Shown one piece after another: positions 1-59,601 of a stretch of 59,601 nt of DNA. How positions within the stretch are numbered: position 1 is the first letter of the stretch; every line of letters starts with the position of its first letter. The translations under genes were made by a program, and so were the position numbers. The stretch is from Acidobacteriota bacterium (GTDB lineage: Bacteria; Acidobacteriota; Terriglobia; 20CM-2-55-15): positions 1 to 59,601 of the forward strand of contig JAJEEE010000001.1 in the NCBI GenBank assembly GCA_022821145.1, in the 5' to 3' direction. A model generated the notes under the pieces. It did no database searches, was not told where the DNA came from, and was given only the letters and a program-made list of their open reading frames with translations.

Positions 1-216
1 GTCACCGTCACCGTCGCCATCACCGTCGCCGTCGCCATCACCGTCGCCGTCACCGTCGCCATCGCCATCACCGTCGCCATCGCCGTCACCGTCACCGTCG
101 CCATCACCGTCGCCGTCGCCATCGCCGTCGCCATCGCCGTCGCCATCACCGTCGCCATCGCCGTCACCGTCGCCATCGCCGTCACCGTCACCATCGCCAT
201 CGCCATCACCGTCGCC
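1..216 (-). repeat. Hexanucleotide tandem repeat encoding (Gly-Asp)n
   Basis: Thirty-six consecutive hexamers of the form GTCACC/GTCGCC/ATCACC/ATCGCC (plus-strand view) fill the left edge and continue beyond it. Variation falls only at synonymous third positions of the minus-strand Gly and Asp codons, so selection keeps the dipeptide while the DNA varies. The tract is in frame with the exported protein and encodes its C-terminal tail. Acidic Gly-Asp runs could bind calcium or act as a flexible stalk; that is inference. Confidence 0.9.
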
Positions 217-1869
217 TCCGTTGCCGTTCCCGCTCCCCGGGGGCGGGGTGCGCGGTGGCAGCACGGCCACGGGCGTTTGTGGCGGTGGCGGTGGCGCGGG
301 TGCGTCATAGGGATCTTGCGGCACGACCGCGGGCGATGCGGTGAAGGATTCGTGCTCGGCATCCATTTCGAGGGCGACGGCGGTAAACAACTCCTCGCCC
401 GGCGAAGCGCAGTGGACCATTCCCCGGAAGTCCGACGTGTCGGTCTTCGTGAAGGCGTCCTGGATGAGCCAGGACGTTTGCGCGTTGGCCGCCAGCGGAA
501 CCGGCACGGCGTCGAGCAGCACGCCGTTCTTCATCAGCTCGCACCGCAGAAGCTCCGGGCTCGATTCCAGGTTGTGGAGCGCGACGCCGGTGCTGATGCC
601 TCCCTCCTGGCGTCGTACCGGCAAGAGCGTGTCGCTGACGGGCGGATTGGCGCTCGCCACGGTCACTCCGAAGTCGGGATGCTCGAGCCGGAGCATCCCG
701 CCGATGGGTCCTTCCGACACCACGCGCAGCGATCCCGTCACCAGCTCCCCCCGGCCGTGCGTCGAAATCGCCAGTGTTCCCAGCGGTTGCAGCTCCGGCC
801 GGACCGTCAGAGCGCCGTCGCCGGTGATCTCCAGTCCGTCCGTGATGTCCACCAACGAATCGGGGGCGATCCGATAGCCCTGCGTATCGTAGAAATAGAT
901 GACGGGCCGGCTCGGACGGACGGGCGCGTGGAACGGCGTGAGCGCGGGACCGCTCGGCCGTGTTTCCGTGTTCGCGAACACCAACTCGGTGATCCACGCG
1001 GTCCCGTTGGCGAAGTGAGCGAAGTCCAGAATGGTCTGTCCGCCACGGCCTCCCGCGCCCGGCACCGGCAACACGGGGAGCGTGTTGAAGATGCGCTGGA
1101 CGGTATCGATTTCCACGGCGATCGCATTGAAGCGCGCCGCCCCGGACGCCGTGCAGCGCACCGATCCCACGAAGTCCGACGTGTCGCTGGCGGGGAACGC
1201 GTCCTGGATGAACCAGGACGTCTGTCCGTTGGCCTCGAGCGTGAATTCCGCCGTGTCGAGCGCGACGCCGTCGGTCATCAATCGGCAGGTCACATCGATC
1301 GCCGCGTCGCCCGCGTTGTGCAGGGCCGCGGCCGTGCTGATCCCCCCGGCCCGCCGGCGCGCGACGAACAGAACATCCCGCAGGGGCCGGCCGGCGCCGG
1401 TCTCGGCGACCCCGACGTTCGGATCGAAATAGCGCAGCAGGCCGCCGATCGGGCCGCTCGAGACCGCTTCGACGGATCCCGACACCAGTGCTCCTCGCCC
1501 ATGGGTGGAGATTGTGAGTTCGCCCATGGGCTGCACGTCGGTCCGAACGGTCAGCCCGCCGTCCCCTTGGACCTCCAGATCGCCGGTCACGTCGACGATC
1601 GATCCGGGTGCGACCGGTTCGCCTGCACGGTCGTAGAAGTAGACCACCGGCCGGAGCGGGTGGGCGGCGACGTTGACGAAGACGAGCTCGGAGGTGATGC
1701 CGGTCCCGTTGGCGAAGTGCGCGAAGTCCAGCCTTCCCGCTTCCTGAGCGGCTCCGGCGCTTCCGGTGAGGGCGCCCACGGCGGCGAACGCGACGAGGAA
1801 GGCGGCGAACAGACCGAAGTCTCCGCGCCGCGCAACCCGAGACGCCGAACGCGTGCAGGCCGAACGCAT
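1..1869 (-). CDS. Exported protein with duplicated domain and Gly-Asp repeat tail (C-terminus off window)
   Basis: The minus-strand frame is open from 1869 to the window edge, so at least 623 residues are present and the C-terminus is missing. An Arg-rich start and a hydrophobic core at about residues 18-38 form a Sec signal peptide with likely cleavage near Ala41. Two copies of a ~240-residue domain follow. Each opens with DFAHFANGT and later carries STHGRG, a GGIST motif and NGQTSWFIQDAF or NAQTSWLIQDAF. A proline-rich linker leads into at least 36 Gly-Asp pairs. The start at 1869 is preferred because GGGGAA lies 11 nt upstream; ATG 1899 is possible. Function is unknown; a secreted or surface-anchored role is inferred from the signal peptide and the repeated, probably beta-rich domains. 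Confidence 0.82.
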   Translation of the reverse strand, partial: MRSACTRSASRVARRGDFGLFAAFLVAFAAVGALTGSAGAAQEAGRLDFAHFANGTGITSELVFVNVAAHPLRPVVYFYDRAGEPVAPGSIVDVTGDLEVQGDGGLTVRTDVQPMGELTISTHGRGALVSGSVEAVSSGPIGGLLRYFDPNVGVAETGAGRPLRDVLFVARRRAGGISTAAALHNAGDAAIDVTCRLMTDGVALDTAEFTLEANGQTSWFIQDAFPASDTSDFVGSVRCTASGAARFNAIAVEIDTVQRIFNTLPVLPVPGAGGRGGQTILDFAHFANGTAWITELVFANTETRPSGPALTPFHAPVRPSRPVIYFYDTQGYRIAPDSLVDITDGLEITGDGALTVRPELQPLGTLAISTHGRGELVTGSLRVVSEGPIGGMLRLEHPDFGVTVASANPPVSDTLLPVRRQEGGISTGVALHNLESSPELLRCELMKNGVLLDAVPVPLAANAQTSWLIQDAFTKTDTSDFRGMVHCASPGEELFTAVALEMDAEHESFTASPAVVPQDPYDAPAPPPPPQTPVAVLPPRTPPPGSGNGNGGDGDGDGDGDGDGDGDGDGDGDGDGDGDGDGDGDGDGDGDGDGDGDGDGDGDGDGDGDGDGDGDGDGDGDGD

Positions 1870-2008
1870 CACCGAACGTGTTCCCCGGCCAGGAACCATA
1901 GAGCAAGAAAATCAGAATGGTATTCCGATGTCAATTTTCGGGGTGGGCTGTTGAATCAGCAAGCGCCGTCACAGCGTCACGCTACAATGCGGCCTTGAAT
2001 TCGCGCTG

Positions 2009-2163
2009 ATGCCGGACACGGCGCAGGAGATTGTCGGCAGGATTCGACTCGGCGGCGGTTCGCTGTCGCGCGCGGGCGTGAACTTCGAGCCCGTCGAGTC
2101 ACGCGTCCCGGGCGGAATGAGTTGGCTGACGCCATGGTCGCACTCGCGAACGCCGCCGGCGGC
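2009..2163 (+). pseudogene. Frameshifted N-terminal remnant of an AlbA_2 (schlafen-type) domain gene
   Basis: The frame from ATG 2009 reads MPDTAQEIVGRIRLGGGSL and then loses family character. From 2119 a different frame reads ELADAMVALANAAGG. Together they match the start of AlbA_2 domain proteins, which usually run RIRxGEDxxxEfK followed by ELAxxxxAfANxxGG. A frameshift between about 2070 and 2119 and the absence of any further domain show a broken gene. It lies directly upstream of an intact AlbA_2 protein of a different sequence type, so it is not a simple local duplication of that gene. A TACAAT hexamer at 1983-1988 may be a leftover -10 element. Confidence 0.55.
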
Positions 2164-2277
2164 TCTCCGGAAAGGAACCTGTGTACGAATAGTTCGGCGA
2201 CGAGTTGCGACTGACCATATACGCGGCAGTCCCGGGCGATGATGACGATGGGCGCGATAGCGCCGAAAGTGGAGTCG

Positions 2278-3486
2278 ATGGACTGGGCTGACGTTCAAGA
2301 ACGCATTGCCGGGGGCGGGGACGCTCACACGGAGTTCAAGCGCGGCGGCGCCGACCTGAGCGCCGTCGGGCGGACCGTGTGCGCGTTCGCCAACGGCGAC
2401 GGCGGATTGCTCGTGCTCGGCGTTGGCGACGACGGCGCCGTCGTCGGCGTCGGCGAGAATCCCGAGACGGTCCAGGAGCGGCTGTCGGGTTTTCTGCAAA
2501 CCGGATGCGGGAAGCCCGTGACGGCCGAGTGCGGACGCTGGGACACCGGAAGCGGTTGGGTGCACTGGGTCCACGTGCATCGGCATCAACGGGGGTACGA
2601 GCCGTTTTCCCATGGCGGGCGGTTCTGGATTCGGCGCGGGCGGACGACGGTGGCGCCGTCGCCGTCGGAGTTGCAGGAGCTGCTGCACGCGTTCGGGCTG
2701 GTACTGACCGAGCAGCAGGTCATCCCGGCGGCGACCGTGGATGCCGTCGACTTCGGCGCCGTACGGTCGTTCATGCATCGGCAGGGTTTCGATATCGACG
2801 CGGCGCCGCAACCCGCGCGGGACGACGACCTGAAGAACGCCAGCATCGTGGACGAGTTGGACGGCGTGCTCCGACCGACCTTGTACGGATTGATGGTCTT
2901 CGGCCGCGATCCGCAGGCGTACGCGCACACGCTGAGCCTGTTCGTGCAATGCACCGCCTACGACGGCGCCGACCAGTCGGCGGACGTGTTGAGCGCCGGC
3001 GAGGCCCGGGGCCGGCTTGAGGACCAGGTCGTGCGTGCGATGGGTTGGTTCCGCAGTCTCGGCCGCGGCGAATCGTATGAGGGCGTCCATCGCCGGGACG
3101 CGCCGCGGGCGCCTGAAATCGCGCTCCGGGAAGCGCTCGTCAACGCGGTCATTCACAGGGACTACGCCATCACCGGGTCTCAGGTGTTGCTGGATGTGTT
3201 CGCGGACCGGGTCGTGGTGACGAGTCCCGGAGCGTTGCCCAATCACATGACGGTCGAACAGGCCCGTGGCGGCGGCGCGCCGCGTTCGCGGAACGAGATG
3301 ATGGCGAACGCCATGGTAGTCCAGGGGCTCATGGAACGCCGTGGGCGCGGCTGGCTGACGATGCGCAGCGCGATGCGGCGCTTCAACGGAACGGAACCCG
3401 ATCTGATCAGCGACGAGCGCAACCGGTTCGTCCGGGTGACGTTCACAACGGGGTCCGATGCAAGTCAGGGGGATGGCGTCGAGTAA
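2278..3486 (+). CDS. AlbA_2 / divergent AAA-4 domain protein (RecG-like putative transcriptional regulator)
   Basis: The 402-residue protein has an N-terminal AlbA_2 domain with HTEFKRGGADLSAVGRTVCA and then FANGDGGLLVLGVGDDG. A C-terminal module carries REALVNAVIHRDY and then a VVTSPGALPN-type stretch typical of the HATPase_c_4/schlafen-like regulators often annotated as RecG-like helicases. No helicase motifs are present. The ATG at 2278 has GGAG just upstream; in-frame ATGs at 2239, 2242 and 2248 would add a short unsupported extension. It sits between two gene remnants, which suggests a hypervariable island. Such genes are frequent in accessory DNA and defence islands, but a specific role cannot be given. 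Confidence 0.8.
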   Translation: MDWADVQERIAGGGDAHTEFKRGGADLSAVGRTVCAFANGDGGLLVLGVGDDGAVVGVGENPETVQERLSGFLQTGCGKPVTAECGRWDTGSGWVHWVHVHRHQRGYEPFSHGGRFWIRRGRTTVAPSPSELQELLHAFGLVLTEQQVIPAATVDAVDFGAVRSFMHRQGFDIDAAPQPARDDDLKNASIVDELDGVLRPTLYGLMVFGRDPQAYAHTLSLFVQCTAYDGADQSADVLSAGEARGRLEDQVVRAMGWFRSLGRGESYEGVHRRDAPRAPEIALREALVNAVIHRDYAITGSQVLLDVFADRVVVTSPGALPNHMTVEQARGGGAPRSRNEMMANAMVVQGLMERRGRGWLTMRSAMRRFNGTEPDLISDERNRFVRVTFTTGSDASQGDGVE

Positions 3487-3672
3487 CGGGCCGGACCGTG
3501 CCCGGCTGCATCAGGCGAGCCGCGTCTCGGCGTTGCAGAACGGCGTCTTCCGGGGCGGTGTGCTGAACGGCCCGGACGTTGAGGCGGTGCGCAAGACGAC
3601 CTCTGGACGAAGGTCAACGTCGAGTTCTATAGAGACCCGACCGACGGCGTCTTCAAGGCGCTGATGGAATAG
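3487..3672 (+). pseudogene. Unidentified gene remnant (C-terminal piece with frameshift)
   Basis: One frame reads RLHQASRVSALQNGVF and on to about VEAVRKT near 3597. The neighbouring frame then continues DLWTKVNVEFYRDPTDGVF and ends at TAG 3670-3672. Splicing the two by a one-base shift near 3597 gives about 60 plausible protein residues, which looks like the tail of a degraded gene. I do not recognise the family. The rest of the gap up to 3699 holds nothing I can support. Confidence 0.3.
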
Positions 3673-3699
3673 TCGGGCCTCGCACGTGCGCGAGCGACC

Positions 3700-5601
3700 A
3701 TGGGCGATCTCCAGGTACACCGGCTGGGACCCGCCGATCTGGGCGTGTTCGAGAAGAAGCTTCTCGACGACCTGCGCGCGCTGGAGACCATGCTGGAGTC
3801 CGGGCGGCTCGAGAGCGGGCGCCGCAGGATCGGCTGCGAGCAGGAGATGTTCCTCGTGGACGCGGCCTGGCGGCCCGCCCCGATCGCGCTCGACCTGCTC
3901 GAGGGGCTCGATGCGGGTTTCACCACGGAGCTGGGGCGTTTCAACCTCGAGGTCAACCTCGAGTGCCGCGATTTCGAAGGCGAGTGCCTGTCTTCGATGG
4001 AGCGGGAACTGGACCGGCGCCTGGACGAGGTTCGCCGCGCGGCGGCCGGCATGGACGCCGGCGTGGTCTTGACGGGCATTCTGCCCACGCTGCGCAAGTC
4101 GGATCTCGCCCTGGCGAACATGACGCCCATGGCCCGGTATTTCGCCCTGAACGCGGCCATGACCGAGTTGCGCGGCGAGGAATACGAGTTCCGGCTGAAG
4201 GGCGCCGACGAGCTTATCCTCAAGCAGGACTCGGTCATGCTCGAGTCCTGCTGCACGAGCTTCCAGATCCATTTCCAGGTGGACCCGGCGGACTTCGTCG
4301 ACGCGTACAACCGGGCGCAGGCGCTGGCGGGACCCGTTCTCGCCTCGGCCGCCAACTCGCCGGTGCTGTTCGGCCGCCGGCTCTGGCAGGAAACGCGCGT
4401 CCCGCTGTTCCAGCAGTCCATCGACACCCGCCACCCGACCTTCTCGTTGAGGCAGCGTTCGCCGCGGGTCCGGTTCGGGGAGCGCTGGCTCCGAGGCTCG
4501 GCCGTCGACCTGTTCCGCGAGGACATCGCCCGCTTTCGCGTGCTGCTCGGGGCGCCGGTCGAAGAAGATCCGGTGGCGGTCTTGCGGGACGGCGGCGTGC
4601 CGGAGCTGCGCGCGCTCAAGATCCACAACGGAACGATCTATCGCTGGATGCGGGCCTGCTACGGCGTGACCGGCGGGGAGCCGCACCTGCGGGTCGAGAA
4701 CCGCATCCTGCCGGCGGGCCCGACGCCGCTGGACGAGATAGCGAACGCCGCGTTCTTCTTCGGGTTGATGTGCGGCCTGCGCAACCTCCAGCCGGACGTC
4801 ACGCGGGTGATGGAGTTCGAAGACGCCGAGATGAACTTCATGTCGGCCGCCCAGACGGGCCTCGGGGCGCGCTTCCGGTGGTTCGGGGGCCGCGCCGTCA
4901 CGGCTTCCGAGCTCATCCTGGGCGAGCTGTTGCCCCTGGCGCGGGACGGGTTGGCGTCCGCCTCGATCGCGGCGGGCGACGTGGACCGGTATCTGGGCGT
5001 GATGGAGGAACGGGTCCGGCGCGGACGGAACGGGTCGCTGTGGATCCTGAAGTCGTTCGCGGACATGAAGGGGCATCCCAGGGACCGGGCGTTGTCGGCG
5101 TTGACGGCGGGAATCGCGAACCGGCAGTGGAGCCGGACAGCGGGGCACGAATGGGACCCGGCCGTCATCGGCGAAGGCCGCGTCATGGAGAACGGAAGCA
5201 TGCGCGTCGAAGAAGCGATGAGCACGGACCTGGTGACCATCCATCCAGACGAGCCGGTGGAGATGGCCGCCAACCTGATGGACTGGAACCGGGTGGGCCA
5301 CGTGCCCGTCGAGGACGATGGCGGCGCCGTCGTCGGGCTGGTGTCGTCGCTGGCCGTGCTCCGGTACTTCAACCGCGCCGCCGGAGCGGACGACGGCCCG
5401 GTCGCCGTGGCGTCGGTCATGGACCGCGCGCCGCTGACGGCGTCGCCGGAAACGCCCGTCCTGGAGGCGGCTCGCCTCATGGTCGAGGGGAAGAACGACT
5501 GCGTGGTGGTGACCGAGCAGGGACGCCTGGTGGGCATCGTCACCGAAAGCGACGTCATGCGCGTGATGACCACGCTCCTGGACGGCGAGGAAAACCGCTA
5601 G
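3700..5601 (+). CDS. GCS2-like glutamate-cysteine ligase domain fused to a CBS pair
   Basis: The protein has 633 residues. Residues ~1-480 belong to the carboxylate-amine ligase / glutamate-cysteine ligase family 2: IGCEQEMFLVD near residue 44, RFNLEVNLEC, QIHFQVDP and HLRVENRILPAGPT fit the ATP-grasp-like GCS fold. Residues ~500-630 are two CBS motifs (VEEAMSTDLVTIHPDEPV, then VASVMDRAPLTASPETPV), which usually bind adenine nucleotides. The pairing implies an amide-forming ligase regulated by energy charge or S-adenosyl nucleotides (inference). The stop codon overlaps the GTG start of the deacylase gene, so the two genes are translationally coupled. The true substrate is unknown; GCS2 members are not all gamma-glutamylcysteine synthetases. 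Confidence 0.85.
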   Translation: MGDLQVHRLGPADLGVFEKKLLDDLRALETMLESGRLESGRRRIGCEQEMFLVDAAWRPAPIALDLLEGLDAGFTTELGRFNLEVNLECRDFEGECLSSMERELDRRLDEVRRAAAGMDAGVVLTGILPTLRKSDLALANMTPMARYFALNAAMTELRGEEYEFRLKGADELILKQDSVMLESCCTSFQIHFQVDPADFVDAYNRAQALAGPVLASAANSPVLFGRRLWQETRVPLFQQSIDTRHPTFSLRQRSPRVRFGERWLRGSAVDLFREDIARFRVLLGAPVEEDPVAVLRDGGVPELRALKIHNGTIYRWMRACYGVTGGEPHLRVENRILPAGPTPLDEIANAAFFFGLMCGLRNLQPDVTRVMEFEDAEMNFMSAAQTGLGARFRWFGGRAVTASELILGELLPLARDGLASASIAAGDVDRYLGVMEERVRRGRNGSLWILKSFADMKGHPRDRALSALTAGIANRQWSRTAGHEWDPAVIGEGRVMENGSMRVEEAMSTDLVTIHPDEPVEMAANLMDWNRVGHVPVEDDGGAVVGLVSSLAVLRYFNRAAGADDGPVAVASVMDRAPLTASPETPVLEAARLMVEGKNDCVVVTEQGRLVGIVTESDVMRVMTTLLDGEENR

Positions 5602-6773
5602 TGCCCCGAGACTTGGCGTCGACGTCCGAAGGGGAGGCCGTCGAGACCCTCACGCGCGTGATCGGAAGGTTCCGGGCGCCGGCGGAGGGGCCGCTGGTGG
5701 TCTCCATCGCCGGCATCCACGGGAACGAGCCGGCGGGAATTCACGCCTGCCGGCGCGTGTTGCGGGCGCTGGAGGCGCGCCGGCCGGCGTTCCGGGGCGA
5801 ATGGCTCGCGCTGGCGGGCAACGTCGCCGCGCTCGGGCGAGGCCGCCGGTTCATCGACGAGGACCTGAATCGCATCTGGCTCGCCGAGCGCATCGAGGCC
5901 GCCTCGGCCGGCGGCCGGGACGCCGGCGGCGCGGAGGGCCGCGAGCGGGAGGCGCTGCTCGGCGAGATCGAAGCGGCCCTGGCCCGCAACTCCGGAGAGG
6001 TCCATGTCATCGACCTGCACACGACGTCGGCGCCCGGCTCGCCGTTCTCGGTGTTCGAGGACGCGCTCGCCAACCGGCGCCTGGCCGAGCGCCTGCCGGG
6101 GTCCATGGTCCTGGGGCTGGAGGAACATCTCCAGGGCACGCTCATCGAGTACGTCGGCCGTCTGGGCCACGTCGCGGTGGGATTCGAGGCCGGACACCAC
6201 GACGACCCGGACGCGGCCGCCATCCACGAGTTGGCGATCTGGAGAACTCTGACCGCGGCCGGCTGCCTGAATCCGGCCGCGGTCCCCGCCTCGGTCGGGC
6301 CGGGCCCGTCCCGGTTCGGTACGCCTCCGAGGGTCGTCGAGATCCTGTACCGTCACGGCGTGGCGCCGTCCGACGGATTCGTCATGGAGCCGGGGTTCCA
6401 GAACATGCAGGGCGTGAAGAAGGGCGAGTTGATGGCCCGAGACCGGAGCGGCGAGATTCTCGCTCCGCGCCAGGGCCGCGTCCTGATGCCGCTCTATCAG
6501 AGTCAGGGCAGCGACGGGTTCTTCATCGTCCGGGAGCGGCGGCGGATCTGGCTGCGCATCTCGACGGCGATGCGTCGGCTCGGTCTCGACCGCCTGGCGC
6601 CGCGCCTGCCGGGCGTGGAGCGTCATCCGGACCTCGACGACGCGGTGATCGTCCGCCGGCGGGCGGCCGACGGGTGGATCGTGGGCGTGCTCCACCTGTG
6701 CGGATACCGGAAGCTGGGCGGCGAGCCCGGGGCTCTGGTGATGCGCCGCCGCCGGGAGGCGGCGCGTCCGTGA
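5601..6773 (+). CDS. Succinylglutamate desuccinylase / aspartoacylase family zinc deacylase
   Basis: The GTG start at 5601 overlaps the preceding TAG. The product is 390 residues with the M14-like zinc site of this family: His40 and Glu43 in HGNEPAG and His140 in IDLHTT. EDLNRIW near residue 92 corresponds to the substrate-carboxylate-binding Asn-Arg region. Family members hydrolyse N-acyl amino acids such as N-succinylglutamate or N-acetylaspartate. Being coupled to a CBS-regulated ligase suggests that the pair makes and breaks a related amide, or that it turns over an acylated amino acid. The C-terminal third (from about residue 230) resembles the beta-rich domain of this family. Confidence 0.85.
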   Translation: MPRDLASTSEGEAVETLTRVIGRFRAPAEGPLVVSIAGIHGNEPAGIHACRRVLRALEARRPAFRGEWLALAGNVAALGRGRRFIDEDLNRIWLAERIEAASAGGRDAGGAEGREREALLGEIEAALARNSGEVHVIDLHTTSAPGSPFSVFEDALANRRLAERLPGSMVLGLEEHLQGTLIEYVGRLGHVAVGFEAGHHDDPDAAAIHELAIWRTLTAAGCLNPAAVPASVGPGPSRFGTPPRVVEILYRHGVAPSDGFVMEPGFQNMQGVKKGELMARDRSGEILAPRQGRVLMPLYQSQGSDGFFIVRERRRIWLRISTAMRRLGLDRLAPRLPGVERHPDLDDAVIVRRRAADGWIVGVLHLCGYRKLGGEPGALVMRRRREAARP

Positions 6774-6804
6774 CGCGGTCCTGACCCCGGGGAGGCGTTG
6801 GCGT

Positions 6805-7632
6805 ATGCTGCGGGCGGCCGAGACCATCAACCTGGTCTACTTCGCGCTGCTGGTCGGCCTGTCGTTCGCCTTTCCGCTGCCGTCCGCGCGGCGCCTGCAG
6901 ATCGCGTCGATCGGCGCGGCCGGCTCGCTGCTGGTCCTGGGCGGCGTCGGCGCGTCGCTGATTCTTCCGGAACGTGTCGGCTGGATCCTCCGCGACTGGC
7001 TGCCCGCCGGCGTGCTGCTCGTCGCCTACTGGCAGGCGGGGCGCTTCTTCACCGGCCCGAACCCGGGTCTGCAGCGGTTGCTGGCCGATGTGGACCGCCG
7101 CGCCGCGGCCGCGTGGCAACGTTGGGCCGGGGCGCGGGTTCCGACCTGGATGGAGCGGTACTTCGAATACGCCTACGCCGCGGCCTATCCGCTCGTGCCG
7201 CTCGGCTTGGCCACGCTGTACGCGTTCGGGTACGACGACTACGCCGACTATTTCTGGTTGGTGGTCCTCCCCGCGTCGTACGCCTGCTACCTGATGCTGC
7301 CGATTGCACCCACGCGGCCGCCCCGTCTGGAGACCCCGGACGGCGCGGACGCGATCGGCGCCCGAGAGCCGGGCCGGGGCCTCAACCTGCGGATCCTCGA
7401 CAGGCTGGGGATCGGCGCCAACACGTTCCCCAGCGGCCACGCCGCCGCGACGACGGCCGCCGCGCTGGTCGTCGCCGAGTTCGCGCCCGCCGCCGGCCTG
7501 CTGTTCCTGTGGGTCGCCCTGAGCATCGCCGCCGGCATCGTCGTCCGGCGCTACCACTACCTGGCCGACTCGATCCTGGGCGTCCTGGTTGCGTTGGTGG
7601 TGTGGGGGCTGGTGCGCGCGGCTGTCGGGTAG
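6805..7632 (+). CDS. PAP2-superfamily membrane phosphatase
   Basis: The 275-residue polytopic membrane protein carries the PAP2 signature: FPSGHAA with catalytic His212, followed by RRYHYLADSILG, which supplies the second histidine and aspartate. Family members dephosphorylate lipid phosphates (undecaprenyl pyrophosphate, phosphatidate) at the outer face of the inner membrane. About six transmembrane segments are visible, with a charged loop around residues 90-115. The start ATG follows GGGGAGG about 12 nt upstream. It lies 31 nt after the deacylase on the same strand, so it may be the last gene of that operon. Its 3' end converges on yggT. Confidence 0.85.
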   Translation: MLRAAETINLVYFALLVGLSFAFPLPSARRLQIASIGAAGSLLVLGGVGASLILPERVGWILRDWLPAGVLLVAYWQAGRFFTGPNPGLQRLLADVDRRAAAAWQRWAGARVPTWMERYFEYAYAAAYPLVPLGLATLYAFGYDDYADYFWLVVLPASYACYLMLPIAPTRPPRLETPDGADAIGAREPGRGLNLRILDRLGIGANTFPSGHAAATTAAALVVAEFAPAAGLLFLWVALSIAAGIVVRRYHYLADSILGVLVALVVWGLVRAAVG

Positions 7633-7659
7633 GCGCCATGCAGCCGCCGCGCCGTGGGG

Positions 7660-7899
7660 CTACATCAACAATGACCGGAGAAGACCCTTCAGGACGACCT
7701 GCAGGAGGATCAGCAGGATCATCGGGGAGAAGTCCAGGCCGCCCATGGCGGGGAGGGCGCGTCGTATCGGGCCCAGCAACGGTTCGGTCAGAGCGTGGAC
7801 GACCTGGGCGATGGCGTTGCCGGGCGGCACGCTGACCCAGGAGAGGACGACGGCGGCCAGGACGACGACGGAGTAGATGTCGATCAGTTGGAAAAGCAT
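7660..7899 (-). CDS. YggT family membrane protein
   Basis: A 79-residue protein with two hydrophobic segments separated by the conserved TEPLLGPIRRALP motif, the hallmark of YggT-family proteins. They are linked to osmotic-stress tolerance, cell division or turgor-related envelope functions, without a defined reaction. The gene is 12 nt downstream of the amidase stop side on the same strand, so it may be co-transcribed with it. A TATGAT hexamer lies 11 nt before its ATG, overlapping that short gap. Confidence 0.85.
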   Translation of the reverse strand: MLFQLIDIYSVVVLAAVVLSWVSVPPGNAIAQVVHALTEPLLGPIRRALPAMGGLDFSPMILLILLQVVLKGLLRSLLM

Positions 7900-7911
7900 G
7901 ATCCACCGGTA

Positions 7912-9516
7912 TCATACCGCGCCGGGCAGGAACCGCGGTATCTCGCGGCGTCGGCTCGCCTGCTCGTAGGCGTAGGCCAGGCCGAGCAACGTCGGCTCGC
8001 TCCAGGCTCTCCCGAAGAACGAAACGCCCAGCGGCAACCCCCCGTCCAGGCCCATCGGCACGGTGACGTGCGGGTAGCCGGCGACGGCCGCGGGTTGGGA
8101 GGCGTGGCCGACGCCGACGTCGCCCCGCGCGTAGTCGGTGAGCCACGGCCGGCCGGCGGTGGGCGCGGCCAGGGCGTCCAGTCCGAAACGATCCATGACG
8201 GCGTCGATGCCCTCGGCGCGCGCCAGGCGCCGGCACGCGGCCAGCGCGTCCAGGTAGGCCGGGCTGGTCAGGGGGCCGGCGGCCGAGGCCGCGCGGAACC
8301 GTTCCTGGCCGAAGTGGAGCATTTCCCGGTCGGCGTGCGCCTGGTTGAAGGCGATCAGCTCACCGAGCGTGTGGACGGGGACGTCGTCGGAGAGCGTTCC
8401 CAGGTACCGGTCGATCCCGTCCTTGAACTCGTGGAGCAGGACGATGAACTCGGGTTCTCCGAGCCGGTCGGCGTTGGGAATCGCCGCCGGGTCGACGACG
8501 GTGGCGCCCGCGGCCCGGAATACCTCCAGCGTCGATTCGAAATGGCCCCAGACCGCGTCGCCGGGGTTGAAGTTCCGCGCGATGCCGATCCGGGCGCCCC
8601 GGAGCGCGTCCCGATCCAGGAACCGCACGTAGGCGTCGTGGAACACCGCGTCGTCCGCCAGCGTCGCGCCGTCGGCCGGGTCGGGTCCGGCGATGACGCC
8701 CAGCAGCCGCGCCGCGTCGGTCACGGTGCGGGCGATCGGGCCCGCCGTGTCCTGGCTGGCCGCGATCGGGATGACGCCGGTCCGGCTGACGAGCCCGACG
8801 GTCGGCTTGACGCCGACGACGCCGTTCATGGCCGCCGGGCAGACGATGGAACCGTCGGTCTCGGTGCCCAGCGCCAGCGGCGCCATGTTGGCCGACACGG
8901 CGACCGCGGAGCCGGAGCTCGAGCCGCACGGGTTGCGGTCCAGCGCGTAGGGGTTCCGGCACTGGCCCCCGACGGCGCTCCAGCCGCTGGTGGAGCGCGC
9001 GCCCCGGAAGTTGGCCCACTCGCTCAGGTTGGCCTTTCCCAGGATGGTCGCCCCGGCCGCTCGGAGCCGCGCCACGATGAACGCGTCCCGCGTGGCGAAG
9101 GAGTTCTCCAACGCCAGCGAGCCGGCCGTCGTCGGCATGGCGCCCGCGGTCTCGATGTTGTCCTTGACCAGGACGGGAACGCCCGCCAGCGGCCGCGGCG
9201 CGCCGGGTGGATCCGGCCCGGACCCCGCGGCGACGGCGTCCGGGTTCGTCCGGATGACGGCTCGCAACGCGGGACCCTGCCCATCGAGCGCCCGGATGCG
9301 TTCCAGGTAGCGCGCGGCGACGGCGTCCACCGTCCAGCGACCGGATGCGATGCCGTTCCGGATATCGGCGACGGTGACTTCCTCCAGCTCGAAGTCGGCG
9401 GACGGCGTCCGGTCCGATGCGGGGCCGTTGGCGGGCGGCGGCGTCCGGCAGGCCGAGGCCACGGAGGTCGCGCCGATCACGGAGGCCTCGAGGAACCGTC
9501 TGCGGGAGACAGTCAC
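7912..9516 (-). CDS. Amidase-signature enzyme with Tat-type signal
   Basis: Amidase-signature serine hydrolase of about 534 residues. The catalytic Lys lies in [18 protein letters not shown], and the cis-Ser and nucleophilic Ser lie in [17 protein letters not shown] followed by [11 protein letters not shown]. The GTG at 9516 is chosen because it gives the N-terminus [18 protein letters not shown], a twin-arginine signal ending at an Ala-Cys pair that could be a lipobox; an upstream in-frame ATG at 9639 would add a basic, low-complexity extension lying in the MITE-like element. The substrate is unknown; family members act on many amides. Only 14 nt separate its start codon from the MITE-like element. 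Confidence 0.88.
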
Positions 9517-9530
9517 GTCCCGGCCGCCGC

Positions 9531-9694
9531 TAGGAGCCTGTGGTGAAACACCGGCTGCATTCGACCGGCGACGCATCCAGTCCGGACGGCGTTGCTCGTC
9601 GGCCGCATATCGGGAACAGGCTCCCTTCTCGCGCCTCACCGGACGGGCGCCTCACCGGTCTCGGTGCGACGCGGGGTTTCACCACAGGCTCCTA
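9531..9694. mobile_element. MITE-like element, 164 bp, with perfect 19-bp terminal inverted repeats
   Basis: TAGGAGCCTGTGGTGAAAC at 9531-9549 is repeated as its exact reverse complement at 9676-9694. The element is bounded by TA on each side of the inner 17-bp repeat, consistent with a TA target duplication as made by IS630/Tc1-mariner-type transposases. The ~126-bp interior has no coding capacity and no transposase. It sits between the small sulfite-reductase-linked gene and the amidase. The TAG stop of the former (9692-9694) lies inside the right terminus. No second copy was seen in the window. Confidence 0.6.
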
Positions 9695-10261
9695 TAGCCG
9701 AGCGGCGATCTGGTCGAGGCTGTCGACGCCGTCGCCGTGGATGATGAATCCGTAACGCCTGAGGGCGTCGGCTTCCCGGACGGCGGTGCAGCCCGCGCCG
9801 AAGAGCCGATCCAGGGCGGCGTCGACGCCGGGACGGAGCGCGGCTTCGGTCGCATCGGTGTTGGGCGCGTGCACGCGATCGTTGAACGCGAGCTCCCAGG
9901 CGGCCGGCCGCGGAACGATGCCGGGGGGGAAGCCGGGCTCTCCGATCAGCGTGCGCGTCAACGCGAGCGCGCGGCGGAACGTGTCCAGGACGCGCTCGGA
10001 CACGCTCCCCGCCAGGGCCTTCTTGTTCGCGTAGAGGATGCCCGGACCCGGGTCGGCCAGGTCCAGCGCGAGGTTGCCCTGCCGGCCGATGATCATCACG
10101 CCGGGTCCTCGCGGGACGTGCGCGTAGTCGGCCAAGTCCACCCACTCCGACGGATGGGCCGTGTCCTCGCGCCAACGCGCGAAGACGGGCAGCAGCGCGT
10201 CGACGGGAACCGGGTCGGGGGCGTCGACGAACAGCTTGACGTTGATTCGCTGCAGGTCCAC
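9692..10261 (-). CDS. Conserved hypothetical protein cotranscribed with sulfite reductase
   Basis: 189 residues, soluble, no signal peptide or membrane segment and no motif I recognise. It begins MDLQRINVKLFVDAPDPV, with a central RGPGVMIIGRQGNLALDL stretch, and ends ARL at a TAG that belongs to the terminal repeat of the adjacent MITE-like element, so the original C-terminus may have been longer. It starts 6 nt after the sulfite reductase stop, indicating one operon. A role in siroheme sulfite reduction or sulfur assimilation is inferred only from position. Confidence 0.75.
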   Translation of the reverse strand: MDLQRINVKLFVDAPDPVPVDALLPVFARWREDTAHPSEWVDLADYAHVPRGPGVMIIGRQGNLALDLADPGPGILYANKKALAGSVSERVLDTFRRALALTRTLIGEPGFPPGIVPRPAAWELAFNDRVHAPNTDATEAALRPGVDAALDRLFGAGCTAVREADALRRYGFIIHGDGVDSLDQIAARL

Positions 10262-10267
10262 CCTCGG

Positions 10268-12406
10268 CTACGCCTTGCTGTAGACCGACTGCGCCTGCTC
10301 GAGGAACAGGGCGGCCTCCTCGACCCGCCGGCGGGAGTCGTCCGGTGTGACCTCGCCGCCGTTGGCGCCGTCGGCCCGGAAGAAGTTCTCGGCGAACGGC
10401 TTGTAGAATTCACCCGTATCGTAGAACAGGCGCCGGAACTCGGCGGCGCAGTCGTAGTTGTCCGACAACAGCAGCCCCCGTGTCGAGAGCAGCGCGTCGG
10501 CGGCGCGCCGCGTCGCGGCCAGCGCGCCGTCGGAAGCCTTCCCGAAGCGGCCGTTGTCCAGGTCGACCGTCGCTTCGAAGACCAGGCGGTCCGCCTCCTC
10601 GAGCATGAACTCGGCCTGATCCACCACCTCGCCGGCGCATTCGCCCACGCCCGTCTCCTTGTGGTACGCCCAGGTCTGGCGATTGTCGAGATAGGCTTCG
10701 GGATCCTCCTCGTAGGCCTTGAGCGCGAATTCGCCGATCTCGGCCTTCATCCGGGCCTTCCCCATGCGTTCCACGAACGCGGAGAACGTCTCGCCCTCCA
10801 TCCTGTTCGCGGCGTAGAACTCGCCGAGACGCTCCAGGACCCGCGGCGCGCGGCGGGCCGGCACCTTGCCCGTGACCATGCCGTAGGACGCCGCGTTCCC
10901 TTCGGTCGTGCCGCCCAGGACGACCTGGAAGACCGGAGCCGTGAAGTTGCCCTTCCGTTGAACGGATCCCAGGAAACCGACGTCGGCGATGTGGTGCTGC
11001 CCGCACGAGTTGAAGCACCCGCTGATCTTCACCTTCAGGTCGCCCCGGCCGGCGGCGGCGGACATGCCGCCGGCGAACTCCTGGTCGAGGATGGCGGCCA
11101 GGCCGCGCGACGACGTGATTCCCAGCTTGCAGGAATCCGTGCCGGGGCAGGCCGTGACGTCGGCCATGCGCGACGCGTTGGGCCGGGCCAGTCCGAGCCG
11201 GTCCAGGTCGGCATGGAGCGCCGGGAGATCGCGCATCGAAACCCAGCGAAGCATGATGTTCTGGCTGACCGTGGTCCGAACGGTGTCCCGGATGTAGCGG
11301 CGCGACGCCTCGGCCAGGCCGCGCAACTGGTCGGCCGTGATGTCGCCCAGGGGCAGGGACACCTCGACGATGGAATAGCCCTCCTGGGCCTGCGGCCGCA
11401 CGTTGGTTTCGAACCAGGTCGCGAACACGCCGTCCCGGAGGGCGTCGGCGGGCAGCTCGGACGGCCCGGCCAAGGGGCCTTCGCTGTATTCGGCGGCGGA
11501 GGCGACGAGCGAACGCCAGCGCGCGTCCGACGGCAGCTTCCGGCGTTCGTCCTCGACCAACCGCTTGAACTCGGCGAGTCCCAGCCCTTCGACCAGGAAC
11601 TTCATGCGCGCGCGGGCCCGGTTCTCCTTCTCTCCGAGGCGGGCGAAGACGCGCGCCATCGCCTGAGCGAGGGGCAGCATCTCCCCGGCCGGGACGAATT
11701 CGGAATAGAGCTTCGCCTGGTGCGGGATCGCGCCCAGACCGCCGCCCACGTACACGCGGAAGCCCTCGATGGGGCGTCCGTCCTCTTCGCCGAGCACCGC
11801 GACGGCGCCGATGTCGTGCATCCGGGCCAGGCCGCACGCGCGTTCGGCGCAGCCGGAGTAGGCGACCTTGAACTTGCGCCCGAAGTTCTGCGCGTCGGGA
11901 TGGCGCAGCAGGAACCGCGCCATGGCCTGCGCATGCGGCGTCACGTCGAAGACCTGGGTCGGGCAGACGCCGGCCTCCGGGCAGGCCGTGACGTTGCGCA
12001 CGACGTTGCCGCACGCTTCCCGGGTGGTGATCCCGACCTCCGCCAGGCGGCGCATCATGTCCGGCGTGTCGTCGATGTCCACGAAGTGGAACTGGACGTC
12101 CTGGCGCGTCGTGATGTGACTGACGCCGTCGGAGATTTCCTCGGAGAGGTCGGCCAGGCAGATCATCTGCTCGGCCGTCAGCATGCCCAGCGGGATCTTG
12201 ATGCGCTGCATCTGGACGCCGGGTTGCCGCTGGCCGTAGACGCCGTGCCGGAGCCGGAACTCGGTGAAGACCTTCTCCGGAGTCTGCCCCGCCTGGACGC
12301 GGCGCAACTGCTTCTCGAAAACGTCGATTTCTTCCCGGACATCCGCGGGAAGGCGAGCCCAGCGGCCGCCGTTGCCCGATCCGGGAGAGGCTTCCGTCGT
12401 GGCCAT
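10268..12406 (-). CDS. Ferredoxin-type siroheme sulfite/nitrite reductase with extra C-terminal helical domain
   Basis: 712 residues. Two nitrite/sulfite reductase half-domains are present; the [4Fe-4S]-siroheme ligands are Cys420 and Cys426 (ACPGTDSCKLG) and Cys464 and Cys468 (GCFNSCGQHH). It catalyses six-electron reduction of sulfite to sulfide or nitrite to ammonia. Sulfite is favoured because the divergent operon encodes APS reductase and ATP sulfurylase. Family members are usually about 550-600 residues; residues ~590-712 form an additional helix-rich domain after the core, resembling a HEPN-like bundle without an obvious catalytic motif. The leader carries GAGGGAG before the ATG. It is transcribed divergently from tauE-cysHDN. 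Confidence 0.9.
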   Translation of the reverse strand: MATTEASPGSGNGGRWARLPADVREEIDVFEKQLRRVQAGQTPEKVFTEFRLRHGVYGQRQPGVQMQRIKIPLGMLTAEQMICLADLSEEISDGVSHITTRQDVQFHFVDIDDTPDMMRRLAEVGITTREACGNVVRNVTACPEAGVCPTQVFDVTPHAQAMARFLLRHPDAQNFGRKFKVAYSGCAERACGLARMHDIGAVAVLGEEDGRPIEGFRVYVGGGLGAIPHQAKLYSEFVPAGEMLPLAQAMARVFARLGEKENRARARMKFLVEGLGLAEFKRLVEDERRKLPSDARWRSLVASAAEYSEGPLAGPSELPADALRDGVFATWFETNVRPQAQEGYSIVEVSLPLGDITADQLRGLAEASRRYIRDTVRTTVSQNIMLRWVSMRDLPALHADLDRLGLARPNASRMADVTACPGTDSCKLGITSSRGLAAILDQEFAGGMSAAAGRGDLKVKISGCFNSCGQHHIADVGFLGSVQRKGNFTAPVFQVVLGGTTEGNAASYGMVTGKVPARRAPRVLERLGEFYAANRMEGETFSAFVERMGKARMKAEIGEFALKAYEEDPEAYLDNRQTWAYHKETGVGECAGEVVDQAEFMLEEADRLVFEATVDLDNGRFGKASDGALAATRRAADALLSTRGLLLSDNYDCAAEFRRLFYDTGEFYKPFAENFFRADGANGGEVTPDDSRRRVEEAALFLEQAQSVYSKA

Positions 12407-12471
12407 CGTCGGATTCTCCCTCGCGGACGCCTATTCTATACCGAAAAGCGCGCGGCGCGGCAGGGCTATTG

Positions 12472-12501
12472 TTGACCAAAGCTATCGATTAACTCTAGAA
12501 T
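12472..12501 (+). promoter_or_regulatory. Promoter of tauE-cysHDN with overlapping imperfect palindrome
   Basis: TTGACC (12472-12477) and TAGAAT (12496-12501) with an 18-nt spacer make a good housekeeping promoter. An imperfect dyad, GTTGA...TTAAC from 12471 to 12493, covers the -35 and spacer and also lies upstream of the divergent sulfite reductase. Its size and arms resemble operators of Rrf2-type regulators such as CymR. A sulfur-responsive repressor acting on both operons is inferred; no regulator gene is adjacent. For the minus strand a TATAGAAT run at about 12432-12439 may serve as -10. Confidence 0.5.
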
Positions 12502-12557
12502 AGCGTCTCAGAGCATGCGGATCAGGCGATCGGCTGTCGCCGGCTGGACTCGAGATC

Positions 12558-13334
12558 GTGGAATTCAACCTGCTGCTTCCCATCGCCGGATTCGTGGTGG
12601 GCCTGGTTGTCGGCATGACCGGCGTCGGCGGGGGCTCGTTGATGACCCCGGCGCTGATCTTCGGGATGGGTGTCGCGCCCGGCGTCGCGGTCGGCACGGA
12701 CCTGGTCTTCGCCGCGGCGACCAAGTCGGTCGGCGTGTGGAAGCACCGGGCGGCCGGCAACGTCGACTGGCGGCTGACGGGCTTGTTGGCGGCGGGCAGC
12801 CTGCCGGCGGTCGCGGTGTCGCTCGTGTGGCTGGAGGGCGCGGCTTCACGGGAACTGTTGGATGCGCTGGTGCTTCCGGTCCTGGGCGTGGCCCTGCTGC
12901 TGACCTCGGCGGCGCTGGCGTTCAAGAACCGCTGGGTCCTGCGCGCCCAGCGCCGGCTGCGGCGCTCGGGCGCACCGTCCGGTCTGGCCGTGGCGGGGGC
13001 GGGCGCGGCGCTCGGCGTCATGGTGACGTTGTCCTCGGTCGGCGCCGGCGCCCTGGGCGTGACGGTGCTGATGCTCTGCCGGCCCACGATGCCGGCCGAA
13101 CGGCTCGTGGGAACCGACTTGGCGCACGCGTTCCCGTTGGCTTTGGCGGCCGGGTTGGGGCACTGGCGGCTCGGAACGGTCGATTGGGTTCTGCTCGCGT
13201 CGCTGCTGGCGGGTTCGCTTCCCGGAATCTACGTGGGGAGCGCGCTGACCGGCCGGGTGCCCGAGCCGGTCCTGAGGGGGTTGTTGGCGGTCGTCCTGTC
13301 GATGGCCGCGGTTACGTGCTTCTGGGTGCGATGA
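12558..13334 (+). CDS. TauE/SafE family (TSUP) sulfite/organosulfonate transporter
   Basis: 258 residues, seven to eight hydrophobic segments, two repeats each opening with a GVGGGS- or GAGA-type motif (GMTGVGGGSLMTPALIF and SVGAGALGVTVL). TSUP proteins export or import sulfite, sulfonates or related anions through the inner membrane. A GTG start at 12558 is used, about 50 nt after the promoter. Its TGA overlaps the cysH ATG, so transport and reduction are coupled. Probable role: sulfite efflux or sulfate-type anion uptake for the assimilation pathway (inference). Confidence 0.85.
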   Translation: MEFNLLLPIAGFVVGLVVGMTGVGGGSLMTPALIFGMGVAPGVAVGTDLVFAAATKSVGVWKHRAAGNVDWRLTGLLAAGSLPAVAVSLVWLEGAASRELLDALVLPVLGVALLLTSAALAFKNRWVLRAQRRLRRSGAPSGLAVAGAGAALGVMVTLSSVGAGALGVTVLMLCRPTMPAERLVGTDLAHAFPLALAAGLGHWRLGTVDWVLLASLLAGSLPGIYVGSALTGRVPEPVLRGLLAVVLSMAAVTCFWVR

Positions 13335-14041
13335 ATAATCCACGCGTGGACAGGGATCGAATGGCTGAACGCGTCTCGGGCGTCGTCTCGCTGCTGGACG
13401 AGATCGCCCAGTCGCACTCGCCGGCGGCCTTCGCCTCCAGCTTCGGCGCCGAGGACATGGTGCTGCTCGACCTGATCGTGCTTCACGCGCCCCGGATCGA
13501 GGTGTTCACGCTCGACACCGGGCGACTGCCGGAGGAAACCTACCGCCTGATGTCGACGGTGCGGGACCGGTATCCGATCTCCGTGCGTGTCTATTGTCCG
13601 GATACGGCGCAACTGGAATCCTGGGTCGAGCGCAACGGCCCCGACGCCTTCTACCGGAGCGTCGCGCAACGCAAGGAGTGCTGCGACATCCGCAAGGTCG
13701 CGCCGCTGGGGCGGGCGCTGGCGGGCAAGAAGGCGTGGCTCACCGGGCTGCGGCGCGAGCAGTCGCCGGCGCGGGACGGCCTGGAGGTTCGGAGCTGGGA
13801 CGCGGGCAACGGGCTGTACAAGTTCAATCCGCTCCTGGACTGGAGCTGGGACGAGGTCCGGACCTACATCGGCGATCACGGCGTGCCGTACAACGCGCTC
13901 CATGACCAGGGGTACCCCAGCATCGGCTGCGCTCCCTGCACCCGCCCGGTCGAAGACGGCGCGGACATCCGTTCGGGCCGCTGGTGGTGGGAGGACGCCG
14001 GTTCCAAGGAGTGCGGACTCCACGTCGGGGAGGACGGGTAA
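13331..14041 (+). CDS. cysH: Assimilatory adenylyl-sulfate (APS) reductase
   Basis: 236 residues of the PAPS/APS reductase family. Cys117-Cys118 (KECCDIRKV) and Cys200/Cys203 (GCAPCTRP) are the two cysteine pairs that bind a [4Fe-4S] cluster and mark the APS-using type; the catalytic cysteine is in KECGLH near the C-terminus. [13 protein letters not shown] is the nucleotide-binding P-loop-like motif and [12 protein letters not shown] is conserved. The reaction is APS plus thioredoxin to sulfite plus AMP. The ATG at 13331 overlaps the tauE TGA. cysD begins 4 nt after its stop. Direct use of APS explains why no cysC is present here. Confidence 0.93.
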
Positions 14042-14045
14042 CGCC

Positions 14046-14951
14046 ATGAGTGTTCGAACGCGATCGAGCCATCTGGACGTGCTCGAGGACGAGTCCATCT
14101 TCATCCTTCGCGAGGTGGCCGCGGAGTTCCGGAATCCGGTGATCCTGTACTCGGTCGGGAAGGACTCCAGCGTGTTGGTTCACCTGGCGCGCAAGGCCTT
14201 CCATCCCTCGCCGATCCCGTTCCCGCTGCTTCACATCGACACGGGTTACAAGTTCAAGGAGATGATCGAGTTCCGGGACCGTTTCACCGCCGAGATCGGC
14301 GCCCGCCTGATCGTTCACAGGAACGAGGCGGCGATCGCGGACGGTTCCCATCCCCTGAAGCTCGGCGTGGCGCGCTGCTGCGGGCTGCTGAAGACGACGG
14401 CGCTGCTCCAGGCCCTGGAGAACGGCGGCTTCGACGCGGCCATCGGCGGGGCGCGGCGCGACGAGGAGCGCTCCCGCGCGAAGGAACGCGTGTTCTCGTT
14501 CCGCGACGCTTTCGGCCAATGGGATCCCAAGAACCAGCGTCCCGAGCTCTGGCGCCTCTTCAACGCGCGCGTGTTCGAAGGCGAGAGCATGCGCGTGTTT
14601 CCGCTGTCGAACTGGACCGAGTCCGACGTCTGGCACTACATCCGCCGGGAAGACATCCCGATCGTTCCGCTCTATTTCGCCAAGGAGCGGTTGGTGGTCC
14701 GGCGCGGGAACAACCTGATACCGGCCGACGACGCCGGGAACCTCAAGGACGGCGAGGTGCCCGAGACCCGGTGGGTGCGCTTTCGGACCCTGGGCTGCTC
14801 GCCCTGCACCGGCGCCGTCGAGTCCCGGGCGACCTCGGTCGCGGAGATCGCGAACGAGGCGTCGGCCGCCGTGCGGAGCGAGCGCGAAACGCGCGTCATC
14901 GATCACGGGTCCAACACGATGGAAGACAAGAAGAAGGAAGGCTACTTTTGA
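14046..14951 (+). CDS. cysD: Sulfate adenylyltransferase small subunit (ATP sulfurylase)
   Basis: 301 residues, the normal CysD length. The ATP pyrophosphatase P-loop is [20 protein letters not shown], followed by [31 protein letters not shown] and GCSPCTGAV, all CysD hallmarks. With CysN it forms APS from ATP and sulfate, driven by GTP hydrolysis. Its TGA at 14949-14951 overlaps the TTG start of cysN, so the subunits are translationally coupled. Confidence 0.95.
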
Positions 14952-16249
14952 GCGAGACGGACGTCGAGCTGCTGCGCCTGACCACGGCGGGGAGCGTCGA
15001 TGACGGCAAGTCGACGCTGATCGGCCGTCTGCTCGTGGACACGAAAGGGGCGTTCGAGGACCAGATCGACGCGGCCCGGGCCTACAACGAGCAGCGGGGC
15101 GGCAACGGCATCGACCTGGCGCTGCTGACCGACGGGCTGCGGGCCGAGCGCGAGCAGGGAATCACGATCGACGTGGCCTACCGCTACTTCGCCACGCCGC
15201 ATCGGCGCTTCATCATCGCCGACACGCCGGGGCACGAGCAGTACACGCGGAACATGGTGACGGGCGCCAGCACGGCCGAAGTCGCGCTGATCCTCGTCGA
15301 CGCGCGCAACGGGATGGTGTCGCAGTCGCGCCGCCACGTCTGCATTGCGCACCTGCTGGGGATCACCGACTTCGTCATCGCGATCAACAAGATGGACCTG
15401 GTCGACTATTCCGAGTCCCGCTTCGGGGAGATTCGTGGAGAGTTCGAGGACTTCTTCGACCGCCTCGGGGTCCGGCACGCGCGGGCCCATCGCGCCTGGT
15501 ACGTACCGCTCAGCGCGCGGCGCGGCGACATGGTGGTGGAACGGGGCGGCGCGATGCCGTGGTACGCGGGACCGACGATGCTGGAGCTGCTGGAGACCAT
15601 CGAGCCGGAAACCGACGAGTCGGTCGCGGGATTCCGTTTTCCGGTCCAGATGGTGTCGCGGCCCCAGACCGAGGAGTGGCCGGACTTTCGGGGCTACATG
15701 GGGCGGGTGTCCTCGGGCACGGTGGCCGTCGGCGACCCCGTCCGCGCGTTGCCGTCCGGAATGACGACGCGCGTCGAGCGCATCGTCACCTTCGACGGGG
15801 ACCTGGACGCGGTGGGACCGGGGCGCTCGGTGACTCTGGCGCTGTCGGACGACATCGACATCTCGCGCGGCGACATGCTGGTCAGCGTCGAGGACGAGCC
15901 GCTGGCGACGCGATCGTTCGCCGCGACCGTCTGCTGGATGTCGGAACGGCCTCTGGAGATCGGCGAGAAGTACCTGATCAAACACACGTCCAAGACCACG
16001 CGTGCCGTGGTCGCCTCAATCGAGCATCGGATCGACGTCAACACGCTCGAGGCCGACTCCGGCGACGCGGGGCTCGCGAAGAACGACATCGGACGCGTGC
16101 AGGTCCGGACGCTCGATGCGCTGCACTGCGACGCGTACCGCACGAACCGGGACACGGGCGCCTTCATCCTGATCGACTCCCAGACTCACGACACCATGGC
16201 CTGCGGGATGATCGACGTTCGCCGCGACGGCCTCGCGATGAACATCTGA
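14948..16249 (+). CDS. cysN: Sulfate adenylyltransferase large subunit, GTPase
   Basis: 433 residues from a TTG start that overlaps the cysD stop. The GTPase motifs are clear: G1 [10 protein letters not shown]3 DTPGHEQ, G4 NKMD. EF-Tu-like domains II and III follow, with [10 protein letters not shown] near the end. Length matches stand-alone CysN; the CysC (APS kinase) domain that is fused in some CysNC proteins is absent, in keeping with the APS-type CysH upstream. It is the last gene of the tauE-cysH-cysD-cysN operon. Confidence 0.95.
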
Positions 16250-16252
16250 TGC

Positions 16253-16258
16253 TATTCT
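16253..16258 (+). promoter_or_regulatory. -10 element suggesting leaderless start
   Basis: TATTCT ends 7 nt before the ATG at 16266, so the expected transcription start falls on the start codon. No -35 match and no Shine-Dalgarno are visible. The same spacing occurs at 24876, 30121, 38312 and 47047. Confidence 0.4.
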
Positions 16259-16265
16259 GACAGTC

Positions 16266-17078
16266 ATGCCGCGCCGTGGACGCAGCCGGAAAGGGGCCCG
16301 GGCGCTTCCCGTCGCCGTCGTCCTCGCCTGCGCCGCGGCCGCGGGGTGGTGGGTTTCCCGCACGGTCGTCGACGCGTCGCAACGCCCCGGCGGGGAATAC
16401 GAGATCCTGGACCGCCATCCGCACGATGTGGGCGCCTACACCCAGGGCCTCTACTTCGAGGACGGTTTCCTGTACGAAGGCACCGGCCGCAACGGCCAGT
16501 CGCGTCTGCGCAAGGTCGACATCGCGTCCGGCCGCATCCTCCAGGAAGCCGCCCTGCCGTTCCGCTATTTCGGCGAGGGCATTGCCGAGATGGATTCGCG
16601 CATTTTCCAACTGACCTGGACCAGCGGCCAGGGATTCGTCTACGACAAGGGGACGTTCCGCCAGATCGGCCAGTTCCGGTATCCCGGCGAGGGCTGGGGG
16701 CTCACCAGCGACGGCGAGCACCTCATCATGAGCGACGGGACCCCGTGGCTGCGTTTCCTGGACCCGGTGACGTTCGCCGAAGTGCGGCGGATCGAAGTCC
16801 GGGGACCGTCCGGTCCCGTCGACCAGTTGAACGAGTTGGAGTTCGTCAACGGCTCGGTCTACGCCAACGTCTGGTTCTCGAATTCCGTTCTCCAGATCGA
16901 TCCGGCGTCGGGCGACGTCGTCCGCGAGATCGACTTCACGGCGCTGGAACGCGACGCGCGGCCCGTGGACCGGGAGGCGGTCCTGAACGGAATCGCCTAC
17001 GACGCGGAGGGCGACCGGTGGTTCCTGACCGGCAAGCTCTGGCCCACCGTGTACGAGATCCGGATCGAGGCGCCGTGA
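16266..17078 (+). CDS. Glutaminyl-peptide cyclotransferase (beta-propeller type), membrane-anchored or exported
   Basis: 270 residues. An Arg/Lys-rich start and a hydrophobic segment (~residues 14-33) form a signal anchor. RHPHDVGAYTQGLYFEDGFL is the signature of the plant/bacterial five-bladed propeller glutaminyl cyclase; GLTSDGEHLIMSDGT and LNELEFVNGSVYANVW are further blades. The enzyme converts N-terminal Gln to pyroglutamate on exported proteins or peptides. It stands between cysN and a PQQ-propeller gene on the same strand, but its own -10 element suggests separate transcription. Confidence 0.85.
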   Translation: MPRRGRSRKGARALPVAVVLACAAAAGWWVSRTVVDASQRPGGEYEILDRHPHDVGAYTQGLYFEDGFLYEGTGRNGQSRLRKVDIASGRILQEAALPFRYFGEGIAEMDSRIFQLTWTSGQGFVYDKGTFRQIGQFRYPGEGWGLTSDGEHLIMSDGTPWLRFLDPVTFAEVRRIEVRGPSGPVDQLNELEFVNGSVYANVWFSNSVLQIDPASGDVVREIDFTALERDARPVDREAVLNGIAYDAEGDRWFLTGKLWPTVYEIRIEAP

Positions 17079-17132
17079 GGAAGCGGTCCGTCTCGCCCGC
17101 CCCCGTCGAGTTCTCCCTGCAGGAGGTCCCCT

Positions 17133-18878
17133 ATGCGTAATCCAGTTCCCGTGTACGCCGCGTTGTGCGTCGCACTGCTCCTGGCCGGGGCGGCGCCGGC
17201 CCAGGAGCGCCCGTTCGAACCGGTGACCGACGCCATGCTGGCCGACCCGGACCCGGCCGACTGGCTGATGTGGCGCCGGACCACGGACGCCTGGGGATAC
17301 AGTCCCCTGGATGCGATCGACCGGGCCAACGTCGGCGAGCTGGCGCTGGTGTGGACGCGTCCCCTCGGGGGCGGCGTCCAGGAGGGAACGCCGCTGGTGC
17401 ACGACGGGCGGATGTACTTTCCGAACCCTAACGACCTGACCCAGGCCTTCGACGCGGCGACCGGCGACCTGCTGTGGGAGTACCGGCGCGAGTGGCCCGA
17501 CGACCTGGGACAATACATCCCGTTCGCCCAGATCAACCGCAACCTGGCCATCTACGGCACGACGATCCTGGACCTGAGCGGCGACGACTATCTGTACGCC
17601 CTGGACGCGCTGACCGGCGAGCTGGTCTGGGAGACGCTGATCGCCGATTACCAGGTGCACCCCGCGCAGCAGACCTCCGGGCCGATCGCCGCCGCCGGCC
17701 GGATATTCTCCAGCCGCGGCTGCGAACCCGAAGGCGGGCCGGACGCCTGCATCATCACCGCGCACGACGCGCGGACGGGCGAGGAGCTCTGGCGCCGGCG
17801 GACGGTCCCGGCGCCGGGCGAGCCGGGCGACGAGACCTGGGGCGGCGTTCCCTACGAGAACCGGTGGCACGTCGGCGCGTGGATGGCGCCCAGCTACGAC
17901 ATCGAGCTCGACCGCGTCTACGTGGGCACGTCGGTGACCTCGCCCGCGCCGAAGTTCATCATCGGGAACAACGAGGACCAGTTCCTGTATCACAACTCGA
18001 CGCTGGCCCTGGATGGTCGGACGGGCGAGATCGTGTGGTACTACCAGCACGTGGTCGACCACTGGGACCTGGACCACCCGTTCGAGCGGCTGCTCGTCGA
18101 CACGGCCGTCCGGCCGGATCCGGACGCCGTCGACTGGATCAACCCGGACATCGAGCCGGGCGAGACGCGGCGGGTCGTGACCGGGGTTCCCGGCAAGACC
18201 GGCATCGTCTACACGCTGGACCGCGAGACGGGCGAGTTCCTGTGGGCCCGGCCGACGGTGCCGCAAACCGTCGTGGATTCGATCAATGGCGCCGGCGACG
18301 TGCGCGTGAACCCGGAGATGGTCTTCCACCAGGTGGGCGACGAGGCCCTGGTGTGCCCGGGCGTCAGCGGAGGGAAGGGGTTTCCCGCGGGCGCGTACAG
18401 CCCCCTGACCCACGCGATGTACTACCCGCTCCAAAACGCCTGCATGCAGGTCACCGCGTCAACCGGCGAGCAGAGCCTCAACTCGCTCTACGGTATCCGG
18501 ACGCGCGGGCAGATTGCGCCGGGCACGGAGTCCATCGGCACCATCCACGCCATCTCGGTCGAAACCGGTCGTGACGCCTGGACCTACGAGCAGCGTGCCG
18601 GCATGATGTCGGTCATCGCCACCGGGGGCGGCCTGCTCTTCGCCGGGGACGCGAACGGTCGCTTCCGCGCGTTCGATCAGGAGACCGGCGACATCCTCTG
18701 GGAGGTCAACCTGGGGTCCGCCGTGACGGGTTATCCGGTGACCTACGCGGTCGACGGCCGTCAGTACGTCGCGGTCAGCACTGGAAGCTCGCTCGTGTCG
18801 GGCGCCATGAACGGACTGGCCCCGGAGCTGACGCCGGGCACGGCCGCGAACCTGTACGTGTTCGCGCTGCCTGAATAG
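17133..18878 (+). CDS. Exported PQQ-binding-type beta-propeller protein (quinoprotein dehydrogenase-like)
   Basis: 581 residues after AGGAGG seven nt upstream of ATG. A signal peptide ends near Ala22-Gln23. Repeated tryptophan-docking blades (AFDAATGDLLWEYRRE, ALDALTGELVWETLI, ALDGRTGEIVWYYQH, TLDRETGEFLWARP, AFDQETGDILWEVNLG) define an eight-bladed PQQ propeller. The vicinal Cys-Cys of classical methanol dehydrogenases and a C-terminal cytochrome c domain are both absent, so electrons would go to a separate acceptor. Substrate is probably an alcohol or sugar, not determinable here. Confidence 0.85.
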   Translation: MRNPVPVYAALCVALLLAGAAPAQERPFEPVTDAMLADPDPADWLMWRRTTDAWGYSPLDAIDRANVGELALVWTRPLGGGVQEGTPLVHDGRMYFPNPNDLTQAFDAATGDLLWEYRREWPDDLGQYIPFAQINRNLAIYGTTILDLSGDDYLYALDALTGELVWETLIADYQVHPAQQTSGPIAAAGRIFSSRGCEPEGGPDACIITAHDARTGEELWRRRTVPAPGEPGDETWGGVPYENRWHVGAWMAPSYDIELDRVYVGTSVTSPAPKFIIGNNEDQFLYHNSTLALDGRTGEIVWYYQHVVDHWDLDHPFERLLVDTAVRPDPDAVDWINPDIEPGETRRVVTGVPGKTGIVYTLDRETGEFLWARPTVPQTVVDSINGAGDVRVNPEMVFHQVGDEALVCPGVSGGKGFPAGAYSPLTHAMYYPLQNACMQVTASTGEQSLNSLYGIRTRGQIAPGTESIGTIHAISVETGRDAWTYEQRAGMMSVIATGGGLLFAGDANGRFRAFDQETGDILWEVNLGSAVTGYPVTYAVDGRQYVAVSTGSSLVSGAMNGLAPELTPGTAANLYVFALPE

Positions 18879-18941
18879 CGAACGATCCTCCCGCAATACC
18901 CATCGTCGTGCGGCGGCGTCCGAAACCGTTTCGTTGACCGG

Positions 18942-20477
18942 TCATCGCTCGCTCGCGCCGCCGCTCGGGAGCGCGCCGTCTTCGCGTAGCTTCGGACTCC
19001 CGTAGACGAACGCTTCCAGTTCGCCGTGGACGCGTTCGATCGTCCCGGTGGACGGCGCCGCGGTGACGGCCGACACCAGGAGCGCCGTCCCGCCGTTCAC
19101 CAGCAGGCTCCAGATGGCGCCGTGCATTCCCATCGGATGCGGTATCACGACCAGCGTCAGGTACAGCGTTCCGAGGCCGGCCGCGATGCCGGCGACGACT
19201 CCGGCGCGGGTGAGGGTCCGGCGGCCCGGGAAGCAGACGCCGGCCAGGCCCGGCAGCAACTGGAGGGCGCCGGCGCCCGACAGCGTGACGAGCGCGACCA
19301 GGAAGTCGAAGGTGCTGACGGTGAGCACGTAGCCGACGGCGAGGAGGAGGACGACGAACAGCCGTCCCGCCTTGAGGTAATGCGCCTGGCTCGCGCCGCG
19401 CCGGACGTAGCGGCGATAGATGTCCTGGGTGAGGATGGTCATGTTCGAGTGGAGTACGGAGTCGAGGGTCGACATCGCGGCGGCGGCGGCGCCGGCCAGG
19501 ATCGCGCCGGTCAGCCATGGCGAGACGTGCGCGAAGAGCAGCTCCGGGAAGATCCGGTCGGGAATGTCGATGTTCGGCATCGCTACCGCGCCGCCGAGGC
19601 CGACGAGCGCGGTCGGGATATAGAGCGTCATCAGGTAGGTCGGCGTCGTTGCCCCGAGCGCCTTGAGCGTCTTCGCGTCGACGGCCGTGTAGTAGCGGAT
19701 GAGCATGTGAGGCTGCAGGATGATGCCGAACGACAGCGTGACGATCATCCCGATCCACATGCCGGGCGTGAAGAACCCGTTGGGTCCCGGCAACGTGAGC
19801 AGGTCCGGGCGCTGGGCGGCGACTTCCCGCCAGAGCTGGAGCGGCCCCCCGAACAGCTCGTAGGAGAGCACGAGCGCGCCGATCCAGACGGCGACGTACA
19901 TCCAGACCCCCTGCAGCACGTCGGTCCAGTAGACCGCGCGCAGCCCGCCCGCGATCAGGTAGAACGCGGCCACGATCAGCAGCAGCAGCGTCCCGAGCTC
20001 GAAGGAGACGCGCCCTCCGGTGGCGACGGAGATGATGTAGCCGAGCCCCTGCGCCTGGACCTGAATGTACAGGATGGTGAAGACCACCGATACGAGCGCC
20101 ACCGTCACCCGCACGAGCTCCGACTCGTAGAAGTCCGCCAGGAGGTCGGCCGGCGTGACGTAGCCGAACGCCTTGCCGAGCGCCCAGATCCGCGTGCCGA
20201 GGACGTACGTGATCGCGCCGGCGAGTACCGTCCATGCGCCCGCCGCCCAGAAGCCGATGCCGTGCGTGTAGAAGAAACCGGCCGAGCCGAGGAAGGCGAA
20301 GGCCGAATGGAACGTCGCGACGATGGTCAGGTAGAGGACGATGAAACCGGCCTTTCGGCCGTAGAGCATGAAATCCTCGACGGCGAGTGTCAGGCGCCGG
20401 TTCGCGAGCACGCCGAGCAGGAGCGTGACGCCCAGGTACGCGGCGATCAACGTGGTCGCGATTTCCCAGGTTTCCAT
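18942..20477 (-). CDS. Sodium:solute symporter (SSS family)
   Basis: 511 residues with about 13 membrane segments of the LeuT-fold SSS family: FMLYGRKAGFIVLYLTIVAT near the start, GGLRAVYWTDVLQGVWMYV, and the sodium-site region AAAAAMSTLDSVLHSNMTIL. An AAGAGGA Shine-Dalgarno precedes ATG 20477. A DUF3311-like small membrane protein is encoded 30 nt upstream in the same direction, a common two-gene arrangement for pantothenate/carboxylate-type SSS carriers. Substrate unknown. Confidence 0.88.
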   Translation of the reverse strand: METWEIATTLIAAYLGVTLLLGVLANRRLTLAVEDFMLYGRKAGFIVLYLTIVATFHSAFAFLGSAGFFYTHGIGFWAAGAWTVLAGAITYVLGTRIWALGKAFGYVTPADLLADFYESELVRVTVALVSVVFTILYIQVQAQGLGYIISVATGGRVSFELGTLLLLIVAAFYLIAGGLRAVYWTDVLQGVWMYVAVWIGALVLSYELFGGPLQLWREVAAQRPDLLTLPGPNGFFTPGMWIGMIVTLSFGIILQPHMLIRYYTAVDAKTLKALGATTPTYLMTLYIPTALVGLGGAVAMPNIDIPDRIFPELLFAHVSPWLTGAILAGAAAAAMSTLDSVLHSNMTILTQDIYRRYVRRGASQAHYLKAGRLFVVLLLAVGYVLTVSTFDFLVALVTLSGAGALQLLPGLAGVCFPGRRTLTRAGVVAGIAAGLGTLYLTLVVIPHPMGMHGAIWSLLVNGGTALLVSAVTAAPSTGTIERVHGELEAFVYGSPKLREDGALPSGGASER

Positions 20478-20507
20478 CAGCGTTTCCTCTTGCCGGACGG
20501 CCTCGGG

Positions 20508-20741
20508 CTAGAGCCGCCGGCGCCAGACCCAGATCAGGATGCCGATCAGCGCGACGTACACCACGAGCAGCATCGCGTAAAGGAACGGCACCCCGAAGAG
20601 CCACGGCTCGGTGCGGTTGAACACCGTGTGGGTCACCGGCGGCAGGGCAAGGAGGAAGACCACCAGGAACGCGACGGCGGCGATCCGGCCGTCGCGGGTC
20701 CGTGGAATCAGGTGAGAGCGCCGGGGCGTACGGATCGGCAC
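20508..20741 (-). CDS. DUF3311-like small membrane partner of SSS symporter
   Basis: 77 residues from a GTG start, with two hydrophobic segments (residues ~20-38 and ~50-73), a conserved PPVTHTVFNRTEPWLFGVPFL linker and a basic C-terminus WVWRRRL. This matches the DUF3311 family that precedes SSS transporter genes and is thought to be an accessory subunit. The linker's N-P-W-L-F-G-type motif is the family hallmark. Function is inferred from the pairing. Confidence 0.8.
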   Translation of the reverse strand: MPIRTPRRSHLIPRTRDGRIAAVAFLVVFLLALPPVTHTVFNRTEPWLFGVPFLYAMLLVVYVALIGILIWVWRRRL

Positions 20742-21120
20742 GGCAGGCTAGCGGCGTGACCCGGAGTCGATTGACATGGTCCTAGAAGGCGCCGGTCCGT
20801 GGAAGACGTCTTTCATGCTGACATGTTGCGTCATGCCGTCCCGTTCCGAAGCCGATCGGCGCGGCGCGCACCGCTGGGCCACGCATCGACGGAAAGCCGT
20901 CCGTGCCGGCGACCGGCGCTCGCCCGGCGAGACACGGGCGATAGCGTTCGAGCACATTATGAGTCGCGCGGTCGAATCGGCAACCGGAAAACCGGACATG
21001 GAATCAGAAAAGGGGCGGCTGCGTGGAGTGTGCCTGACGGCCTGCAGCTTGACGCAGCTGTTTCTGCCAGTCAGTCTATTCTGGTGAATATGTTGCGGGA
21101 ACCAGGCGAATCCCCCGGCC
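20742..21120. other. Intergenic region without supportable gene
   Basis: 379 bp between divergently transcribed genes (DUF3311-like and tetrahaem cytochrome). The open frames here lack a Shine-Dalgarno, family resemblance and the codon pattern of neighbours. It presumably holds both promoters, but I found no -35/-10 pair with proper spacing. Confidence 0.4.
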
Positions 21121-21849
21121 ATGAATAGCGCCGCGGCGGCCGTCGTCATGGCTCTCGCGCTCGGCGTGCCGCCGGCCTCGGCTGCAGCGGCCCCCCAGGC
21201 CGCCGAGCCCCGGAACCTGCAGGTCCTGACGGGCGTGCCTCTGGACCAGGTCCGACAGTTCATGCAGGCCGTCAGCGCCTCGCTCGGCGTGGAATGCGAA
21301 CACTGCCACGTGGCGGGATCGTTCGAGTTGGACACGATCCCGGCCAAGGAAACCGCGCGGGCCATGATGCGGATGGCGGCCACGCTGGGCGAGACGACGT
21401 TCGAACTGCTCGACGCGCCCAGTTGCTGGACCTGTCACCGAGGTTCGCCGGTTCCGGAATCCGTCCCGCCGCCCCTGCTGATCCCTTTTGATCCGCCCCC
21501 GGGCCCGTTCTCCGAAAGCGTGTCGCCGGCCCAGGACGTGTACGCCAACATCCAGGTCCACGCGGGCCTTCCGGCGTCGGAGCTGCGGGAGGTCATGGGC
21601 GGTTACGGCCGCGCGCTCGGCGTGGGCTGCGATCACTGCCATCAGCCCGGCGACTGGGCCGGCGACGCCAACGTCCTGAAGCCGTTGACGCGCGCCATGG
21701 AGGAGATGCAGCGCGCGGCGACGCGCGAGCTCGGGTTGGACGAGGGCCGGATCACGTGCTGGACGTGCCACCGCGGCGTGGCGACGCCCGAGACGCAGCT
21801 TCCCGCCGACTTGTTGACGAGTGGGGTCCCCTCGGACGGACAGCCGTAA
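21121..21849 (+). CDS. Exported tetrahaem cytochrome c, reaction-centre-cytochrome type, internally duplicated
   Basis: 242 residues: signal peptide to about Ala25, then two homologous halves. Each half has a NLQVL- or NIQVH-type strand, a met-rich helix, a CxxCH, and a second CWTCHRG. Haem motifs start at Cys59 (CEHCH), Cys102 (CWTCH), Cys170 (CDHCH) and Cys213 (CWTCH). This resembles the photosynthetic reaction-centre cytochrome c subunit fold, widespread as a periplasmic electron carrier in non-phototrophic Acidobacteriota. Role: periplasmic electron transfer, partner unknown. A separate strong promoter for pntAA starts 24 nt after its stop. Confidence 0.85.
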   Translation: MNSAAAAVVMALALGVPPASAAAAPQAAEPRNLQVLTGVPLDQVRQFMQAVSASLGVECEHCHVAGSFELDTIPAKETARAMMRMAATLGETTFELLDAPSCWTCHRGSPVPESVPPPLLIPFDPPPGPFSESVSPAQDVYANIQVHAGLPASELREVMGGYGRALGVGCDHCHQPGDWAGDANVLKPLTRAMEEMQRAATRELGLDEGRITCWTCHRGVATPETQLPADLLTSGVPSDGQP

Positions 21850-21872
21850 GGCGCCCGCGACGGGTCAAGCAC

Positions 21873-21901
21873 TTGAACGGGTGCGCCCGCTTCGCTACAA
21901 T
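21873..21901 (+). promoter_or_regulatory. Housekeeping promoter of pntAA-pntAB-pntB
   Basis: TTGAAC (21873-21878) and TACAAT (21896-21901) with an optimal 17-nt spacer. Transcription would start near 21908, giving an ~83-nt leader before the TTG start of pntAA. Confidence 0.6.
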
Positions 21902-21990
21902 GCGGTGCTTGATCCGGGCGTTCAGCGGCGCCGTGCCGCCATCCGCCCACAATTTTCCCGAAACGCACGTTTTCGCGAAGGTAGCGATTC

Positions 21991-23106
21991 TTGAAAATCG
22001 GTATCCCGAAAGAGATTGTGGAACACGAGCGCCGGGTTGCGCTCGTGCCCGCGCTGGTGGGCAAGCTGCAGGATGCGGGCTTCGAGGTGCGCGTCGAGGC
22101 GGGGGCCGGCGTTCATGCCGGGGCGCTGGACGCGGACTATCGCGAGGCGGGCGCCGCTGTCGTCGAGGATGCGGCGGCTCTGACCGGCGACTCCGACGTC
22201 CTGTTGAAGGTCCAGCCGCCGACCGTGGACGAGGTCGCGCGGATGAAGGAGGGCGCCATCCTGGTCAGCTTCCTCCAACCGGTCCGCGACCGCGGCGTGC
22301 TGGAGGCGTTGAACGCCCGTAAGATCACGGCGCTCAGCATGCACCGGGTCCCGCGCATCACGCGCGCCCAGTCGATGGACGCGCTCTCGTCCCAGTCCAA
22401 CATTGCCGGGTACAAGGCCGTGCTGGTCGGGGCCGCGGAGCTCGGCAAGCTGTTGCCCATGATGACGACCGCCGCGGGAACCATCCGACCGTCCAGCGTC
22501 TTCGTTCTCGGCGCGGGCGTCGCGGGCCTGCAGGCGATCGCCACGGCCCGCCGCCTGGGCGCCGTCGTGTCGGCCTTCGACGTGCGTCCCGTGGTCAAGG
22601 AACAGGTCGAGAGCCTCGGCGCGAAGTTCCTCGAGGTCGAGCTGGCCGAAGCCGAGACCGAAACCGCGGGCGGTTACGCCAAGGAGTTGTCCGAGGAATC
22701 CCATCGGCGCGAGCAGGAGCTGTTGCGGAAGACGCTCGGCGCGGTCGACATCGTGATCACGACCGCGCTGATACCCGACAAGCCCGCGCCCAAGCTGATT
22801 ACCGGTGAAATGGTCGAGGGCATGCGCCCGGGATCGGTCATCGTCGACCTGGCCGCCGAGACCGGCGGCAACTGCGAGCGGACCGAGCCGGGACGCACGA
22901 TCGTGTCCGGCGGCGTGACGATCGTCGGGCACCTCAACCTGCCGTCGACCGTGGCCGTCCATGCGAGCCAGATGTATGCGCGGAACGTCGTCACGTTGAT
23001 CGGTGAAATGATCGATCCGGACAACGCGGGCCGGCTGCGGGTGGACCTCGCCAACGACGTCGTCGGACCGAGCACTGTGGCTCATGCCGGCGAGATAAGG
23101 ACGTAA
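21991..23106 (+). CDS. pntAA: NAD(P) transhydrogenase subunit alpha part 1 (NAD-binding domain I)
   Basis: 371 residues from TTG 21991 with AAGGT upstream. MKIGIPKEIVEHERRVALVP opens the alanine dehydrogenase/transhydrogenase N-terminal domain; VLGAGVAGLQAIATARRLGA is the NAD-binding Rossmann loop and SSQSNIAGYKAVL the interface motif. It is the soluble NAD(H)-binding unit of the proton-translocating transhydrogenase that drives NADPH formation. The split alpha arrangement (pntAA, pntAB, pntB) is common in alphaproteobacteria and acidobacteria. pntAB starts 6 nt after the stop. Confidence 0.95.
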   Translation: MKIGIPKEIVEHERRVALVPALVGKLQDAGFEVRVEAGAGVHAGALDADYREAGAAVVEDAAALTGDSDVLLKVQPPTVDEVARMKEGAILVSFLQPVRDRGVLEALNARKITALSMHRVPRITRAQSMDALSSQSNIAGYKAVLVGAAELGKLLPMMTTAAGTIRPSSVFVLGAGVAGLQAIATARRLGAVVSAFDVRPVVKEQVESLGAKFLEVELAEAETETAGGYAKELSEESHRREQELLRKTLGAVDIVITTALIPDKPAPKLITGEMVEGMRPGSVIVDLAAETGGNCERTEPGRTIVSGGVTIVGHLNLPSTVAVHASQMYARNVVTLIGEMIDPDNAGRLRVDLANDVVGPSTVAHAGEIRT

Positions 23107-23112
23107 CCCCCG

Positions 23113-23412
23113 ATGCTCGAAAGCCTCGTCTCGGAGATCGTCGTCTTCGTTCTGGCGGTCTTCGTCGGTTTCCAGGTGATCACCAAGGTGCCGCCGACGC
23201 TGCACACGCCGCTGATGTCGGGATCCAACGCCATTTCCGGCATCACCGTGATCGGCGCCATCATCGTCTCGGGCGCCGGCTACGGCCGCCTCGCCACGGT
23301 TCTGGGCGTCATCGCCGTGGCCTTCGCCACGACCAACATCGTCGGCGGCTTCCTCGTGACGGACCGCATGCTGCGGATGTTCCGCAAAGACACGGGCGGT
23401 GAAGGGAAATGA
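23113..23412 (+). CDS. pntAB: NAD(P) transhydrogenase subunit alpha part 2 (membrane)
   Basis: 99 residues with three to four hydrophobic segments: VFVLAVFVGFQVITKVP, ISGITVIGAIIVSG, VLGVIAVAFATTNIVGGFLV. VPPTLHTPLMSGSNAISG is the conserved segment of the alpha-2 membrane subunit. Ends in basic residues RMLRMFRK facing the cytoplasm. Its stop overlaps the pntB ATG by 4 nt. Confidence 0.95.
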   Translation: MLESLVSEIVVFVLAVFVGFQVITKVPPTLHTPLMSGSNAISGITVIGAIIVSGAGYGRLATVLGVIAVAFATTNIVGGFLVTDRMLRMFRKDTGGEGK

Positions 23413-24833
23413 CGGCCCTCGCGGAACTCGCCTACCTGCTCGCCGCCGTCTGCTTCATCTTCGGCCTGATGTGGCTGGCCTCGCCGGCGACCGCGCGGAA
23501 GGGCAACGCCCTGGCGTCGGTCGGCATGCTGATCGCCATCGTCGTCACGCTGCTGGATCGAAGCATCCTCGGTTACGAGGGCATCCTCATCGGCCTGGTC
23601 ATCGGCGCTGGCGCCGGCGCGATTCTCGCGCGGACGATCCGGATGACCGCCATGCCGCAGATGGTGGCGCTGCTGAACGGGTTCGGCGGCGGCGCGTCGG
23701 TCCTGGTGGCTTCGGCCGAGTACCTGCGGTTGAGCGCGACGGGCGGGGCGGCCCTCGACGTCGGCATCAGCATCCAGTTCAGCGTCCTGGTCGGCGCGGT
23801 GACGTTCTCGGGCAGCCTGATCGCGTTCGGGAAACTGCAGGATCTGGTGACGGGACAGGCCGTGACGTATCCGCTGCAGAAACCGCTGAACGCGGTTCTG
23901 CTTCTGGCGATCCTGGCGGTCGCGGCCTACCTGGTCGTGCCCGACAGTGGGCTGGCCGCGCCGCTCGCGGACCTGTTCGGCGGCGACGCCGCAGTCCCGC
24001 TGCTGGTCCTGATCGGGCTCTCCCTGGTGCTGGGCGTGCTCTCCGTGCTGCCGATCGGCGGCGCGGACATGCCGGTCGTCATCTCGCTGCTGAACTCGTA
24101 TTCGGGCATCGCGGCCGCCAGCACGGGGTTCGTCATCGACAACAACGGGTTGATCATCAGCGGCGCGCTGGTCGGGGCCTCGGGCATCATCCTGACCAAG
24201 ATCATGTGCAACGCCATGAACCGGTCGCTGGGCAACGTCCTGTTCGGCGCGTTCGGCGCCGGCGCCGCCGACGTGGCGGCGGGCGGCGGGGCCTCCGGCG
24301 GGACCTACCGGCAGGTGACCGCCGAGGACGCCGCCATCATGATGGCCTACGCGCGTTCGGTCGTGGTGGTTCCCGGATACGGCCTCGCGGTTTCGCAAGC
24401 CCAGCACGCGGTGCGCGAGCTGGCGACGCTGCTCGAGGCGCGCGACGTCGACGTCAAGTACGCGATACACCCGGTGGCGGGACGCATGCCCGGTCACATG
24501 AACGTGCTGCTGGCCGAGGCCGACGTGCCCTACGATCAACTGTGGGAGATGGAGCGCGTCAATCCGGAGTTCGACCGGACCGACGTGGCCCTGGTCATCG
24601 GCGCCAACGACGTGGTCAACCCGGCGGCGCGCAACAACACGTCGAGCCCGATCTACGGCATGCCCATCCTCGACGTCGACCGCGCCAACCAGGTCATCGT
24701 GATGAAGCGCAGCATGAACCCCGGCTTCGCGGGGATCGACAACGAGCTCTTCTACGCTTCGAACACGGCCATGCTGTTCGGCGACGCGAAGGCGTCGCTG
24801 ACCAAGCTTGCGGCCGAAGTGAAAGAGGCCTGA
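23409..24833 (+). CDS. pntB: NAD(P) transhydrogenase subunit beta
   Basis: 474 residues: about nine membrane segments up to ~residue 270 with NGFGGGASVLVA, ADMPVVISLLNSYSG and NALIISG-like (NNGLIISGALVGASG) motifs of the proton channel, then the soluble NADP(H)-binding domain III with VVVPGYGLAVSQAQHAVREL, HPVAGRMPGHMNVLLAEADV and GANDVVNPAARN. Start overlaps the pntAB stop. The complex couples proton re-entry to hydride transfer from NADH to NADP. Confidence 0.95.
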   Translation: MTALAELAYLLAAVCFIFGLMWLASPATARKGNALASVGMLIAIVVTLLDRSILGYEGILIGLVIGAGAGAILARTIRMTAMPQMVALLNGFGGGASVLVASAEYLRLSATGGAALDVGISIQFSVLVGAVTFSGSLIAFGKLQDLVTGQAVTYPLQKPLNAVLLLAILAVAAYLVVPDSGLAAPLADLFGGDAAVPLLVLIGLSLVLGVLSVLPIGGADMPVVISLLNSYSGIAAASTGFVIDNNGLIISGALVGASGIILTKIMCNAMNRSLGNVLFGAFGAGAADVAAGGGASGGTYRQVTAEDAAIMMAYARSVVVVPGYGLAVSQAQHAVRELATLLEARDVDVKYAIHPVAGRMPGHMNVLLAEADVPYDQLWEMERVNPEFDRTDVALVIGANDVVNPAARNNTSSPIYGMPILDVDRANQVIVMKRSMNPGFAGIDNELFYASNTAMLFGDAKASLTKLAAEVKEA

Positions 24834-24875
24834 TCCCGGCGCGCGCGTCGATCCGGGACCGGCCGGGCCCCTGCG

Positions 24876-24881
24876 TATAAT
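24876..24881 (+). promoter_or_regulatory. -10 element (TATAAT) for AI-2E-type permease gene, leaderless geometry
   Basis: A consensus TATAAT ends 6 nt before GTG 24888. No -35 and no Shine-Dalgarno are recognisable, so translation from the 5' end of a leaderless mRNA is likely. Confidence 0.5.
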
Positions 24882-24887
24882 CTCCGG

Positions 24888-26042
24888 GTGGCCATGACTG
24901 AAACACCGAGACCTCAGAACGGCCCGAGGTTCCTGCTGACGGTCGCGGCGCTGATCGTCATCGTGGCTGGGCTGCAGGCGGCCGAGACCGTCATCGTGCC
25001 GTTCCTGGTGTCGGTGTTTCTGGCGATGCTGGGGATTCCGCCGCTCGGCTGGCTCCGCGCGCGCGGCGTTCCCACCCCGCTCGCGCTGGTTCTGGTCCTC
25101 CTCGGGTTCGTCGTCATCATCGTCGGGTTGGGCTTGATCGTGGCCAGCTCGGCCAGCGAGTTCACCGAGACGTTGCCGCAGTACCAGGAACGCATCGAGA
25201 GCCAGCTCGACGCGGTCGAGACGCGGCTTGCCGATTCGCAGCTCCTCAGGACTTTCGGGATCTCCGTTCCGGAGTTTCCGGACTTGGTCATCGTTCCGGA
25301 AGAAGTCGCCCCCGACGGCATCGCCGAAGTGGACGGCGTCCCGGAAGACGTCCCAGACATCGACCCGGGCCGGACACTTCCGTTCGGCCAGATCCTGCCG
25401 TTCGTCGGAACCATCTTCTCGGGCGTGACGAACTTCCTGTCCTACTTCGTCATCGTGTTCCTGCTGATGGTGTTCATCCTGACCGAAGCGTACGGGTTCC
25501 CGGCCAAGGCGCGCGCCGCGTTCGGCGAGAGCGGCGGGCGCCTGTTCCAGTTTCGCACCGTGATGCACCAGGTCCACCGGTACCTGCTCATCAAGACCGT
25601 CGTGAGCCTGGCCACCGGACTGACGCTGGGCCTGTGGGTCTGGATCCTGGGCGTCGACTTTCCCGTGCTCTGGGGCCTGCTGGCCTTCCTGCTCAACTAC
25701 ATTCCCAACATCGGATCGATCCTGGCCGCGGTCCCGCCGTTGGTCGTGGCGGCAATCCAGCCGGGCGGGGGCGTGACGCTGCTACTGCTGGTGGGCGTCG
25801 GTTACGCCGTGGTCAACCTGGTCGTCGGGAACTTCGTCGAACCGAGCCTGATGGGACACCGGCTGGGGCTGTCGACGCTGGTCGTCTTCGTCTCGCTGAT
25901 GTTCTGGGGCTGGGTATGGGGCGGGATCGGGATGCTGCTCTCCGTGCCCCTGACGATGGTGGTCAAGATCTTTCTCGAAGACACCGACGAGTACCGCTGG
26001 ATCGCGGTCCTGCTCGACAAGTCGCCGGGCCCGGCCAAGTAG
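24888..26042 (+). CDS. AI-2E family (PerM/YdiK-type) membrane permease
   Basis: 384 residues. Two N-terminal hydrophobic segments, a cytoplasmic/periplasmic coiled stretch (residues ~85-115, SEFTETLPQYQERIESQLDA), an acidic insert of about 40 residues (EEVAPDGIAEVDGVPEDVPD) and then five segments. The family signature LLAFLLNYIPNIGSILAAVP and NFVEPSLMGHRLGLSTLVV are present. Members export autoinducer-2 or act as Na+/H+ or solute carriers; substrate here is unknown. GTG 24888 or ATG 24894 may be the start. The TAG stop coincides with the first base of the downstream 302-bp repeat. Confidence 0.85.
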   Translation: MAMTETPRPQNGPRFLLTVAALIVIVAGLQAAETVIVPFLVSVFLAMLGIPPLGWLRARGVPTPLALVLVLLGFVVIIVGLGLIVASSASEFTETLPQYQERIESQLDAVETRLADSQLLRTFGISVPEFPDLVIVPEEVAPDGIAEVDGVPEDVPDIDPGRTLPFGQILPFVGTIFSGVTNFLSYFVIVFLLMVFILTEAYGFPAKARAAFGESGGRLFQFRTVMHQVHRYLLIKTVVSLATGLTLGLWVWILGVDFPVLWGLLAFLLNYIPNIGSILAAVPPLVVAAIQPGGGVTLLLLVGVGYAVVNLVVGNFVEPSLMGHRLGLSTLVVFVSLMFWGWVWGGIGMLLSVPLTMVVKIFLEDTDEYRWIAVLLDKSPGPAK

Positions 26043-26680
26043 GCGGAGCGAGGCGTGAGTCCAAGAGAAAGATCTCTTCGTTCACGGTGTCGGCCGTTGG
26101 CAAGATCTCGGCTTGCTGACGCGGCGGCCCGGAGACCGCCTTGCCCACCCGCGGCGGGGGACGCCGCGGGTACTCTGGCGAATGCGGCGACGTTGTGCGT
26201 GGCCTCCGCATCGTGGCATGGCCCTCGGTCTTCCGAGGGGGATGACCGGCGGTGCGTGTTTCGCGGCGAAGATGCGGGATCCCAATTGTAGGCGCGGCGT
26301 TCCTCGCCGCGACTGGACGCCTCCATGGCGTTGCCATGGAGGTGGCGGAGCGAGGCGTGAGTCCAAGAGAAAGATCTCTTCGTTGACGGTGTCGGCGGTT
26401 GGCAAGATCACGTCTTGCTGACGCGGCGGCCCGGAGGCCGCCTTGCCCACCCGCGGCGGGGGACGCCGCGGGTACTATGGCGAATGCGGCGACGTTGTGC
26501 GTGGCCTCCGTGGCTTGGCACGGCGCTCGGTCTTCCGAGGGGGATGACCGGCGGTGTGTGTTTCGCGGCGAAGGTGCGGGATCCCAATTGTAGGCGCGGC
26601 GTTCCTCGCCGCGACTGGACAACGAGCGGAGCGAGGCGTCAGTCCAAGAGAAAGATCTCTTGAGTTCAGTCCGCACGAAC
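26042..26680. repeat. Composite hairpin-rich repeat: two tandem ~302-bp units plus a terminal partial unit
   Basis: Units begin at 26042 and 26344 (period 302 bp) with GGCGGAGCGAGGCGTGAGTCC and are roughly 90% identical by eye; a partial third begins near 26625. Each unit contains palindromes: CAAGAG...CTCTTG, CCCGCGGCGG...CCGCGGG, CGCGGCG...CGCCGCG, and between units CCTCCATGG...CCATGGAGG. The array ends at 26680 with GTTCAGTCCGCACGAAC, whose GTTC/GAAC ends are complementary. The same terminus occurs inverted at 59117. No protein is supported inside. Function unknown: candidates are non-autonomous mobile elements or RNA hairpins. Confidence 0.8.
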
Positions 26681-26746
26681 GCGACGCCAACCGGAATTGC
26701 GCCCACAAGGTTCCACGCCGCGTGCGGACAGGCGCCCGCCGGCGCC

Positions 26747-29401
26747 TCAGGGTTCGACGCCGAAATCCACCCAGTGCCCGTTGTCGACGTAGGGGTTGAA
26801 CGGGTCCAACCCGGATTCGAACACGACGACGAAAGCGTCCTCGGCGTTCGAGGTCTCGATTCCGGGGTCGAGGATCGCCGCGATCTGCGTCTGAACGTCC
26901 TGCAGGTGCGCGCGCGATTCGGCGTCTCCGACGTCGCGGAGCGACGACTGCACGGCGCCGGACAGCGTCCGCAACTCGTCGCGCAGCAGGGCCCGCACGT
27001 CGTTGAACGCGGCGTTGCCGCCGTTGATGCGCGCATCGAGCACGTCCAGGTACAGCCGCTGGACGTTCCGGCGGAACGCGTCGATCGTCACCTCGTCGGA
27101 GGAGAGTTCCGACCAGATGCCGTTGCGGACGTCGGCCAGGAACTCCACTGGGCCGTACGCGCTGTCGTCGATGGCCTTCTGCTCGGCGAGGCGCGTGAAG
27201 CGGTTGGTGTCGAGAACGAAGTTGAGCACCGACCGCTGGCTGTTCCGGACGCGGGCCAGGACGCCGGACGGCTCCATGCGGCGGAGCAGCTCCGGCCGGA
27301 TCATGAACGCCGGCGTCCGGAACGCGTTGTCGTTCAGGAAGCGGACCGCCCCGGCCTGCCGTTCGGCCGGCACCGGGTTGAAGCGGACGCCGTCCTGCCC
27401 GCCGTGGATCTGGCGCGAGTCGAAGGCCCCCACCAGCGCGCCGACGTGATTCATCTCGCGGACCCACTGCCCGAGGACGCGCCCGTACAGGTCGTCCAGC
27501 TCGTTCCAGTTGCGGCCGTTCTCCTCGGTGGCGTCCAGCAGCATGTCCATCACACGTTCCAGGTTCTTCAACCCGAGCGTGGTGGCCTCGACCGCGTCGG
27601 CGTCGCCCACGGCCTCTGTCAGGTTCCCGGGGTCGGACGACCCCGAGCCCGTGGTCGAGAAACGGTACCACGGGGTCTCGTCCTGCTCGCGGGCCCAGGC
27701 GTCCAGCGTCGGCTTCTCCTCGTCCGGGGTCGTCGCTCCGGGAATCGGCGCGTAACCCCACCGCGTCGCCCACAGATCGTAGGGGCCGACGCCGGGTATG
27801 AGGAGCTCCGGCGGAATGTTGTCTTCGGGCTGGGCCACGTAGTTGAAGCGGGAGTAGTCCATCAGCGTGGGCGTGTGGCTCATCTCGGCCAGCCATTCCG
27901 GATCGCGGATATTCTCGATCGGGTAGGTCGAGCTGGCTTTCATGTTGTGCTGGAAGCCGAGCGTGTGCCCGATCTCGTGCGCCACGACGAATCGGAGCAG
28001 CTCGCCCATCAACTCGTCCGGGAGCGGCAACTGCTGCGCGCGCGGATCCAGCGGGGCCGCCTGGACGAAATACCAGTCGCGCAGCAGGTTCTGCACGTTG
28101 TGGTAGAACTGGATGTCCGATTCCAGGATCTCTCCCGTTCGCGGGTCGTGGACGTGGGGCCCGGACGCGTTCTCCACGCCGGAAGCCAACCACCGGATGA
28201 CCGAATAGCGGGCGTCTTCCGGGCTCCAGTCCGGATCCTCCTCCTTGGAGGGCGCTTCGCGGGCGACGATGGCGTTGCTGAAACCGGCGGCCTCGAAGGC
28301 GGGTTGCCAGTCCTCCACGCCCTTCTTGACGTACTCGACCCACTGGGACGGCGTGGCGGGGTCGACGTAGTAGACGATGGGCCGGACGGGATCGGACACC
28401 TCCGCCGCCGGATCGGACTTCTCAAGCCGCCACCGCGTGATATAGCGGCGGCGGGCCATGCGGTGCTCGTCGGTGCCGAAATCGCTCTGGGTCACCGAGA
28501 AGTACCCGACCCGGTCGTCGTGAAGGCGCGGCATCATCGGCTCTTCCGGGAGCCGGACCATGCTGAACGCCATTTCGATCGTGGCGCTTCCCGGACGCAT
28601 CCCGCGGCCGCCGCCCGCGCCGCGGCCGCCGTTGTTGTCCTGCGGACGCGTGTAGGTCTGGATCGCGCGCGCCTCGATGTTGTCGGGAAACGCCGTGATG
28701 CGGTCGACGTAGGACCGCCGCCGGTCGAATCCGCGTGCCCCGAGCGCCTGCCGGGCGCTGAACTCGGGCACTTCCTGGGCGAACATGCCCGAGATCTCGA
28801 TCACCACCGATTCCTCGTTCTCGCCGAGCGCGGCAATGTCGAACACCTGGAGAATGGCTTCGGTGTTCGAGGCGCGGACGGCCTCGGCGATGGGCAGGTC
28901 ATCGTCGGCGACCATGTCGTAGATGACGTCGCGCATGAACACGCGGTCGCCCTGGCGTTCCCACCGCACGACGCGTTCGTCCACCTTCTGGCCGCCGTAG
29001 CCGGCGCCGATGGCCGTGCGGGCGATCCGCCCCACCCAGAGAAACTCGTTGCCGAATTCCGAGACCGGGATCTCGTAGTACCAGTTGTCGTCCACCTTGT
29101 GCACGGTGAAGACGCCTTCGTCGGACTCGGCCTCGTCCGTGATGACGCGCTCGTAGGGCCGGATGCCGCCGCGGCCGCCGCGACCGCCTTCGCCCTCCTC
29201 GTCCTCGCCGTCCGCTTCATCCTCGTCCGTCGCTTCCTCGTCGTCTTCCTCCTGCTCGGACTCGGGGACCTCCGGCTCCGGCGCCGGTTCTTCCGGCGCG
29301 GGCTCCTGCGGTTCGGGTTCCTGAACGGCCAGGACACTGGGCGCCGCCGCCAGCGTCACGGCCAGAAGGGCCAGGTAGAATACTCGGACGGTCTGCGTCA
29401 T
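26747..29401 (-). CDS. Exported zinc-dependent metalloprotease (DUF4953/DUF5117 type)
   Basis: About 884 residues. Signal peptide to about residue 25, then a very acidic Glu/Pro/Asp-rich stretch (~residues 27-75) ending in Gly-Arg repeats. The catalytic motif VAHEIGHTLGFQHN near residue 474 is the extended HExxHxxGxxH of metzincins; MDYSRFNY about 55 residues later supplies the Met-turn. N-terminal DUF5117-like and C-terminal DUF4953 regions match the large secreted proteases common in Acidobacteriota and Bacteroidota. ATG 29401 is preferred to ATG 29413 because GAGG lies 6 nt upstream of it. Likely periplasmic or outer-membrane-facing protein degradation. Confidence 0.88.
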   Translation of the reverse strand: MTQTVRVFYLALLAVTLAAAPSVLAVQEPEPQEPAPEEPAPEPEVPESEQEEDDEEATDEDEADGEDEEGEGGRGGRGGIRPYERVITDEAESDEGVFTVHKVDDNWYYEIPVSEFGNEFLWVGRIARTAIGAGYGGQKVDERVVRWERQGDRVFMRDVIYDMVADDDLPIAEAVRASNTEAILQVFDIAALGENEESVVIEISGMFAQEVPEFSARQALGARGFDRRRSYVDRITAFPDNIEARAIQTYTRPQDNNGGRGAGGGRGMRPGSATIEMAFSMVRLPEEPMMPRLHDDRVGYFSVTQSDFGTDEHRMARRRYITRWRLEKSDPAAEVSDPVRPIVYYVDPATPSQWVEYVKKGVEDWQPAFEAAGFSNAIVAREAPSKEEDPDWSPEDARYSVIRWLASGVENASGPHVHDPRTGEILESDIQFYHNVQNLLRDWYFVQAAPLDPRAQQLPLPDELMGELLRFVVAHEIGHTLGFQHNMKASSTYPIENIRDPEWLAEMSHTPTLMDYSRFNYVAQPEDNIPPELLIPGVGPYDLWATRWGYAPIPGATTPDEEKPTLDAWAREQDETPWYRFSTTGSGSSDPGNLTEAVGDADAVEATTLGLKNLERVMDMLLDATEENGRNWNELDDLYGRVLGQWVREMNHVGALVGAFDSRQIHGGQDGVRFNPVPAERQAGAVRFLNDNAFRTPAFMIRPELLRRMEPSGVLARVRNSQRSVLNFVLDTNRFTRLAEQKAIDDSAYGPVEFLADVRNGIWSELSSDEVTIDAFRRNVQRLYLDVLDARINGGNAAFNDVRALLRDELRTLSGAVQSSLRDVGDAESRAHLQDVQTQIAAILDPGIETSNAEDAFVVVFESGLDPFNPYVDNGHWVDFGVEP

Positions 29402-29531
29402 CGGTGGCCTCATTTCGACGGTATCGTTCGAATCTAGTCGCTTTGGCGGCCAAAGGCAAGGAACGCCCGACTTCGAGCCTGCTCAAGGCGCGCGCCGTGG
29501 CGCCCGGGGCTGATATAGTCCGAACCGCGCC

Positions 29532-30107
29532 GTGAGAATCGACCCCATCCGACGCGTTCTGATCCTGGCCGGTATCGCCGGGCTCGCAGCGTCGATGCCG
29601 CGGCCGGCTTCCGGACAGGCGCCGGCGCCCCCGCTGCCGGAGCTCGTCGGCGAGGAGCTCGCCGCCGCGTACTTCATGACCGAGGCGCTCGAACTTCTGA
29701 CCGATCACCCGACGCCGGCGTCGGCGCGGCAACGGCTGGCGGTCGCCTCGGACAACGTTCAGTATGTCGGGTCCCAGACGGTGCGCGACGTCGTCACCGA
29801 CGGATACGTGGCGCGGGTCCCCGAGACGTTCGTTTCCGTGACGCTGTTCTACGACCGGGCGTCCGAGGCACTGAGGGTCGTGCACGTCGTGATGAGCCCC
29901 GGAACGCGGTCCCGCGCCCTCCTGATGATCGAGGGCGCCTTCGAGTTCGATCCCGACCTCGGTCCGGGGTTCGGCGACACGGCCCACTACCTGGGCGTCG
30001 AGGACGCCGGGGGACGTCGCGTCCACGTGTACCTGACCGAGCAGGCGTCGGAACTGGGGACGATTCACGCGATCAACTACCTGGCGCCGCCCCGCCTCGA
30101 ACCGTAG
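29532..30107 (+). CDS. Exported hypothetical protein
   Basis: 191 residues from GTG 29532. A signal peptide (RRVLILAGIAGLAASMPRPASG) is followed by a soluble domain of mixed alpha/beta character with no motif I recognise. A TATAGT hexamer lies at 29514-29519. The gene is divergent from the metalloprotease and 58 nt upstream of the aldehyde dehydrogenase. Amino-acid composition is normal and the antisense frame lacks family resemblance, so I accept this strand. Confidence 0.6.
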   Translation: MRIDPIRRVLILAGIAGLAASMPRPASGQAPAPPLPELVGEELAAAYFMTEALELLTDHPTPASARQRLAVASDNVQYVGSQTVRDVVTDGYVARVPETFVSVTLFYDRASEALRVVHVVMSPGTRSRALLMIEGAFEFDPDLGPGFGDTAHYLGVEDAGGRRVHVYLTEQASELGTIHAINYLAPPRLEP

Positions 30108-30165
30108 CAGTCCCGTCCGCTATAGTACCGGCGTGTCCGGCACACCCCGGACATCAGGAGGAGCC

Positions 30166-31704
30166 GTGACCCCAGCCGACAAGAATCGACTGTTTCGCAG
30201 CCTGGGATTGACCGCCCGGCCGTCCGGCGCCTCGTACGGCGAGGCGTGGTTCGCCTCCGACGGGGACCGGATCGAGGTGCGCAGCCCCACCGACGGGAGT
30301 CTCCTGGCGCAGGTCACGCCTGCCGGCGCCGGCGACGTCCGGCGCGTCGTCCAGCGCTCCCGGAAGGCGTTCGTGGAGTGGCGGAACGTTCCGGCGCCAC
30401 GCCGCGGGGACATTGTGCGGCAGATCGCCGCCGCCGTCCGCCGCCGGAAGGACGACCTGGGACGCCTGGTGTCGCTCGAGATGGGCAAGATCCTGACCGA
30501 GGGCCTGGGTGAAGTGCAGGAGATGATCGACATTTGCGACCACGCCGCCGGTCTCGGCCGCACGCTGGGCGGGCCGACCCTTCAGAGCGAACGGCCGTCC
30601 CACCGGATGATGGAGCAATGGCATCCCCTGGGCCCGGTCGCGGTCATCACCGCCTTCAACTTTCCGGTCGCCGTCTGGTCGTGGAACGCCGCCCTGGCCT
30701 GGGTGTGCGGGGACGCGGTCATCTGGAAACCGTCGAGCAAGGCGCCGTTGTCGGCCATGGCGTGCCAGAACATCGTGAGCCGTGTGTTTTCCGAGAACGG
30801 CGTTCCGGCCGGCGTGTCCTCGGTCCTCGTCGGAGGGGGATCCACGATCGGCGAACAGCTTGCCGGCGACCGGCGGATTCCCCTCGTCAGCGCGACCGGG
30901 TCCACGCCGATGGGACGCCGGATCGGCGCCGTCGTCGGGGAGCGCCTCGGACGGACGATCCTGGAGCTCGGCGGGAACAACGCGCTGATCGTCTCCGACA
31001 AGGCCCACTTGGAGAGCGCGGTGTCGGCGGCCTTCTTCGGCGCCGTGGGAACCGCTGGCCAGCGCTGCACGTCGACACGGCGGCTGATCGTCCACCGCAA
31101 GGTCTATACCCGCTTCCTGAACCGGCTGATCGCGCGTTACCGGCGCGCGCGGATCGGAGACCCGCTCGACCCCGCGACGCGGATGGGCCCGCTCATCGAC
31201 GAGTCCGCGGTGGACGCCTACACGCGGGCGATCGAATCGGCCGTCGACCAGGGCGGCCGTGTCCTCTACGGGGGCAAGGTGCTGCCGGCGCGGCGCGGAC
31301 GGCGCACGTTCGTCCAGCCGGCGATCGTCGAGATCGCGCCGTCGGCGCCGATCGTCCGGACGGAGACGTTCGCGCCCATCGTCTACGTCATGCCCTACCG
31401 GACGCTGAAGCAGGCGATCGCGATCGAGAACGGCGTGCCGCAGGGCCTGTCGTCCGGGATATTCACGGACTCGGTCGCCGAGGCCGAGGAATATCTCAGC
31501 CAGCGCGGCTCGGACTGCGGCATCGCGAACGTCAACGTGGGCACGTCGGGCGCGGAGATCGGCGGCGCGTTCGGCGGCGAGAAGGACACCGGCGGCGGCC
31601 GGGAGGCCGGGTCGGACGCCTGGAAGGCCTACATGCGGCGCCAGACCAACACCATCCACTGGGGACGGGACGTCCAACTGGCGCAGGGTGTTCGATTCGA
31701 CTGA
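30166..31704 (+). CDS. Aldehyde dehydrogenase, ALDH7 (alpha-aminoadipic semialdehyde dehydrogenase) type
   Basis: 512 residues. Catalytic Cys301 in AGQRCTSTRR and general base Glu267 in LELGGNNALIV. The C-terminal SGAEIGGAFGGEKDTGGGRE and AWKAYMRRQTNTI are specific to the ALDH7/antiquitin group, which oxidises alpha-aminoadipate semialdehyde in lysine catabolism and also betaine or other aldehydes. GTG 30166 has AGGAGG six nt upstream; GTG 30133, placed 6 nt after a TATAGT hexamer, is an alternative leaderless start adding 11 residues. It converges on nadX. Confidence 0.88.
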   Translation: MTPADKNRLFRSLGLTARPSGASYGEAWFASDGDRIEVRSPTDGSLLAQVTPAGAGDVRRVVQRSRKAFVEWRNVPAPRRGDIVRQIAAAVRRRKDDLGRLVSLEMGKILTEGLGEVQEMIDICDHAAGLGRTLGGPTLQSERPSHRMMEQWHPLGPVAVITAFNFPVAVWSWNAALAWVCGDAVIWKPSSKAPLSAMACQNIVSRVFSENGVPAGVSSVLVGGGSTIGEQLAGDRRIPLVSATGSTPMGRRIGAVVGERLGRTILELGGNNALIVSDKAHLESAVSAAFFGAVGTAGQRCTSTRRLIVHRKVYTRFLNRLIARYRRARIGDPLDPATRMGPLIDESAVDAYTRAIESAVDQGGRVLYGGKVLPARRGRRTFVQPAIVEIAPSAPIVRTETFAPIVYVMPYRTLKQAIAIENGVPQGLSSGIFTDSVAEAEEYLSQRGSDCGIANVNVGTSGAEIGGAFGGEKDTGGGREAGSDAWKAYMRRQTNTIHWGRDVQLAQGVRFD

Positions 31705-31716
31705 CGGCGGCGCCCC

Positions 31717-32544
31717 TCAGGTGCCGACGCGGGGTGATCCGGTCAGGCCTTTCAGGAGCGCGATGGCCGACAGGGCGGCCAGGCGCGAGGTTCGCGGGTT
31801 CTCCGAGGGCACGTTCTCCGTCACGGTCCGAATCACTCCGAAATCGCCGGTCACCTCGATTTCGTGGATGTTCCGCTGGATCGTCGGATCCGCGATCAGC
31901 CGGACCTCGGTCCGGTCGGCGCCGATGCCGGCCAGGCTGAGCGCCGCCGAGACGTTGATGTTCGCGGGAAACGCCCGGCAGGCCTCGCGCGCCGTACCCT
32001 CGAACACCGTCACCGGCGTCTCCAGGGCGGACACGTCGATGCCGCGCTCGTCGAGGTAGGGCGCGCCCGCGAGGCCGGCGGGGGGCTTGCGCGTCGTCAG
32101 CCGGGCCGTTCGGATCTCGCCGCCGCCGGCCGCCTTGACCGCGTCCAGCCCCGCGATGGCGCCGGAGGGGCAATACACGTGGACGCCGGCGTCCATGGCC
32201 TCGGCGATCGTGTCTCCCAGGTCGAGCAGGCCGCCGACGCTCAGGATGACCACGTCGCGCCCGCGCCGGGCGGCCGCCTCCAGCACGGGCCGGACGACGC
32301 CGGCGCCGGCCGCCTCGACGAGCAGGTCGGCCACCTCGGCCACTTCGGGGATCGTCCCGACGATGACGCCGGCGCCGGATTCCGCGGCCGCCGCCCGGGC
32401 GCGTTCCGGCTCCAGGTCGGCCACGCCCGTCAACGCCGCGCGCACCTCGCCCCGCCCGACGGCGCGCGCGATGATCGAGCCCATCGCCCCGGCCCCGACG
32501 AGGCCGACCCTCAGCGTTCGCCCGACCACCGTTCCAGTTCCCAT
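31717..32544 (-). CDS. nadX: L-aspartate dehydrogenase
   Basis: 275 residues. N-terminal Rossmann motif VGLVGAGAMGSIIARAV and C-terminal ANINVSAALSLAGIGADRT and RNIHEIEVTGDFG, with the catalytic His in NIHEI, are characteristic of aspartate dehydrogenase. It interconverts aspartate and oxaloacetate plus ammonia with NAD(P), used in NAD synthesis via iminoaspartate or in aspartate catabolism. Its start overlaps the end of the methyltransferase gene by 34 nt. No nadA or nadC is near, so a catabolic role with the linked symporter is possible. Confidence 0.85.
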   Translation of the reverse strand: MGTGTVVGRTLRVGLVGAGAMGSIIARAVGRGEVRAALTGVADLEPERARAAAAESGAGVIVGTIPEVAEVADLLVEAAGAGVVRPVLEAAARRGRDVVILSVGGLLDLGDTIAEAMDAGVHVYCPSGAIAGLDAVKAAGGGEIRTARLTTRKPPAGLAGAPYLDERGIDVSALETPVTVFEGTAREACRAFPANINVSAALSLAGIGADRTEVRLIADPTIQRNIHEIEVTGDFGVIRTVTENVPSENPRTSRLAALSAIALLKGLTGSPRVGT

Positions 32545-33119
32545 GTGGGCGGGCCGCCGTCCTTCGGCACGAAGACGCCTCCGCCGCAGTTGACGAAGTG
32601 GCGTCCCAGCGCCTCGCGGTACCATTCGGCTTCCAGCCGGTGCATCGCCGGATCGCTCCGCGCCGGGTCGACGATGTCGTTGTCCCAATCTTCTTGCGTC
32701 ACGACCTGGATGTAGGCCGCCCCGCGGCACAGGCGCGCGATGTTGGCCAGCGCGTCCTTGATCTGACGGCGCCCGAGATAGCAGAGGACGTCCTGGCAGA
32801 TGACGAGGTCGAACTTCCGCCGCGAGCGGAAGCCTTCGGCCGTCCCCCGGATCCACCCGTAAGACTCGGCCAGGTACGGCGAGGGATCGACCCCGGTGTA
32901 GCGGATGCCGCGATCGCGCGCCTCCAGGGCCGCTTTCCAGCGTCCGAGCCCGCAACCCAGATCCAGCACGTCGCGGACGGGGATCTCCAGGTAGGCCAGG
33001 TAGGCCAGCGCGAAGTCGGCCAGCCGCTGGAACTCGTCGGGGCCGGAGGCGCGGCTGTCCGCGCGTTCGTAGTAGCGCGCGTAGTATTCGCGATCGAAGC
33101 GCGCATGGTCCGTCGTCAT
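32511..33119 (-). CDS. Class I SAM-dependent methyltransferase
   Basis: 202 residues. Motif I VLDLGCGLGRWKAAL, motif II YTGVDPSPYLAESYGWIRG, post-motif FDLVICQDVLCYL. No signal peptide. Substrate unknown. It lies 26 nt downstream of the symporter gene and overlaps nadX, suggesting DUF4212-symporter-methyltransferase-nadX as one operon. A weak TACCCT hexamer precedes the ATG by 7 nt. Confidence 0.85.
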   Translation of the reverse strand: MTTDHARFDREYYARYYERADSRASGPDEFQRLADFALAYLAYLEIPVRDVLDLGCGLGRWKAALEARDRGIRYTGVDPSPYLAESYGWIRGTAEGFRSRRKFDLVICQDVLCYLGRRQIKDALANIARLCRGAAYIQVVTQEDWDNDIVDPARSDPAMHRLEAEWYREALGRHFVNCGGGVFVPKDGGPPTWELERWSGER

Positions 33120-33145
33120 TCGCCGTAGGGTACCACCCGCGCGGA

Positions 33146-34978
33146 TCAGTGGGACGGCGCCGTCTCGATACGGACCGCGGCGCCGGCGCGCTCCGGTGCG
33201 CGGATCCGGTCGACCAGTCTGCGCGTTTCCTCCGCTGGCGGCGGGAAGAAGCGGGTCAGGCCCAGCGTGACGACGAAGTTCAGGCCCATGCCGATGGACC
33301 CGATCCCCTGGGGATCGATGCCGGCCCAGCGCTCCATGCCGAAGAACACGGTCGCGATGATGTAGAACGCGGTGAAGGAGATGCCGGTCAGCATGCCGCT
33401 GACGGCGGGAACCGTGCCCACGCGCTTCGAGAAAATGCCCAGGACGATCGCGGGGAAGAAGCTCGCGGCGGCCAGTCCGAACGCGAACGCGACGACCTGG
33501 CTGACGAACCCGGGCGGGAAGATCCCGAAGAGGCCCGCCACGACGACCGCCGCGCCGATCACGGTCCGCCCCACGCGAAGCCGCTGGGATTCGGTGGCCG
33601 CGGGGTTCAGGATGCGGTAGTAGAGGTCGTGCGCCACGCTGGAGGAGATGACCAGCAGCAGGCCGCTCGCCGTCGACAACGCCGCGGCGAGGCCTCCGGC
33701 CGCGACGAGCGCGATGATCCAGTTCGCCAGCTCGGCCATTTCCGGCGTCGCCAGGACGATGATGTCCCGGTCGGGTCCGGACAGCCCGGCCTCGCGCAAC
33801 CGGACGCGGCCGTCCGCGCCCGCCGCGCCGTCCGTGTCGAGCCATTGCTGGTGGGCCGCCCGCATCGAGGCCAACTCGGCCGCCGCCAGCGTGCCGTTCC
33901 GGAACACCTCGTTGTCCTCGCCGGCCGCGTACCGGACCCGTCCGTCGCCGTCGTCCAGCCACAGGATCAGCCCGGTCTGCTCCCAGTTCCCGAACCATTC
34001 CGGCAACTGCTCGGCCGTGCGGCCGTTCAGGCTGTCGATCATGAAGTAGCGGGCGAAGGCCGCCGTCGCCGGGGCGGTCAGGTAGAGCATCGCGATGAAG
34101 AACAGGGCCCAGAACGCGCTCCACCGCGCCGCCCGGACCGACTTCACCGTGTAGAAGCGGACGATCACGTGGGGCAGGCCGGCCGTGCCCACCATCAGCG
34201 CCAGCGCGACCAGGAACACGTTGAGCTTGTCCCAGGGCGCGACGAACGCCGCCGTGTACTCGGCGAAGCCCAGGTCGGCGTGAATCTGGTTCAGACGCTC
34301 CAGAAGGTACACGGGCTCGGCGCCGCCGGAGGCCGCCAGCTCGCCGCCGAGTCCGGCCTGCGGCAGGACGCTGCCGGTGAGCCGGATGCTGATCGCGATG
34401 GCCGGGATCAGGAACGCCGTGATCAGGACCCAGTACTGCGCCACCTGCGTCCACGTGATGCCTTTCATCCCCCCCAGCGTCGCGTAGACGAACACGATGA
34501 CCATGCCGATGACGACGCCGACGTTGATGTCGACTTCGAGGAAGCGGCTGAAGACGATGCCGACGCCGCGCATCTGCCCGGCCACGTAGGTGAACGAGAC
34601 GAAAATGGCGCAGAAGACGGCCACCAGCCGCGCGACGTTGGATTCGTAGCGGTCGCCGACGAAGTCGGGAACGGTGTAGGACCCGAACTTGCGCAGGTAG
34701 GGCGCGATCAGCAACGCCAGCAGGACGAACCCACCGGTCCACCCCATCAGGTAGACGCCGCCGGCGTAACCCATGGTCGAGATCAACCCGGCCATCGATA
34801 TGTACGACGCCGCGCTCATCCAGTCCGCGGCCGTCGCCATGCCGTTCGCGCCGGAGGGCACGCCCTGCCCGGCGACGTAGAAGCCCCGGGTGTCGCGGAC
34901 GCGGCTCAGCCACGCGATGGTCAGGTAGAGCCCGAACGTCAGGCCGACGAACAGGTACGTCCAGGCCTGGACGCTCAA
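33146..34978 (-). CDS. Sodium:solute symporter, acetate/carboxylate (ActP-like) group
   Basis: 610 residues, about 13 membrane segments. FYVAGQGVPSGANGMATAAD and AASYISMAGLISTMGYAG near the N-terminus, HVIVRFYTVKSVRAAR in the middle and AALSTASGLLLVISSSVAHD at the sodium site place it in the SSS subgroup that pairs with DUF4212 proteins. A ~90-residue hydrophilic loop (residues ~310-410) interrupts the helices. Its start overlaps the stop of the DUF4212 gene (ATGA), so the two subunits are made together. Likely substrate a short carboxylate. Confidence 0.9.
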   Translation of the reverse strand: MSVQAWTYLFVGLTFGLYLTIAWLSRVRDTRGFYVAGQGVPSGANGMATAADWMSAASYISMAGLISTMGYAGGVYLMGWTGGFVLLALLIAPYLRKFGSYTVPDFVGDRYESNVARLVAVFCAIFVSFTYVAGQMRGVGIVFSRFLEVDINVGVVIGMVIVFVYATLGGMKGITWTQVAQYWVLITAFLIPAIAISIRLTGSVLPQAGLGGELAASGGAEPVYLLERLNQIHADLGFAEYTAAFVAPWDKLNVFLVALALMVGTAGLPHVIVRFYTVKSVRAARWSAFWALFFIAMLYLTAPATAAFARYFMIDSLNGRTAEQLPEWFGNWEQTGLILWLDDGDGRVRYAAGEDNEVFRNGTLAAAELASMRAAHQQWLDTDGAAGADGRVRLREAGLSGPDRDIIVLATPEMAELANWIIALVAAGGLAAALSTASGLLLVISSSVAHDLYYRILNPAATESQRLRVGRTVIGAAVVVAGLFGIFPPGFVSQVVAFAFGLAAASFFPAIVLGIFSKRVGTVPAVSGMLTGISFTAFYIIATVFFGMERWAGIDPQGIGSIGMGLNFVVTLGLTRFFPPPAEETRRLVDRIRAPERAGAAVRIETAPSH

Positions 34979-35265
34979 TCCGCGCCTCCGCGATGCCGCG
35001 AGTCCAGCCGGTTCATCAGGATGCAGTACACCAGGATCAGGAGCACGAACGCGATGATGGCGCCCTGGTGCGCGAACCAGAAGCCCAGCGGGTACCCGGT
35101 GCCCGGCAGCGTGTAGGCGTTCAGCCGGTCGGCCAGGAGCACTCCGGCGCCGAGTCCGGCCGACGCCCAGAGAAAGAGCAGCGTGACCATGATGCCGAGG
35201 TTGCGGCGCCAGTAGCCGGCCAGGCTCGTGCCCGGGCCGGCGTCGGTTTTGGGTTCGGAGCTCAT
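34975..35265 (-). CDS. DUF4212 small subunit of sodium/solute symporter
   Basis: 96 residues from ATG 35265, with two hydrophobic segments and the family motifs YWRRNLGIMVTLLFLWASAG and GYPLGFWFAHQGAIIAFVLL. DUF4212 proteins accompany SSS symporters as accessory subunits. A strong promoter lies 26-54 nt upstream. Upstream in-frame ATG 35319 would place the coding start inside that promoter and is rejected. Confidence 0.9.
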   Translation of the reverse strand: MSSEPKTDAGPGTSLAGYWRRNLGIMVTLLFLWASAGLGAGVLLADRLNAYTLPGTGYPLGFWFAHQGAIIAFVLLILVYCILMNRLDSRHRGGAD

Positions 35266-35290
35266 GGGGTTGGCGGAGCGGGCGCGATGG

Positions 35291-35319
35291 ATTCTATCGG
35301 AGGGGTCGGGGCAGGTCAA
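35291..35319 (-). promoter_or_regulatory. Housekeeping promoter of DUF4212-symporter operon
   Basis: On the minus strand TTGACC (35319-35314) and TAGAAT (35296-35291) are separated by exactly 17 nt. Transcription is expected to start near 35284, giving a leader of about 20 nt. Confidence 0.6.
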
Positions 35320-35352
35320 CGGAAGGGGAGCCGATGGCCCGGACGAGGGCCA

Positions 35353-36234
35353 TCACCAGCGGAGATGTCGTTCCGAGGCAAAGTCCCGGGGCTCGCCGCT
35401 GACCGGATCGGTGAACGCCAGACGGGCGGCCAGAAGCTGCAACGGTCCATCCGCAACCGGCCGGGGCCGCAACTCCGGATAGAGCGGGTCTCCGACGATC
35501 GGAAATCCGATCGAGGCCATGTGAACGCGGATCTGGTGCTGCTTGCCGGTCGCAGGGCGAATCCTGAACAAGCCCAGGCGTTGCCGCGTCTCGATCAACG
35601 CCGCCCGCGTGAGGGCGTTGACGGGCCCCGTTCCGATCTTTCGGCGATACCACGGATCGCCTTCCACGATCCTGTTTTCGATCAGCCACTCCGGTTGTTC
35701 CGGCGTTTGGGCGACGTGAGCCACGGCCCGGTACTCCTTCCGTATCCGACCCTCGGGAAAGATCTGGTGATACAGGCCCCGCGTGGCCGGATCGACGGAG
35801 AACAGCACCAGTCCCGCCGTGTCGCGGTCCAGGCGGTGCATCGGCGCCAGGTCCGCCAGTCCGGTCCGCCGCTGCAGCCGAACCAGCAGGGAACGTTCCA
35901 GGTGATCGCCGGCCGGGGACACGACCATGCCGTGGGGCTTGTCGGCGACCAGGATCCGGTCGTCCCGGTACAGGATCGTCTCGGCCTCTTGGGGCCGCGG
36001 TTCCGCCGGGACCTCTCTCCTGTAGAGAATCGTCGCGCCGTGACGGTACGCGCTCGCGGGCGATACCGCCTCGCCGCCGTCGAACGTGACGACGCCGCGG
36101 GCGACGCGGTCCCGCCAGGTCTCGGCGTGCATCCGGGGGAAGCGCGCGATCAGGTAGTCGAGGATCGTCTTGGGAGGTGACGCAAGCTTGGGCAGATAGA
36201 GGCGGGACGGAGAGGGAATCGTCCGGTCAGTCAC
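35353..36234 (-). CDS. RluA-family pseudouridine synthase
   Basis: 293 residues from GTG 36234 with GAGAAGGGG upstream. The catalytic Asp lies in MHRLDRDTAGLVLFS; RIRPATGKQHQIRVHMASIG and VVSPAGDHLERSLLVRL are conserved. An N-terminal S4-like segment is partly recognisable (ILDYLIARFPRMHAETWRDR). It isomerises uridine to pseudouridine in rRNA or tRNA; the exact site cannot be assigned. Confidence 0.9.
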   Translation of the reverse strand: MTDRTIPSPSRLYLPKLASPPKTILDYLIARFPRMHAETWRDRVARGVVTFDGGEAVSPASAYRHGATILYRREVPAEPRPQEAETILYRDDRILVADKPHGMVVSPAGDHLERSLLVRLQRRTGLADLAPMHRLDRDTAGLVLFSVDPATRGLYHQIFPEGRIRKEYRAVAHVAQTPEQPEWLIENRIVEGDPWYRRKIGTGPVNALTRAALIETRQRLGLFRIRPATGKQHQIRVHMASIGFPIVGDPLYPELRPRPVADGPLQLLAARLAFTDPVSGEPRDFASERHLRW

Positions 36235-36303
36235 CGGCGCCCCTTCTCCGTCGTCTCCCGCCGCTAGATGGTCGCCGGCATTCCGCTCGATCGCCCGGAG
36301 CGA

Positions 36304-36501
36304 TCATGCCGCGGGCGGCCGTCGACGCGGAACGGGTGGGAGCTTCTTGTCGCTGCCCCACAGGGCCGCCAGACGACGCGCGCTCTCCAGCGCGATGAGA
36401 GCCTCCGGACCATGTCGGACCGATGCCGTCTTTTCGGTCGTGCCCCTCAGCCGGGCCGCCTTTTCGGGCAGGGCGTCATCGAAGTTCGGTGTGGTCCGCA
36501 T
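36304..36501 (-). pseudogene. vapB: Orphan VapB-type antitoxin, probably decaying; partner toxin lost
   Basis: 65 residues beginning MRTTPNFDDALPEKAARLRG, followed by SARRLAALWGSDKKLPPVP. This matches the ribbon-helix-helix VapB family, which normally starts MRTTLNIDDALL; here Pro replaces Leu at residues 5 and 12 and Phe replaces Ile at 7, positions in the strand and helix core. The stop overlaps an ATGATC that is where vapC would begin, but that frame holds only 26 codons of non-PIN sequence. I read it as a relic of a vapBC pair. Confidence 0.55.
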
Positions 36502-36620
36502 ACGCACGATGCTGCATCGGCGATGCACATCATGTCAACGGTCGGGCGGGTCGATCGTCCTGCCATCGAACCGGCTGCGTCGTGTACGCTGTGTCATGCA
36601 GATTCTGTGATGCTGTGCGC

Positions 36621-36962
36621 ATGAAAAACATCACCGTATCCGTTGACGAAGAGACCCATCGGCTTGCGCGAATCCGAGCGGCGGAGTTGGAAACATCGGT
36701 GTCGGCATTGGTGCGCGACTACCTGAAGAACCTGGTTGCGAACCGCACCGGCGGCACGGCGTTGAACGAGCCGGACGTGGAGACGGAATCCGAACGTCGT
36801 CGCAGGATGTTGCGAGAGGTCATCGAGAAGATCACGGCCAACGGCGGTGGATTGCGCATGGCCGACAACCTGTCCCGCGAGGAACTGTACGACCGGGCCA
36901 GAGCCAGGACAGAGGCTCGGACGGCCGCCGCCGCTGAACGCGAAGACCTTACGCGCGGCTGA
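36621..36962 (+). CDS. Ribbon-helix-helix antitoxin of a VapBC-like pair
   Basis: 113 residues. MKNITVSVDEETHRLARIRA and ETSVSALVRDYLKNL form a ribbon-helix-helix DNA-binding domain; the acidic-basic C-terminal helix (residues ~50-110) would bind the toxin. A PIN-domain start follows 5 nt after its stop, the usual antitoxin-toxin spacing. The partner toxin is truncated, so this antitoxin is probably an orphan. Confidence 0.75.
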   Translation: MKNITVSVDEETHRLARIRAAELETSVSALVRDYLKNLVANRTGGTALNEPDVETESERRRRMLREVIEKITANGGGLRMADNLSREELYDRARARTEARTAAAAEREDLTRG

Positions 36963-36967
36963 GCGCC

Positions 36968-37190
36968 ATGCGCTACGTCGATACGAACGTGTTGTTGTAC
37001 GCGGTGAGCGCTCTGTCGGCGGAGGCGTGGCCCGGCCGCGATGTGCCGGTTCAGGGAAGCCTTCACGGAGGGCCGGTCCGGATGAGCGTGCTTCGCGCGT
37101 TCCTCACCGTGGTAAATCGACTATCCGCGTCAGTCGGGCCCCGTTTGGAGAAACCCTGTCGGAAGGCGCGTTGCAGTAGTCACGGGTGGT
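36968..37190 (+). pseudogene. vapC: Truncated VapC-type PIN-domain toxin
   Basis: The frame opens with MRYVDTNVLLYAVSA, the first strand of PIN-domain RNases with the metal-binding Asp at residue 4. After about residue 20 the sequence loses PIN character; a short VRMSVLRAFLTVV stretch may be a displaced piece of the SVQVLQEFYV region. The other acidic residues and the C-terminal helix are missing, and the open frame runs into antisense of the O-methyltransferase. The toxin is thus very likely inactive. Confidence 0.6.
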
Positions 37191-37227
37191 CGCCAACGCG
37201 AGCGACGGAAAGCGATATCGCCACGGC

Positions 37228-38226
37228 CTACCGGGCGACACCCTCGATGACGCTGATCGGCATGCGGGTCGGCGCCACCCGGGTCAGCTCCAGGCCGGCT
37301 TTTTCGTACAGCGTCCGATATTCGTCCACCGTCCGCTCTTTCCCTCCGTAGCACAGCATCATCAGGTCGAGCCACTTGCCGAAGTTGGGTTCGTTCCCGG
37401 TAGGAATGACGAACTCGACGACCAGCACCCGGCCCTTCGATCCGGCCGCCTTGCGGCAGTTGGCGAGGAACCGCACGGTGTTCTCGTCGTTCCAGTCGTG
37501 GACGACGTGACGCAGGATGTAGGCGTCCGCGCCGCGGGGGATCTCGTCCTCGAGGGCCGAGCCCGCGATCACCCGGAGCCGGGATCCGAGGCCGGCGGCT
37601 TCGACCTTCGCGCGCGCCCGTTCTGCGATGGGGGGCAATTCGAACAGGACGCCCTTCAGGTGATCGACCTGCTCGAGCAGGGTGATCAGCATCGAGCCGT
37701 CGGCGCCGCCCACGTCGACCACTTCGTCGAAGCCCGTGAAGTCGTAGGCCTCGATCATCGGCAGGGTCTCCGCGCCGTGATGGCCGAACATGGCGTCGGA
37801 GAAGAGCGCGCCGCGGTCCGGATGCCGCGTCATGTAGTCGAACACGGGCATTCCGTGCGCGCGGTCGAACGCCGCTTCGCCCGTCCGGGCCGAATGCAGC
37901 AGGCAGCCCCACGCCTCGTACAGCTCCCGGCCGTGCATCCGGGCGTAACCCATCCCGCCGGACGTGCCCAACGCCTCGGCCAGGGGCGTCAGGCCGAAAC
38001 GCCCCTCCGCGTCCTCGGCGTAGACCCCGACGCTGGCCAGCGCACGCAGGATCCGGTACAGCGCGCCGCCGTGGGCGCCCGCCTCGGCCGCCAACTCGTC
38101 GGCCGTCTTCGGGGCCTCGGCCAGGCGTCCGGTGATGTCCAGTTCCGCCGCGACGAACAGGGCCTGGGTGGTCCAGTAGCCGCGAATCATGTCGTTCAAC
38201 TGCTTTCTGAGATCGGCGTCGGGCAA
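37228..38226 (-). CDS. O-methyltransferase (COMT / acetylserotonin methyltransferase-like)
   Basis: About 332 residues. Dimerisation/winged-helix domain first (GYWTTQALFVAAELDITGRL, ALYRILRALASVGVY), then the SAM domain with VVDVGGADGSMLITLLEQ and LRHVVHDWNDENTVRFL, where His is the catalytic base position. It methylates hydroxyls of small aromatic or polyketide-type substrates. I prefer TTG 38226, which has GGAGGA five nt upstream, over ATG 38271, which is embedded in the TATAAT -10 box. Confidence 0.85.
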   Translation of the reverse strand: MPDADLRKQLNDMIRGYWTTQALFVAAELDITGRLAEAPKTADELAAEAGAHGGALYRILRALASVGVYAEDAEGRFGLTPLAEALGTSGGMGYARMHGRELYEAWGCLLHSARTGEAAFDRAHGMPVFDYMTRHPDRGALFSDAMFGHHGAETLPMIEAYDFTGFDEVVDVGGADGSMLITLLEQVDHLKGVLFELPPIAERARAKVEAAGLGSRLRVIAGSALEDEIPRGADAYILRHVVHDWNDENTVRFLANCRKAAGSKGRVLVVEFVIPTGNEPNFGKWLDLMMLCYGGKERTVDEYRTLYEKAGLELTRVAPTRMPISVIEGVAR

Positions 38227-38269
38227 TCGTGTCCTCCAGTGTTCGTTATCCGCTGCCGTGGGGGCCGCC

Positions 38270-38317
38270 ATTATATCGGGTTCGGGCGCGGCTTCCCGCC
38301 CGGCGCCCTGCTAGAAT
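38270..38317. promoter_or_regulatory. Divergent -10 elements between O-methyltransferase and LeuC-type genes
   Basis: TATAAT on the minus strand (38275-38270) faces the O-methyltransferase. TAGAAT on the plus strand (38312-38317) ends 6 nt before ATG 38324, a leaderless geometry. Neither has a convincing -35, which could mean activator dependence. Confidence 0.45.
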
Positions 38318-38323
38318 CGCTCC

Positions 38324-39580
38324 ATGGGCATGACGATCGCCGAGAAGATCCTGGCGCGGACCTCCGGGTCGTCGTCGGTGTCTCCGGGGCAGATCGTGGA
38401 CGCCTTCCCGGACCTGGTCATGAGCCACACGGCCACGTGGCGTTCCGTCGACGTGATGGAGCGCGTGGGCGCGACGAAGCTCCACGATCCGGACCGGATC
38501 GCCATCGTCCTGGACCACATCGCCCCGGCCAAGACCGAGAAGCACGCCGCCGACCAGCAGCGGAGCCGGGAGTTCGCCCGGAAGTACGGCATCCGCAAGT
38601 TCTATGACGTCGACGCCGGGATCGCGCACCTCGTCCTGATGGAGGCGGGGCACGTCGCGCCGGGGGACCTGATCGTCGGCACCGACTCCCACTGCACGAT
38701 CTACGGCAGTCTGGGCGCGCTCGGCACCGGGATCGGCTACACCGAGGTCGCCTCGGTCTGGCTGACCGGCAAGCTGTGGATGAAGGTCCCGCGAACCACG
38801 CGCATCGATCTCTCGGGGCGCTTCGGGCCGGGAGTCTACGCCAAGGACCTGATGCTCCACCTGATCGGACGGCTGGGCGCGGACGGCTGCACCTACGAGT
38901 CGGTCGAGTTCTACGGCGCGCCGATGTCGGAGATGAGCGTTTCCGAACGCATGACCATGACGAACCTGGCCATGGAGATGGGCGTCAAGTGCGCGTTCAC
39001 GCCTCCCGACGCGAAGACCGAGGCCTACCTGGCCGAGCGGCTGGACGGACGGGCGTACGCCGGCATCGCCGCCGACGCCGACGCGGTCTTTTCCCGGACG
39101 GTCGACGTCGACCTGGCGGCGCTGGACCCGATGGTGGCGTGCCCCAGCCAGGTCGACAACGTCCGGGCCGTCGGCGAGGTGGCGGGCACGCGGCTGGACC
39201 AGGTGTTCCTGGGCTCCTGCGCGAACGCCAAGTACGAGGACCTGGCCGTGGCCGCGCGCATCCTCGACGGCAAGACCATCGATCCCGGCGTCCGTTTCAT
39301 CATCACACCGGGCTCCCGGCGGATCATGCTGGAGGCCATGCGCACGGGCGTCCTGCAGACCCTGATCGAGAGCGGGGGCACGCTGACCAACCCCGGTTGC
39401 GGGGCGTGCGCCGGAGACGGCGGCGTCATGGCCGACGGCGAGGTCAGCCTGTCCACGGCCAACCGGAACTTCCTGGGACGGATGGGCAGCCGCGAGTCGC
39501 GGATCTATCTCTCCAGTCCGGCCACGGCGGCCGCCTCCGCGCTGACCGGTGTCATATCGGACCCGCGGGAAATCGTCTAA
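38324..39580 (+). CDS. leuC: Aconitase-family large subunit, LeuC type (isopropylmalate/homoaconitate dehydratase)
   Basis: 418 residues, the length of the archaeal-type LeuC2/HacA group. [4Fe-4S] ligands are Cys299 (GSCANAKYEDL) and Cys359/Cys362 (NPGCGACAGDGGV). IVGTDSHCTIYG and TANRNFLGRMGS are conserved. GSCAN replaces the usual GSCTN. It isomerises 2-isopropylmalate or a related 2-hydroxy acid together with the small subunit encoded 6 nt downstream. ATG 38330 is an alternative start. No leuA or leuB is nearby, so the leucine assignment is tentative; homoaconitate, citramalate or dimethylmalate are options. Confidence 0.82.
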   Translation: MGMTIAEKILARTSGSSSVSPGQIVDAFPDLVMSHTATWRSVDVMERVGATKLHDPDRIAIVLDHIAPAKTEKHAADQQRSREFARKYGIRKFYDVDAGIAHLVLMEAGHVAPGDLIVGTDSHCTIYGSLGALGTGIGYTEVASVWLTGKLWMKVPRTTRIDLSGRFGPGVYAKDLMLHLIGRLGADGCTYESVEFYGAPMSEMSVSERMTMTNLAMEMGVKCAFTPPDAKTEAYLAERLDGRAYAGIAADADAVFSRTVDVDLAALDPMVACPSQVDNVRAVGEVAGTRLDQVFLGSCANAKYEDLAVAARILDGKTIDPGVRFIITPGSRRIMLEAMRTGVLQTLIESGGTLTNPGCGACAGDGGVMADGEVSLSTANRNFLGRMGSRESRIYLSSPATAAASALTGVISDPREIV

Positions 39581-39586
39581 AGTATT

Positions 39587-40081
39587 TTGAATAAGTTAAT
39601 TGAAGGCCGAGTCTTCAAGTTCGGCGACAACATAAACTCCGACATTATCATCCCGGGCCGCTACCTCATCCACATCGATCCCGACACGCTGGCCGCGCAT
39701 GCGTTCGAGGTCCTGGGGGATGACTATCCGGAACGGCTGCGGGGCTTCGACATCCTGGCGGCGGGCCGGAACTTCGGCTGCGGCAGCGCGCGCGAGCAGG
39801 CGGCGACGGCGTTGATCGGCCTGGGTTTCCGGGCCGTCGTGGCCGTCTCGTTCGCGCGGACCTTCTATCGCAACGCCATCAACGCGGGGTTGCCGATCGC
39901 CGAGTGCCCCGCGCTGGTCGAGGCCGTGTCGGAGGGCGACGCGGTTTCGATCGACCTGGAGGCCGGCGCCGCGCGCGCCGGCGATGCGGTCTACGAGTTC
40001 CCGCGAGTCCCCGGCTCCGTCCGCCGGATTCTGGAGGCCGGGGGGCTGGCCGCGTATCTCAAGGCGCACCATCGGGAGTAG
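39587..40081 (+). CDS. leuD: Aconitase-family small subunit, LeuD type
   Basis: 164 residues from TTG 39587. GRVFKFGDNINSDIIIPGRY and GRNFGCGSAREQAATALIGL are the swivelling-domain substrate-recognition motifs; SFARTFYRNAINAGLP is the conserved loop. It completes the active site of the LeuC-type subunit upstream. Its 3' end converges on the LeuC-like gene of the minus-strand operon with a 16-nt gap. Confidence 0.88.
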   Translation: MNKLIEGRVFKFGDNINSDIIIPGRYLIHIDPDTLAAHAFEVLGDDYPERLRGFDILAAGRNFGCGSAREQAATALIGLGFRAVVAVSFARTFYRNAINAGLPIAECPALVEAVSEGDAVSIDLEAGAARAGDAVYEFPRVPGSVRRILEAGGLAAYLKAHHRE

Positions 40082-40097
40082 TCGTCAAGCCGTCGCG

Positions 40098-41345
40098 TCA
40101 ACCCCGGGGATCGGCGATGCGGCCGGTGGCGGCCGAGACGGCGACGGTATCGGTGGAGGCCAGGAAGTGGCGGGCCTCGGGGCTCCCGTTCCGGCCGGGA
40201 AAGTTCCGGGCCTGGTTGGAGATCATCGTCTCGCCGGCGCACATCGCGCCCATGTTGACGGCCTGGTTCGACCCGGCGCCGGGCGGGCAGACGATGGCCC
40301 CCGCGTCGACGAGCGCCTCGATCAGGCCCTCCCGCAACGCGGCCTTGAAGATGCCGCGGTTGGCCGGCACGACCTGGAGGCGCACGCCCGGGTGGACGCT
40401 CCGGCCGTCCAGCCGCCGGACGAGCGTCCGGATGTCCCTCAACCGGCCGCCCGTGCTGCCGCCGACCTCGGCGATGTCGATGGGCGTGCCCTGGACCTCG
40501 CGGACGGGACGGACGTTCCCCACGGTCGGGGGACACGCGACCTGCGGCCCGTCGATCGCGGCCAGGTCGATTCGGACGATGTCGGCGTACCGGCAGCCGG
40601 GATCGTTCCGGACCAGCTCGAAGCCGGCCCGGGCATGCTCGCGCGCGAACGCCTCGGTCTTCGCGTCCGGGTCGATGAACGCCGCCTTCGCCCCCAGGTC
40701 GATCGACATCAGGGGGAACAGGCAACGGTCCTCGATCGACAGGCCCTCGACGTAGTCTCCGGCGTATTCCAGGGCCTGGTAGATGGCCGAGTCCTCGCCC
40801 AGGGACCCGACGACGTGCTGGGCCGCGTCGCGGGGCGTCACGCCCTCGTGCGGCGCGCCTTCCAGGCGCACCTGGACGGTTTCCGGCGCGCGGAACCAGG
40901 CCTTGGAGTGGGCGAAACCCATCGCCGCCATCGAGTTGTTGCCGACGCCGGTGGCGAAGGCGCCCAGCGCCCCGTGGATCGGCGTGTGGGAGTCGCAGCC
41001 GATGATGACCTGGCCGGGCGCCCACAGCCCGCTCTCGATGATCACGTGGTGCAGGCTTCCGCTGCCGGCGTCGAAGACGCGGATGCCGTGCTCGGCGGCG
41101 AACTCCCGCACGCGGTGGAGCCGCCGCGCCCCCTCCTCGGTCGGTGCGGAGAAGTTGTGATCGAAGACGAACACGATCCGCGACGGGTCGTGGACGGCGG
41201 CCCCGTCGAGCTCTTCCCGGAAGACGCGCGTCACGAAGCTTGCGCTGAGGTCGTGCATCACCATCAGGTCCACGTCCGCCACGACCACATCGCCGGGTTC
41301 GACACGGGGGCGTCGGCCGGCGCGAGCCAGGATCTTCTCGATCAT
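40098..41345 (-). CDS. Aconitase-family (LeuC-like) protein lacking the three cluster cysteines
   Basis: 415 residues, clearly LeuC-fold: IEKILARAGRR start, GCDSHTPIHGALGAFATGVG, NFPGRNGSPEAR and a final ATGRIADP. At the positions of the cluster ligands it has Ser297 (GGSTGG), Ala357 and Asn360 (PPGAGSN); the 60- and 3-residue spacings equal those of Cys299/359/362 in the plus-strand paralogue, so the replacement is exact. Other cysteines lie close by (IVCPP, AMCAGE) and could bind metal differently. Last gene of the five-gene operon. ATG 41345 matches the family start; ATG 41363 would overlap the upstream gene by 16 nt. Reaction unknown. Confidence 0.85.
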   Translation of the reverse strand: MIEKILARAGRRPRVEPGDVVVADVDLMVMHDLSASFVTRVFREELDGAAVHDPSRIVFVFDHNFSAPTEEGARRLHRVREFAAEHGIRVFDAGSGSLHHVIIESGLWAPGQVIIGCDSHTPIHGALGAFATGVGNNSMAAMGFAHSKAWFRAPETVQVRLEGAPHEGVTPRDAAQHVVGSLGEDSAIYQALEYAGDYVEGLSIEDRCLFPLMSIDLGAKAAFIDPDAKTEAFAREHARAGFELVRNDPGCRYADIVRIDLAAIDGPQVACPPTVGNVRPVREVQGTPIDIAEVGGSTGGRLRDIRTLVRRLDGRSVHPGVRLQVVPANRGIFKAALREGLIEALVDAGAIVCPPGAGSNQAVNMGAMCAGETMISNQARNFPGRNGSPEARHFLASTDTVAVSAATGRIADPRG

Positions 41346-41347
41346 GT

Positions 41348-42331
41348 TCACAACGGCGTCCATCCCGCGGCGTGGGCCCGGCAGGTGTCGCCCCAGATCC
41401 AGTGGCGGTTTCCGGCGCCGCCCACGGCGTGGATCCCCGCCAGGGCGCCCGGGCGCACTTGGCCGCCGCCGATGACGCGATACGGATACGAGCCGGAGAG
41501 ATCCTCGATGACGGCGTCGGGGCCGGCCTCGCCGGGCGGCCGGCCGAGGAGGGCCTCGAAACGGTCCAGGAGCGGCCGGATGCGTTCGCCGTCACCGTGC
41601 GTTCGCGAGATCCGCGTCCAGTGGCCCCGATACTCCACGGCGAGACTGACCGAGAACTCGTCGGCCAGCGACCGGCCGCCGGCGGGCGCGGGCGACTGTC
41701 CGGCATGTCCGATCAGAACGATCGCGTCCTCGGCCCCGGCCCGGCGCAGGCCGTGCTCGATCCGGCCCACCAGCGCGTGGTCGATGCGTCCCTCTCCGTC
41801 CGCGATCTCGGATTCCAGGACGACGCGGGCCATGGCCATGGACTTCCGTCGCATGGCCGTTTCGGTATCGTCCGCCGCCGGTCCCGCCCACGCTCCGGCG
41901 TCCACGTCGACCAGCTCGAGGTGCGAGTTCATCAAACCGGCATGCATGTCGAAAGGAAATCCGGCCTCGTCGAGGAGGCCGATCCGAGTCCAGCCGCGCT
42001 CGGAGGCCAGCGCTTCCAGGGTCTTGCCGAAGTCCTTTCCGGGGCGGATGTCCGTGATCGGCGTCACGGAACGGATCCACGGGTATACGCGGGGCGAGAG
42101 CCCGCAGATCAGGGTCGCCGGCGCATCGACGGCGACGACAAGCAGGGCGCGGTTGAAGTAGGGCATGAAGTTCTGGAGCGACCGGGCGGGGTTGGACCTC
42201 CACAGGTCGGAATAGACGACCCCGGCCGGAATTCCGAGCCCCCCGAGGATCTCCCGGAAACCGTCGACGCGGGCTTCGAACACCCCCGGCGGAATCTCGG
42301 CGCGGTCCCAGGCGATGAGCCCCCGTTTCAG
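41348..42331 (-). CDS. M24/creatinase-fold protein without metal ligands, C-terminally short
   Basis: 328 codons from CTG 42331, which has a perfect AAGGAGG six nt upstream and directly follows the stop of the preceding gene; GTG 42283 is the first conventional start but would cut the N-terminal domain. The creatinase N-terminal domain is visible (FEARVDGFREILGGLGIPAG, VVAVDAPATLICGLS). In the pita-bread domain the region that normally reads DxG...DitRT is SLAVEYRGHWTRISRT, so both Asp ligands are lost, and no His-Glu-Glu triad follows. Probably a non-metal hydrolase relative or a partner subunit of the M24 protein encoded upstream. Confidence 0.75.
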   Translation of the reverse strand: MKRGLIAWDRAEIPPGVFEARVDGFREILGGLGIPAGVVYSDLWRSNPARSLQNFMPYFNRALLVVAVDAPATLICGLSPRVYPWIRSVTPITDIRPGKDFGKTLEALASERGWTRIGLLDEAGFPFDMHAGLMNSHLELVDVDAGAWAGPAADDTETAMRRKSMAMARVVLESEIADGEGRIDHALVGRIEHGLRRAGAEDAIVLIGHAGQSPAPAGGRSLADEFSVSLAVEYRGHWTRISRTHGDGERIRPLLDRFEALLGRPPGEAGPDAVIEDLSGSYPYRVIGGGQVRPGALAGIHAVGGAGNRHWIWGDTCRAHAAGWTPL

Positions 42332-42332
42332 A

Positions 42333-43460
42333 TCAGGCCTCCTTGACGATGAGCGTCTTCTCGGTCGCGTTGAGCGATTCGCAACCGTCGGACGTTACCA
42401 GGAGCGTGTCGCCGAACACCATGTATCCCGACAGTGGCAGGTACGTGTTCGGATGGGCGATCAACACCATGGATTCGCGGACGACGCAGTCCACGTCCTC
42501 CAGCACGTAGGGATTCTCGTCCGGGTACAGGCCGAGGTTGTGGCCCCGGACGCGCGTGTACTTCGGCGTCGTGTATTCGCCGAAGCCGGCGGCCCGGAAG
42601 ACGTCGTTCTGGACGCGCGCGACGTCCGCGATGTTGACGCCGGGCTTCAGGAAGTCCTGGGCGGCCTGCTGCGCGTCCCGGAAGATCTCGAACGATCGCC
42701 GTTGCGCGTCGGACGGCTCGCCGACGACCAGCGTCCGGCAGATCTGGGCGAAGTAGCCGTTCACCTGGGGGCTCAGCTCGGTCGTGACGTTGTCCCCTCG
42801 CTGTAGCCGCCGTTCGGTCGGGGGATGCATCCCGAACACCTCGGTCCGCCCCGAGCCGATCAGCATGAAGTTGTCCTCGGCGCCCTGAGTCTTCAGGAAC
42901 GCCTCGACCTCGGCGACCAGCTCGTACTCGGCGATGCCGACCCGCGCCGCGTCGACGAACACCCGGTAACCGAGGTCGGCGAGGCGGGCCGCGCGCCGCA
43001 CTTCCCGGATCTCGTCCGGCGTCTTCACCTGCCGCAGCGACTCGATGGGCCGTGTGGCCGAAGCGGCCGGATGGTGCGAGACGGCGCCGATGGTCCGCGC
43101 CGAGCGCGTCTCCATGAACTCGAGTCCCGCCACGCCGATCCGCCGGCCTTCGGCCCCCGCCATCAGCCCCCGCAACCCGCGGTCGAAGTCGCCGTCGAGA
43201 CGGACGTCTTCGAAACCGGCGTCCGCGAGCGCGTCGCGATCCCAAGGGTGCGTCGTCAGGATCGTCACGCCGCCGGAGGTGGGGTCCAGGAGGGCCGCGG
43301 CGTGCGGCCCGAAGAAGCTGTAGTTGACGACGGTCCGGAAGAAATCCTTCCGCCAACCGTGGCCGTAGAGGAGCAGCCGGTCCCAGCCGGACTCGCCGGC
43401 GAGTTCCTGGAGCTGTCGATGGCGCGGCGCGTTCAACATGGGCAGCACGTCGGCCATCAT
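42333..43460 (-). CDS. M24-family creatinase/ectoine-hydrolase-like protein with degenerate metal site
   Basis: 375 residues, with N-terminal creatinase domain and a full pita-bread fold. RQVKTPDEIREVRRAARLAD marks the domain junction. Metal-ligand positions read Glu and Gln (TTELSPQVNGYFAQICRT), His kept (RGHNLGLYPDENPYV), His for Glu (MVLIAHPNTYLP) and Ser for Glu (LLVTSDGCESL). Such loss of ligands is known in creatinase and ectoine hydrolase, M24 relatives that hydrolyse C-N bonds without metal. The ATG at 43460 overlaps the stop of the cyclodeaminase-like gene. A hydrolase of a non-peptide amide or amidine is inferred. Confidence 0.82.
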   Translation of the reverse strand: MMADVLPMLNAPRHRQLQELAGESGWDRLLLYGHGWRKDFFRTVVNYSFFGPHAAALLDPTSGGVTILTTHPWDRDALADAGFEDVRLDGDFDRGLRGLMAGAEGRRIGVAGLEFMETRSARTIGAVSHHPAASATRPIESLRQVKTPDEIREVRRAARLADLGYRVFVDAARVGIAEYELVAEVEAFLKTQGAEDNFMLIGSGRTEVFGMHPPTERRLQRGDNVTTELSPQVNGYFAQICRTLVVGEPSDAQRRSFEIFRDAQQAAQDFLKPGVNIADVARVQNDVFRAAGFGEYTTPKYTRVRGHNLGLYPDENPYVLEDVDCVVRESMVLIAHPNTYLPLSGYMVFGDTLLVTSDGCESLNATEKTLIVKEA

Positions 43461-44533
43461 GGCGAGACGTCCTCCAGGAACCACCCGGTCGGCAACTCGC
43501 GGCCCAGGCCGAGCTCCCGGGCCTTCTCCAGAACCGCGGCCCCCACGGCGGCGAACTGCGTCCCCGCTCCGGTGTTGTTGTTGAACAACGTGATCTGATC
43601 GGGCGAGGTCCGGCCCCGGACCCGGCCGGCGAGCAGGTCCTGAATCTCGTGGATCGCGTCCCATTCGACGACGCCGCTCTGGGCGGCGTCCCAAATGTCG
43701 GGAGACCGGTCGTTCCGGGCCACTTCCTTGGAGTGGACGACGTACACGTCCGCGCGGCGGATCGTCTCGTCGTCGATCTCGCGGCGCTTGTTGGTGTGGT
43801 CCGAACCGCCGATCGACGCGACGTACATGCCCGGCTCCAGCCACGCCCCGTCGAAGACCGGGTCCCAGGAGGCGGTCGCCGCCTGGACGCAGTCGCTGCC
43901 TTCGACGGCGGCGCGCGCCGAGTCGACGGCGTCGACGCGTCTGTCCAGCCGCCGCGACCACTCTTGGGCGAAGCGGTGCCGGCGCTCCGGGTTCGGGCTG
44001 AACACCTTGATCCGCTCCAGCTCGAACAGGGACGCCAGGAACTCCAGGTGCGCGCCGGCCTGCCACCCGCTCCCGAACAACCCCAGCACGCGGGGGCCCT
44101 CCGGCGCCAGGTGCCGGGCGCCGACGGCGCTCAGGGCGGCCACCCGCATCTTCTGGATGACCCCGTCGGGCATGATCGCCACAGGCTCGATGCGTTCGAC
44201 GTCGAACAGGAGGACCAGGCCGCAATAGCGGCCGCCTTCCGCGACGGGCAGAATCCGGCGGCGCTTGACGCCGCCGGTGTAGGCGTGCCCGGCCATGTCC
44301 GAGGTGAGGCGCAGGGCCCAGACCCCGGTCGAGAGGCTGCCGCCTTCCTGGGTCTTCATACGGTACCGGAAGCCGGGGTGTTCCCTCGATTCCGCCGGCA
44401 GATACGTCTGCGTGCGCGGCCGGTTGACGGCGGCGCCTTCGGCCAGCTCGCGGTAGATGCGTTCGGTCGACCGGATGGCGGCTTCCGGCGTCAGGGAGCG
44501 CTCGACCTCCGCGTTGGTCAGCAGCAGCGTCAT
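43457..44533 (-). CDS. Ornithine cyclodeaminase / mu-crystallin family protein
   Basis: 358 residues. The Rossmann motif is VLGLFGSGWQAGAHLEFL, followed by IKVFSPNPERRHRFAQEW; the N-terminal dimer domain has GFRYRMKTQEGG with the substrate-binding Arg/Lys region. Members are NAD(P)-dependent ketimine or imine reductases, alanine or ornithine dehydrogenases/cyclodeaminases, and EutC of hydroxyectoine degradation. Start overlaps the LeuD-like stop by 4 nt and its stop overlaps the M24 start by 4 nt. Likely acts on an imine or amino acid intermediate of the operon pathway. Confidence 0.85.
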   Translation of the reverse strand: MTLLLTNAEVERSLTPEAAIRSTERIYRELAEGAAVNRPRTQTYLPAESREHPGFRYRMKTQEGGSLSTGVWALRLTSDMAGHAYTGGVKRRRILPVAEGGRYCGLVLLFDVERIEPVAIMPDGVIQKMRVAALSAVGARHLAPEGPRVLGLFGSGWQAGAHLEFLASLFELERIKVFSPNPERRHRFAQEWSRRLDRRVDAVDSARAAVEGSDCVQAATASWDPVFDGAWLEPGMYVASIGGSDHTNKRREIDDETIRRADVYVVHSKEVARNDRSPDIWDAAQSGVVEWDAIHEIQDLLAGRVRGRTSPDQITLFNNNTGAGTQFAAVGAAVLEKARELGLGRELPTGWFLEDVSP

Positions 44534-45066
44534 CGCACGGACATCAGAGGGTTCGACTCCGACTTCAGGTAGGGGATCAGGCCGCCGGCCCGGAGCATGT
44601 CGAGCAGGAACGGGGGCGGGGGGCTGGTTCGGAGCGCGCGTCCGGTGCGCGCGTTCCGCACCTCGCCGTTGGCGATGTCGACATGGAGACGGTCCCCGGG
44701 TTCGACGAAGGCGTGGATCCCCGGCGCTTCGAGGATGGGCAACCCGACCTCGTGGCCGTTCCGGTAGAACGTGCGCGAGAACCGCTCCGCGACGACGGCG
44801 CCGATGCCGGTGGCCGCGAGCGCCTTGGGCGCCGCGGCCCGGCCGGAGGAGCATCCGAAATTCCGGCCGGCGACCAGGATGTCGCCCGGCCGGACCCGGC
44901 GGGGGAAGTCCGGATCGAGCGACTCCAGGCAGTGCCGCGCCATCTCGTCGAACGTCTTCCATACCAGGCGCGTCGGCGTGATGGCGTCGGTCGGGACGTT
45001 GTGGCCGAACTTCCAGCATGCGCCTTCGAAGACCAGGGTTGCCGGGTTGTTGGACGCGGGGTTCAT
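44530..45066 (-). CDS. Aconitase-family small subunit (LeuD-like), operon partner of the cysteine-less LeuC-like protein
   Basis: 178 residues. WKFGHNVPTDAITPTRLVW and GRNFGCSSGRAAAPKALAA correspond to the swivelling-domain motifs of LeuD, and RFSRTFYRNGHEVGLPILEA to the conserved loop. The Ser-Ser-Gly-Arg motif for substrate carboxylate binding is kept, so the active-site half is intact although the partner lacks cluster cysteines. First gene of the five-gene minus-strand operon. The promoter was not recognised; a repeat fragment starts 35 nt upstream. Confidence 0.85.
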   Translation of the reverse strand: MNPASNNPATLVFEGACWKFGHNVPTDAITPTRLVWKTFDEMARHCLESLDPDFPRRVRPGDILVAGRNFGCSSGRAAAPKALAATGIGAVVAERFSRTFYRNGHEVGLPILEAPGIHAFVEPGDRLHVDIANGEVRNARTGRALRTSPPPPFLLDMLRAGGLIPYLKSESNPLMSVR

Positions 45067-45100
45067 TTGCGTGTTCGACGATCTTGCTTCAACAATTCCA

Positions 45101-45239
45101 TTGGACTGACGCCTCGCTTCGCTCGTTGTCCACCCGCGGCGAGGAAGGCCGCGGGCGCCATGGGGAACGCGCCAAGGCTCTCTCCGAACTGGACACCGGG
45201 CTTCGCCGGTCGGATGCGGCCGGTTGTCACCGGACTCTG
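45101..45239. repeat. Fragment of the dispersed hairpin-rich repeat
   Basis: TTGGACTGACGCCTCGCTTC and onward to about 45132 is almost identical to the reverse complement of 26617-26648. A GC-rich hairpin CCCGCGGCG...CCGCGGG and a CCGG...CCGG dyad follow. Orientation matches the copy at the right edge. The rest of the interval shows only loose similarity. Confidence 0.6.
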
Positions 45240-46880
45240 CTAGAACAGCGAACCGTCATCGTCCTCGCCCATCATGGCGCGGCGCACGAGGGGAATCGGC
45301 GGCGACCCGAATCCGAGAAACGTGTCGTGGAACTCGCGCCACGCCGCCCGGCCCCCGCGCGAAGCCGTCCAGTCCTCCCGGAGCTTCCGGATCATCAGCT
45401 TGCCCATGGTGTAGTTCAGATACGCCGGGTCGAAGGTGCCGCGGGCCGCCTGTTGCCGCGCGTTGCCCGGATCCTGGAACGCCTTTTCGCGAAACATCCG
45501 CTCCGAGTCGGCGACCGTCATGCGGCCCGTGTGCAGCCCGATCGCGGACAGGAAACGCACGTTGCGGAGCAGGGCGTTCCGGAGCTGACCGATGCGCGCG
45601 CCGGCGTCGCCGGCCGCGAAGCCGGCTTCGGCCATCAGCTCCTCGGCGTAGTGCGCCCATCCCTCGGCGAAGGCGTAGGTGCCGAAGACCCGGCCGATGG
45701 CGGATCGCACGCGGTGCGCGTGCAGGAACTGCAGGAAATGTCCCGGCCACACCTCGTGAGCCGAAATGTAGAGCAGGTCGCCGGCCGCCGGCACGTACGC
45801 GTTCCGGTCCGACTCGGACCAGGACGGATCCGGCGGCGCGATGTAGTAGGTCGACGGCAGATCATCCTCGTAGGGGCCCGGGATGTCGATGTAGGCCGCG
45901 TTCCACCGCATGTGCGGCGGCGATTCCCCCACGCGCGCCTCTTCCGTTCCGGGTATGGACACCAGGCCCTCCGCGACGACGAACGCCTTCAACTCGGTCA
46001 GTTGCCGCGCGGCGGCGGCGACGGGGCCCTCCACGGGCTTCTCGGCGTGGGCGCGCGCGAGGCACGCGGGGATCGACTCGCCGGGCGCGTAGGCCGCGCA
46101 CGCCTCCGCCAGCGCCGCGAGGTTGCGCTCCAGGTCCGCCCGGCCCGCGGCCTCGAGCGCGTCCAGCCCCACGTCGACGCGCTCGGTGGCCTGGAGCATC
46201 TCCGCGAAGCGTTCCGCGCCCATGGCGAACGCGTCGGTCGCGTCGGCTTCCAGCGATTCGAACCACGCGTCCAGCGCCCGCATGGCCGTCACGGCCGCGT
46301 CGTTCGCCGCCCGGAACTCCGACTGGAGGGCCGCGTCCTCCACGGCCTCGTACGCCGTGACCACATCCGTTGCGTAGTAGTCGGCGAGTCCGCCGAAGAC
46401 CGTGCGCGCCAGGCCGACGAAGGTGCGCGGCATGGGCGTCGCGAGGTTCGCCCGTATGTGGCCCGCCGCGGCGGGCACCTCGCGCGCGTACCGGACATAG
46501 GCGCGGAGCCGGACTTCCAGCGGCGCGTAGTCGCGGGACACGTAGACGTCCGGCGCCAGCGCCCACGCATAGAAGTTGGGGTGGGTGAAGGGCTGCTCCA
46601 TGGTCGTCCGCCAGAACAGCTCGCCGTCGATCATGGCGATCAGGTAGTCGCGCTCGAAGCCCTGCCGCGCATCGAGCCCATCCGGGGAAAACGACTCCGC
46701 GCGCTCCCGCTCCGCGGCCAATCGCGCCGACTCGGCCGCCAGGCCGTCGCGGCTCCAGTCCGGCAAACGGCCGTCGAACTCGTGGCGGCCCTCGAAGACG
46801 CCCCAGTGGGGTTGGGCCGCGAACGTGCGATCGATGTAGTCCTGGACGAAAGCGTCCCATTCCGCAGAACTTGTCGCCAT
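45240..46880 (-). CDS. DUF885 family protein (putative metallohydrolase)
   Basis: 546 residues from ATG 46880 with AAAGGA upstream; an upstream open extension to 47072 lacks support. Characteristic DUF885 motifs are SAHEVWPGHFLQFLHA near residue 378, an HExxPGH zinc-site form, and FAEGWAHYAEELMAEAG near 405. Helix-rich throughout. DUF885 proteins are predicted M32-like carboxypeptidases. No signal peptide is evident in the short form. Divergent from the ABC importer. Confidence 0.85.
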   Translation of the reverse strand: MATSSAEWDAFVQDYIDRTFAAQPHWGVFEGRHEFDGRLPDWSRDGLAAESARLAAERERAESFSPDGLDARQGFERDYLIAMIDGELFWRTTMEQPFTHPNFYAWALAPDVYVSRDYAPLEVRLRAYVRYAREVPAAAGHIRANLATPMPRTFVGLARTVFGGLADYYATDVVTAYEAVEDAALQSEFRAANDAAVTAMRALDAWFESLEADATDAFAMGAERFAEMLQATERVDVGLDALEAAGRADLERNLAALAEACAAYAPGESIPACLARAHAEKPVEGPVAAAARQLTELKAFVVAEGLVSIPGTEEARVGESPPHMRWNAAYIDIPGPYEDDLPSTYYIAPPDPSWSESDRNAYVPAAGDLLYISAHEVWPGHFLQFLHAHRVRSAIGRVFGTYAFAEGWAHYAEELMAEAGFAAGDAGARIGQLRNALLRNVRFLSAIGLHTGRMTVADSERMFREKAFQDPGNARQQAARGTFDPAYLNYTMGKLMIRKLREDWTASRGGRAAWREFHDTFLGFGSPPIPLVRRAMMGEDDDGSLF

Positions 46881-47046
46881 GGTGTCCTTTTCCGGGGCGG
46901 CCGTCCGCCGGTCGTTGTCCTCCAGATCGGCGTGGACGGGGACCATCGCGAGGCCCGGCATCCTCGGACGCCGATGGTACATCGGGGGAGCGGCCATCCT
47001 CAACGACTCGACGCGATTAGTCGTGTCCGGCCGCGCCGGAACCGGG

Positions 47047-47052
47047 TACGAT
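47047..47052 (+). promoter_or_regulatory. Possible -10 element for the ABC importer operon
   Basis: TACGAT ends 7 nt before an in-frame GTG at 47060, the same geometry as other leaderless-type starts here. If used, the lipoprotein would have 10 extra N-terminal residues before MKRV. Confidence 0.3.
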
Positions 47053-47089
47053 GGACGCCGTGACGCCACCATCCGGTTCGGGACATCTC

Positions 47090-48070
47090 ATGAAGCGAGT
47101 CGCCGCCTTCGCGGCCGCCGCCGCGCTCCTGGGCTGCGCGAGGGGCGAGCCGGAGGCCGCGGACGGCGGCCGAGCGTTCACGCTCGGGCTGATCCCGGGC
47201 GCGCAGGGCTTCGTCGACTTCGTCATGGACGGGCAGGGCATCTATCGGCAGTTCGACCTGCTTCCGGAGAAACGCACCTCGCTGAACCCGCCGACGCTGC
47301 ACCTGATGCTCGCCGAGCGACAGGTCGACATCGGCTTTGCGGGCTTCACGACGATGGCCACGGCGCGCTCGGAAGGGCGCGACACGATCGTGATCGGCGG
47401 CGTGTTCTCTCCCGTCAACGCCGTTTTCGTGCCATACGACTCGCCGCTGGAAACGCTGGACGATCTCGACGGAATGCGGTTGGGGATCTTCGGCGGCCCG
47501 GGCTCGGCGACGTTCGCGTTTCTGGCCGTCGTCGCCCGCAACGCTTACGGCCTGGACCTGTTCGACGACGTCGAGATCGTCACGGCGCCGGGACCGGCCC
47601 TGATCGAGCTGCTCGAGCGCGGCGACCTGGACGCCGCGCTACTGGGGACCATCGAGTCGATCGAGATGCAGGCCGAGGACCGGTTCCGCGTCCTGGCGGA
47701 CCTCAGCGGGGAATACCGCGCGATGGGCGCCGGCCGGGCGCCGGCCCACGTGACCATCGCGACCAACGAGGCGTTCGCCGCGGCGCGGCCCGACGTCGTG
47801 CGGGACTACCTGCGCGCCTACTACGCGGCGATCGAACACATCGACCGGAATCCCGAGGTCTGGGACGCGTTCGCCGATTCCATCGGGATCGAGAACCCGG
47901 CGTCGCGGGCGATGCTGAGGGAGCGGATGGGGCCCAACCTGATCGATTCCTGGGACGCGCCGCAGATCGCGGTTCAGAACGAGTACCTGCGCCGGGTCAA
48001 CGAGATCATCGGCGAGAACATCGTCGGACGCGTGCCGGAAGACCTGATCCGCGATGAGCTGGCTCCATAG
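47090..48070 (+). CDS. ABC transporter substrate-binding lipoprotein (NMT1/SsuA type)
   Basis: 326 residues from ATG 47090. Lipobox LLGC with lipidated Cys16. TLGLIPGAQGFVDFVMDGQGIYRQF, LAERQVDIGFAGFTTMATAR and LGIFGGPGSATFAFL follow the NMT1/THI5-SsuA fold that captures sulfonates, nitrate, thiamine precursors or aromatic acids. Stop overlaps the permease start by 17 nt. Substrate not determinable; aliphatic sulfonates would fit the sulfur-assimilation genes elsewhere in the window. Confidence 0.88.
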   Translation: MKRVAAFAAAAALLGCARGEPEAADGGRAFTLGLIPGAQGFVDFVMDGQGIYRQFDLLPEKRTSLNPPTLHLMLAERQVDIGFAGFTTMATARSEGRDTIVIGGVFSPVNAVFVPYDSPLETLDDLDGMRLGIFGGPGSATFAFLAVVARNAYGLDLFDDVEIVTAPGPALIELLERGDLDAALLGTIESIEMQAEDRFRVLADLSGEYRAMGAGRAPAHVTIATNEAFAAARPDVVRDYLRAYYAAIEHIDRNPEVWDAFADSIGIENPASRAMLRERMGPNLIDSWDAPQIAVQNEYLRRVNEIIGENIVGRVPEDLIRDELAP

Positions 48071-48812
48071 GTCCGCCGCCGCCCTGGTTCTCCTGGCGCT
48101 CTGGCTGGTCCTGGCGCTCCTGCTGCCCAACTTCGTTCCGGGACCCGTCCCGGTGATCGGGACCATGTGGGGCAACATCGTGTCGGGGGAGGCCCTCGAG
48201 CACCTGGTCCCGACGCTCGTGCGCGTCGGTTTCGGCCTGTCGCTGACCATGGTCCTGGGGACGCTCATCGGCGCCGTCATGGGGCTGTCGCGCGTCGGGG
48301 AGCTGTACCTGGACTCGTTCGTGATGGTCGGGCTCACGGTCCCGGCCATCGTGTACGGCATCATCTGCGTGATCTGGCTCGGGGTCACCGACGCGGCCGC
48401 CGTGGCGGCCATCGGGCTGGCCGCCTTTCCCGCCGTCGCCATCAGCGTCTGGAAGGGCATCAAGGGGATCGACGCCGAGCTGGTCGCCATGGGCCGCGCG
48501 TTCCGGCTCTCGCGCCGCGAGATCGTGCAGAAGGTGATCTTCCCGCAACTGCTCCCGCACATGCTCGCGGCGCTGCGCTACGCCCTGGGCATCTGCTGGA
48601 AGATATGCACGACGGTCGAGTTGATCGGGATGCCGAACGGAGTGGGTTATCAGCTCAACTTCTGGTTCGGGCTGTTCTCGATGGAGCAGGTCTTCGCGTG
48701 GACGCTGCTGTTCCTGCTGGTGATGTTCGCGATCGAGTACGCGGCGTTCAAACCCATCGAACGGCACATGACCCGGTGGCGGGGCGACGCGCCGCTGCGG
48801 CTGGCCGTATGA
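48054..48812 (+). CDS. ABC transporter permease (SsuC/TauC type)
   Basis: 252 residues, six hydrophobic segments. EAA loop: AIGLAAFPAVAISVWKGIKG and AELVAMGRAFRLSRREIVQK, the latter with the conserved G in the coupling helix. Typical length for BPD_transp_1 permeases of the nitrate/sulfonate/taurine family. The TGA overlaps the ATPase ATG. Confidence 0.9.
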   Translation: MSWLHRSAAALVLLALWLVLALLLPNFVPGPVPVIGTMWGNIVSGEALEHLVPTLVRVGFGLSLTMVLGTLIGAVMGLSRVGELYLDSFVMVGLTVPAIVYGIICVIWLGVTDAAAVAAIGLAAFPAVAISVWKGIKGIDAELVAMGRAFRLSRREIVQKVIFPQLLPHMLAALRYALGICWKICTTVELIGMPNGVGYQLNFWFGLFSMEQVFAWTLLFLLVMFAIEYAAFKPIERHMTRWRGDAPLRLAV

Positions 48813-49582
48813 GCTCGATCTCCCTGCGCGGCGTCTCGAAGACCTTCCCGCGGCCGGACGGAACGGCGCTGGACGTGCTCGGCGGCGTCAGCTTCGAGGC
48901 GCCGGACGGCAGCTTCAGCGCGATTCTGGGCCCGTCGGGTTGCGGAAAGTCGACGATTCTCGGCTTGATCGCGGGCCTGGACCATCCCACCTCGGGCGCC
49001 ATCCTGGTGGACGGGCGCCCCGTGACGGGCGCCGCGCCGCGAATCGGGCTGGTCTTCCAAAGGCCGCGCCTGCTGCAGTGGCGGCGCCTCGGCGACAACG
49101 TCATGCTGCCCATCGAGCGTGAATACAGCCGGGACGAGCGGGAGTCGCGGGCCCGCCGGTATCTGGCGTTGGTCGGCCTGGAGGGGTACGAGGACTACTA
49201 TCCGGCCCAGTTGTCGGGCGGCATGCAACAGCGGGCGGCCATTGCGCGGGCCCTGGCCATCGAGCCGGACATCCTGCTGATGGACGAGCCGTTCAGCGGA
49301 CTCGACGAGATGACCGCCCGACGGATGCGCGAGGAACTCGTTCGCGTCTGGCGCGAGACCGGAAAGACCATCGTCTTCGTCACCCACAGCATCGGCGAGG
49401 CCGTCTTCCTGTCGCAGCAGGTCCTGATGATCTGCGCCAAGCCCGCGGCCGTGCGGCGGACGGCCTCGATCGATCTCGCCTATCCCCGCGCATACGGCGA
49501 TCCCGCGATGTTCGAGATCGAAACCGGGTTGACCCGGGAATTCCTGGCGATGACGGAGAAACGGACGGTGTCCGATGGCTGA
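48809..49582 (+). CDS. ABC transporter ATP-binding protein (SsuB/TauB type)
   Basis: 257 residues. Walker A GPSGCGKST, Q-loop VFQRPRLLQWRR, signature LSGGMQQRAAIARAL, Walker B ILLMDEPFSGLD, H-loop VTHS. The GLDEMTARRMREELVRVWRETGK region is typical of the sulfonate/nitrate group. Its stop overlaps the DinB-like gene by 8 nt, so that gene belongs to the same transcript. Confidence 0.93.
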   Translation: MSSISLRGVSKTFPRPDGTALDVLGGVSFEAPDGSFSAILGPSGCGKSTILGLIAGLDHPTSGAILVDGRPVTGAAPRIGLVFQRPRLLQWRRLGDNVMLPIEREYSRDERESRARRYLALVGLEGYEDYYPAQLSGGMQQRAAIARALAIEPDILLMDEPFSGLDEMTARRMREELVRVWRETGKTIVFVTHSIGEAVFLSQQVLMICAKPAAVRRTASIDLAYPRAYGDPAMFEIETGLTREFLAMTEKRTVSDG

Positions 49583-50093
49583 AGACGCGGCGGGAACGCG
49601 ACGGTTCGTAACCTCGATCGAGTTCGAGTTTCGCAGGTACAAGCGGCTGGGCGAGCGGGCCATCGGGCAGTTGGACGACGCCGAGATCGCGCTGCCGGCC
49701 GGCGAGGGCTCGAACACGGTGGCGAGCCTGGTGTGGCACGTCTCCGGGAACTTCCGGTCGCGGTTCACGGATTTCCTGACGACGGACGGCGAGAAGCCGT
49801 GGCGCAATCGGGATGGCGAGTTCGAGCCGCGGCGCGTGTCCCGCGACGCATTGATGCGTCGTTGGGAGGACGGCTGGACGACGTTGTTCGAGGCGCTGTC
49901 CGGGCTGCGAGACTCCGACCTCGACCGCGTCGTCCGCATCCGCGGCGTCGAGCACCGCGTCGACGAGGCGCTCCACCGCTCGGTCTGCCACGCGGCGTAT
50001 CACGTGGGCCAGATCGTATACTTCGCCAAGATCCGGCGGGGCGTCGAGTGGCAGGAAATCGGCATGCGCCGCGGCGCATCGGGGCGCGGGTAG
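49575..50093 (+). CDS. DinB-like / DUF1572 four-helix protein
   Basis: 172 residues. SLVWHVSGNFRSRFTDFL and CHAAYHVGQIVYFAKIRRG supply the His residues of the DinB/YfiT metal site (His in WHVSGN, HAAYHVGQ). The DUF1572 group is frequent in Bacteroidota and Acidobacteriota; members may be metal-dependent thiol transferases or hydrolases. Overlap with the ABC ATPase gene suggests a role on the imported compound, but that is inference from position. Confidence 0.82.
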   Translation: MAEDAAGTRRFVTSIEFEFRRYKRLGERAIGQLDDAEIALPAGEGSNTVASLVWHVSGNFRSRFTDFLTTDGEKPWRNRDGEFEPRRVSRDALMRRWEDGWTTLFEALSGLRDSDLDRVVRIRGVEHRVDEALHRSVCHAAYHVGQIVYFAKIRRGVEWQEIGMRRGASGRG

Positions 50094-50129
50094 ACGCCCG
50101 GCACGGCCGTTGGCCGAAAGGAGGATGCA

Positions 50130-51116
50130 ATGCGAGAGGTGAACTTCAAGTGGATGGCGTGGCTGGCCGTGGCCGGGCTCGCCGCCGGGACGGAGCTGCA
50201 CGCCCAGGAGGCGGACGGCGCCAACGCCGTGTTGCCGTGGGCCTACGTGCTCAACGATCCGGCCGGGGACGCGCCCGCGCCCGATCCCGACGAGATCGTC
50301 ACCGTGCCCGGCTCCAGCGTATCCATGCCGCGCTCGGCGATCAACATCGACAACCCGCCGCCCGACTGGCATCCGGACGGCCATCCGCCGATGCCCGACG
50401 TGGTGGCGCGGGGCGGCGGCGAGGGCGTGGTCGCGTGCGGATATTGCCACCTCCCGAACGGGCAGGGCAAGCCGGAGAACGCGGGCCTGGCCGGCCAGCC
50501 GTACGAATACATCGTGCAGCAGATGACGGACTGGCGGAACGGGCTGCGCCGCTCCGGGGAGCCGCTCATGGGGCCGCCCTCGTTCATGGAGCGGATCGGT
50601 CTGGCCGCCACGGACGCGGAGGCGAGAACCGCGGCCGAGTACTTCGCGTCGATCGATTTCCGCCCGTGGATCCGCGTCGTGGAGACCGACGACGTGCCGG
50701 CGACGCGCTTCGCGGGATGGATCCACGAGGTGGTCGAGGGCGGCGGCCGCGAACCGATCGGCACGCGTATCGTGGAGACGCCCGAGGATCCGGCGCGGAC
50801 GCGACTGCGCGACGACGCCTCCGGCGTCATCGCCTACGTGCCGCGGGGCGCGGTGGCGCGCGGCCGCGCGATCGTCGCCACAGGCGGCGACAACTCCGTG
50901 GCCTGCGCGGTCTGCCACGGCGAGGACCTGCGCGGCCTGGGCCCGGTCCCGGCGCTGGCCGGCCGCTCGCCGAGCTACATGGCGCGGCAGCTCTACGACC
51001 TGCAGACCGGTGTGCGCGACGGCGCCTGGTCCGACCTGATGGACGCCGCCGTGCGGAACCTCACCGTCGAGGACATCGTGAACATCGTGGCCTACACGGC
51101 CAGCCTGGAGCCTTAG
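50130..51116 (+). CDS. Exported dihaem cytochrome c
   Basis: 328 residues with AAAGGAGG before ATG 50130. Signal peptide to about Ala25. Haem motifs CGYCH at Cys103 and CAVCH at Cys259, each followed by a GQP- or PALAGRSPSYMARQLYDLQTG-type helix typical of class I cytochromes that serve quinoprotein or other dehydrogenases. Two Met residues near GPPSFM and SDLMDA may be the axial ligands. It may accept electrons from a PQQ enzyme such as the one encoded at 17.1-18.9 kb, but it is not linked to it. Confidence 0.85.
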   Translation: MREVNFKWMAWLAVAGLAAGTELHAQEADGANAVLPWAYVLNDPAGDAPAPDPDEIVTVPGSSVSMPRSAINIDNPPPDWHPDGHPPMPDVVARGGGEGVVACGYCHLPNGQGKPENAGLAGQPYEYIVQQMTDWRNGLRRSGEPLMGPPSFMERIGLAATDAEARTAAEYFASIDFRPWIRVVETDDVPATRFAGWIHEVVEGGGREPIGTRIVETPEDPARTRLRDDASGVIAYVPRGAVARGRAIVATGGDNSVACAVCHGEDLRGLGPVPALAGRSPSYMARQLYDLQTGVRDGAWSDLMDAAVRNLTVEDIVNIVAYTASLEP

Positions 51117-51224
51117 ACGCCAACAAGCTTCAGCATCTCGAAGACGCGCTGACTATCGCGCTGGGCTTGCCTTTCGGGACGTAACGCGGCGATAAACCTA
51201 TTCGGCGTCATCACGCACGAGGCG

Positions 51225-51683
51225 GTGCTCGCGGGCCAGAGCGAGGAGGAGGCGGCTGCGACGGCCGAGGTTTTCGGGATCGCCGACATCACGGATCCCG
51301 ACTTGCGGGAGAGCTTCAACCGACGGATGGACCTGGTCTTCCCGATCCTGAATCTGCTCAGTCCCGTCGGGATGACGATGCTGCTCAAGCTACTCTACCC
51401 GCGACGGTACCTGCAGGAGCATTTGGCCTTCGCCTGCTACTTCGCAACATTCCTCGTCGTTGTCACGCTGCCACTCGTGCTGGTGGAGGCAGAGGCCCTT
51501 GGGATCGTGACGAGCGTGGTGACGATCGCATCCCTCCTCTACCTGGCGGTCGCGATGCGCCGCGTGTACCGCGGCCGTTGGAGCGGGCTGATCGCGCGCC
51601 TCGTCGTTGTCTCCCTCGGGCTTCTGGCGATCATCCTGGTATTGTCCACACTTACATTCGTCATCGTTCTCGCAACGATCTGA
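51225..51683 (+). CDS. DUF3667-like membrane protein, possibly N-terminally truncated
   Basis: 152 residues with three to four hydrophobic segments after residue 70. The RRYLQEHLAFACYFATFLVV segment resembles the transmembrane core of DUF3667 proteins. Those normally begin with a zinc-finger (CxNCG...CxxCGQ) and are longer; here the open frame extends upstream only to a TGA near 51156 and shows no such motif. GTG 51225 is arbitrary. Probably a truncated copy. The 231 bp that follow, up to the convergent permease gene, hold nothing I can identify. Confidence 0.5.
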   Translation: MLAGQSEEEAAATAEVFGIADITDPDLRESFNRRMDLVFPILNLLSPVGMTMLLKLLYPRRYLQEHLAFACYFATFLVVVTLPLVLVEAEALGIVTSVVTIASLLYLAVAMRRVYRGRWSGLIARLVVVSLGLLAIILVLSTLTFVIVLATI

Positions 51684-51914
51684 TCCTCACGCCACGCGCC
51701 GTGGCCCGTTTGGTGAATCCTGGTTCGCGGTGGAGTCCCTGGCGAAACCCCACGTGACAACGAGAGCGGGGAGGCGCCCGCTTGATGTCTCGCAGTATCC
51801 GAGTACTGAGGGTGGCAACATGGAAGTCTGAGTTGAGATGATCTGGCGTCAACAGCAATGGCAAGTGAATCGCGGTTCGCATCGCGCACAAGACTTGGCA
51901 AATGCAGGTGCGGG

Positions 51915-54551
51915 TCACTCGAATCGGAGAGCGATCGGCGGATCGACGCGTGTTGCGCGTCTGGCGGGTACCCAGCAGGCGAACGTGCCAACTGCGACGA
52001 AGACCCCTGCGATAGCCACGTAGGTCGCAACATCCGTGGGCTCTGTTCCGAAGAGGAACGATTCGATAAATCGAGTCAGGGGCCACGCGCCGAATATTCC
52101 GAGCAGGACGCCCAGCAAGACCAGTGGAACGCCTTCGCTCATGATCCGTCGAAGGACGCCCAGGCGACCGGAACCCAGAGCCATGCGGATGCCCATCTCG
52201 TGTGTCCTTCTGGCCACCGAGTACGAGACGACTCCGAAGATCCCGATCGCGGAGATCAGGAGCGCGACCGCGCCGAACGATACCAGGAGAAACACCTGGA
52301 ATCTCTGAGCCGCATACTCTCGGTAGACGATGTCTTCCATCAGTTGGACATTGGCGATCGTCTGCTGTGGATAGGCGGACCAGACAGCCTCTCTCAGCGC
52401 CGGAATGATCGGTCCCGGATCCCCAGCGGTGCGAACGAGAAGATATCTTGACGGGGCCAACGGCTCCGAGAGCAGGGACCAGTAGACCGCGGCGTAGCCG
52501 CCGGGTCGTCCCCGGCCCTTCCTGACGTCCTCGACGACGCCCACGACCGTGTAGACACGCTCGTACTGGCTGTCCGGATTGGATCTCAGGGTGCGTCCGA
52601 CCGGATCTTCGCCCGGCCATAGCGAGTCGGCAGCCGTCGCGCTCGCCACCAGCACCCGCGGGGCACTCTCGTCGTCGCGCTCTGTAAAGGCACGGCCCGC
52701 AAGCAGATCGATCCCGAGTGTTCTGAAGTACTCCGGAGTGACGCCCCAACGCTCGACCTCGGCTTCCATGCCTGGTCTTGTCGGGTGATCGTCCACGACG
52801 AACCTCTGCATGAAGTTGTTGGCCGGCACCATCGGCGTTTCGGTAGACAGAGCAACGTTGAGAACGCCGGGCACCTGGCGGACCGCCTCCTCCAGTGCAC
52901 GGTAGAAGGGCAGCGTGTCCACGTCGTTGCTGCGAAATGTGACATCGAGAGAGATGACGTTTTCCGGGTCGACGCCGATCTCGACCGCCTGAAGGGCAAT
53001 GAAGCTCCTGATCAGAAGACCAGCGCCAATACAGAGAATCATCGCGAGAGTCAGTTCGGCGACGGTCAAGGCCCAACGGGCCCGTTGGCCGACCAGCCGC
53101 CCGGGAGTGCGCTCGAAGCCCTGCTTGAACGACTCTACCAGACTCTTTCGTGATGCGAGCCAGGCCGGATAGAGGCTGAAGAGCGCCGTGCTGACCACCG
53201 ACACGACGGTCGCGAAGCCGGCGACCCTCCAGTCGATACCGACCTCCGCGATGCGGGGCACATCGGCCGGGAGGTATGTGAGGATGGCGTCGATCAGGAT
53301 CCACGCCGCGGTCAATCCGAGCGCCCCGCCGAGAATCGACAGGACCAGACTCTCGGTCAACAACTGCCGAACGATCCTCAGCCGGCCCGCGCCAAGAGAC
53401 AGGCGGGCGGCGATCTCCTTCCCGCGACGTGTGGAGTGCCCCAGCATGAGATTGGTCACGTTGGCCAGGGCGATCATCAGCACGAAGCCCACTGCGCCCA
53501 GCAGCATCAGGGGCAGTTGCCCGGTGTTTCCTGTCACGACCTCATGGAGAGGGGTCAAGGAGACCGTTCGGCCTTCGGGAACTTCCGGAATCGATCCGGC
53601 GAAACGCGCGGAGATCGTTTCCAGTTCCGCGACTCCCTGCTCGGGTGTCACTGCGGGCCTCAGCTTGCCGTAGACGCGGAGTGGATACGAACTCGAAACC
53701 CGTTCGGGATCGAGACCCAGCGGCACGAAGAAGTCCGCACGTGTACGGGGGAACTCGAAGTCCGACGGGATGATGCCGATCACGGTATACGCGCGTTCGC
53801 CATACAAACGGTCATCGACGAGAATCGACTCGCCTATGATGTCGCGGCCGCCGAAGACCCGCTGCCACACGTCGTAGTCCAGCAGCGCGACCGGTGGGGC
53901 CCCGGGACGATCCTCTTCGGGGGTGAAGGGCCTTCCGAGGACGGGTTCGATTCCGAGCATTTCGAACATCGCGCTCGGCACTGCGCTTCCGTCCAAGAGT
54001 TCCGGGGTCGCTTCCCCGAGCAACCGAACCTCGGTGCGGACGCCCGTTATGATCGCTTCGAACGCCGACAGTTCCTCGTTCCACGCGTGGTATTCGGGAA
54101 CCGATGGGCCGCCCCGCGATCCTCTCGGTGTTGCGTCGATCTGATACAAGCGTTCAGGATCAGCGTAGGGAAGCGGCCTGAACAGAATCGTGTCCACGAC
54201 GCTAAAGACAAGGGTCGTCGACCCGATGCCCAGCATCAGCGCGAGAATGGCGGTCAGGCTGTAGGTGGGGTGTTTGGCCAGGACTCCAAGTGCGTAGCGA
54301 AGATCCTGCAAGACGGTCTCGATCCACCTGAAGCAGCGTACGTCCCGGTGGGTCTCGACGGCGCTGGCGAGACTTCCAACTCGAAGATGCGCCTGCCGCC
54401 GCGCTTCTTCGGGGCCCATCCCGGAACGCGCGTTTTCTTCACTCAGAAGCTCGATGTGGGTGGACAGGTCTTCCTGCAGATCGTGATCCAGTCGCCGCCG
54501 CCTGAAGAGCGCCGCCACGCGAGCGAGCGTCTGATAGAGCGAGGCCATCAT
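51915..54551 (-). CDS. ADOP-family duplicated ABC permease (MacB_PCD/FtsX)
   Basis: 878 residues. Residues ~1-85 form the cytoplasmic helical extension typical of acidobacterial duplicated orphan permeases. First FtsX half: TM near 100, MacB-like periplasmic region to ~355 (FEMLGIEPVLGRPFTPEEDR), three TMs ~360-470. Second half: TM ~495, periplasmic region with FRTLGIDLLAGRAFTERDDE, last three TMs ~745-870 with RRTHEMGIRMALGSGR and PARRATRVDPPIALR. No ATPase is adjacent, as usual for ADOP. Translationally overlapped with the PadR gene. Probably efflux or envelope stress. Confidence 0.92.
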   Translation of the reverse strand: MMASLYQTLARVAALFRRRRLDHDLQEDLSTHIELLSEENARSGMGPEEARRQAHLRVGSLASAVETHRDVRCFRWIETVLQDLRYALGVLAKHPTYSLTAILALMLGIGSTTLVFSVVDTILFRPLPYADPERLYQIDATPRGSRGGPSVPEYHAWNEELSAFEAIITGVRTEVRLLGEATPELLDGSAVPSAMFEMLGIEPVLGRPFTPEEDRPGAPPVALLDYDVWQRVFGGRDIIGESILVDDRLYGERAYTVIGIIPSDFEFPRTRADFFVPLGLDPERVSSSYPLRVYGKLRPAVTPEQGVAELETISARFAGSIPEVPEGRTVSLTPLHEVVTGNTGQLPLMLLGAVGFVLMIALANVTNLMLGHSTRRGKEIAARLSLGAGRLRIVRQLLTESLVLSILGGALGLTAAWILIDAILTYLPADVPRIAEVGIDWRVAGFATVVSVVSTALFSLYPAWLASRKSLVESFKQGFERTPGRLVGQRARWALTVAELTLAMILCIGAGLLIRSFIALQAVEIGVDPENVISLDVTFRSNDVDTLPFYRALEEAVRQVPGVLNVALSTETPMVPANNFMQRFVVDDHPTRPGMEAEVERWGVTPEYFRTLGIDLLAGRAFTERDDESAPRVLVASATAADSLWPGEDPVGRTLRSNPDSQYERVYTVVGVVEDVRKGRGRPGGYAAVYWSLLSEPLAPSRYLLVRTAGDPGPIIPALREAVWSAYPQQTIANVQLMEDIVYREYAAQRFQVFLLVSFGAVALLISAIGIFGVVSYSVARRTHEMGIRMALGSGRLGVLRRIMSEGVPLVLLGVLLGIFGAWPLTRFIESFLFGTEPTDVATYVAIAGVFVAVGTFACWVPARRATRVDPPIALRFE

Positions 54552-54898
54552 CCGCCGATGTCCTCTTTGGACTGCCGGAAGACTCGTTCCATCACCGAGA
54601 TAGTGCGCTCCCAGTCGGCCGCACGGGCCTCGAGGTGCCTTCGTCCGGCTCTAGTCAGAGAATAGAACCGAGCTCTCCGGTTGTTCTCCGAAGTCCCCCA
54701 TGCGGCCTTGATCAACCGTCGCTGCCCCAGCCTGACGAGTGCGGCATAGATCGTTCCCTGATTCAGGAGAACTTCGTCGCCGCTCACCTGTTCGATGCGT
54801 CGCGCGATCCCGAACCCGTGTTGCGGTCCCATCGATGCGAGCGTCTGCAGGACCATCAGATCCAGAGTTCCCTGAAGCAGATCGAGTTTCTTGTTCAT
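54548..54898 (-). CDS. PadR-family transcriptional regulator
   Basis: 116 residues: LLQGTLDLMVLQTLASMGPQ and EVLLNQGTIYAALVRLGQRR form the PadR winged helix, and the C-terminal helix (residues ~80-110) the dimer interface. Stop overlaps the ATG of the ADOP permease. PadR-ADOP pairs are a hallmark of Acidobacteriota. Likely represses its own operon through the palindrome 36-49 nt upstream. Confidence 0.92.
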   Translation of the reverse strand: MNKKLDLLQGTLDLMVLQTLASMGPQHGFGIARRIEQVSGDEVLLNQGTIYAALVRLGQRRLIKAAWGTSENNRRARFYSLTRAGRRHLEARAADWERTISVMERVFRQSKEDIGG

Positions 54899-54933
54899 GG
54901 TTCCACCTACAAGAACGCTACAGGACCAGATAC

Positions 54934-54947
54934 CACATGCTCATGTG
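54934..54947 (-). promoter_or_regulatory. Putative PadR operator
   Basis: CACATGCTCATGTG is a 6+6 bp perfect palindrome with a 2-bp centre, located 36-49 nt upstream of the padR-type ATG. The ATG/CAT-type arms resemble PadR boxes (ATGT...ACAT). Autoregulation is inferred. Confidence 0.4.
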
Positions 54948-55115
54948 TCGTGGCCACAGGAATGTTTGGCCGATTGCCGGAACAGCTACGGCACACCGGT
55001 GGGCACCGTTCCGCTCCCGTGTTCAGCTAATCGGCCCGCGCTTCGAATCCGAGGCAGATCCCGCTCGAGATGAGTTGTGACGTCTGAATGGGGTCGGAGC
55101 GATTACTGCACGCGC

Positions 55116-56675
55116 CTAGTTCCCGCCGGCCGCCGCCAGGACGTCGCTCCACGGGCTGACGCCGCCGTGGCCCCCGACGACGGCTTCGACCGTCCAGCCG
55201 TGTTCCCGGGCGAGGCCGACCATCGCCTCGGCGTCCGCTCCGGGCGCCGTCGGCGCCAGGTCGCTTTGGAAAATGGCGCCCGCGCCCGGGACGTAGGCGA
55301 CGACCATCGGGTTCACGTGGTCGAACGCGTCGGTGGCGTAGAGCTCCAGCGTCTGGTCCCCGCCCGTAATGACGATCATTCCCTCGAACACCTCGACGCT
55401 GCCGACGTCTTCCCCCGCGGCGGCGCGGGCCGCCAGTTGGTCGGGCGGGTTGGTGTGGGGCGACTCGACGATGGCGCGCAACTGCGACTCGTGTCCGGCG
55501 GCGACCAGGACGTCGGCGCCCACGGACGCGAACCCGCGGACGCCGCCGGTGTGGTCGAAGTGGGGGTGGGTCGGCGCTATGTAGCGGATCGGCTTCCCGA
55601 TGGCCGCGTCGATCGCCTGCGCGATGGTGATCGCCTGTCCTTCGGTGTAGCCTCCCTCGACGACGGCGACGAAGTCGGGGAACTCCACGACCATGCTGTG
55701 GTGCGAGAACGTGACGGCGTGGTACACGTTCGGCGCGACCGGGTTCAACGTGACGGGCGACCAGGAGCCGCCCGACGCCGCGGCCGCATCGGCCTGATCG
55801 ACGATGTCGGCGGGGATGTCGAATATGTCCGGCGCCGGTTCGCCCTCGGCCGCTTCGATCCCCAGGGCCTCGAACTGGTCGAGGCCCGTCGGGCCGTTGA
55901 TCGCGATCGAGTCGTAGACGATGGACGAGAACAGGCGTCCCTCCTTCCGGATCGTCAACGAGCCGGGCAGGGTCCGCCCGTCGACCTCGCGGTAGTCTCC
56001 GAAGACGTACTCGGCGTCGACGTCGCCCAGCATCGGCTCCGTGTCGAGCGCGGTGAATCCGGCCAGCAGACCCGTGTCGGGATCGAAGTACAGCCCGATG
56101 TCCTCGTCCCCGATCCGCGCCGTTCCGTACAACGCGCCGCGTCCGTCGAATTCCCGTTCCTCGGCCACCTCGGCGTCCGACGCCGTGTCGGCCGCCGCGA
56201 GCGCGACCGTGACGATGTTGCGCCGGAGCAGCCACGCGGGGCTGTTCTGGGTGGCCCAACTGAACAGGCCGTTGGGTGTCGCGGCCATGTTCGGACGCCC
56301 CACGGTCGAGCCCCAGCCGACGGGGACTCCGTTGTGGGCGGTCAGGACCTCGGTGCGGTGCTGGGAAAAGTCGCCCAGGTCGATCGTGTTGTCGAGGGCG
56401 GCCCGACCGTTCGCCAGATCGATCACCTCGGTCACGCCTTCCAGCGCGGCGACCGGGTCCTCGCCGCCGGCTTCGAAGAGCTGCCCAAGCCGGGTCCGCT
56501 CGCCGTCGCCCCGCAGGGTCAGCGTCTCTATGGTTTCCAGGGCTTCACGCCCGCCCATCGCTTCGATCATGTCGGCCGCCAGCTCGGCCGTCGACGGGGC
56601 GGTGAACGTCGTGGAACACGCGGTGAGCCCGAGGGTTCCGGAAATCAGTGCGGCCAACGCTCGCGACAGTGACAT
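55116..56675 (-). CDS. Metallo-beta-lactamase-fold lipoprotein
   Basis: 519 residues from ATG 56675. Lipobox LTAC with Cys20. N-terminal ~300 residues resemble an outer-membrane lipoprotein-sorting-like beta domain (YREVDGRTLPGSLTIRKEGR). The C-terminal MBL domain has THPHFDHTGG near residue 372, the HxHxDH zinc motif in the form HPHFDH, and IVESPH and GGHG further on. Role is probably hydrolysis of an ester, lactone or sulfate at the envelope; not a proven lactamase. The 5' extension to 56765 is rejected because it precedes the lipobox signal. Confidence 0.85.
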   Translation of the reverse strand: MSLSRALAALISGTLGLTACSTTFTAPSTAELAADMIEAMGGREALETIETLTLRGDGERTRLGQLFEAGGEDPVAALEGVTEVIDLANGRAALDNTIDLGDFSQHRTEVLTAHNGVPVGWGSTVGRPNMAATPNGLFSWATQNSPAWLLRRNIVTVALAAADTASDAEVAEEREFDGRGALYGTARIGDEDIGLYFDPDTGLLAGFTALDTEPMLGDVDAEYVFGDYREVDGRTLPGSLTIRKEGRLFSSIVYDSIAINGPTGLDQFEALGIEAAEGEPAPDIFDIPADIVDQADAAAASGGSWSPVTLNPVAPNVYHAVTFSHHSMVVEFPDFVAVVEGGYTEGQAITIAQAIDAAIGKPIRYIAPTHPHFDHTGGVRGFASVGADVLVAAGHESQLRAIVESPHTNPPDQLAARAAAGEDVGSVEVFEGMIVITGGDQTLELYATDAFDHVNPMVVAYVPGAGAIFQSDLAPTAPGADAEAMVGLAREHGWTVEAVVGGHGGVSPWSDVLAAAGGN

Positions 56676-56806
56676 GGGGGCCTCCCGGTCCCAGACCAAA
56701 CGGCCTGGGACTCCTTGACATGGTAACCGAGTTCTAGTACGTAGTGAGCTATCGTGAGCAGCCAACGGGCGCGGCCGCCCGTTGCTTTTCCTGTTAGAGG
56801 TGAACC

Positions 56807-57625
56807 TTGCGGAATCGACTCGTACGTTGTCTCGGGGCCGTCGCCGTCGCGGTGATGGTCCTGCCGTCCGTGTCGCCGGCGCAGCGGCTCGAGACGGAGA
56901 TGCCGCGGATGCCCGACGGCCAGCCGAACCTGACGGGGCTGTGGCAGACCTTCGGATCGGCGCACTGGAACATGCTCGATCACGCCGCCTCGGAGGGGTA
57001 CTTCTTCGAGCTGGGCGCCATGGGCGCGATACCGGCCGGGCAGGGCATCGTCGAAGGCAACGTGATCCCGTACCTGCCGGAAGCCGTCGCGCAGCGGGAC
57101 GCCAACTTCGCCAACCGGCTGGCCGACGACCCCATGTTGAAGTGCTTCATGCCGGGTGTGCCGCGCGCCACCTACATGCCGTTCCCGTTCCAGATCGTCC
57201 AGGGGACGGACCAGATTCTCATCGCCTACGAGTTCGCAACGTCGAACCGCATATTGAGGGTCGACAACGACACGCTGTCGCCCGTCGACAGTTGGATGGG
57301 GTGGTCCAACGCCCACTGGGAAGAGGACACGCTGGTCGTCGAGGTGACGGGGTTCAACGGCCAGGCCTGGTTCGACCACATGGGCAACTACGCTTCGAAC
57401 CAGCTCCGGGTGGTGGAACGGTACACGATGCGCAGCCCCAACCACATCGAGTACGAGGCGACCATGGAGGACCCGACGGTGTTCTCCGAGCCGTGGACCG
57501 TCCGGTTGCCGCTGTACCGCCGCATCGAGAACAACGCCAAGCTTCTCGAGTTCAAGTGCGTGGAGTTCACCGAGGAGAAAATTTACGGCCATCTCCGGCG
57601 CCAGGAACCCGGGGAGGAGAATTAG
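56807..57625 (+). CDS. Exported hypothetical protein (acidobacterial MPDGxPNLxGxW family)
   Basis: 272 residues from TTG 56807 with AGAGGTGAA upstream. Signal peptide to about Ala25-Gln26. MPRMPDGQPNLTGLWQTFGS is typical of a family of exported proteins abundant in Acidobacteriota and often followed by DUF6152 genes, as here. The second half is beta-rich (WMGWSNAHWEEDTLVVEVTG, RVVERYTMRSPNHIEYEAT). No catalytic motif is recognisable. Confidence 0.8.
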   Translation: MRNRLVRCLGAVAVAVMVLPSVSPAQRLETEMPRMPDGQPNLTGLWQTFGSAHWNMLDHAASEGYFFELGAMGAIPAGQGIVEGNVIPYLPEAVAQRDANFANRLADDPMLKCFMPGVPRATYMPFPFQIVQGTDQILIAYEFATSNRILRVDNDTLSPVDSWMGWSNAHWEEDTLVVEVTGFNGQAWFDHMGNYASNQLRVVERYTMRSPNHIEYEATMEDPTVFSEPWTVRLPLYRRIENNAKLLEFKCVEFTEEKIYGHLRRQEPGEEN

Positions 57626-57650
57626 AGTGACGCGAAGGAGGTCCGATACG

Positions 57651-58061
57651 ATGCGATCGAAGCTGACCCTGGTCATCGGCGCCGTTGCCGCGGCCGCCGT
57701 CATGGCCGCGCCCGCCGCCGCGCACCACGCGTTCGCGGCCGAGTTCGACGCGAACCGGCCCGTCAGCCTGGAAGGCACGGTGGTCCTGATGGAGTGGATC
57801 AACCCGCATGCGTGGATTCACATCGAGGTGACCGGCGACGACGGCACGGTCCAGGAGTGGTCCATCGAGGCGGGGGCCCCGAACGGACTGATCCGCCGCG
57901 GATTCAACCGCGAGTCGCTGTTGCCGGGGACCAAGATCCTGGTGGCCGGGTACCAAGCCAAGGACGGCGCGAACCGGGCGAACGGATCGAGCATCACGTT
58001 CGAGGACGGCCGAAAGCTCTTCGTCGGCGGCTCGAATCCGGATCTGCCCGAGAACCGGTAG
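57651..58061 (+). CDS. DUF6152 family exported protein
   Basis: 136 residues from ATG 57651, chosen for AAGGAGG eight nt upstream over GTG 57627. Signal peptide ends at AAAHHAF. The HHAFAAEFDANRPVSLEGTV and INPHAWIHIEVTGDDG motifs are diagnostic of DUF6152. The His-rich start of the mature protein could bind copper or another metal (inference). Linked to the preceding exported gene with 25 nt between. Confidence 0.88.
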   Translation: MRSKLTLVIGAVAAAAVMAAPAAAHHAFAAEFDANRPVSLEGTVVLMEWINPHAWIHIEVTGDDGTVQEWSIEAGAPNGLIRRGFNRESLLPGTKILVAGYQAKDGANRANGSSITFEDGRKLFVGGSNPDLPENR

Positions 58062-58075
58062 GCGCCTCGACGCTT

Positions 58076-58987
58076 CTAGGCGTCTTCCCCGCGGGAGGCG
58101 TCTCGGCGTACGACGCGGTTCCACCACATGACGGCGCCCGTGCCGAGCAGGAGCGGCGGCGCGAGGCCCACCGCGGCCCATACGATCTTTCCGCCCAACC
58201 CGGCGAAGCGGCCGAAGTGGAGCCGCGCGAGCCACGCCATGGCATCGTCGACGATCCGGGGCTCGAAGTTCTCCGGATCGAAGGGCTCGATGAAGTCGGC
58301 CGCCGCCATGAAGGGCCCGGGGAAGACCAGGTAGACGCCGCTCAATCCCCAGATGAACAGGAGCGCGACCGTCCAGAAGCCGGCCGTGCTGTGCAGGCTC
58401 CAGTTCACGCGCTTCCAGGGAGCCCGGACCTGGACATACAGGCTCCGGCGCCAGGCGCGCCGGCCCGGCCACCAGATCACGATTCCCGTCATGGCCAGCA
58501 GCGTGAACAGAACGCCGGCGGCGCCGTTGACGGCGTGGCCCGTCTCGCCGAGCAGCAGGCTGTCGTGGAGCTCCAGCGTCCAGGACGTGAAACGGATGCC
58601 GGCGGGAACGGCGTTGCCGAGGTCCCGGCCGGTGAACGGGTCGAAGAGCTTCTGAAGCCGGCGCCCGTCGCGTTCCAGCCATAGCTCGACGGCCTGGTCC
58701 GGGTCGCGGCCATCGAACGTCCGGGTCACCTCGTAGCCGGGATAGGCGGCGCGCGCGGCGGCTGCGAGTCCCGCCTCGTCGAGCCGGTTCCCGATGGGGG
58801 CCACGCGAACCGGTTCGCGGTCGAAGTGGTTCAGCAACTCGACGCGGAACACGAGGATGCTGCCGGTCAGGCTGATCGCGACGATGTAGAGCGCGAGGCT
58901 CAACCCGGCCCAGAGGTGGACCTGGAACAGCGCGCGGCGAACCCAGACGGATCGGGGCTGGTCGATCCAGCGGGCGATCAGGCCCAC
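58076..58987 (-). CDS. PepSY-associated transmembrane protein
   Basis: 303 residues. Four membrane segments: LFQVHLWAGLSLALYIVAIS, HAVNGAAGVLFTLLAMTGIVIWWPGRRAW, NWSLHSTAGFWTVALLFIWG and IVWAAVGLAPPLLLGTGAVMWWNR. His residues in HLWAG, LHDSLL and LHSTAG suit haem or metal binding, as in PepSY_TM proteins linked to iron-siderophore reduction. A PepSY-like domain lies between TM1 and TM2. Converges on DUF6152 with a 14-nt gap. Confidence 0.85.
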   Translation of the reverse strand: MGLIARWIDQPRSVWVRRALFQVHLWAGLSLALYIVAISLTGSILVFRVELLNHFDREPVRVAPIGNRLDEAGLAAAARAAYPGYEVTRTFDGRDPDQAVELWLERDGRRLQKLFDPFTGRDLGNAVPAGIRFTSWTLELHDSLLLGETGHAVNGAAGVLFTLLAMTGIVIWWPGRRAWRRSLYVQVRAPWKRVNWSLHSTAGFWTVALLFIWGLSGVYLVFPGPFMAAADFIEPFDPENFEPRIVDDAMAWLARLHFGRFAGLGGKIVWAAVGLAPPLLLGTGAVMWWNRVVRRDASRGEDA

Positions 58988-59116
58988 GGGTGTCTCTCGA
59001 AACGAAGAAGCACTCCCGAAATACTACGCGCAATCGGGATGGACGCAACCGGCATGATCGAACGTCGCGGGGCTATTTCACGCTATGCCGTTACGGAACG
59101 GCCCGACATCGGCTGG

Positions 59117-59601
59117 GTTCGTGCGGACTGAACTGAAGAGGTCTTTCTCTTGGACTGACGCCTTGCTCCGCCACCTCCATGGCAACGCCATGGAGGCGTC
59201 CAGTCGCGGCGGAACACGCAGCGCCGGTCATCCCCTTGGAACACCGAGCGCCATACCCACGCACGCAGGACACGCACTTCGTCGCCGCATTCCCCATTGG
59301 ACCCGCGGCGTCCACGCCGCGGGTGGACAAGGCGGCCTCCGGGACGCCGCGTCAGCAAGCCGAGATCTCGCCACCCGCCGACACCGTGAACGAAGAGGTC
59401 ATTTTATTGAACTGACGCCTCGGCGTCCGCCTCGTTGTCCAGTCGCGGCGAGGAACGCCGCGCCTACTATTGGAGAGTTCCGCAAGGTCGCAGCGAAACA
59501 CCGAGCGGCATGCCAAGGTACGGAGGACACGCAGAACGTCGCCGCATTCCCCATGGTACCCGCGGCGTCCACGCCGCGGGTGGCCAAGGCGGCCTCCGGG
59601 A
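59117..59601. repeat. Inverted copy of the composite hairpin-rich repeat, running off the right edge
   Basis: Begins with GTTCGTGCGGACTGAACTG, the exact reverse complement of the terminus at 26680, then CCTCCATGGCAACGCCATGG and CCCGCGGCGTCC...CCGCGGG hairpins. A second unit starts near 59411 and continues past the window end. Identity to the left array is high by eye over the first ~100 bp. No protein is supported. Confidence 0.8.

Follow-up and report, generated by a model that had tools for sequence, protein, structure and literature searches.

A tandem array in an Acidobacteriota genome and the genus-restricted, MITE-like modular family to which it probably belongs

The 302-bp tandem repeat that follows an AI-2E family transporter gene in the window (the whole stretch of 59,601 nucleotides of Acidobacteriota DNA analysed here) is, with good confidence, a local tandem array in one copy of a MITE-like, modular and non-coding element that is restricted to a single genus. 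Members of this family lie between genes and have inserted in the past with target duplication at three sites. The 302-bp unit is an internal repeat of the mobile unit and not the mobile unit itself. Judged from its modules, the window array represents the tandem interior of one of these elements, minus the left end.

Results

Layout and boundaries of the window array

Self-comparison of the window aligned 26042-26318 with 26344-26620 at about 95% identity over 277 bp and an offset of 302 bp, followed by a third copy of only the first 36 bp of the unit (26626-26661), and Tandem Repeats Finder recovered the same array with a period of 302 and a score of 1060. A sequence-only reading of this DNA had described two near-identical units and a partial one, the first starting on the final base of the AI-2E gene stop codon, and both points are borne out (the stop codon is TAG; Table 1). 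The same reading had counted at least four hairpins in each unit. In a simple hairpin scan this held for unit 1, with hairpins at 26147-26171, 26226-26248, 26290-26314 and 26318-26344, but not for unit 2, which has three and lacks the CCATGG hairpin.

The array had also been given a defined end, a short dyad GTTC...GAAC at 26680. Both motifs are present (26664-26667 and 26677-26680), and of the 41 genome matches to 26621-26700 other than the array itself, eight extend as far as 26680, give or take about 2 bp, or beyond, but intact relatives extend about 50 bp past this point. Position 26680 therefore looks, from these alignments, like a truncation or decay point of the window copy rather than the true terminus of the family. 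At its other side the array begins inside an end module and the left terminal segment is absent. Because the left segment is missing and the right one shortened, the window copy is probably immobile now. Neither an empty site nor a target duplication was found for this array, and its site is occupied in both the host and a sister genome of the same genus.

Scanning with a covariance model of the end module (R1, described below) identified three loci of the family in the window: the array, a solo module and a second array that runs off the contig end. The very start of the contig (window 1-216) carries a separate 12/18/42-bp tandem repeat (GTCACCGTCGCCATCGCC) reported by Tandem Repeats Finder.

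Table 1. Coordinates of the array, its neighbours and related copies (window positions unless a contig is named)
Feature	Position	Strand	Remarks
AI-2E family transporter gene, flanking	24888..26042	+	Pfam PF01594
Unit 1: end-module tail, linker, inverted end module, middle, end module with CCATGG hairpin	26042..26343	+	302 bp
Inverted end module	26101..26173	-	R1 41.0 bits
End module	26288..26381	+	R1 59.9 bits
Unit 2: plan of unit 1 without CCATGG hairpin	26344..26624	+	281 bp; 94-95% identity to unit 1
Inverted end module	26401..26475	-	R1 46.0 bits
End module	26590..26662	+	R1 96.7 bits
Partial third unit (tail of last end module)	26625..26661	+	36 bp, 97% identity
Right terminal segment, start (GAGTTCAGTCCGCACGAAC)	26662..26680	+	shorter than in intact copies
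Met-zincin / DUF5117 protein gene, flanking, convergent	26747..29413	-	
Solo end module, same family	45086..45158	-	R1 67.9 bits
Second array of the family	59117..59601	-	right terminal segment complete-looking
Class A copy	C79:47779		R1 76.0 bits
Class A copy	C79:5961		R1 81.4 bits
Class A copy	C30:28625		R1 59.4 bits
Class A copy	C70:15144		R1 66.3 bits
Class B copy	C11:5771		R1 73.3 bits
Class B copy	C11:5617		R1 68.0 bits

A dispersed family confined to one genus

The host genome is a 4.18-Mb acidobacterial draft in 89 contigs. Searching it with the unit gave 99 matches, and the unit and end searches together gave 48 clusters, so that the further copies on which the sequence-only reading depended do exist. 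Covariance modelling, which that reading had proposed, was applied to the end module: R1, built from an alignment (A1) of 32 copies, detected 145 end modules in the host as a lower bound (150 candidates were scored), 60 in the sister genome, which was the only other member of the genus searched, and none in nine other genomes of the same bacterial family. A DNA search of 61 relatives returned matches in three, namely the host, the sister and one further genome (G007). The match in the last, 27 bp with an E value of 9e-4, was dismissed as chance because R1 finds nothing there. An exact 28-position pattern retrieved a single record from the genome collection, the sister MAG. Among the genomes searched, the family is restricted to one genus. 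The window has no Rfam match at the gathering score, and the family is unmatched in phage and plasmid records; together with the palindrome-rich units, this agrees with its earlier description as a composite, non-coding element.

Elsewhere, complete copies measure about 250-345 bp and have terminal inverted repeats, and in many elements two inverted double-hairpin modules frame a variable middle. Sister loci L122, L124 and L131-L137 form a subfamily of their own, with the same hairpin ends but a different middle and a different linker between tandem copies.

Thirteen of the 178 contig ends of the host lie inside family arrays (the starts of C11, C30, C37, C45, C49, C80 and C84 and the ends of C13, C34, C58, C65, C72 and C74), so the longest arrays are probably unresolved in this draft. 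Assembly is thus difficult in these repeats, and the tandem duplication in the window might itself be an unreal product of it. However, alignment of the two window units shows 16 differing columns among 281 and 21 gap positions, the array lies within unique flanks, and a separate genome has arrays of its own, all of which make an artefact highly improbable. Tandem palindromic units with a short terminal dyad might also represent a site-specific recombination array, either of integron attC sites or of CRISPR-like spacers. There are, however, no genes or cassette ORF between the units, which are near-copies without unique spacers; the neighbours are transporter and protease genes, and the family occupies at least 48 separate places. 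Judged from the units and their neighbours, we consider such an array practically out of the question.

Two end classes, target duplications and empty sites

Complete copies fall into two end classes, both with terminal inverted repeats. Class A runs from TAGTGTCGTGTC... to ...GACACNACACTAG over about 250 bp, and class B starts at approximately CAGGGYTGWTTCACGC, finishes with its inverse and reaches about 344 bp. By R1 score the same end module occurs in both (Table 1). In some class B copies, such as L165, the left end is followed by a hairpin and then by units joined by the linker GTTSACGGTGT...; the window array corresponds to this interior portion.

We joined the flanks of 14 host loci, with inserts of 249-393 bp between the marks used, and searched for the joined sequences in the sister genome. 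The junction is unbroken there for eight loci (L090, L141, L168, L164, L145, L099, L098 and L072), one (L107) matched as two adjoining pieces, two (L147 and L077) matched on one side only, and three (L139, L062 and L160) were unmatched. At three of the 14 loci the insertion could be resolved to the base, and at each the target occurs once in the sister and is duplicated around the host insert. L145 has CTAG at both ends in the host and once in the sister, L164 has CGAATCGCC twice in the host and CGAATTGCC once in the sister, and L168 has CGGGGTCGTCATT twice and CGGTGTTGTCATT once, respectively. In the alignments of host to sister, L141, L090 and L098 are insertion-like with no readable duplication, and one side aligns poorly at L099, L072 and L107. 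L062, whose site is among those unmatched in the sister, shows a 10-bp direct repeat by eye. Duplication lengths vary (2-4, 9 and 13): the class A target is TA or CTAG, and the class B target is 9-13 bp.

The family therefore shares with MITEs a small size, a high copy number and the lack of a transposase gene; its terminal inverted repeats and target duplications, and the sites that are empty in the sister, mark it as MITE-like (non-autonomous).

The class A end pattern matched 16 of 299 genomes of the class, host and sister included, and its presence in 14 further genomes indicates that ends of this type extend beyond the genus. Small TA-type elements with class A ends but other insides thus exist in other genomes, as far as their sequences can tell. 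At L229/L239, L233 (the same place as L243), L234 and L245, all in other genomes of the class, inverted TAGTGTSGTGT-type pairs lie 146-268 bp apart. A scan of the open frames around ten of 11 such loci found no transposase domain. The class B end pattern has 12 sites in the host and 4, with 3 mismatches each, in the sister (backward control, 1 in the sister), and no pair at IS distance was found in either genome.

Hairpins and exchangeable palindromes in the end module

Folding of the unit is far above that of shuffles, with z-scores of -6.8 as DNA and -5.6 as RNA, and none of 100 shuffles reached it in either case. The end module consists of a hairpin (GTAG-N-CGCGGCG-TTCCT-CGCCGCG), a second palindrome carrying CGTC (GGACAACG..GGCGTCAGTCC) and a tail (AAGAAAAYGATCTCTTC), in this order. 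Counted by eye, GTAG stands at the hairpin foot in 21 of the 32 aligned copies, and the rest have GTAC, GGAC, GCAG, GTAA or GGAA. In the copies read, the GTAG/CGTC-tagged palindrome is always part of a larger element.

Across the 32 copies, pairing holds in 91.2% of cells, and two-sided changes affect 29 cells as compared with 12.9 in shuffles; two of five covariation measures (pairs with two-sided change and further pair types) are not above shuffles. These pair counts under-represent longer palindrome variants, since the 32 copies were picked from 81 candidates for a length of about 70-77 and for spread, and at least one of the 81 (window 52439-52511) is a chance match. Between GGAC and GCGTCAG the inner palindrome has 56 forms among 113 matches in host and sister, at least one of which is due to chance. 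Unrelated palindromes occur at this position within one constant frame, and those that replace one another inside the module include AGCGGAGCGA, AGGCGGAGCCGA, CCATGGCGTTGCCATGG and GGCAATTGCCTTCGCAATTGCC.

Local tandem growth and placement between genes

The inner units measured are 217-309 bp long and number 1 to 3 per array. For all 13 units of multi-unit arrays (24 units in all), the nearest unit belongs to the same array, whereas label shuffling gave a mean of 0.4 and a maximum of 7 in 1000 trials, and mean identity is 95.2% within arrays versus 83.5% between them. At the site of the window array the sister genome, with flanks 95-98% identical, has one unit plus tail where the host has two. 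Units thus multiply, or stay alike, locally; the nearest-unit result and the single unit in the sister indicate that tandem growth is local, and the 302-bp period probably arose by such multiplication or homogenisation.

All 57 array segments proved intergenic, any overlap with a called gene being 60 bp at most; genes were called with a codon-usage script, by which 86% of the window is coding, L103 and L139 are the same locus counted twice, and L158 was dropped as having no segment. Among the 41 segments with both neighbours called, 20 have codirectional, 11 divergent and 10 convergent neighbours, with no bias toward gene 3' ends (P 0.96 versus 2:1:1). At one locus (L100) about 800 bp separate the array parts and hold what by eye is a toxin-antitoxin-like gene pair, MazF/PemK-type toxin-like and ribbon-helix-helix antitoxin-like (L100:2114-2682, minus strand, approximately C70:191.7-192.2 kb), and no transposase. 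This stretch is mostly present in the sister also (L124).

Strong, covarying hairpins, together with the convergent genes that flank the window array, could reflect a transcription terminator or regulatory RNA selected between genes. Nevertheless, a scan of 25900-26800 for sigma-70 promoters and T-run terminators found no terminator or promoter-like site, and the contexts of the 41 segments show no preference of orientation. The lack of an Rfam match, the confinement to one genus and the empty sites in the sister also argue against such a role, which we regard as very unlikely.

Search for a transposase partner

DDE_Tnp_1 (PF01609) genes number 5 in the host and 0 in the sister, and DDE_3 (PF13358) has 1 match in the host and 2 in the sister. 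No autonomous partner with family ends was found among the PF01609 and PF13358 genes of host and sister and the Y1_Tnp (PF01797) gene of the host, a negative limited to these transposase families and by the breaks of both drafts in these repeats. As no partner was found within this scope, we use the term 'MITE-like'. The only Y1_Tnp match in the host is a RAYT-like gene (L031:1201-1869, minus strand, contig C51) that scores 56.9 bits against NCBIfam REP_Tyr_transpos, below the cut-off of 80. No end module lies beside it (best R1 score 10.1 bits, E 0.4). A 17-bp inverted repeat adjoins this gene and is unrelated to the family.

This gene bears on the possibility that the repeats are a REP/BIME family, in which GTAG-/CGTC-tagged palindromes are spread by a RAYT (an HUH tyrosine transposase) acting on single-stranded hairpins and the arrays are BIMEs. 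The frequent GTAG at the hairpin foot, the CGTC of the second palindrome, the two-sided changes in the hairpins, the intergenic position and the presence of one RAYT-like gene are all consistent with it, and RAYT-like genes flanked by long terminal repeats have been reported from Acidobacteria (PMC3733652). However, the module is absent beside the RAYT-like gene and the inverted repeat that does adjoin it is a different one, the copies show no downstream-of-gene bias, and the target duplications and terminal inverted repeats point to DDE transposases rather than RAYTs. A REP/BIME origin is therefore unlikely.

Discussion

The sequence-only reading knew of no element type to which the repeat belongs. 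This stands insofar as Rfam, phage and plasmid records gave no match, but the inverted repeats at its ends, the duplicated targets and the sites empty in the sister are MITE-like, the GTAG tag is REP-like and the plan is BOX-like. Going by sequence features, we would class the family as MITE-like and modular, with a BOX-like build, and not as REP. The family looks unrecorded in the open-licence literature searched, but small bacterial transposon relatives that work likewise are already known.

In plan the family appears nearest to BOX, known from Streptococcus pneumoniae and S. suis (PMC3049150). There, tandem inner modules in varying number are enclosed by end modules, the element has terminal inverted repeats and target duplications, and S. 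suis has two end-module sets around one inner module. The family shares with BOX a composite plan, terminal inverted repeats, target duplications, lack of coding capacity and strong hairpins, and its classes A and B resemble the two end sets of S. suis BOX in sharing one inner module. The BOX plan is present in its 1 to 3 inner units and in L165, which joins left end and units. It differs in being GC-rich and from another phylum (the comparison is one of plan, not of sequence), in having inner units that themselves hold inverted hairpin modules, and in having two end classes with different target kinds. Given base composition and phylum, sequence homology to boxA, boxB or boxC is unlikely, and we do not claim BOX membership.

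MITEs are likewise short, non-coding, intergenic and of high copy, with terminal inverted repeats and target duplications (PMC10969869 and PMC3049150); the family differs in that no autonomous partner was found and in its internal tandem arrays and exchangeable inner palindromes. With REP/BIME and with the terminal-repeat families that adjoin RAYT-like genes in Acidobacteria (PMC3733652), it shares a GTAG-tagged, GC-rich hairpin, a CGTC-bearing second palindrome, clustering and intergenic position, but its mobile unit is about 250-345 bp with a target duplication and does not flank the RAYT-like gene of the host.

The intact element has left and right terminal segments with inverted repeats. 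Such repeats, like duplicated targets, are characteristic of DDE transposases and not of RAYTs, and from the target duplications we infer that the element would have been moved in trans by DDE transposases recognising its ends, enzymes now lost or not found. Two end classes with two target kinds suggest that there were probably two such enzymes. Later, the repeated end modules may have recombined or slipped against one another, altering unit number. Hairpin pairing may have been kept because of a role for the hairpins as single-strand structures, whether in transposition, in replication or in RNA. From the sequences, mobility is the one function to which the family points.

Small palindromes also appear to be inserted or exchanged within larger repeats in the SDR, the very small nested repeats of cyanobacteria, to which the family is likened by description and not by sequence. 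A two-level mobile system might be envisaged, in which the double-hairpin module would be a cassette moving between class A and class B backbones, copied into elements by an enzyme that reads hairpins, for which the single RAYT-like protein might be a candidate, and spread with them by DDE transposases. We hold this to be doubtful.

The MITE-like modular family may be the reason for contig breaks at such sites in draft genomes of the genus. If our reading of it is right, Acidobacteria would have a GC-rich counterpart of BOX, restricted to one genus and combining two unrelated end sets with one inner module, and the family would make the exchange of hairpins and modules among small mobile elements testable via two sister genomes with real empty sites.

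Follow-up and report, generated by a model that had tools for sequence, protein, structure and literature searches.

The 59,601-nucleotide stretch of DNA analysed here (the window; contig C74 of an Acidobacteriota genome of 4.2 Mb) carries a five-gene operon whose aconitase-type large subunit, here called LeuC*, has lost all three cysteine ligands of the [4Fe-4S] cluster. For LeuC* and its small subunit LeuD*, the sequences suggest an aconitase relative working without the usual cluster in a pathway for a nitrogen-containing acid. In the reading we prefer, to which we assign a probability of roughly 40%, LeuC*/LeuD* would be an active enzyme of the classical LeuC/aconitase branch devoid of an Fe-S cluster. 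The operon would belong to an undescribed pathway that degrades a nitrogen-containing carboxylic acid taken up by the cell; there the cluster-free LeuC*/LeuD* lyase/isomerase would feed a reductase of the cyclodeaminase family, and a split M24-type enzyme and a normal isomerase would also take part.

The aconitase superfamily is characterised by its Fe-S cluster, which even aconitase X (AcnX) retains. A conserved branch without the ligands but with the acid-base residues would test how far the aconitase fold works without iron-sulfur chemistry. Furthermore, the operon flags a pathway, and the five genes together with the paralogous pair LeuC2/LeuD2 provide a handle for finding its substrate. 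Automatic annotation as 3-isopropylmalate dehydratase seems to be misleading for the LeuC*/LeuD* genes.

The operon and the altered cluster site of LeuC*

The operon lies on the minus strand from position 45066 to 40098 in the order LeuD*, cyclodeaminase-family gene, M24a, M24b, LeuC*. LeuD* (178 amino acids, 44530-45066) has the sequence ATGA at 44530-44533 in common with the gene of an ornithine cyclodeaminase/mu-crystallin family protein (358 amino acids, 43457-44533), which in turn overlaps by 4 bases with M24a (375 amino acids, M24/prolidase fold, 42333-43460). M24a stops at 42333, and its degenerate partner M24b (about 327 amino acids, 41348-42331) most likely starts with a CTG codon at 42331, because the orthologues start at the same residue. 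The 3' end of M24b abuts or runs into LeuC* (421 amino acids, 40098-41363), which may instead start at Met7 (41345). A previous sequence-only reading had described these as five overlapping or abutting genes forming one functional unit. The former is borne out by the coordinates with the ATGA and 4-base overlaps, and the latter is supported as well. Facing the operon on the plus strand (38324-40081) is the cysteine-bearing paralogue LeuC2 (418 amino acids, 38324-39580) with its small subunit partner LeuD2 (164 amino acids, 39587-40081, TIGR02087 169.9 bits).

Ser303, Ala363 and Asn366 of LeuC* (codons at 40455-40457, 40275-40277 and 40266-40268, minus strand) align with the three cysteines of the IPMI and homoaconitase large subunits of M. 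jannaschii, at the positions of the aconitase ligands Cys358, Cys421 and Cys424. Counted from Met7, the same residues are Ser297, Ala357 and Asn360. Under these numbers they had already been recognised as standing in place of Cys299, Cys359 and Cys362 of LeuC2, with identical spacings of 60 and 3 in both proteins; the spacings are correct and the alignment to the solved M. jannaschii structures confirms the replacement. The Ser/Ala/Asn triad was invariant in all 13 LeuC* orthologues covering the sites, none of which had the cysteines restored, whereas 38 of 38 other LeuC-like proteins contained the three cysteines. The 13 LeuC* proteins grouped as a single clade (support 100/100) in a 51-sequence tree, on a stem of 1.49 changes per site. 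Compared with G001, a congeneric sister genome of the window, dN/dS was 0.19 for LeuC*, 0.16 for the cyclodeaminase-family gene, 0.22 for M24b and 0.26 for the part of M24a compared. The invariance of the triad in 13 species and the dN/dS of 0.19 indicate that the ligand replacement is old, fixed and constrained; on the same grounds pseudogene decay and assembly error were rejected.

Numbers and roles of aconitase residues are given after PMC8184944 and general knowledge. Conserved in the LeuC* clade are the Asp68-His69 pair, His105 (aconitase His147), Glu199 (Glu262), Asp124-Ser125-His126 (Asp165-Ser166-His167) and the arginines of the RNFPGR motif (Arg447, Arg452). LeuC* thus possesses the Asp-His pairs, the DSH motif and the RNFxGR arginines by which an IPMI/homoaconitase large subunit is recognised. 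In LeuD*, the loop GRNFGCSSGRA keeps the equivalents of aconitase Ser642 and Arg644, and its GCSSGR part is retained throughout the clade, in agreement with the earlier statement that the small subunit keeps its substrate motifs. LeuD* scored 154.7 bits with TIGR02087 (cut-off 108.95), which together with the active-site serine and arginine places it among the LeuD/DmdB small subunits, and it aligned to the M. jannaschii IPMI small subunit (3vba) with an E-value of 1.7e-49.

LeuC* matched PF00330 (222 bits) and exceeded the cut-offs of NF001614 (398.8 bits, cut-off 385) and TIGR01343 (387.5, cut-off 385.7), but remained below those of TIGR02086 (391.9, cut-off 410.15) and of all equivalogs. 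The AlphaFold model of LeuC* (pLDDT 86) matched homoaconitase/IPMI large subunits with a Z score of 51 (4kp2: 51.6), compared to 37 for aconitase and 18.9 for AcnX. LeuC*/LeuD* share with IPMI and homoaconitase (LeuCD, HacAB; 4nqy, 4kp2, 3vba) the fold, the two-subunit layout, the Asp-His pairs, the arginine clamps and the serine and arginine of the small subunit. They differ from them in the absence of the three [4Fe-4S] ligands, in the replacement of the Asn446 equivalent, which LeuC* lacks, and in operon partners unlike those of leucine or lysine synthesis. The window's genome encodes a separate LeuC and an aconitase on other contigs, so that leucine synthesis and the citric acid cycle should depend on neither pair; a role in leucine synthesis was dropped.

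AcnX (cis-3-hydroxyproline dehydratase, phosphomevalonate dehydratase) resembles LeuC* in belonging to the aconitase superfamily and in having an altered cluster site. It holds its Fe-S cluster with a cysteine set of its own, one of which is placed at the His147 position (PMC8184944). LeuC* is far nearer to LeuC by the Z scores given above and has none of the AcnX cysteines: it carries His105, Ala363 and Asn366 where type I AcnX has cysteine (His147/Cys421/Cys424 positions). With matches to PF00330 only and to no AcnX family, an assignment to AcnX was rejected altogether.

Conservation of the gene set and its other members

Of 399 genomes of the class, 13, belonging to three families, contained an orthologue of LeuC* with at least 64% identity; the next proteins showed at most 45% identity. 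The synteny is conserved in relatives: in ten of the 13 genomes a single contig carries all five genes in unchanged order, with LeuD* truncated at the end of the contig in one of them. Contig ends also break up the run in G001 and G374, and G010 has the module in two parts, one comprising LeuD* and the cyclodeaminase-family gene, the other M24a-M24b-LeuC*. M24a was present in 13 of 349 class genomes sampled and, judged on counts alone, co-occurs with LeuC*, which 12 of these 13 contain as well. The remaining assembly (G007) is 85% complete and has M24a at a contig end. LeuC2 orthologues were detected in 12 of the 13 LeuC* genomes, in eight of them near LeuC*, and were absent from all four related genomes without LeuC*. 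LeuC2/LeuD2, which the earlier description did not count as part of the unit, belong to the co-occurring set of the operon.

In a sample of the whole phylum Acidobacteriota only relatives of 40-42% identity were found, all with three cysteines. Among 398 Pseudomonadota genomes, a sample containing no positive control, neither LeuC* (E < 1e-90) nor M24a (E < 1e-50) was detected. Vibrio matches resembling a partial loss of ligands turned out in pairwise alignment to be ordinary aconitase sequences with a gap shift, and plasmid-encoded LeuC relatives of Cupriavidus, Ancylobacter, Azospirillum, Burkholderia, Variovorax and Hydrogenophaga all keep the cysteines. A LeuC-like subgroup on Azospirillum and Variovorax plasmids (L064, L066; 6001-7236), also with cysteines, shows DGH instead of DSH and LNVRGR instead of RNFxGR; it adjoins a gene of the isocitrate lyase/PEP mutase family and a branched-chain ABC importer. 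In the literature searched, mostly non-subscription papers, we found no description of a LeuC group without cluster ligands and no LeuC group with the Ser/Ala/Asn pattern and a defined role.

The cyclodeaminase-family protein matched PF02423 with 140 bits (cut-off 24) and stayed far below the cut-offs of all NCBIfam equivalogs, including EutC (TIGR02992, 101 bits, cut-off 471.65). The solved structures closest to it, along almost its entire sequence, are those of Delta1-pyrroline-2-carboxylate reductase (6t3e, E 2.2e-35) and the iminosuccinate reductase BhcD, from which group it differs by fitting no equivalog and by a stretch of its own, KRRRxLPVA, conserved specifically in the clade. Judging from these relatives, the protein is probably an imine reductase. 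A cyclodeaminase-family gene with 38% identity to that of the window occurs on plasmid pHS1 of Sodalis praecaptivus (L077, 6421-9056), divergent from an MmgE/PrpD gene, a further case of these two families occurring side by side. A short inverted M24a fragment on contig C154 of G009 (L046, 4477-4623), close to the cyclodeaminase-family gene at its upstream end, is probably an assembly artefact.

M24a matched PF00557 (116.5 bits, cut-off 23) and aligned to creatinase (1chm) with an E-value of 7.7e-19. In an alignment to 1pv9, four of the five prolidase metal ligands are replaced by Glu, Gln, His and Gly, the equivalent of His280 alone being kept, and the orthologues all show the same pattern. 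The loss of metal ligands proposed for the M24 proteins thus holds for M24a. It did not resemble ectoine hydrolase DoeA (NF038259 61.2 bits, cut-off 575; TIGR02993 31.5, cut-off 613). M24b gave no Pfam or NCBIfam match in profile searches, and its homology to M24a is based on profile comparison (E 1.9e-12; BLASTP E 5e-6), strongest in the N-terminal half; an AlphaFold model at pLDDT 30 was not used. Creatinase_N was matched by 5 of 13 M24b orthologues, and in several genomes M24b has only about 240 residues. Of the two M24-like genes claimed before, M24a is therefore recognised by Pfam, M24b only by its comparison with M24a and the Creatinase_N matches. M24a shares with creatinase and ectoine hydrolase the M24 fold and the loss of the protease metal ligands. 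Unlike these enzymes it always adjoins a second degenerate M24 partner, and M24a and M24b most likely form one heteromer.

The M24a/M24b pair is also present without LeuC* on Neorhizobium galegae plasmids, together with a caprolactamase-like hydantoinase pair, an NMT1-type importer and an Amidohydro_2 protein. A second M24a-M24b copy in G298 (L085, contig C162, 525-2680) has no adjacent LeuC* and is located near an NMT1-type binding protein and LeuC2/LeuD2. The sister M24a on contig C181 of G001 (L049, 1052-2152) contains one in-frame TAG in its TTELSP motif with the rest of the frame intact, either a sequencing error or early decay.

Cofactor and function of LeuC*/LeuD*

In the preferred reading LeuC*/LeuD* would be a heterodimer of aconitase fold from which the [4Fe-4S] cluster has disappeared. 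It would use the LeuD* serine as base, Asp68-His69, His105, Asp124 and His126, and the arginines as carboxylate clamps to shift a proton or eliminate a leaving group (water, ammonia) on an amino- or hydroxy-carboxylate. The resulting enamine or imine would be reduced by the cyclodeaminase-family enzyme, the M24a/M24b heteromer would cleave a C-N bond, and LeuC2/LeuD2, with a normal cluster, would catalyse a different isomerase/hydratase reaction within this pathway. A precedent for the transfer from LeuC*/LeuD* to the reductase is type I AcnX, an atypical dehydratase of the aconitase superfamily whose imine product is passed to a reductase (PMC5144071), but AcnX keeps an Fe-S cluster (PMC8184944). 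The heterodimer, its catalysis, the substrate class, the order of steps and the lack of any metal are what we infer. In aconitase, the iron of the cluster binds the substrate. We know of no precedent for hydratase chemistry without cluster iron, and this counts against catalysis by a cluster-free LeuC*/LeuD*.

The metal-free state is also called into question by His106 and Cys123, two clade-specific invariant residues at which another metal site is possible. We consider it somewhat unlikely that LeuC*/LeuD* binds a different cofactor, for instance one Fe, Zn or Mn ion or an atypical cluster, in an AcnX-like departure from aconitase. Candidate holders would be residues such as His106, Cys123, Asp124, His126 and Glu299. 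Three of these (His106, Cys123 and Glu299) do not vary within the clade and are seldom seen in LeuC proteins outside it, and the same is true of Asn370 and Asn392. The AcnX site, with a cluster cysteine at the His147 position, was itself first read as mononuclear iron (PMC8184944; PMC5144071). The only invariant cysteines of LeuC*, however, are Cys123 and Cys277, the latter common in normal LeuC, which makes a cluster of the usual type unlikely.

IRP-type aconitase relatives are known for a cluster-free, non-catalytic role. By analogy LeuC*/LeuD* might be a pseudoenzyme, retained once the catalytic cluster had gone, that acts as a scaffold or regulator or binds a substrate, perhaps as a partner of LeuC2/LeuD2. 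Such a role would fit the disappearance of the three ligands together with the Asn446 equivalent, and also the presence of LeuC2/LeuD2 in 12 of the 13 LeuC* genomes. But a scaffold would not need the acid-base and carboxylate-binding residues, which are invariant in LeuC* as are those of the small subunit, and the gene layout implies cotranscription of LeuC* with LeuD*, not with LeuC2. We regard this explanation as unlikely.

Neighbouring genes and the class of substrate

In eight loci the gene immediately upstream of LeuD* encodes an MFS carrier of the lactate/oxalate-formate type. A LigY/LigJ-like hydrolase (E 7e-120 to solved LigY 5vn5; E 1e-67 to 4-oxalomesaconate hydratase 2gwg) and an NMT1-type importer come after the operon in G084 and G245, and in G245 a LigK-like aldolase follows them. 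Related NMT1 importers and MmgE/PrpD proteins adjoin M24a-M24b-LeuC* in G010, where the MmgE/PrpD protein is closest to iminodisuccinate epimerase, and LeuC2/LeuD2 in G148. Altogether, the vicinity of the module contains an NMT1-type importer or binding protein in G010, G084, G245, G148, G298 and Neorhizobium. GntR/FCD-type (FCD) regulators accompany the operon in G097 and LeuC2 in G298.

These importers, FCD regulators and LigY/LigJ-like, LigK-like and MmgE/PrpD proteins point to the uptake and degradation of a carboxylic acid, not to a compatible solute. Because the neighbours differ between genomes and none is universal, our confidence in this is moderate. It is the cyclodeaminase-family and M24 genes that suggest nitrogen in the substrate. 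The undescribed route for a nitrogen-containing acid put forward in the sequence-only reading is accordingly plausible, but its alternative of a compatible solute is not supported: the ectoine hydrolase and EutC models were far below their cut-offs, so that ectoine use was dropped, and the neighbours fit uptake and breakdown better. That the operon makes a small molecule (e.g. an amino-polycarboxylate or another natural product), as cyclodeaminase-family enzymes such as SbnB and lysine cyclodeaminase do elsewhere, is very unlikely despite an O-methyltransferase nearby (37228-38271), as this gene is not conserved in the loci examined, no synthetase or carrier-protein gene was found there, and the recurrent neighbours are uptake systems, FCD regulators and LigY/LigJ-like and LigK-like enzymes.

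In the window an NMT1-type ABC importer (binding protein, permease and ATPase by Pfam) is encoded on the plus strand at 47051-49582. Its binding protein had no close match among the binding proteins compared, and the importer may be part of the pathway. Directly upstream of LeuD*, where other families carry the MFS carrier, the window has a DUF885 gene (45240-47072, minus strand). On the other side, at 36620-37351 (plus strand), a VapB-like antitoxin frame is followed by a short PIN-like start (MRYVDTNVLLYAVS) which soon loses the look of the family, by eye possibly a broken toxin-antitoxin pair.
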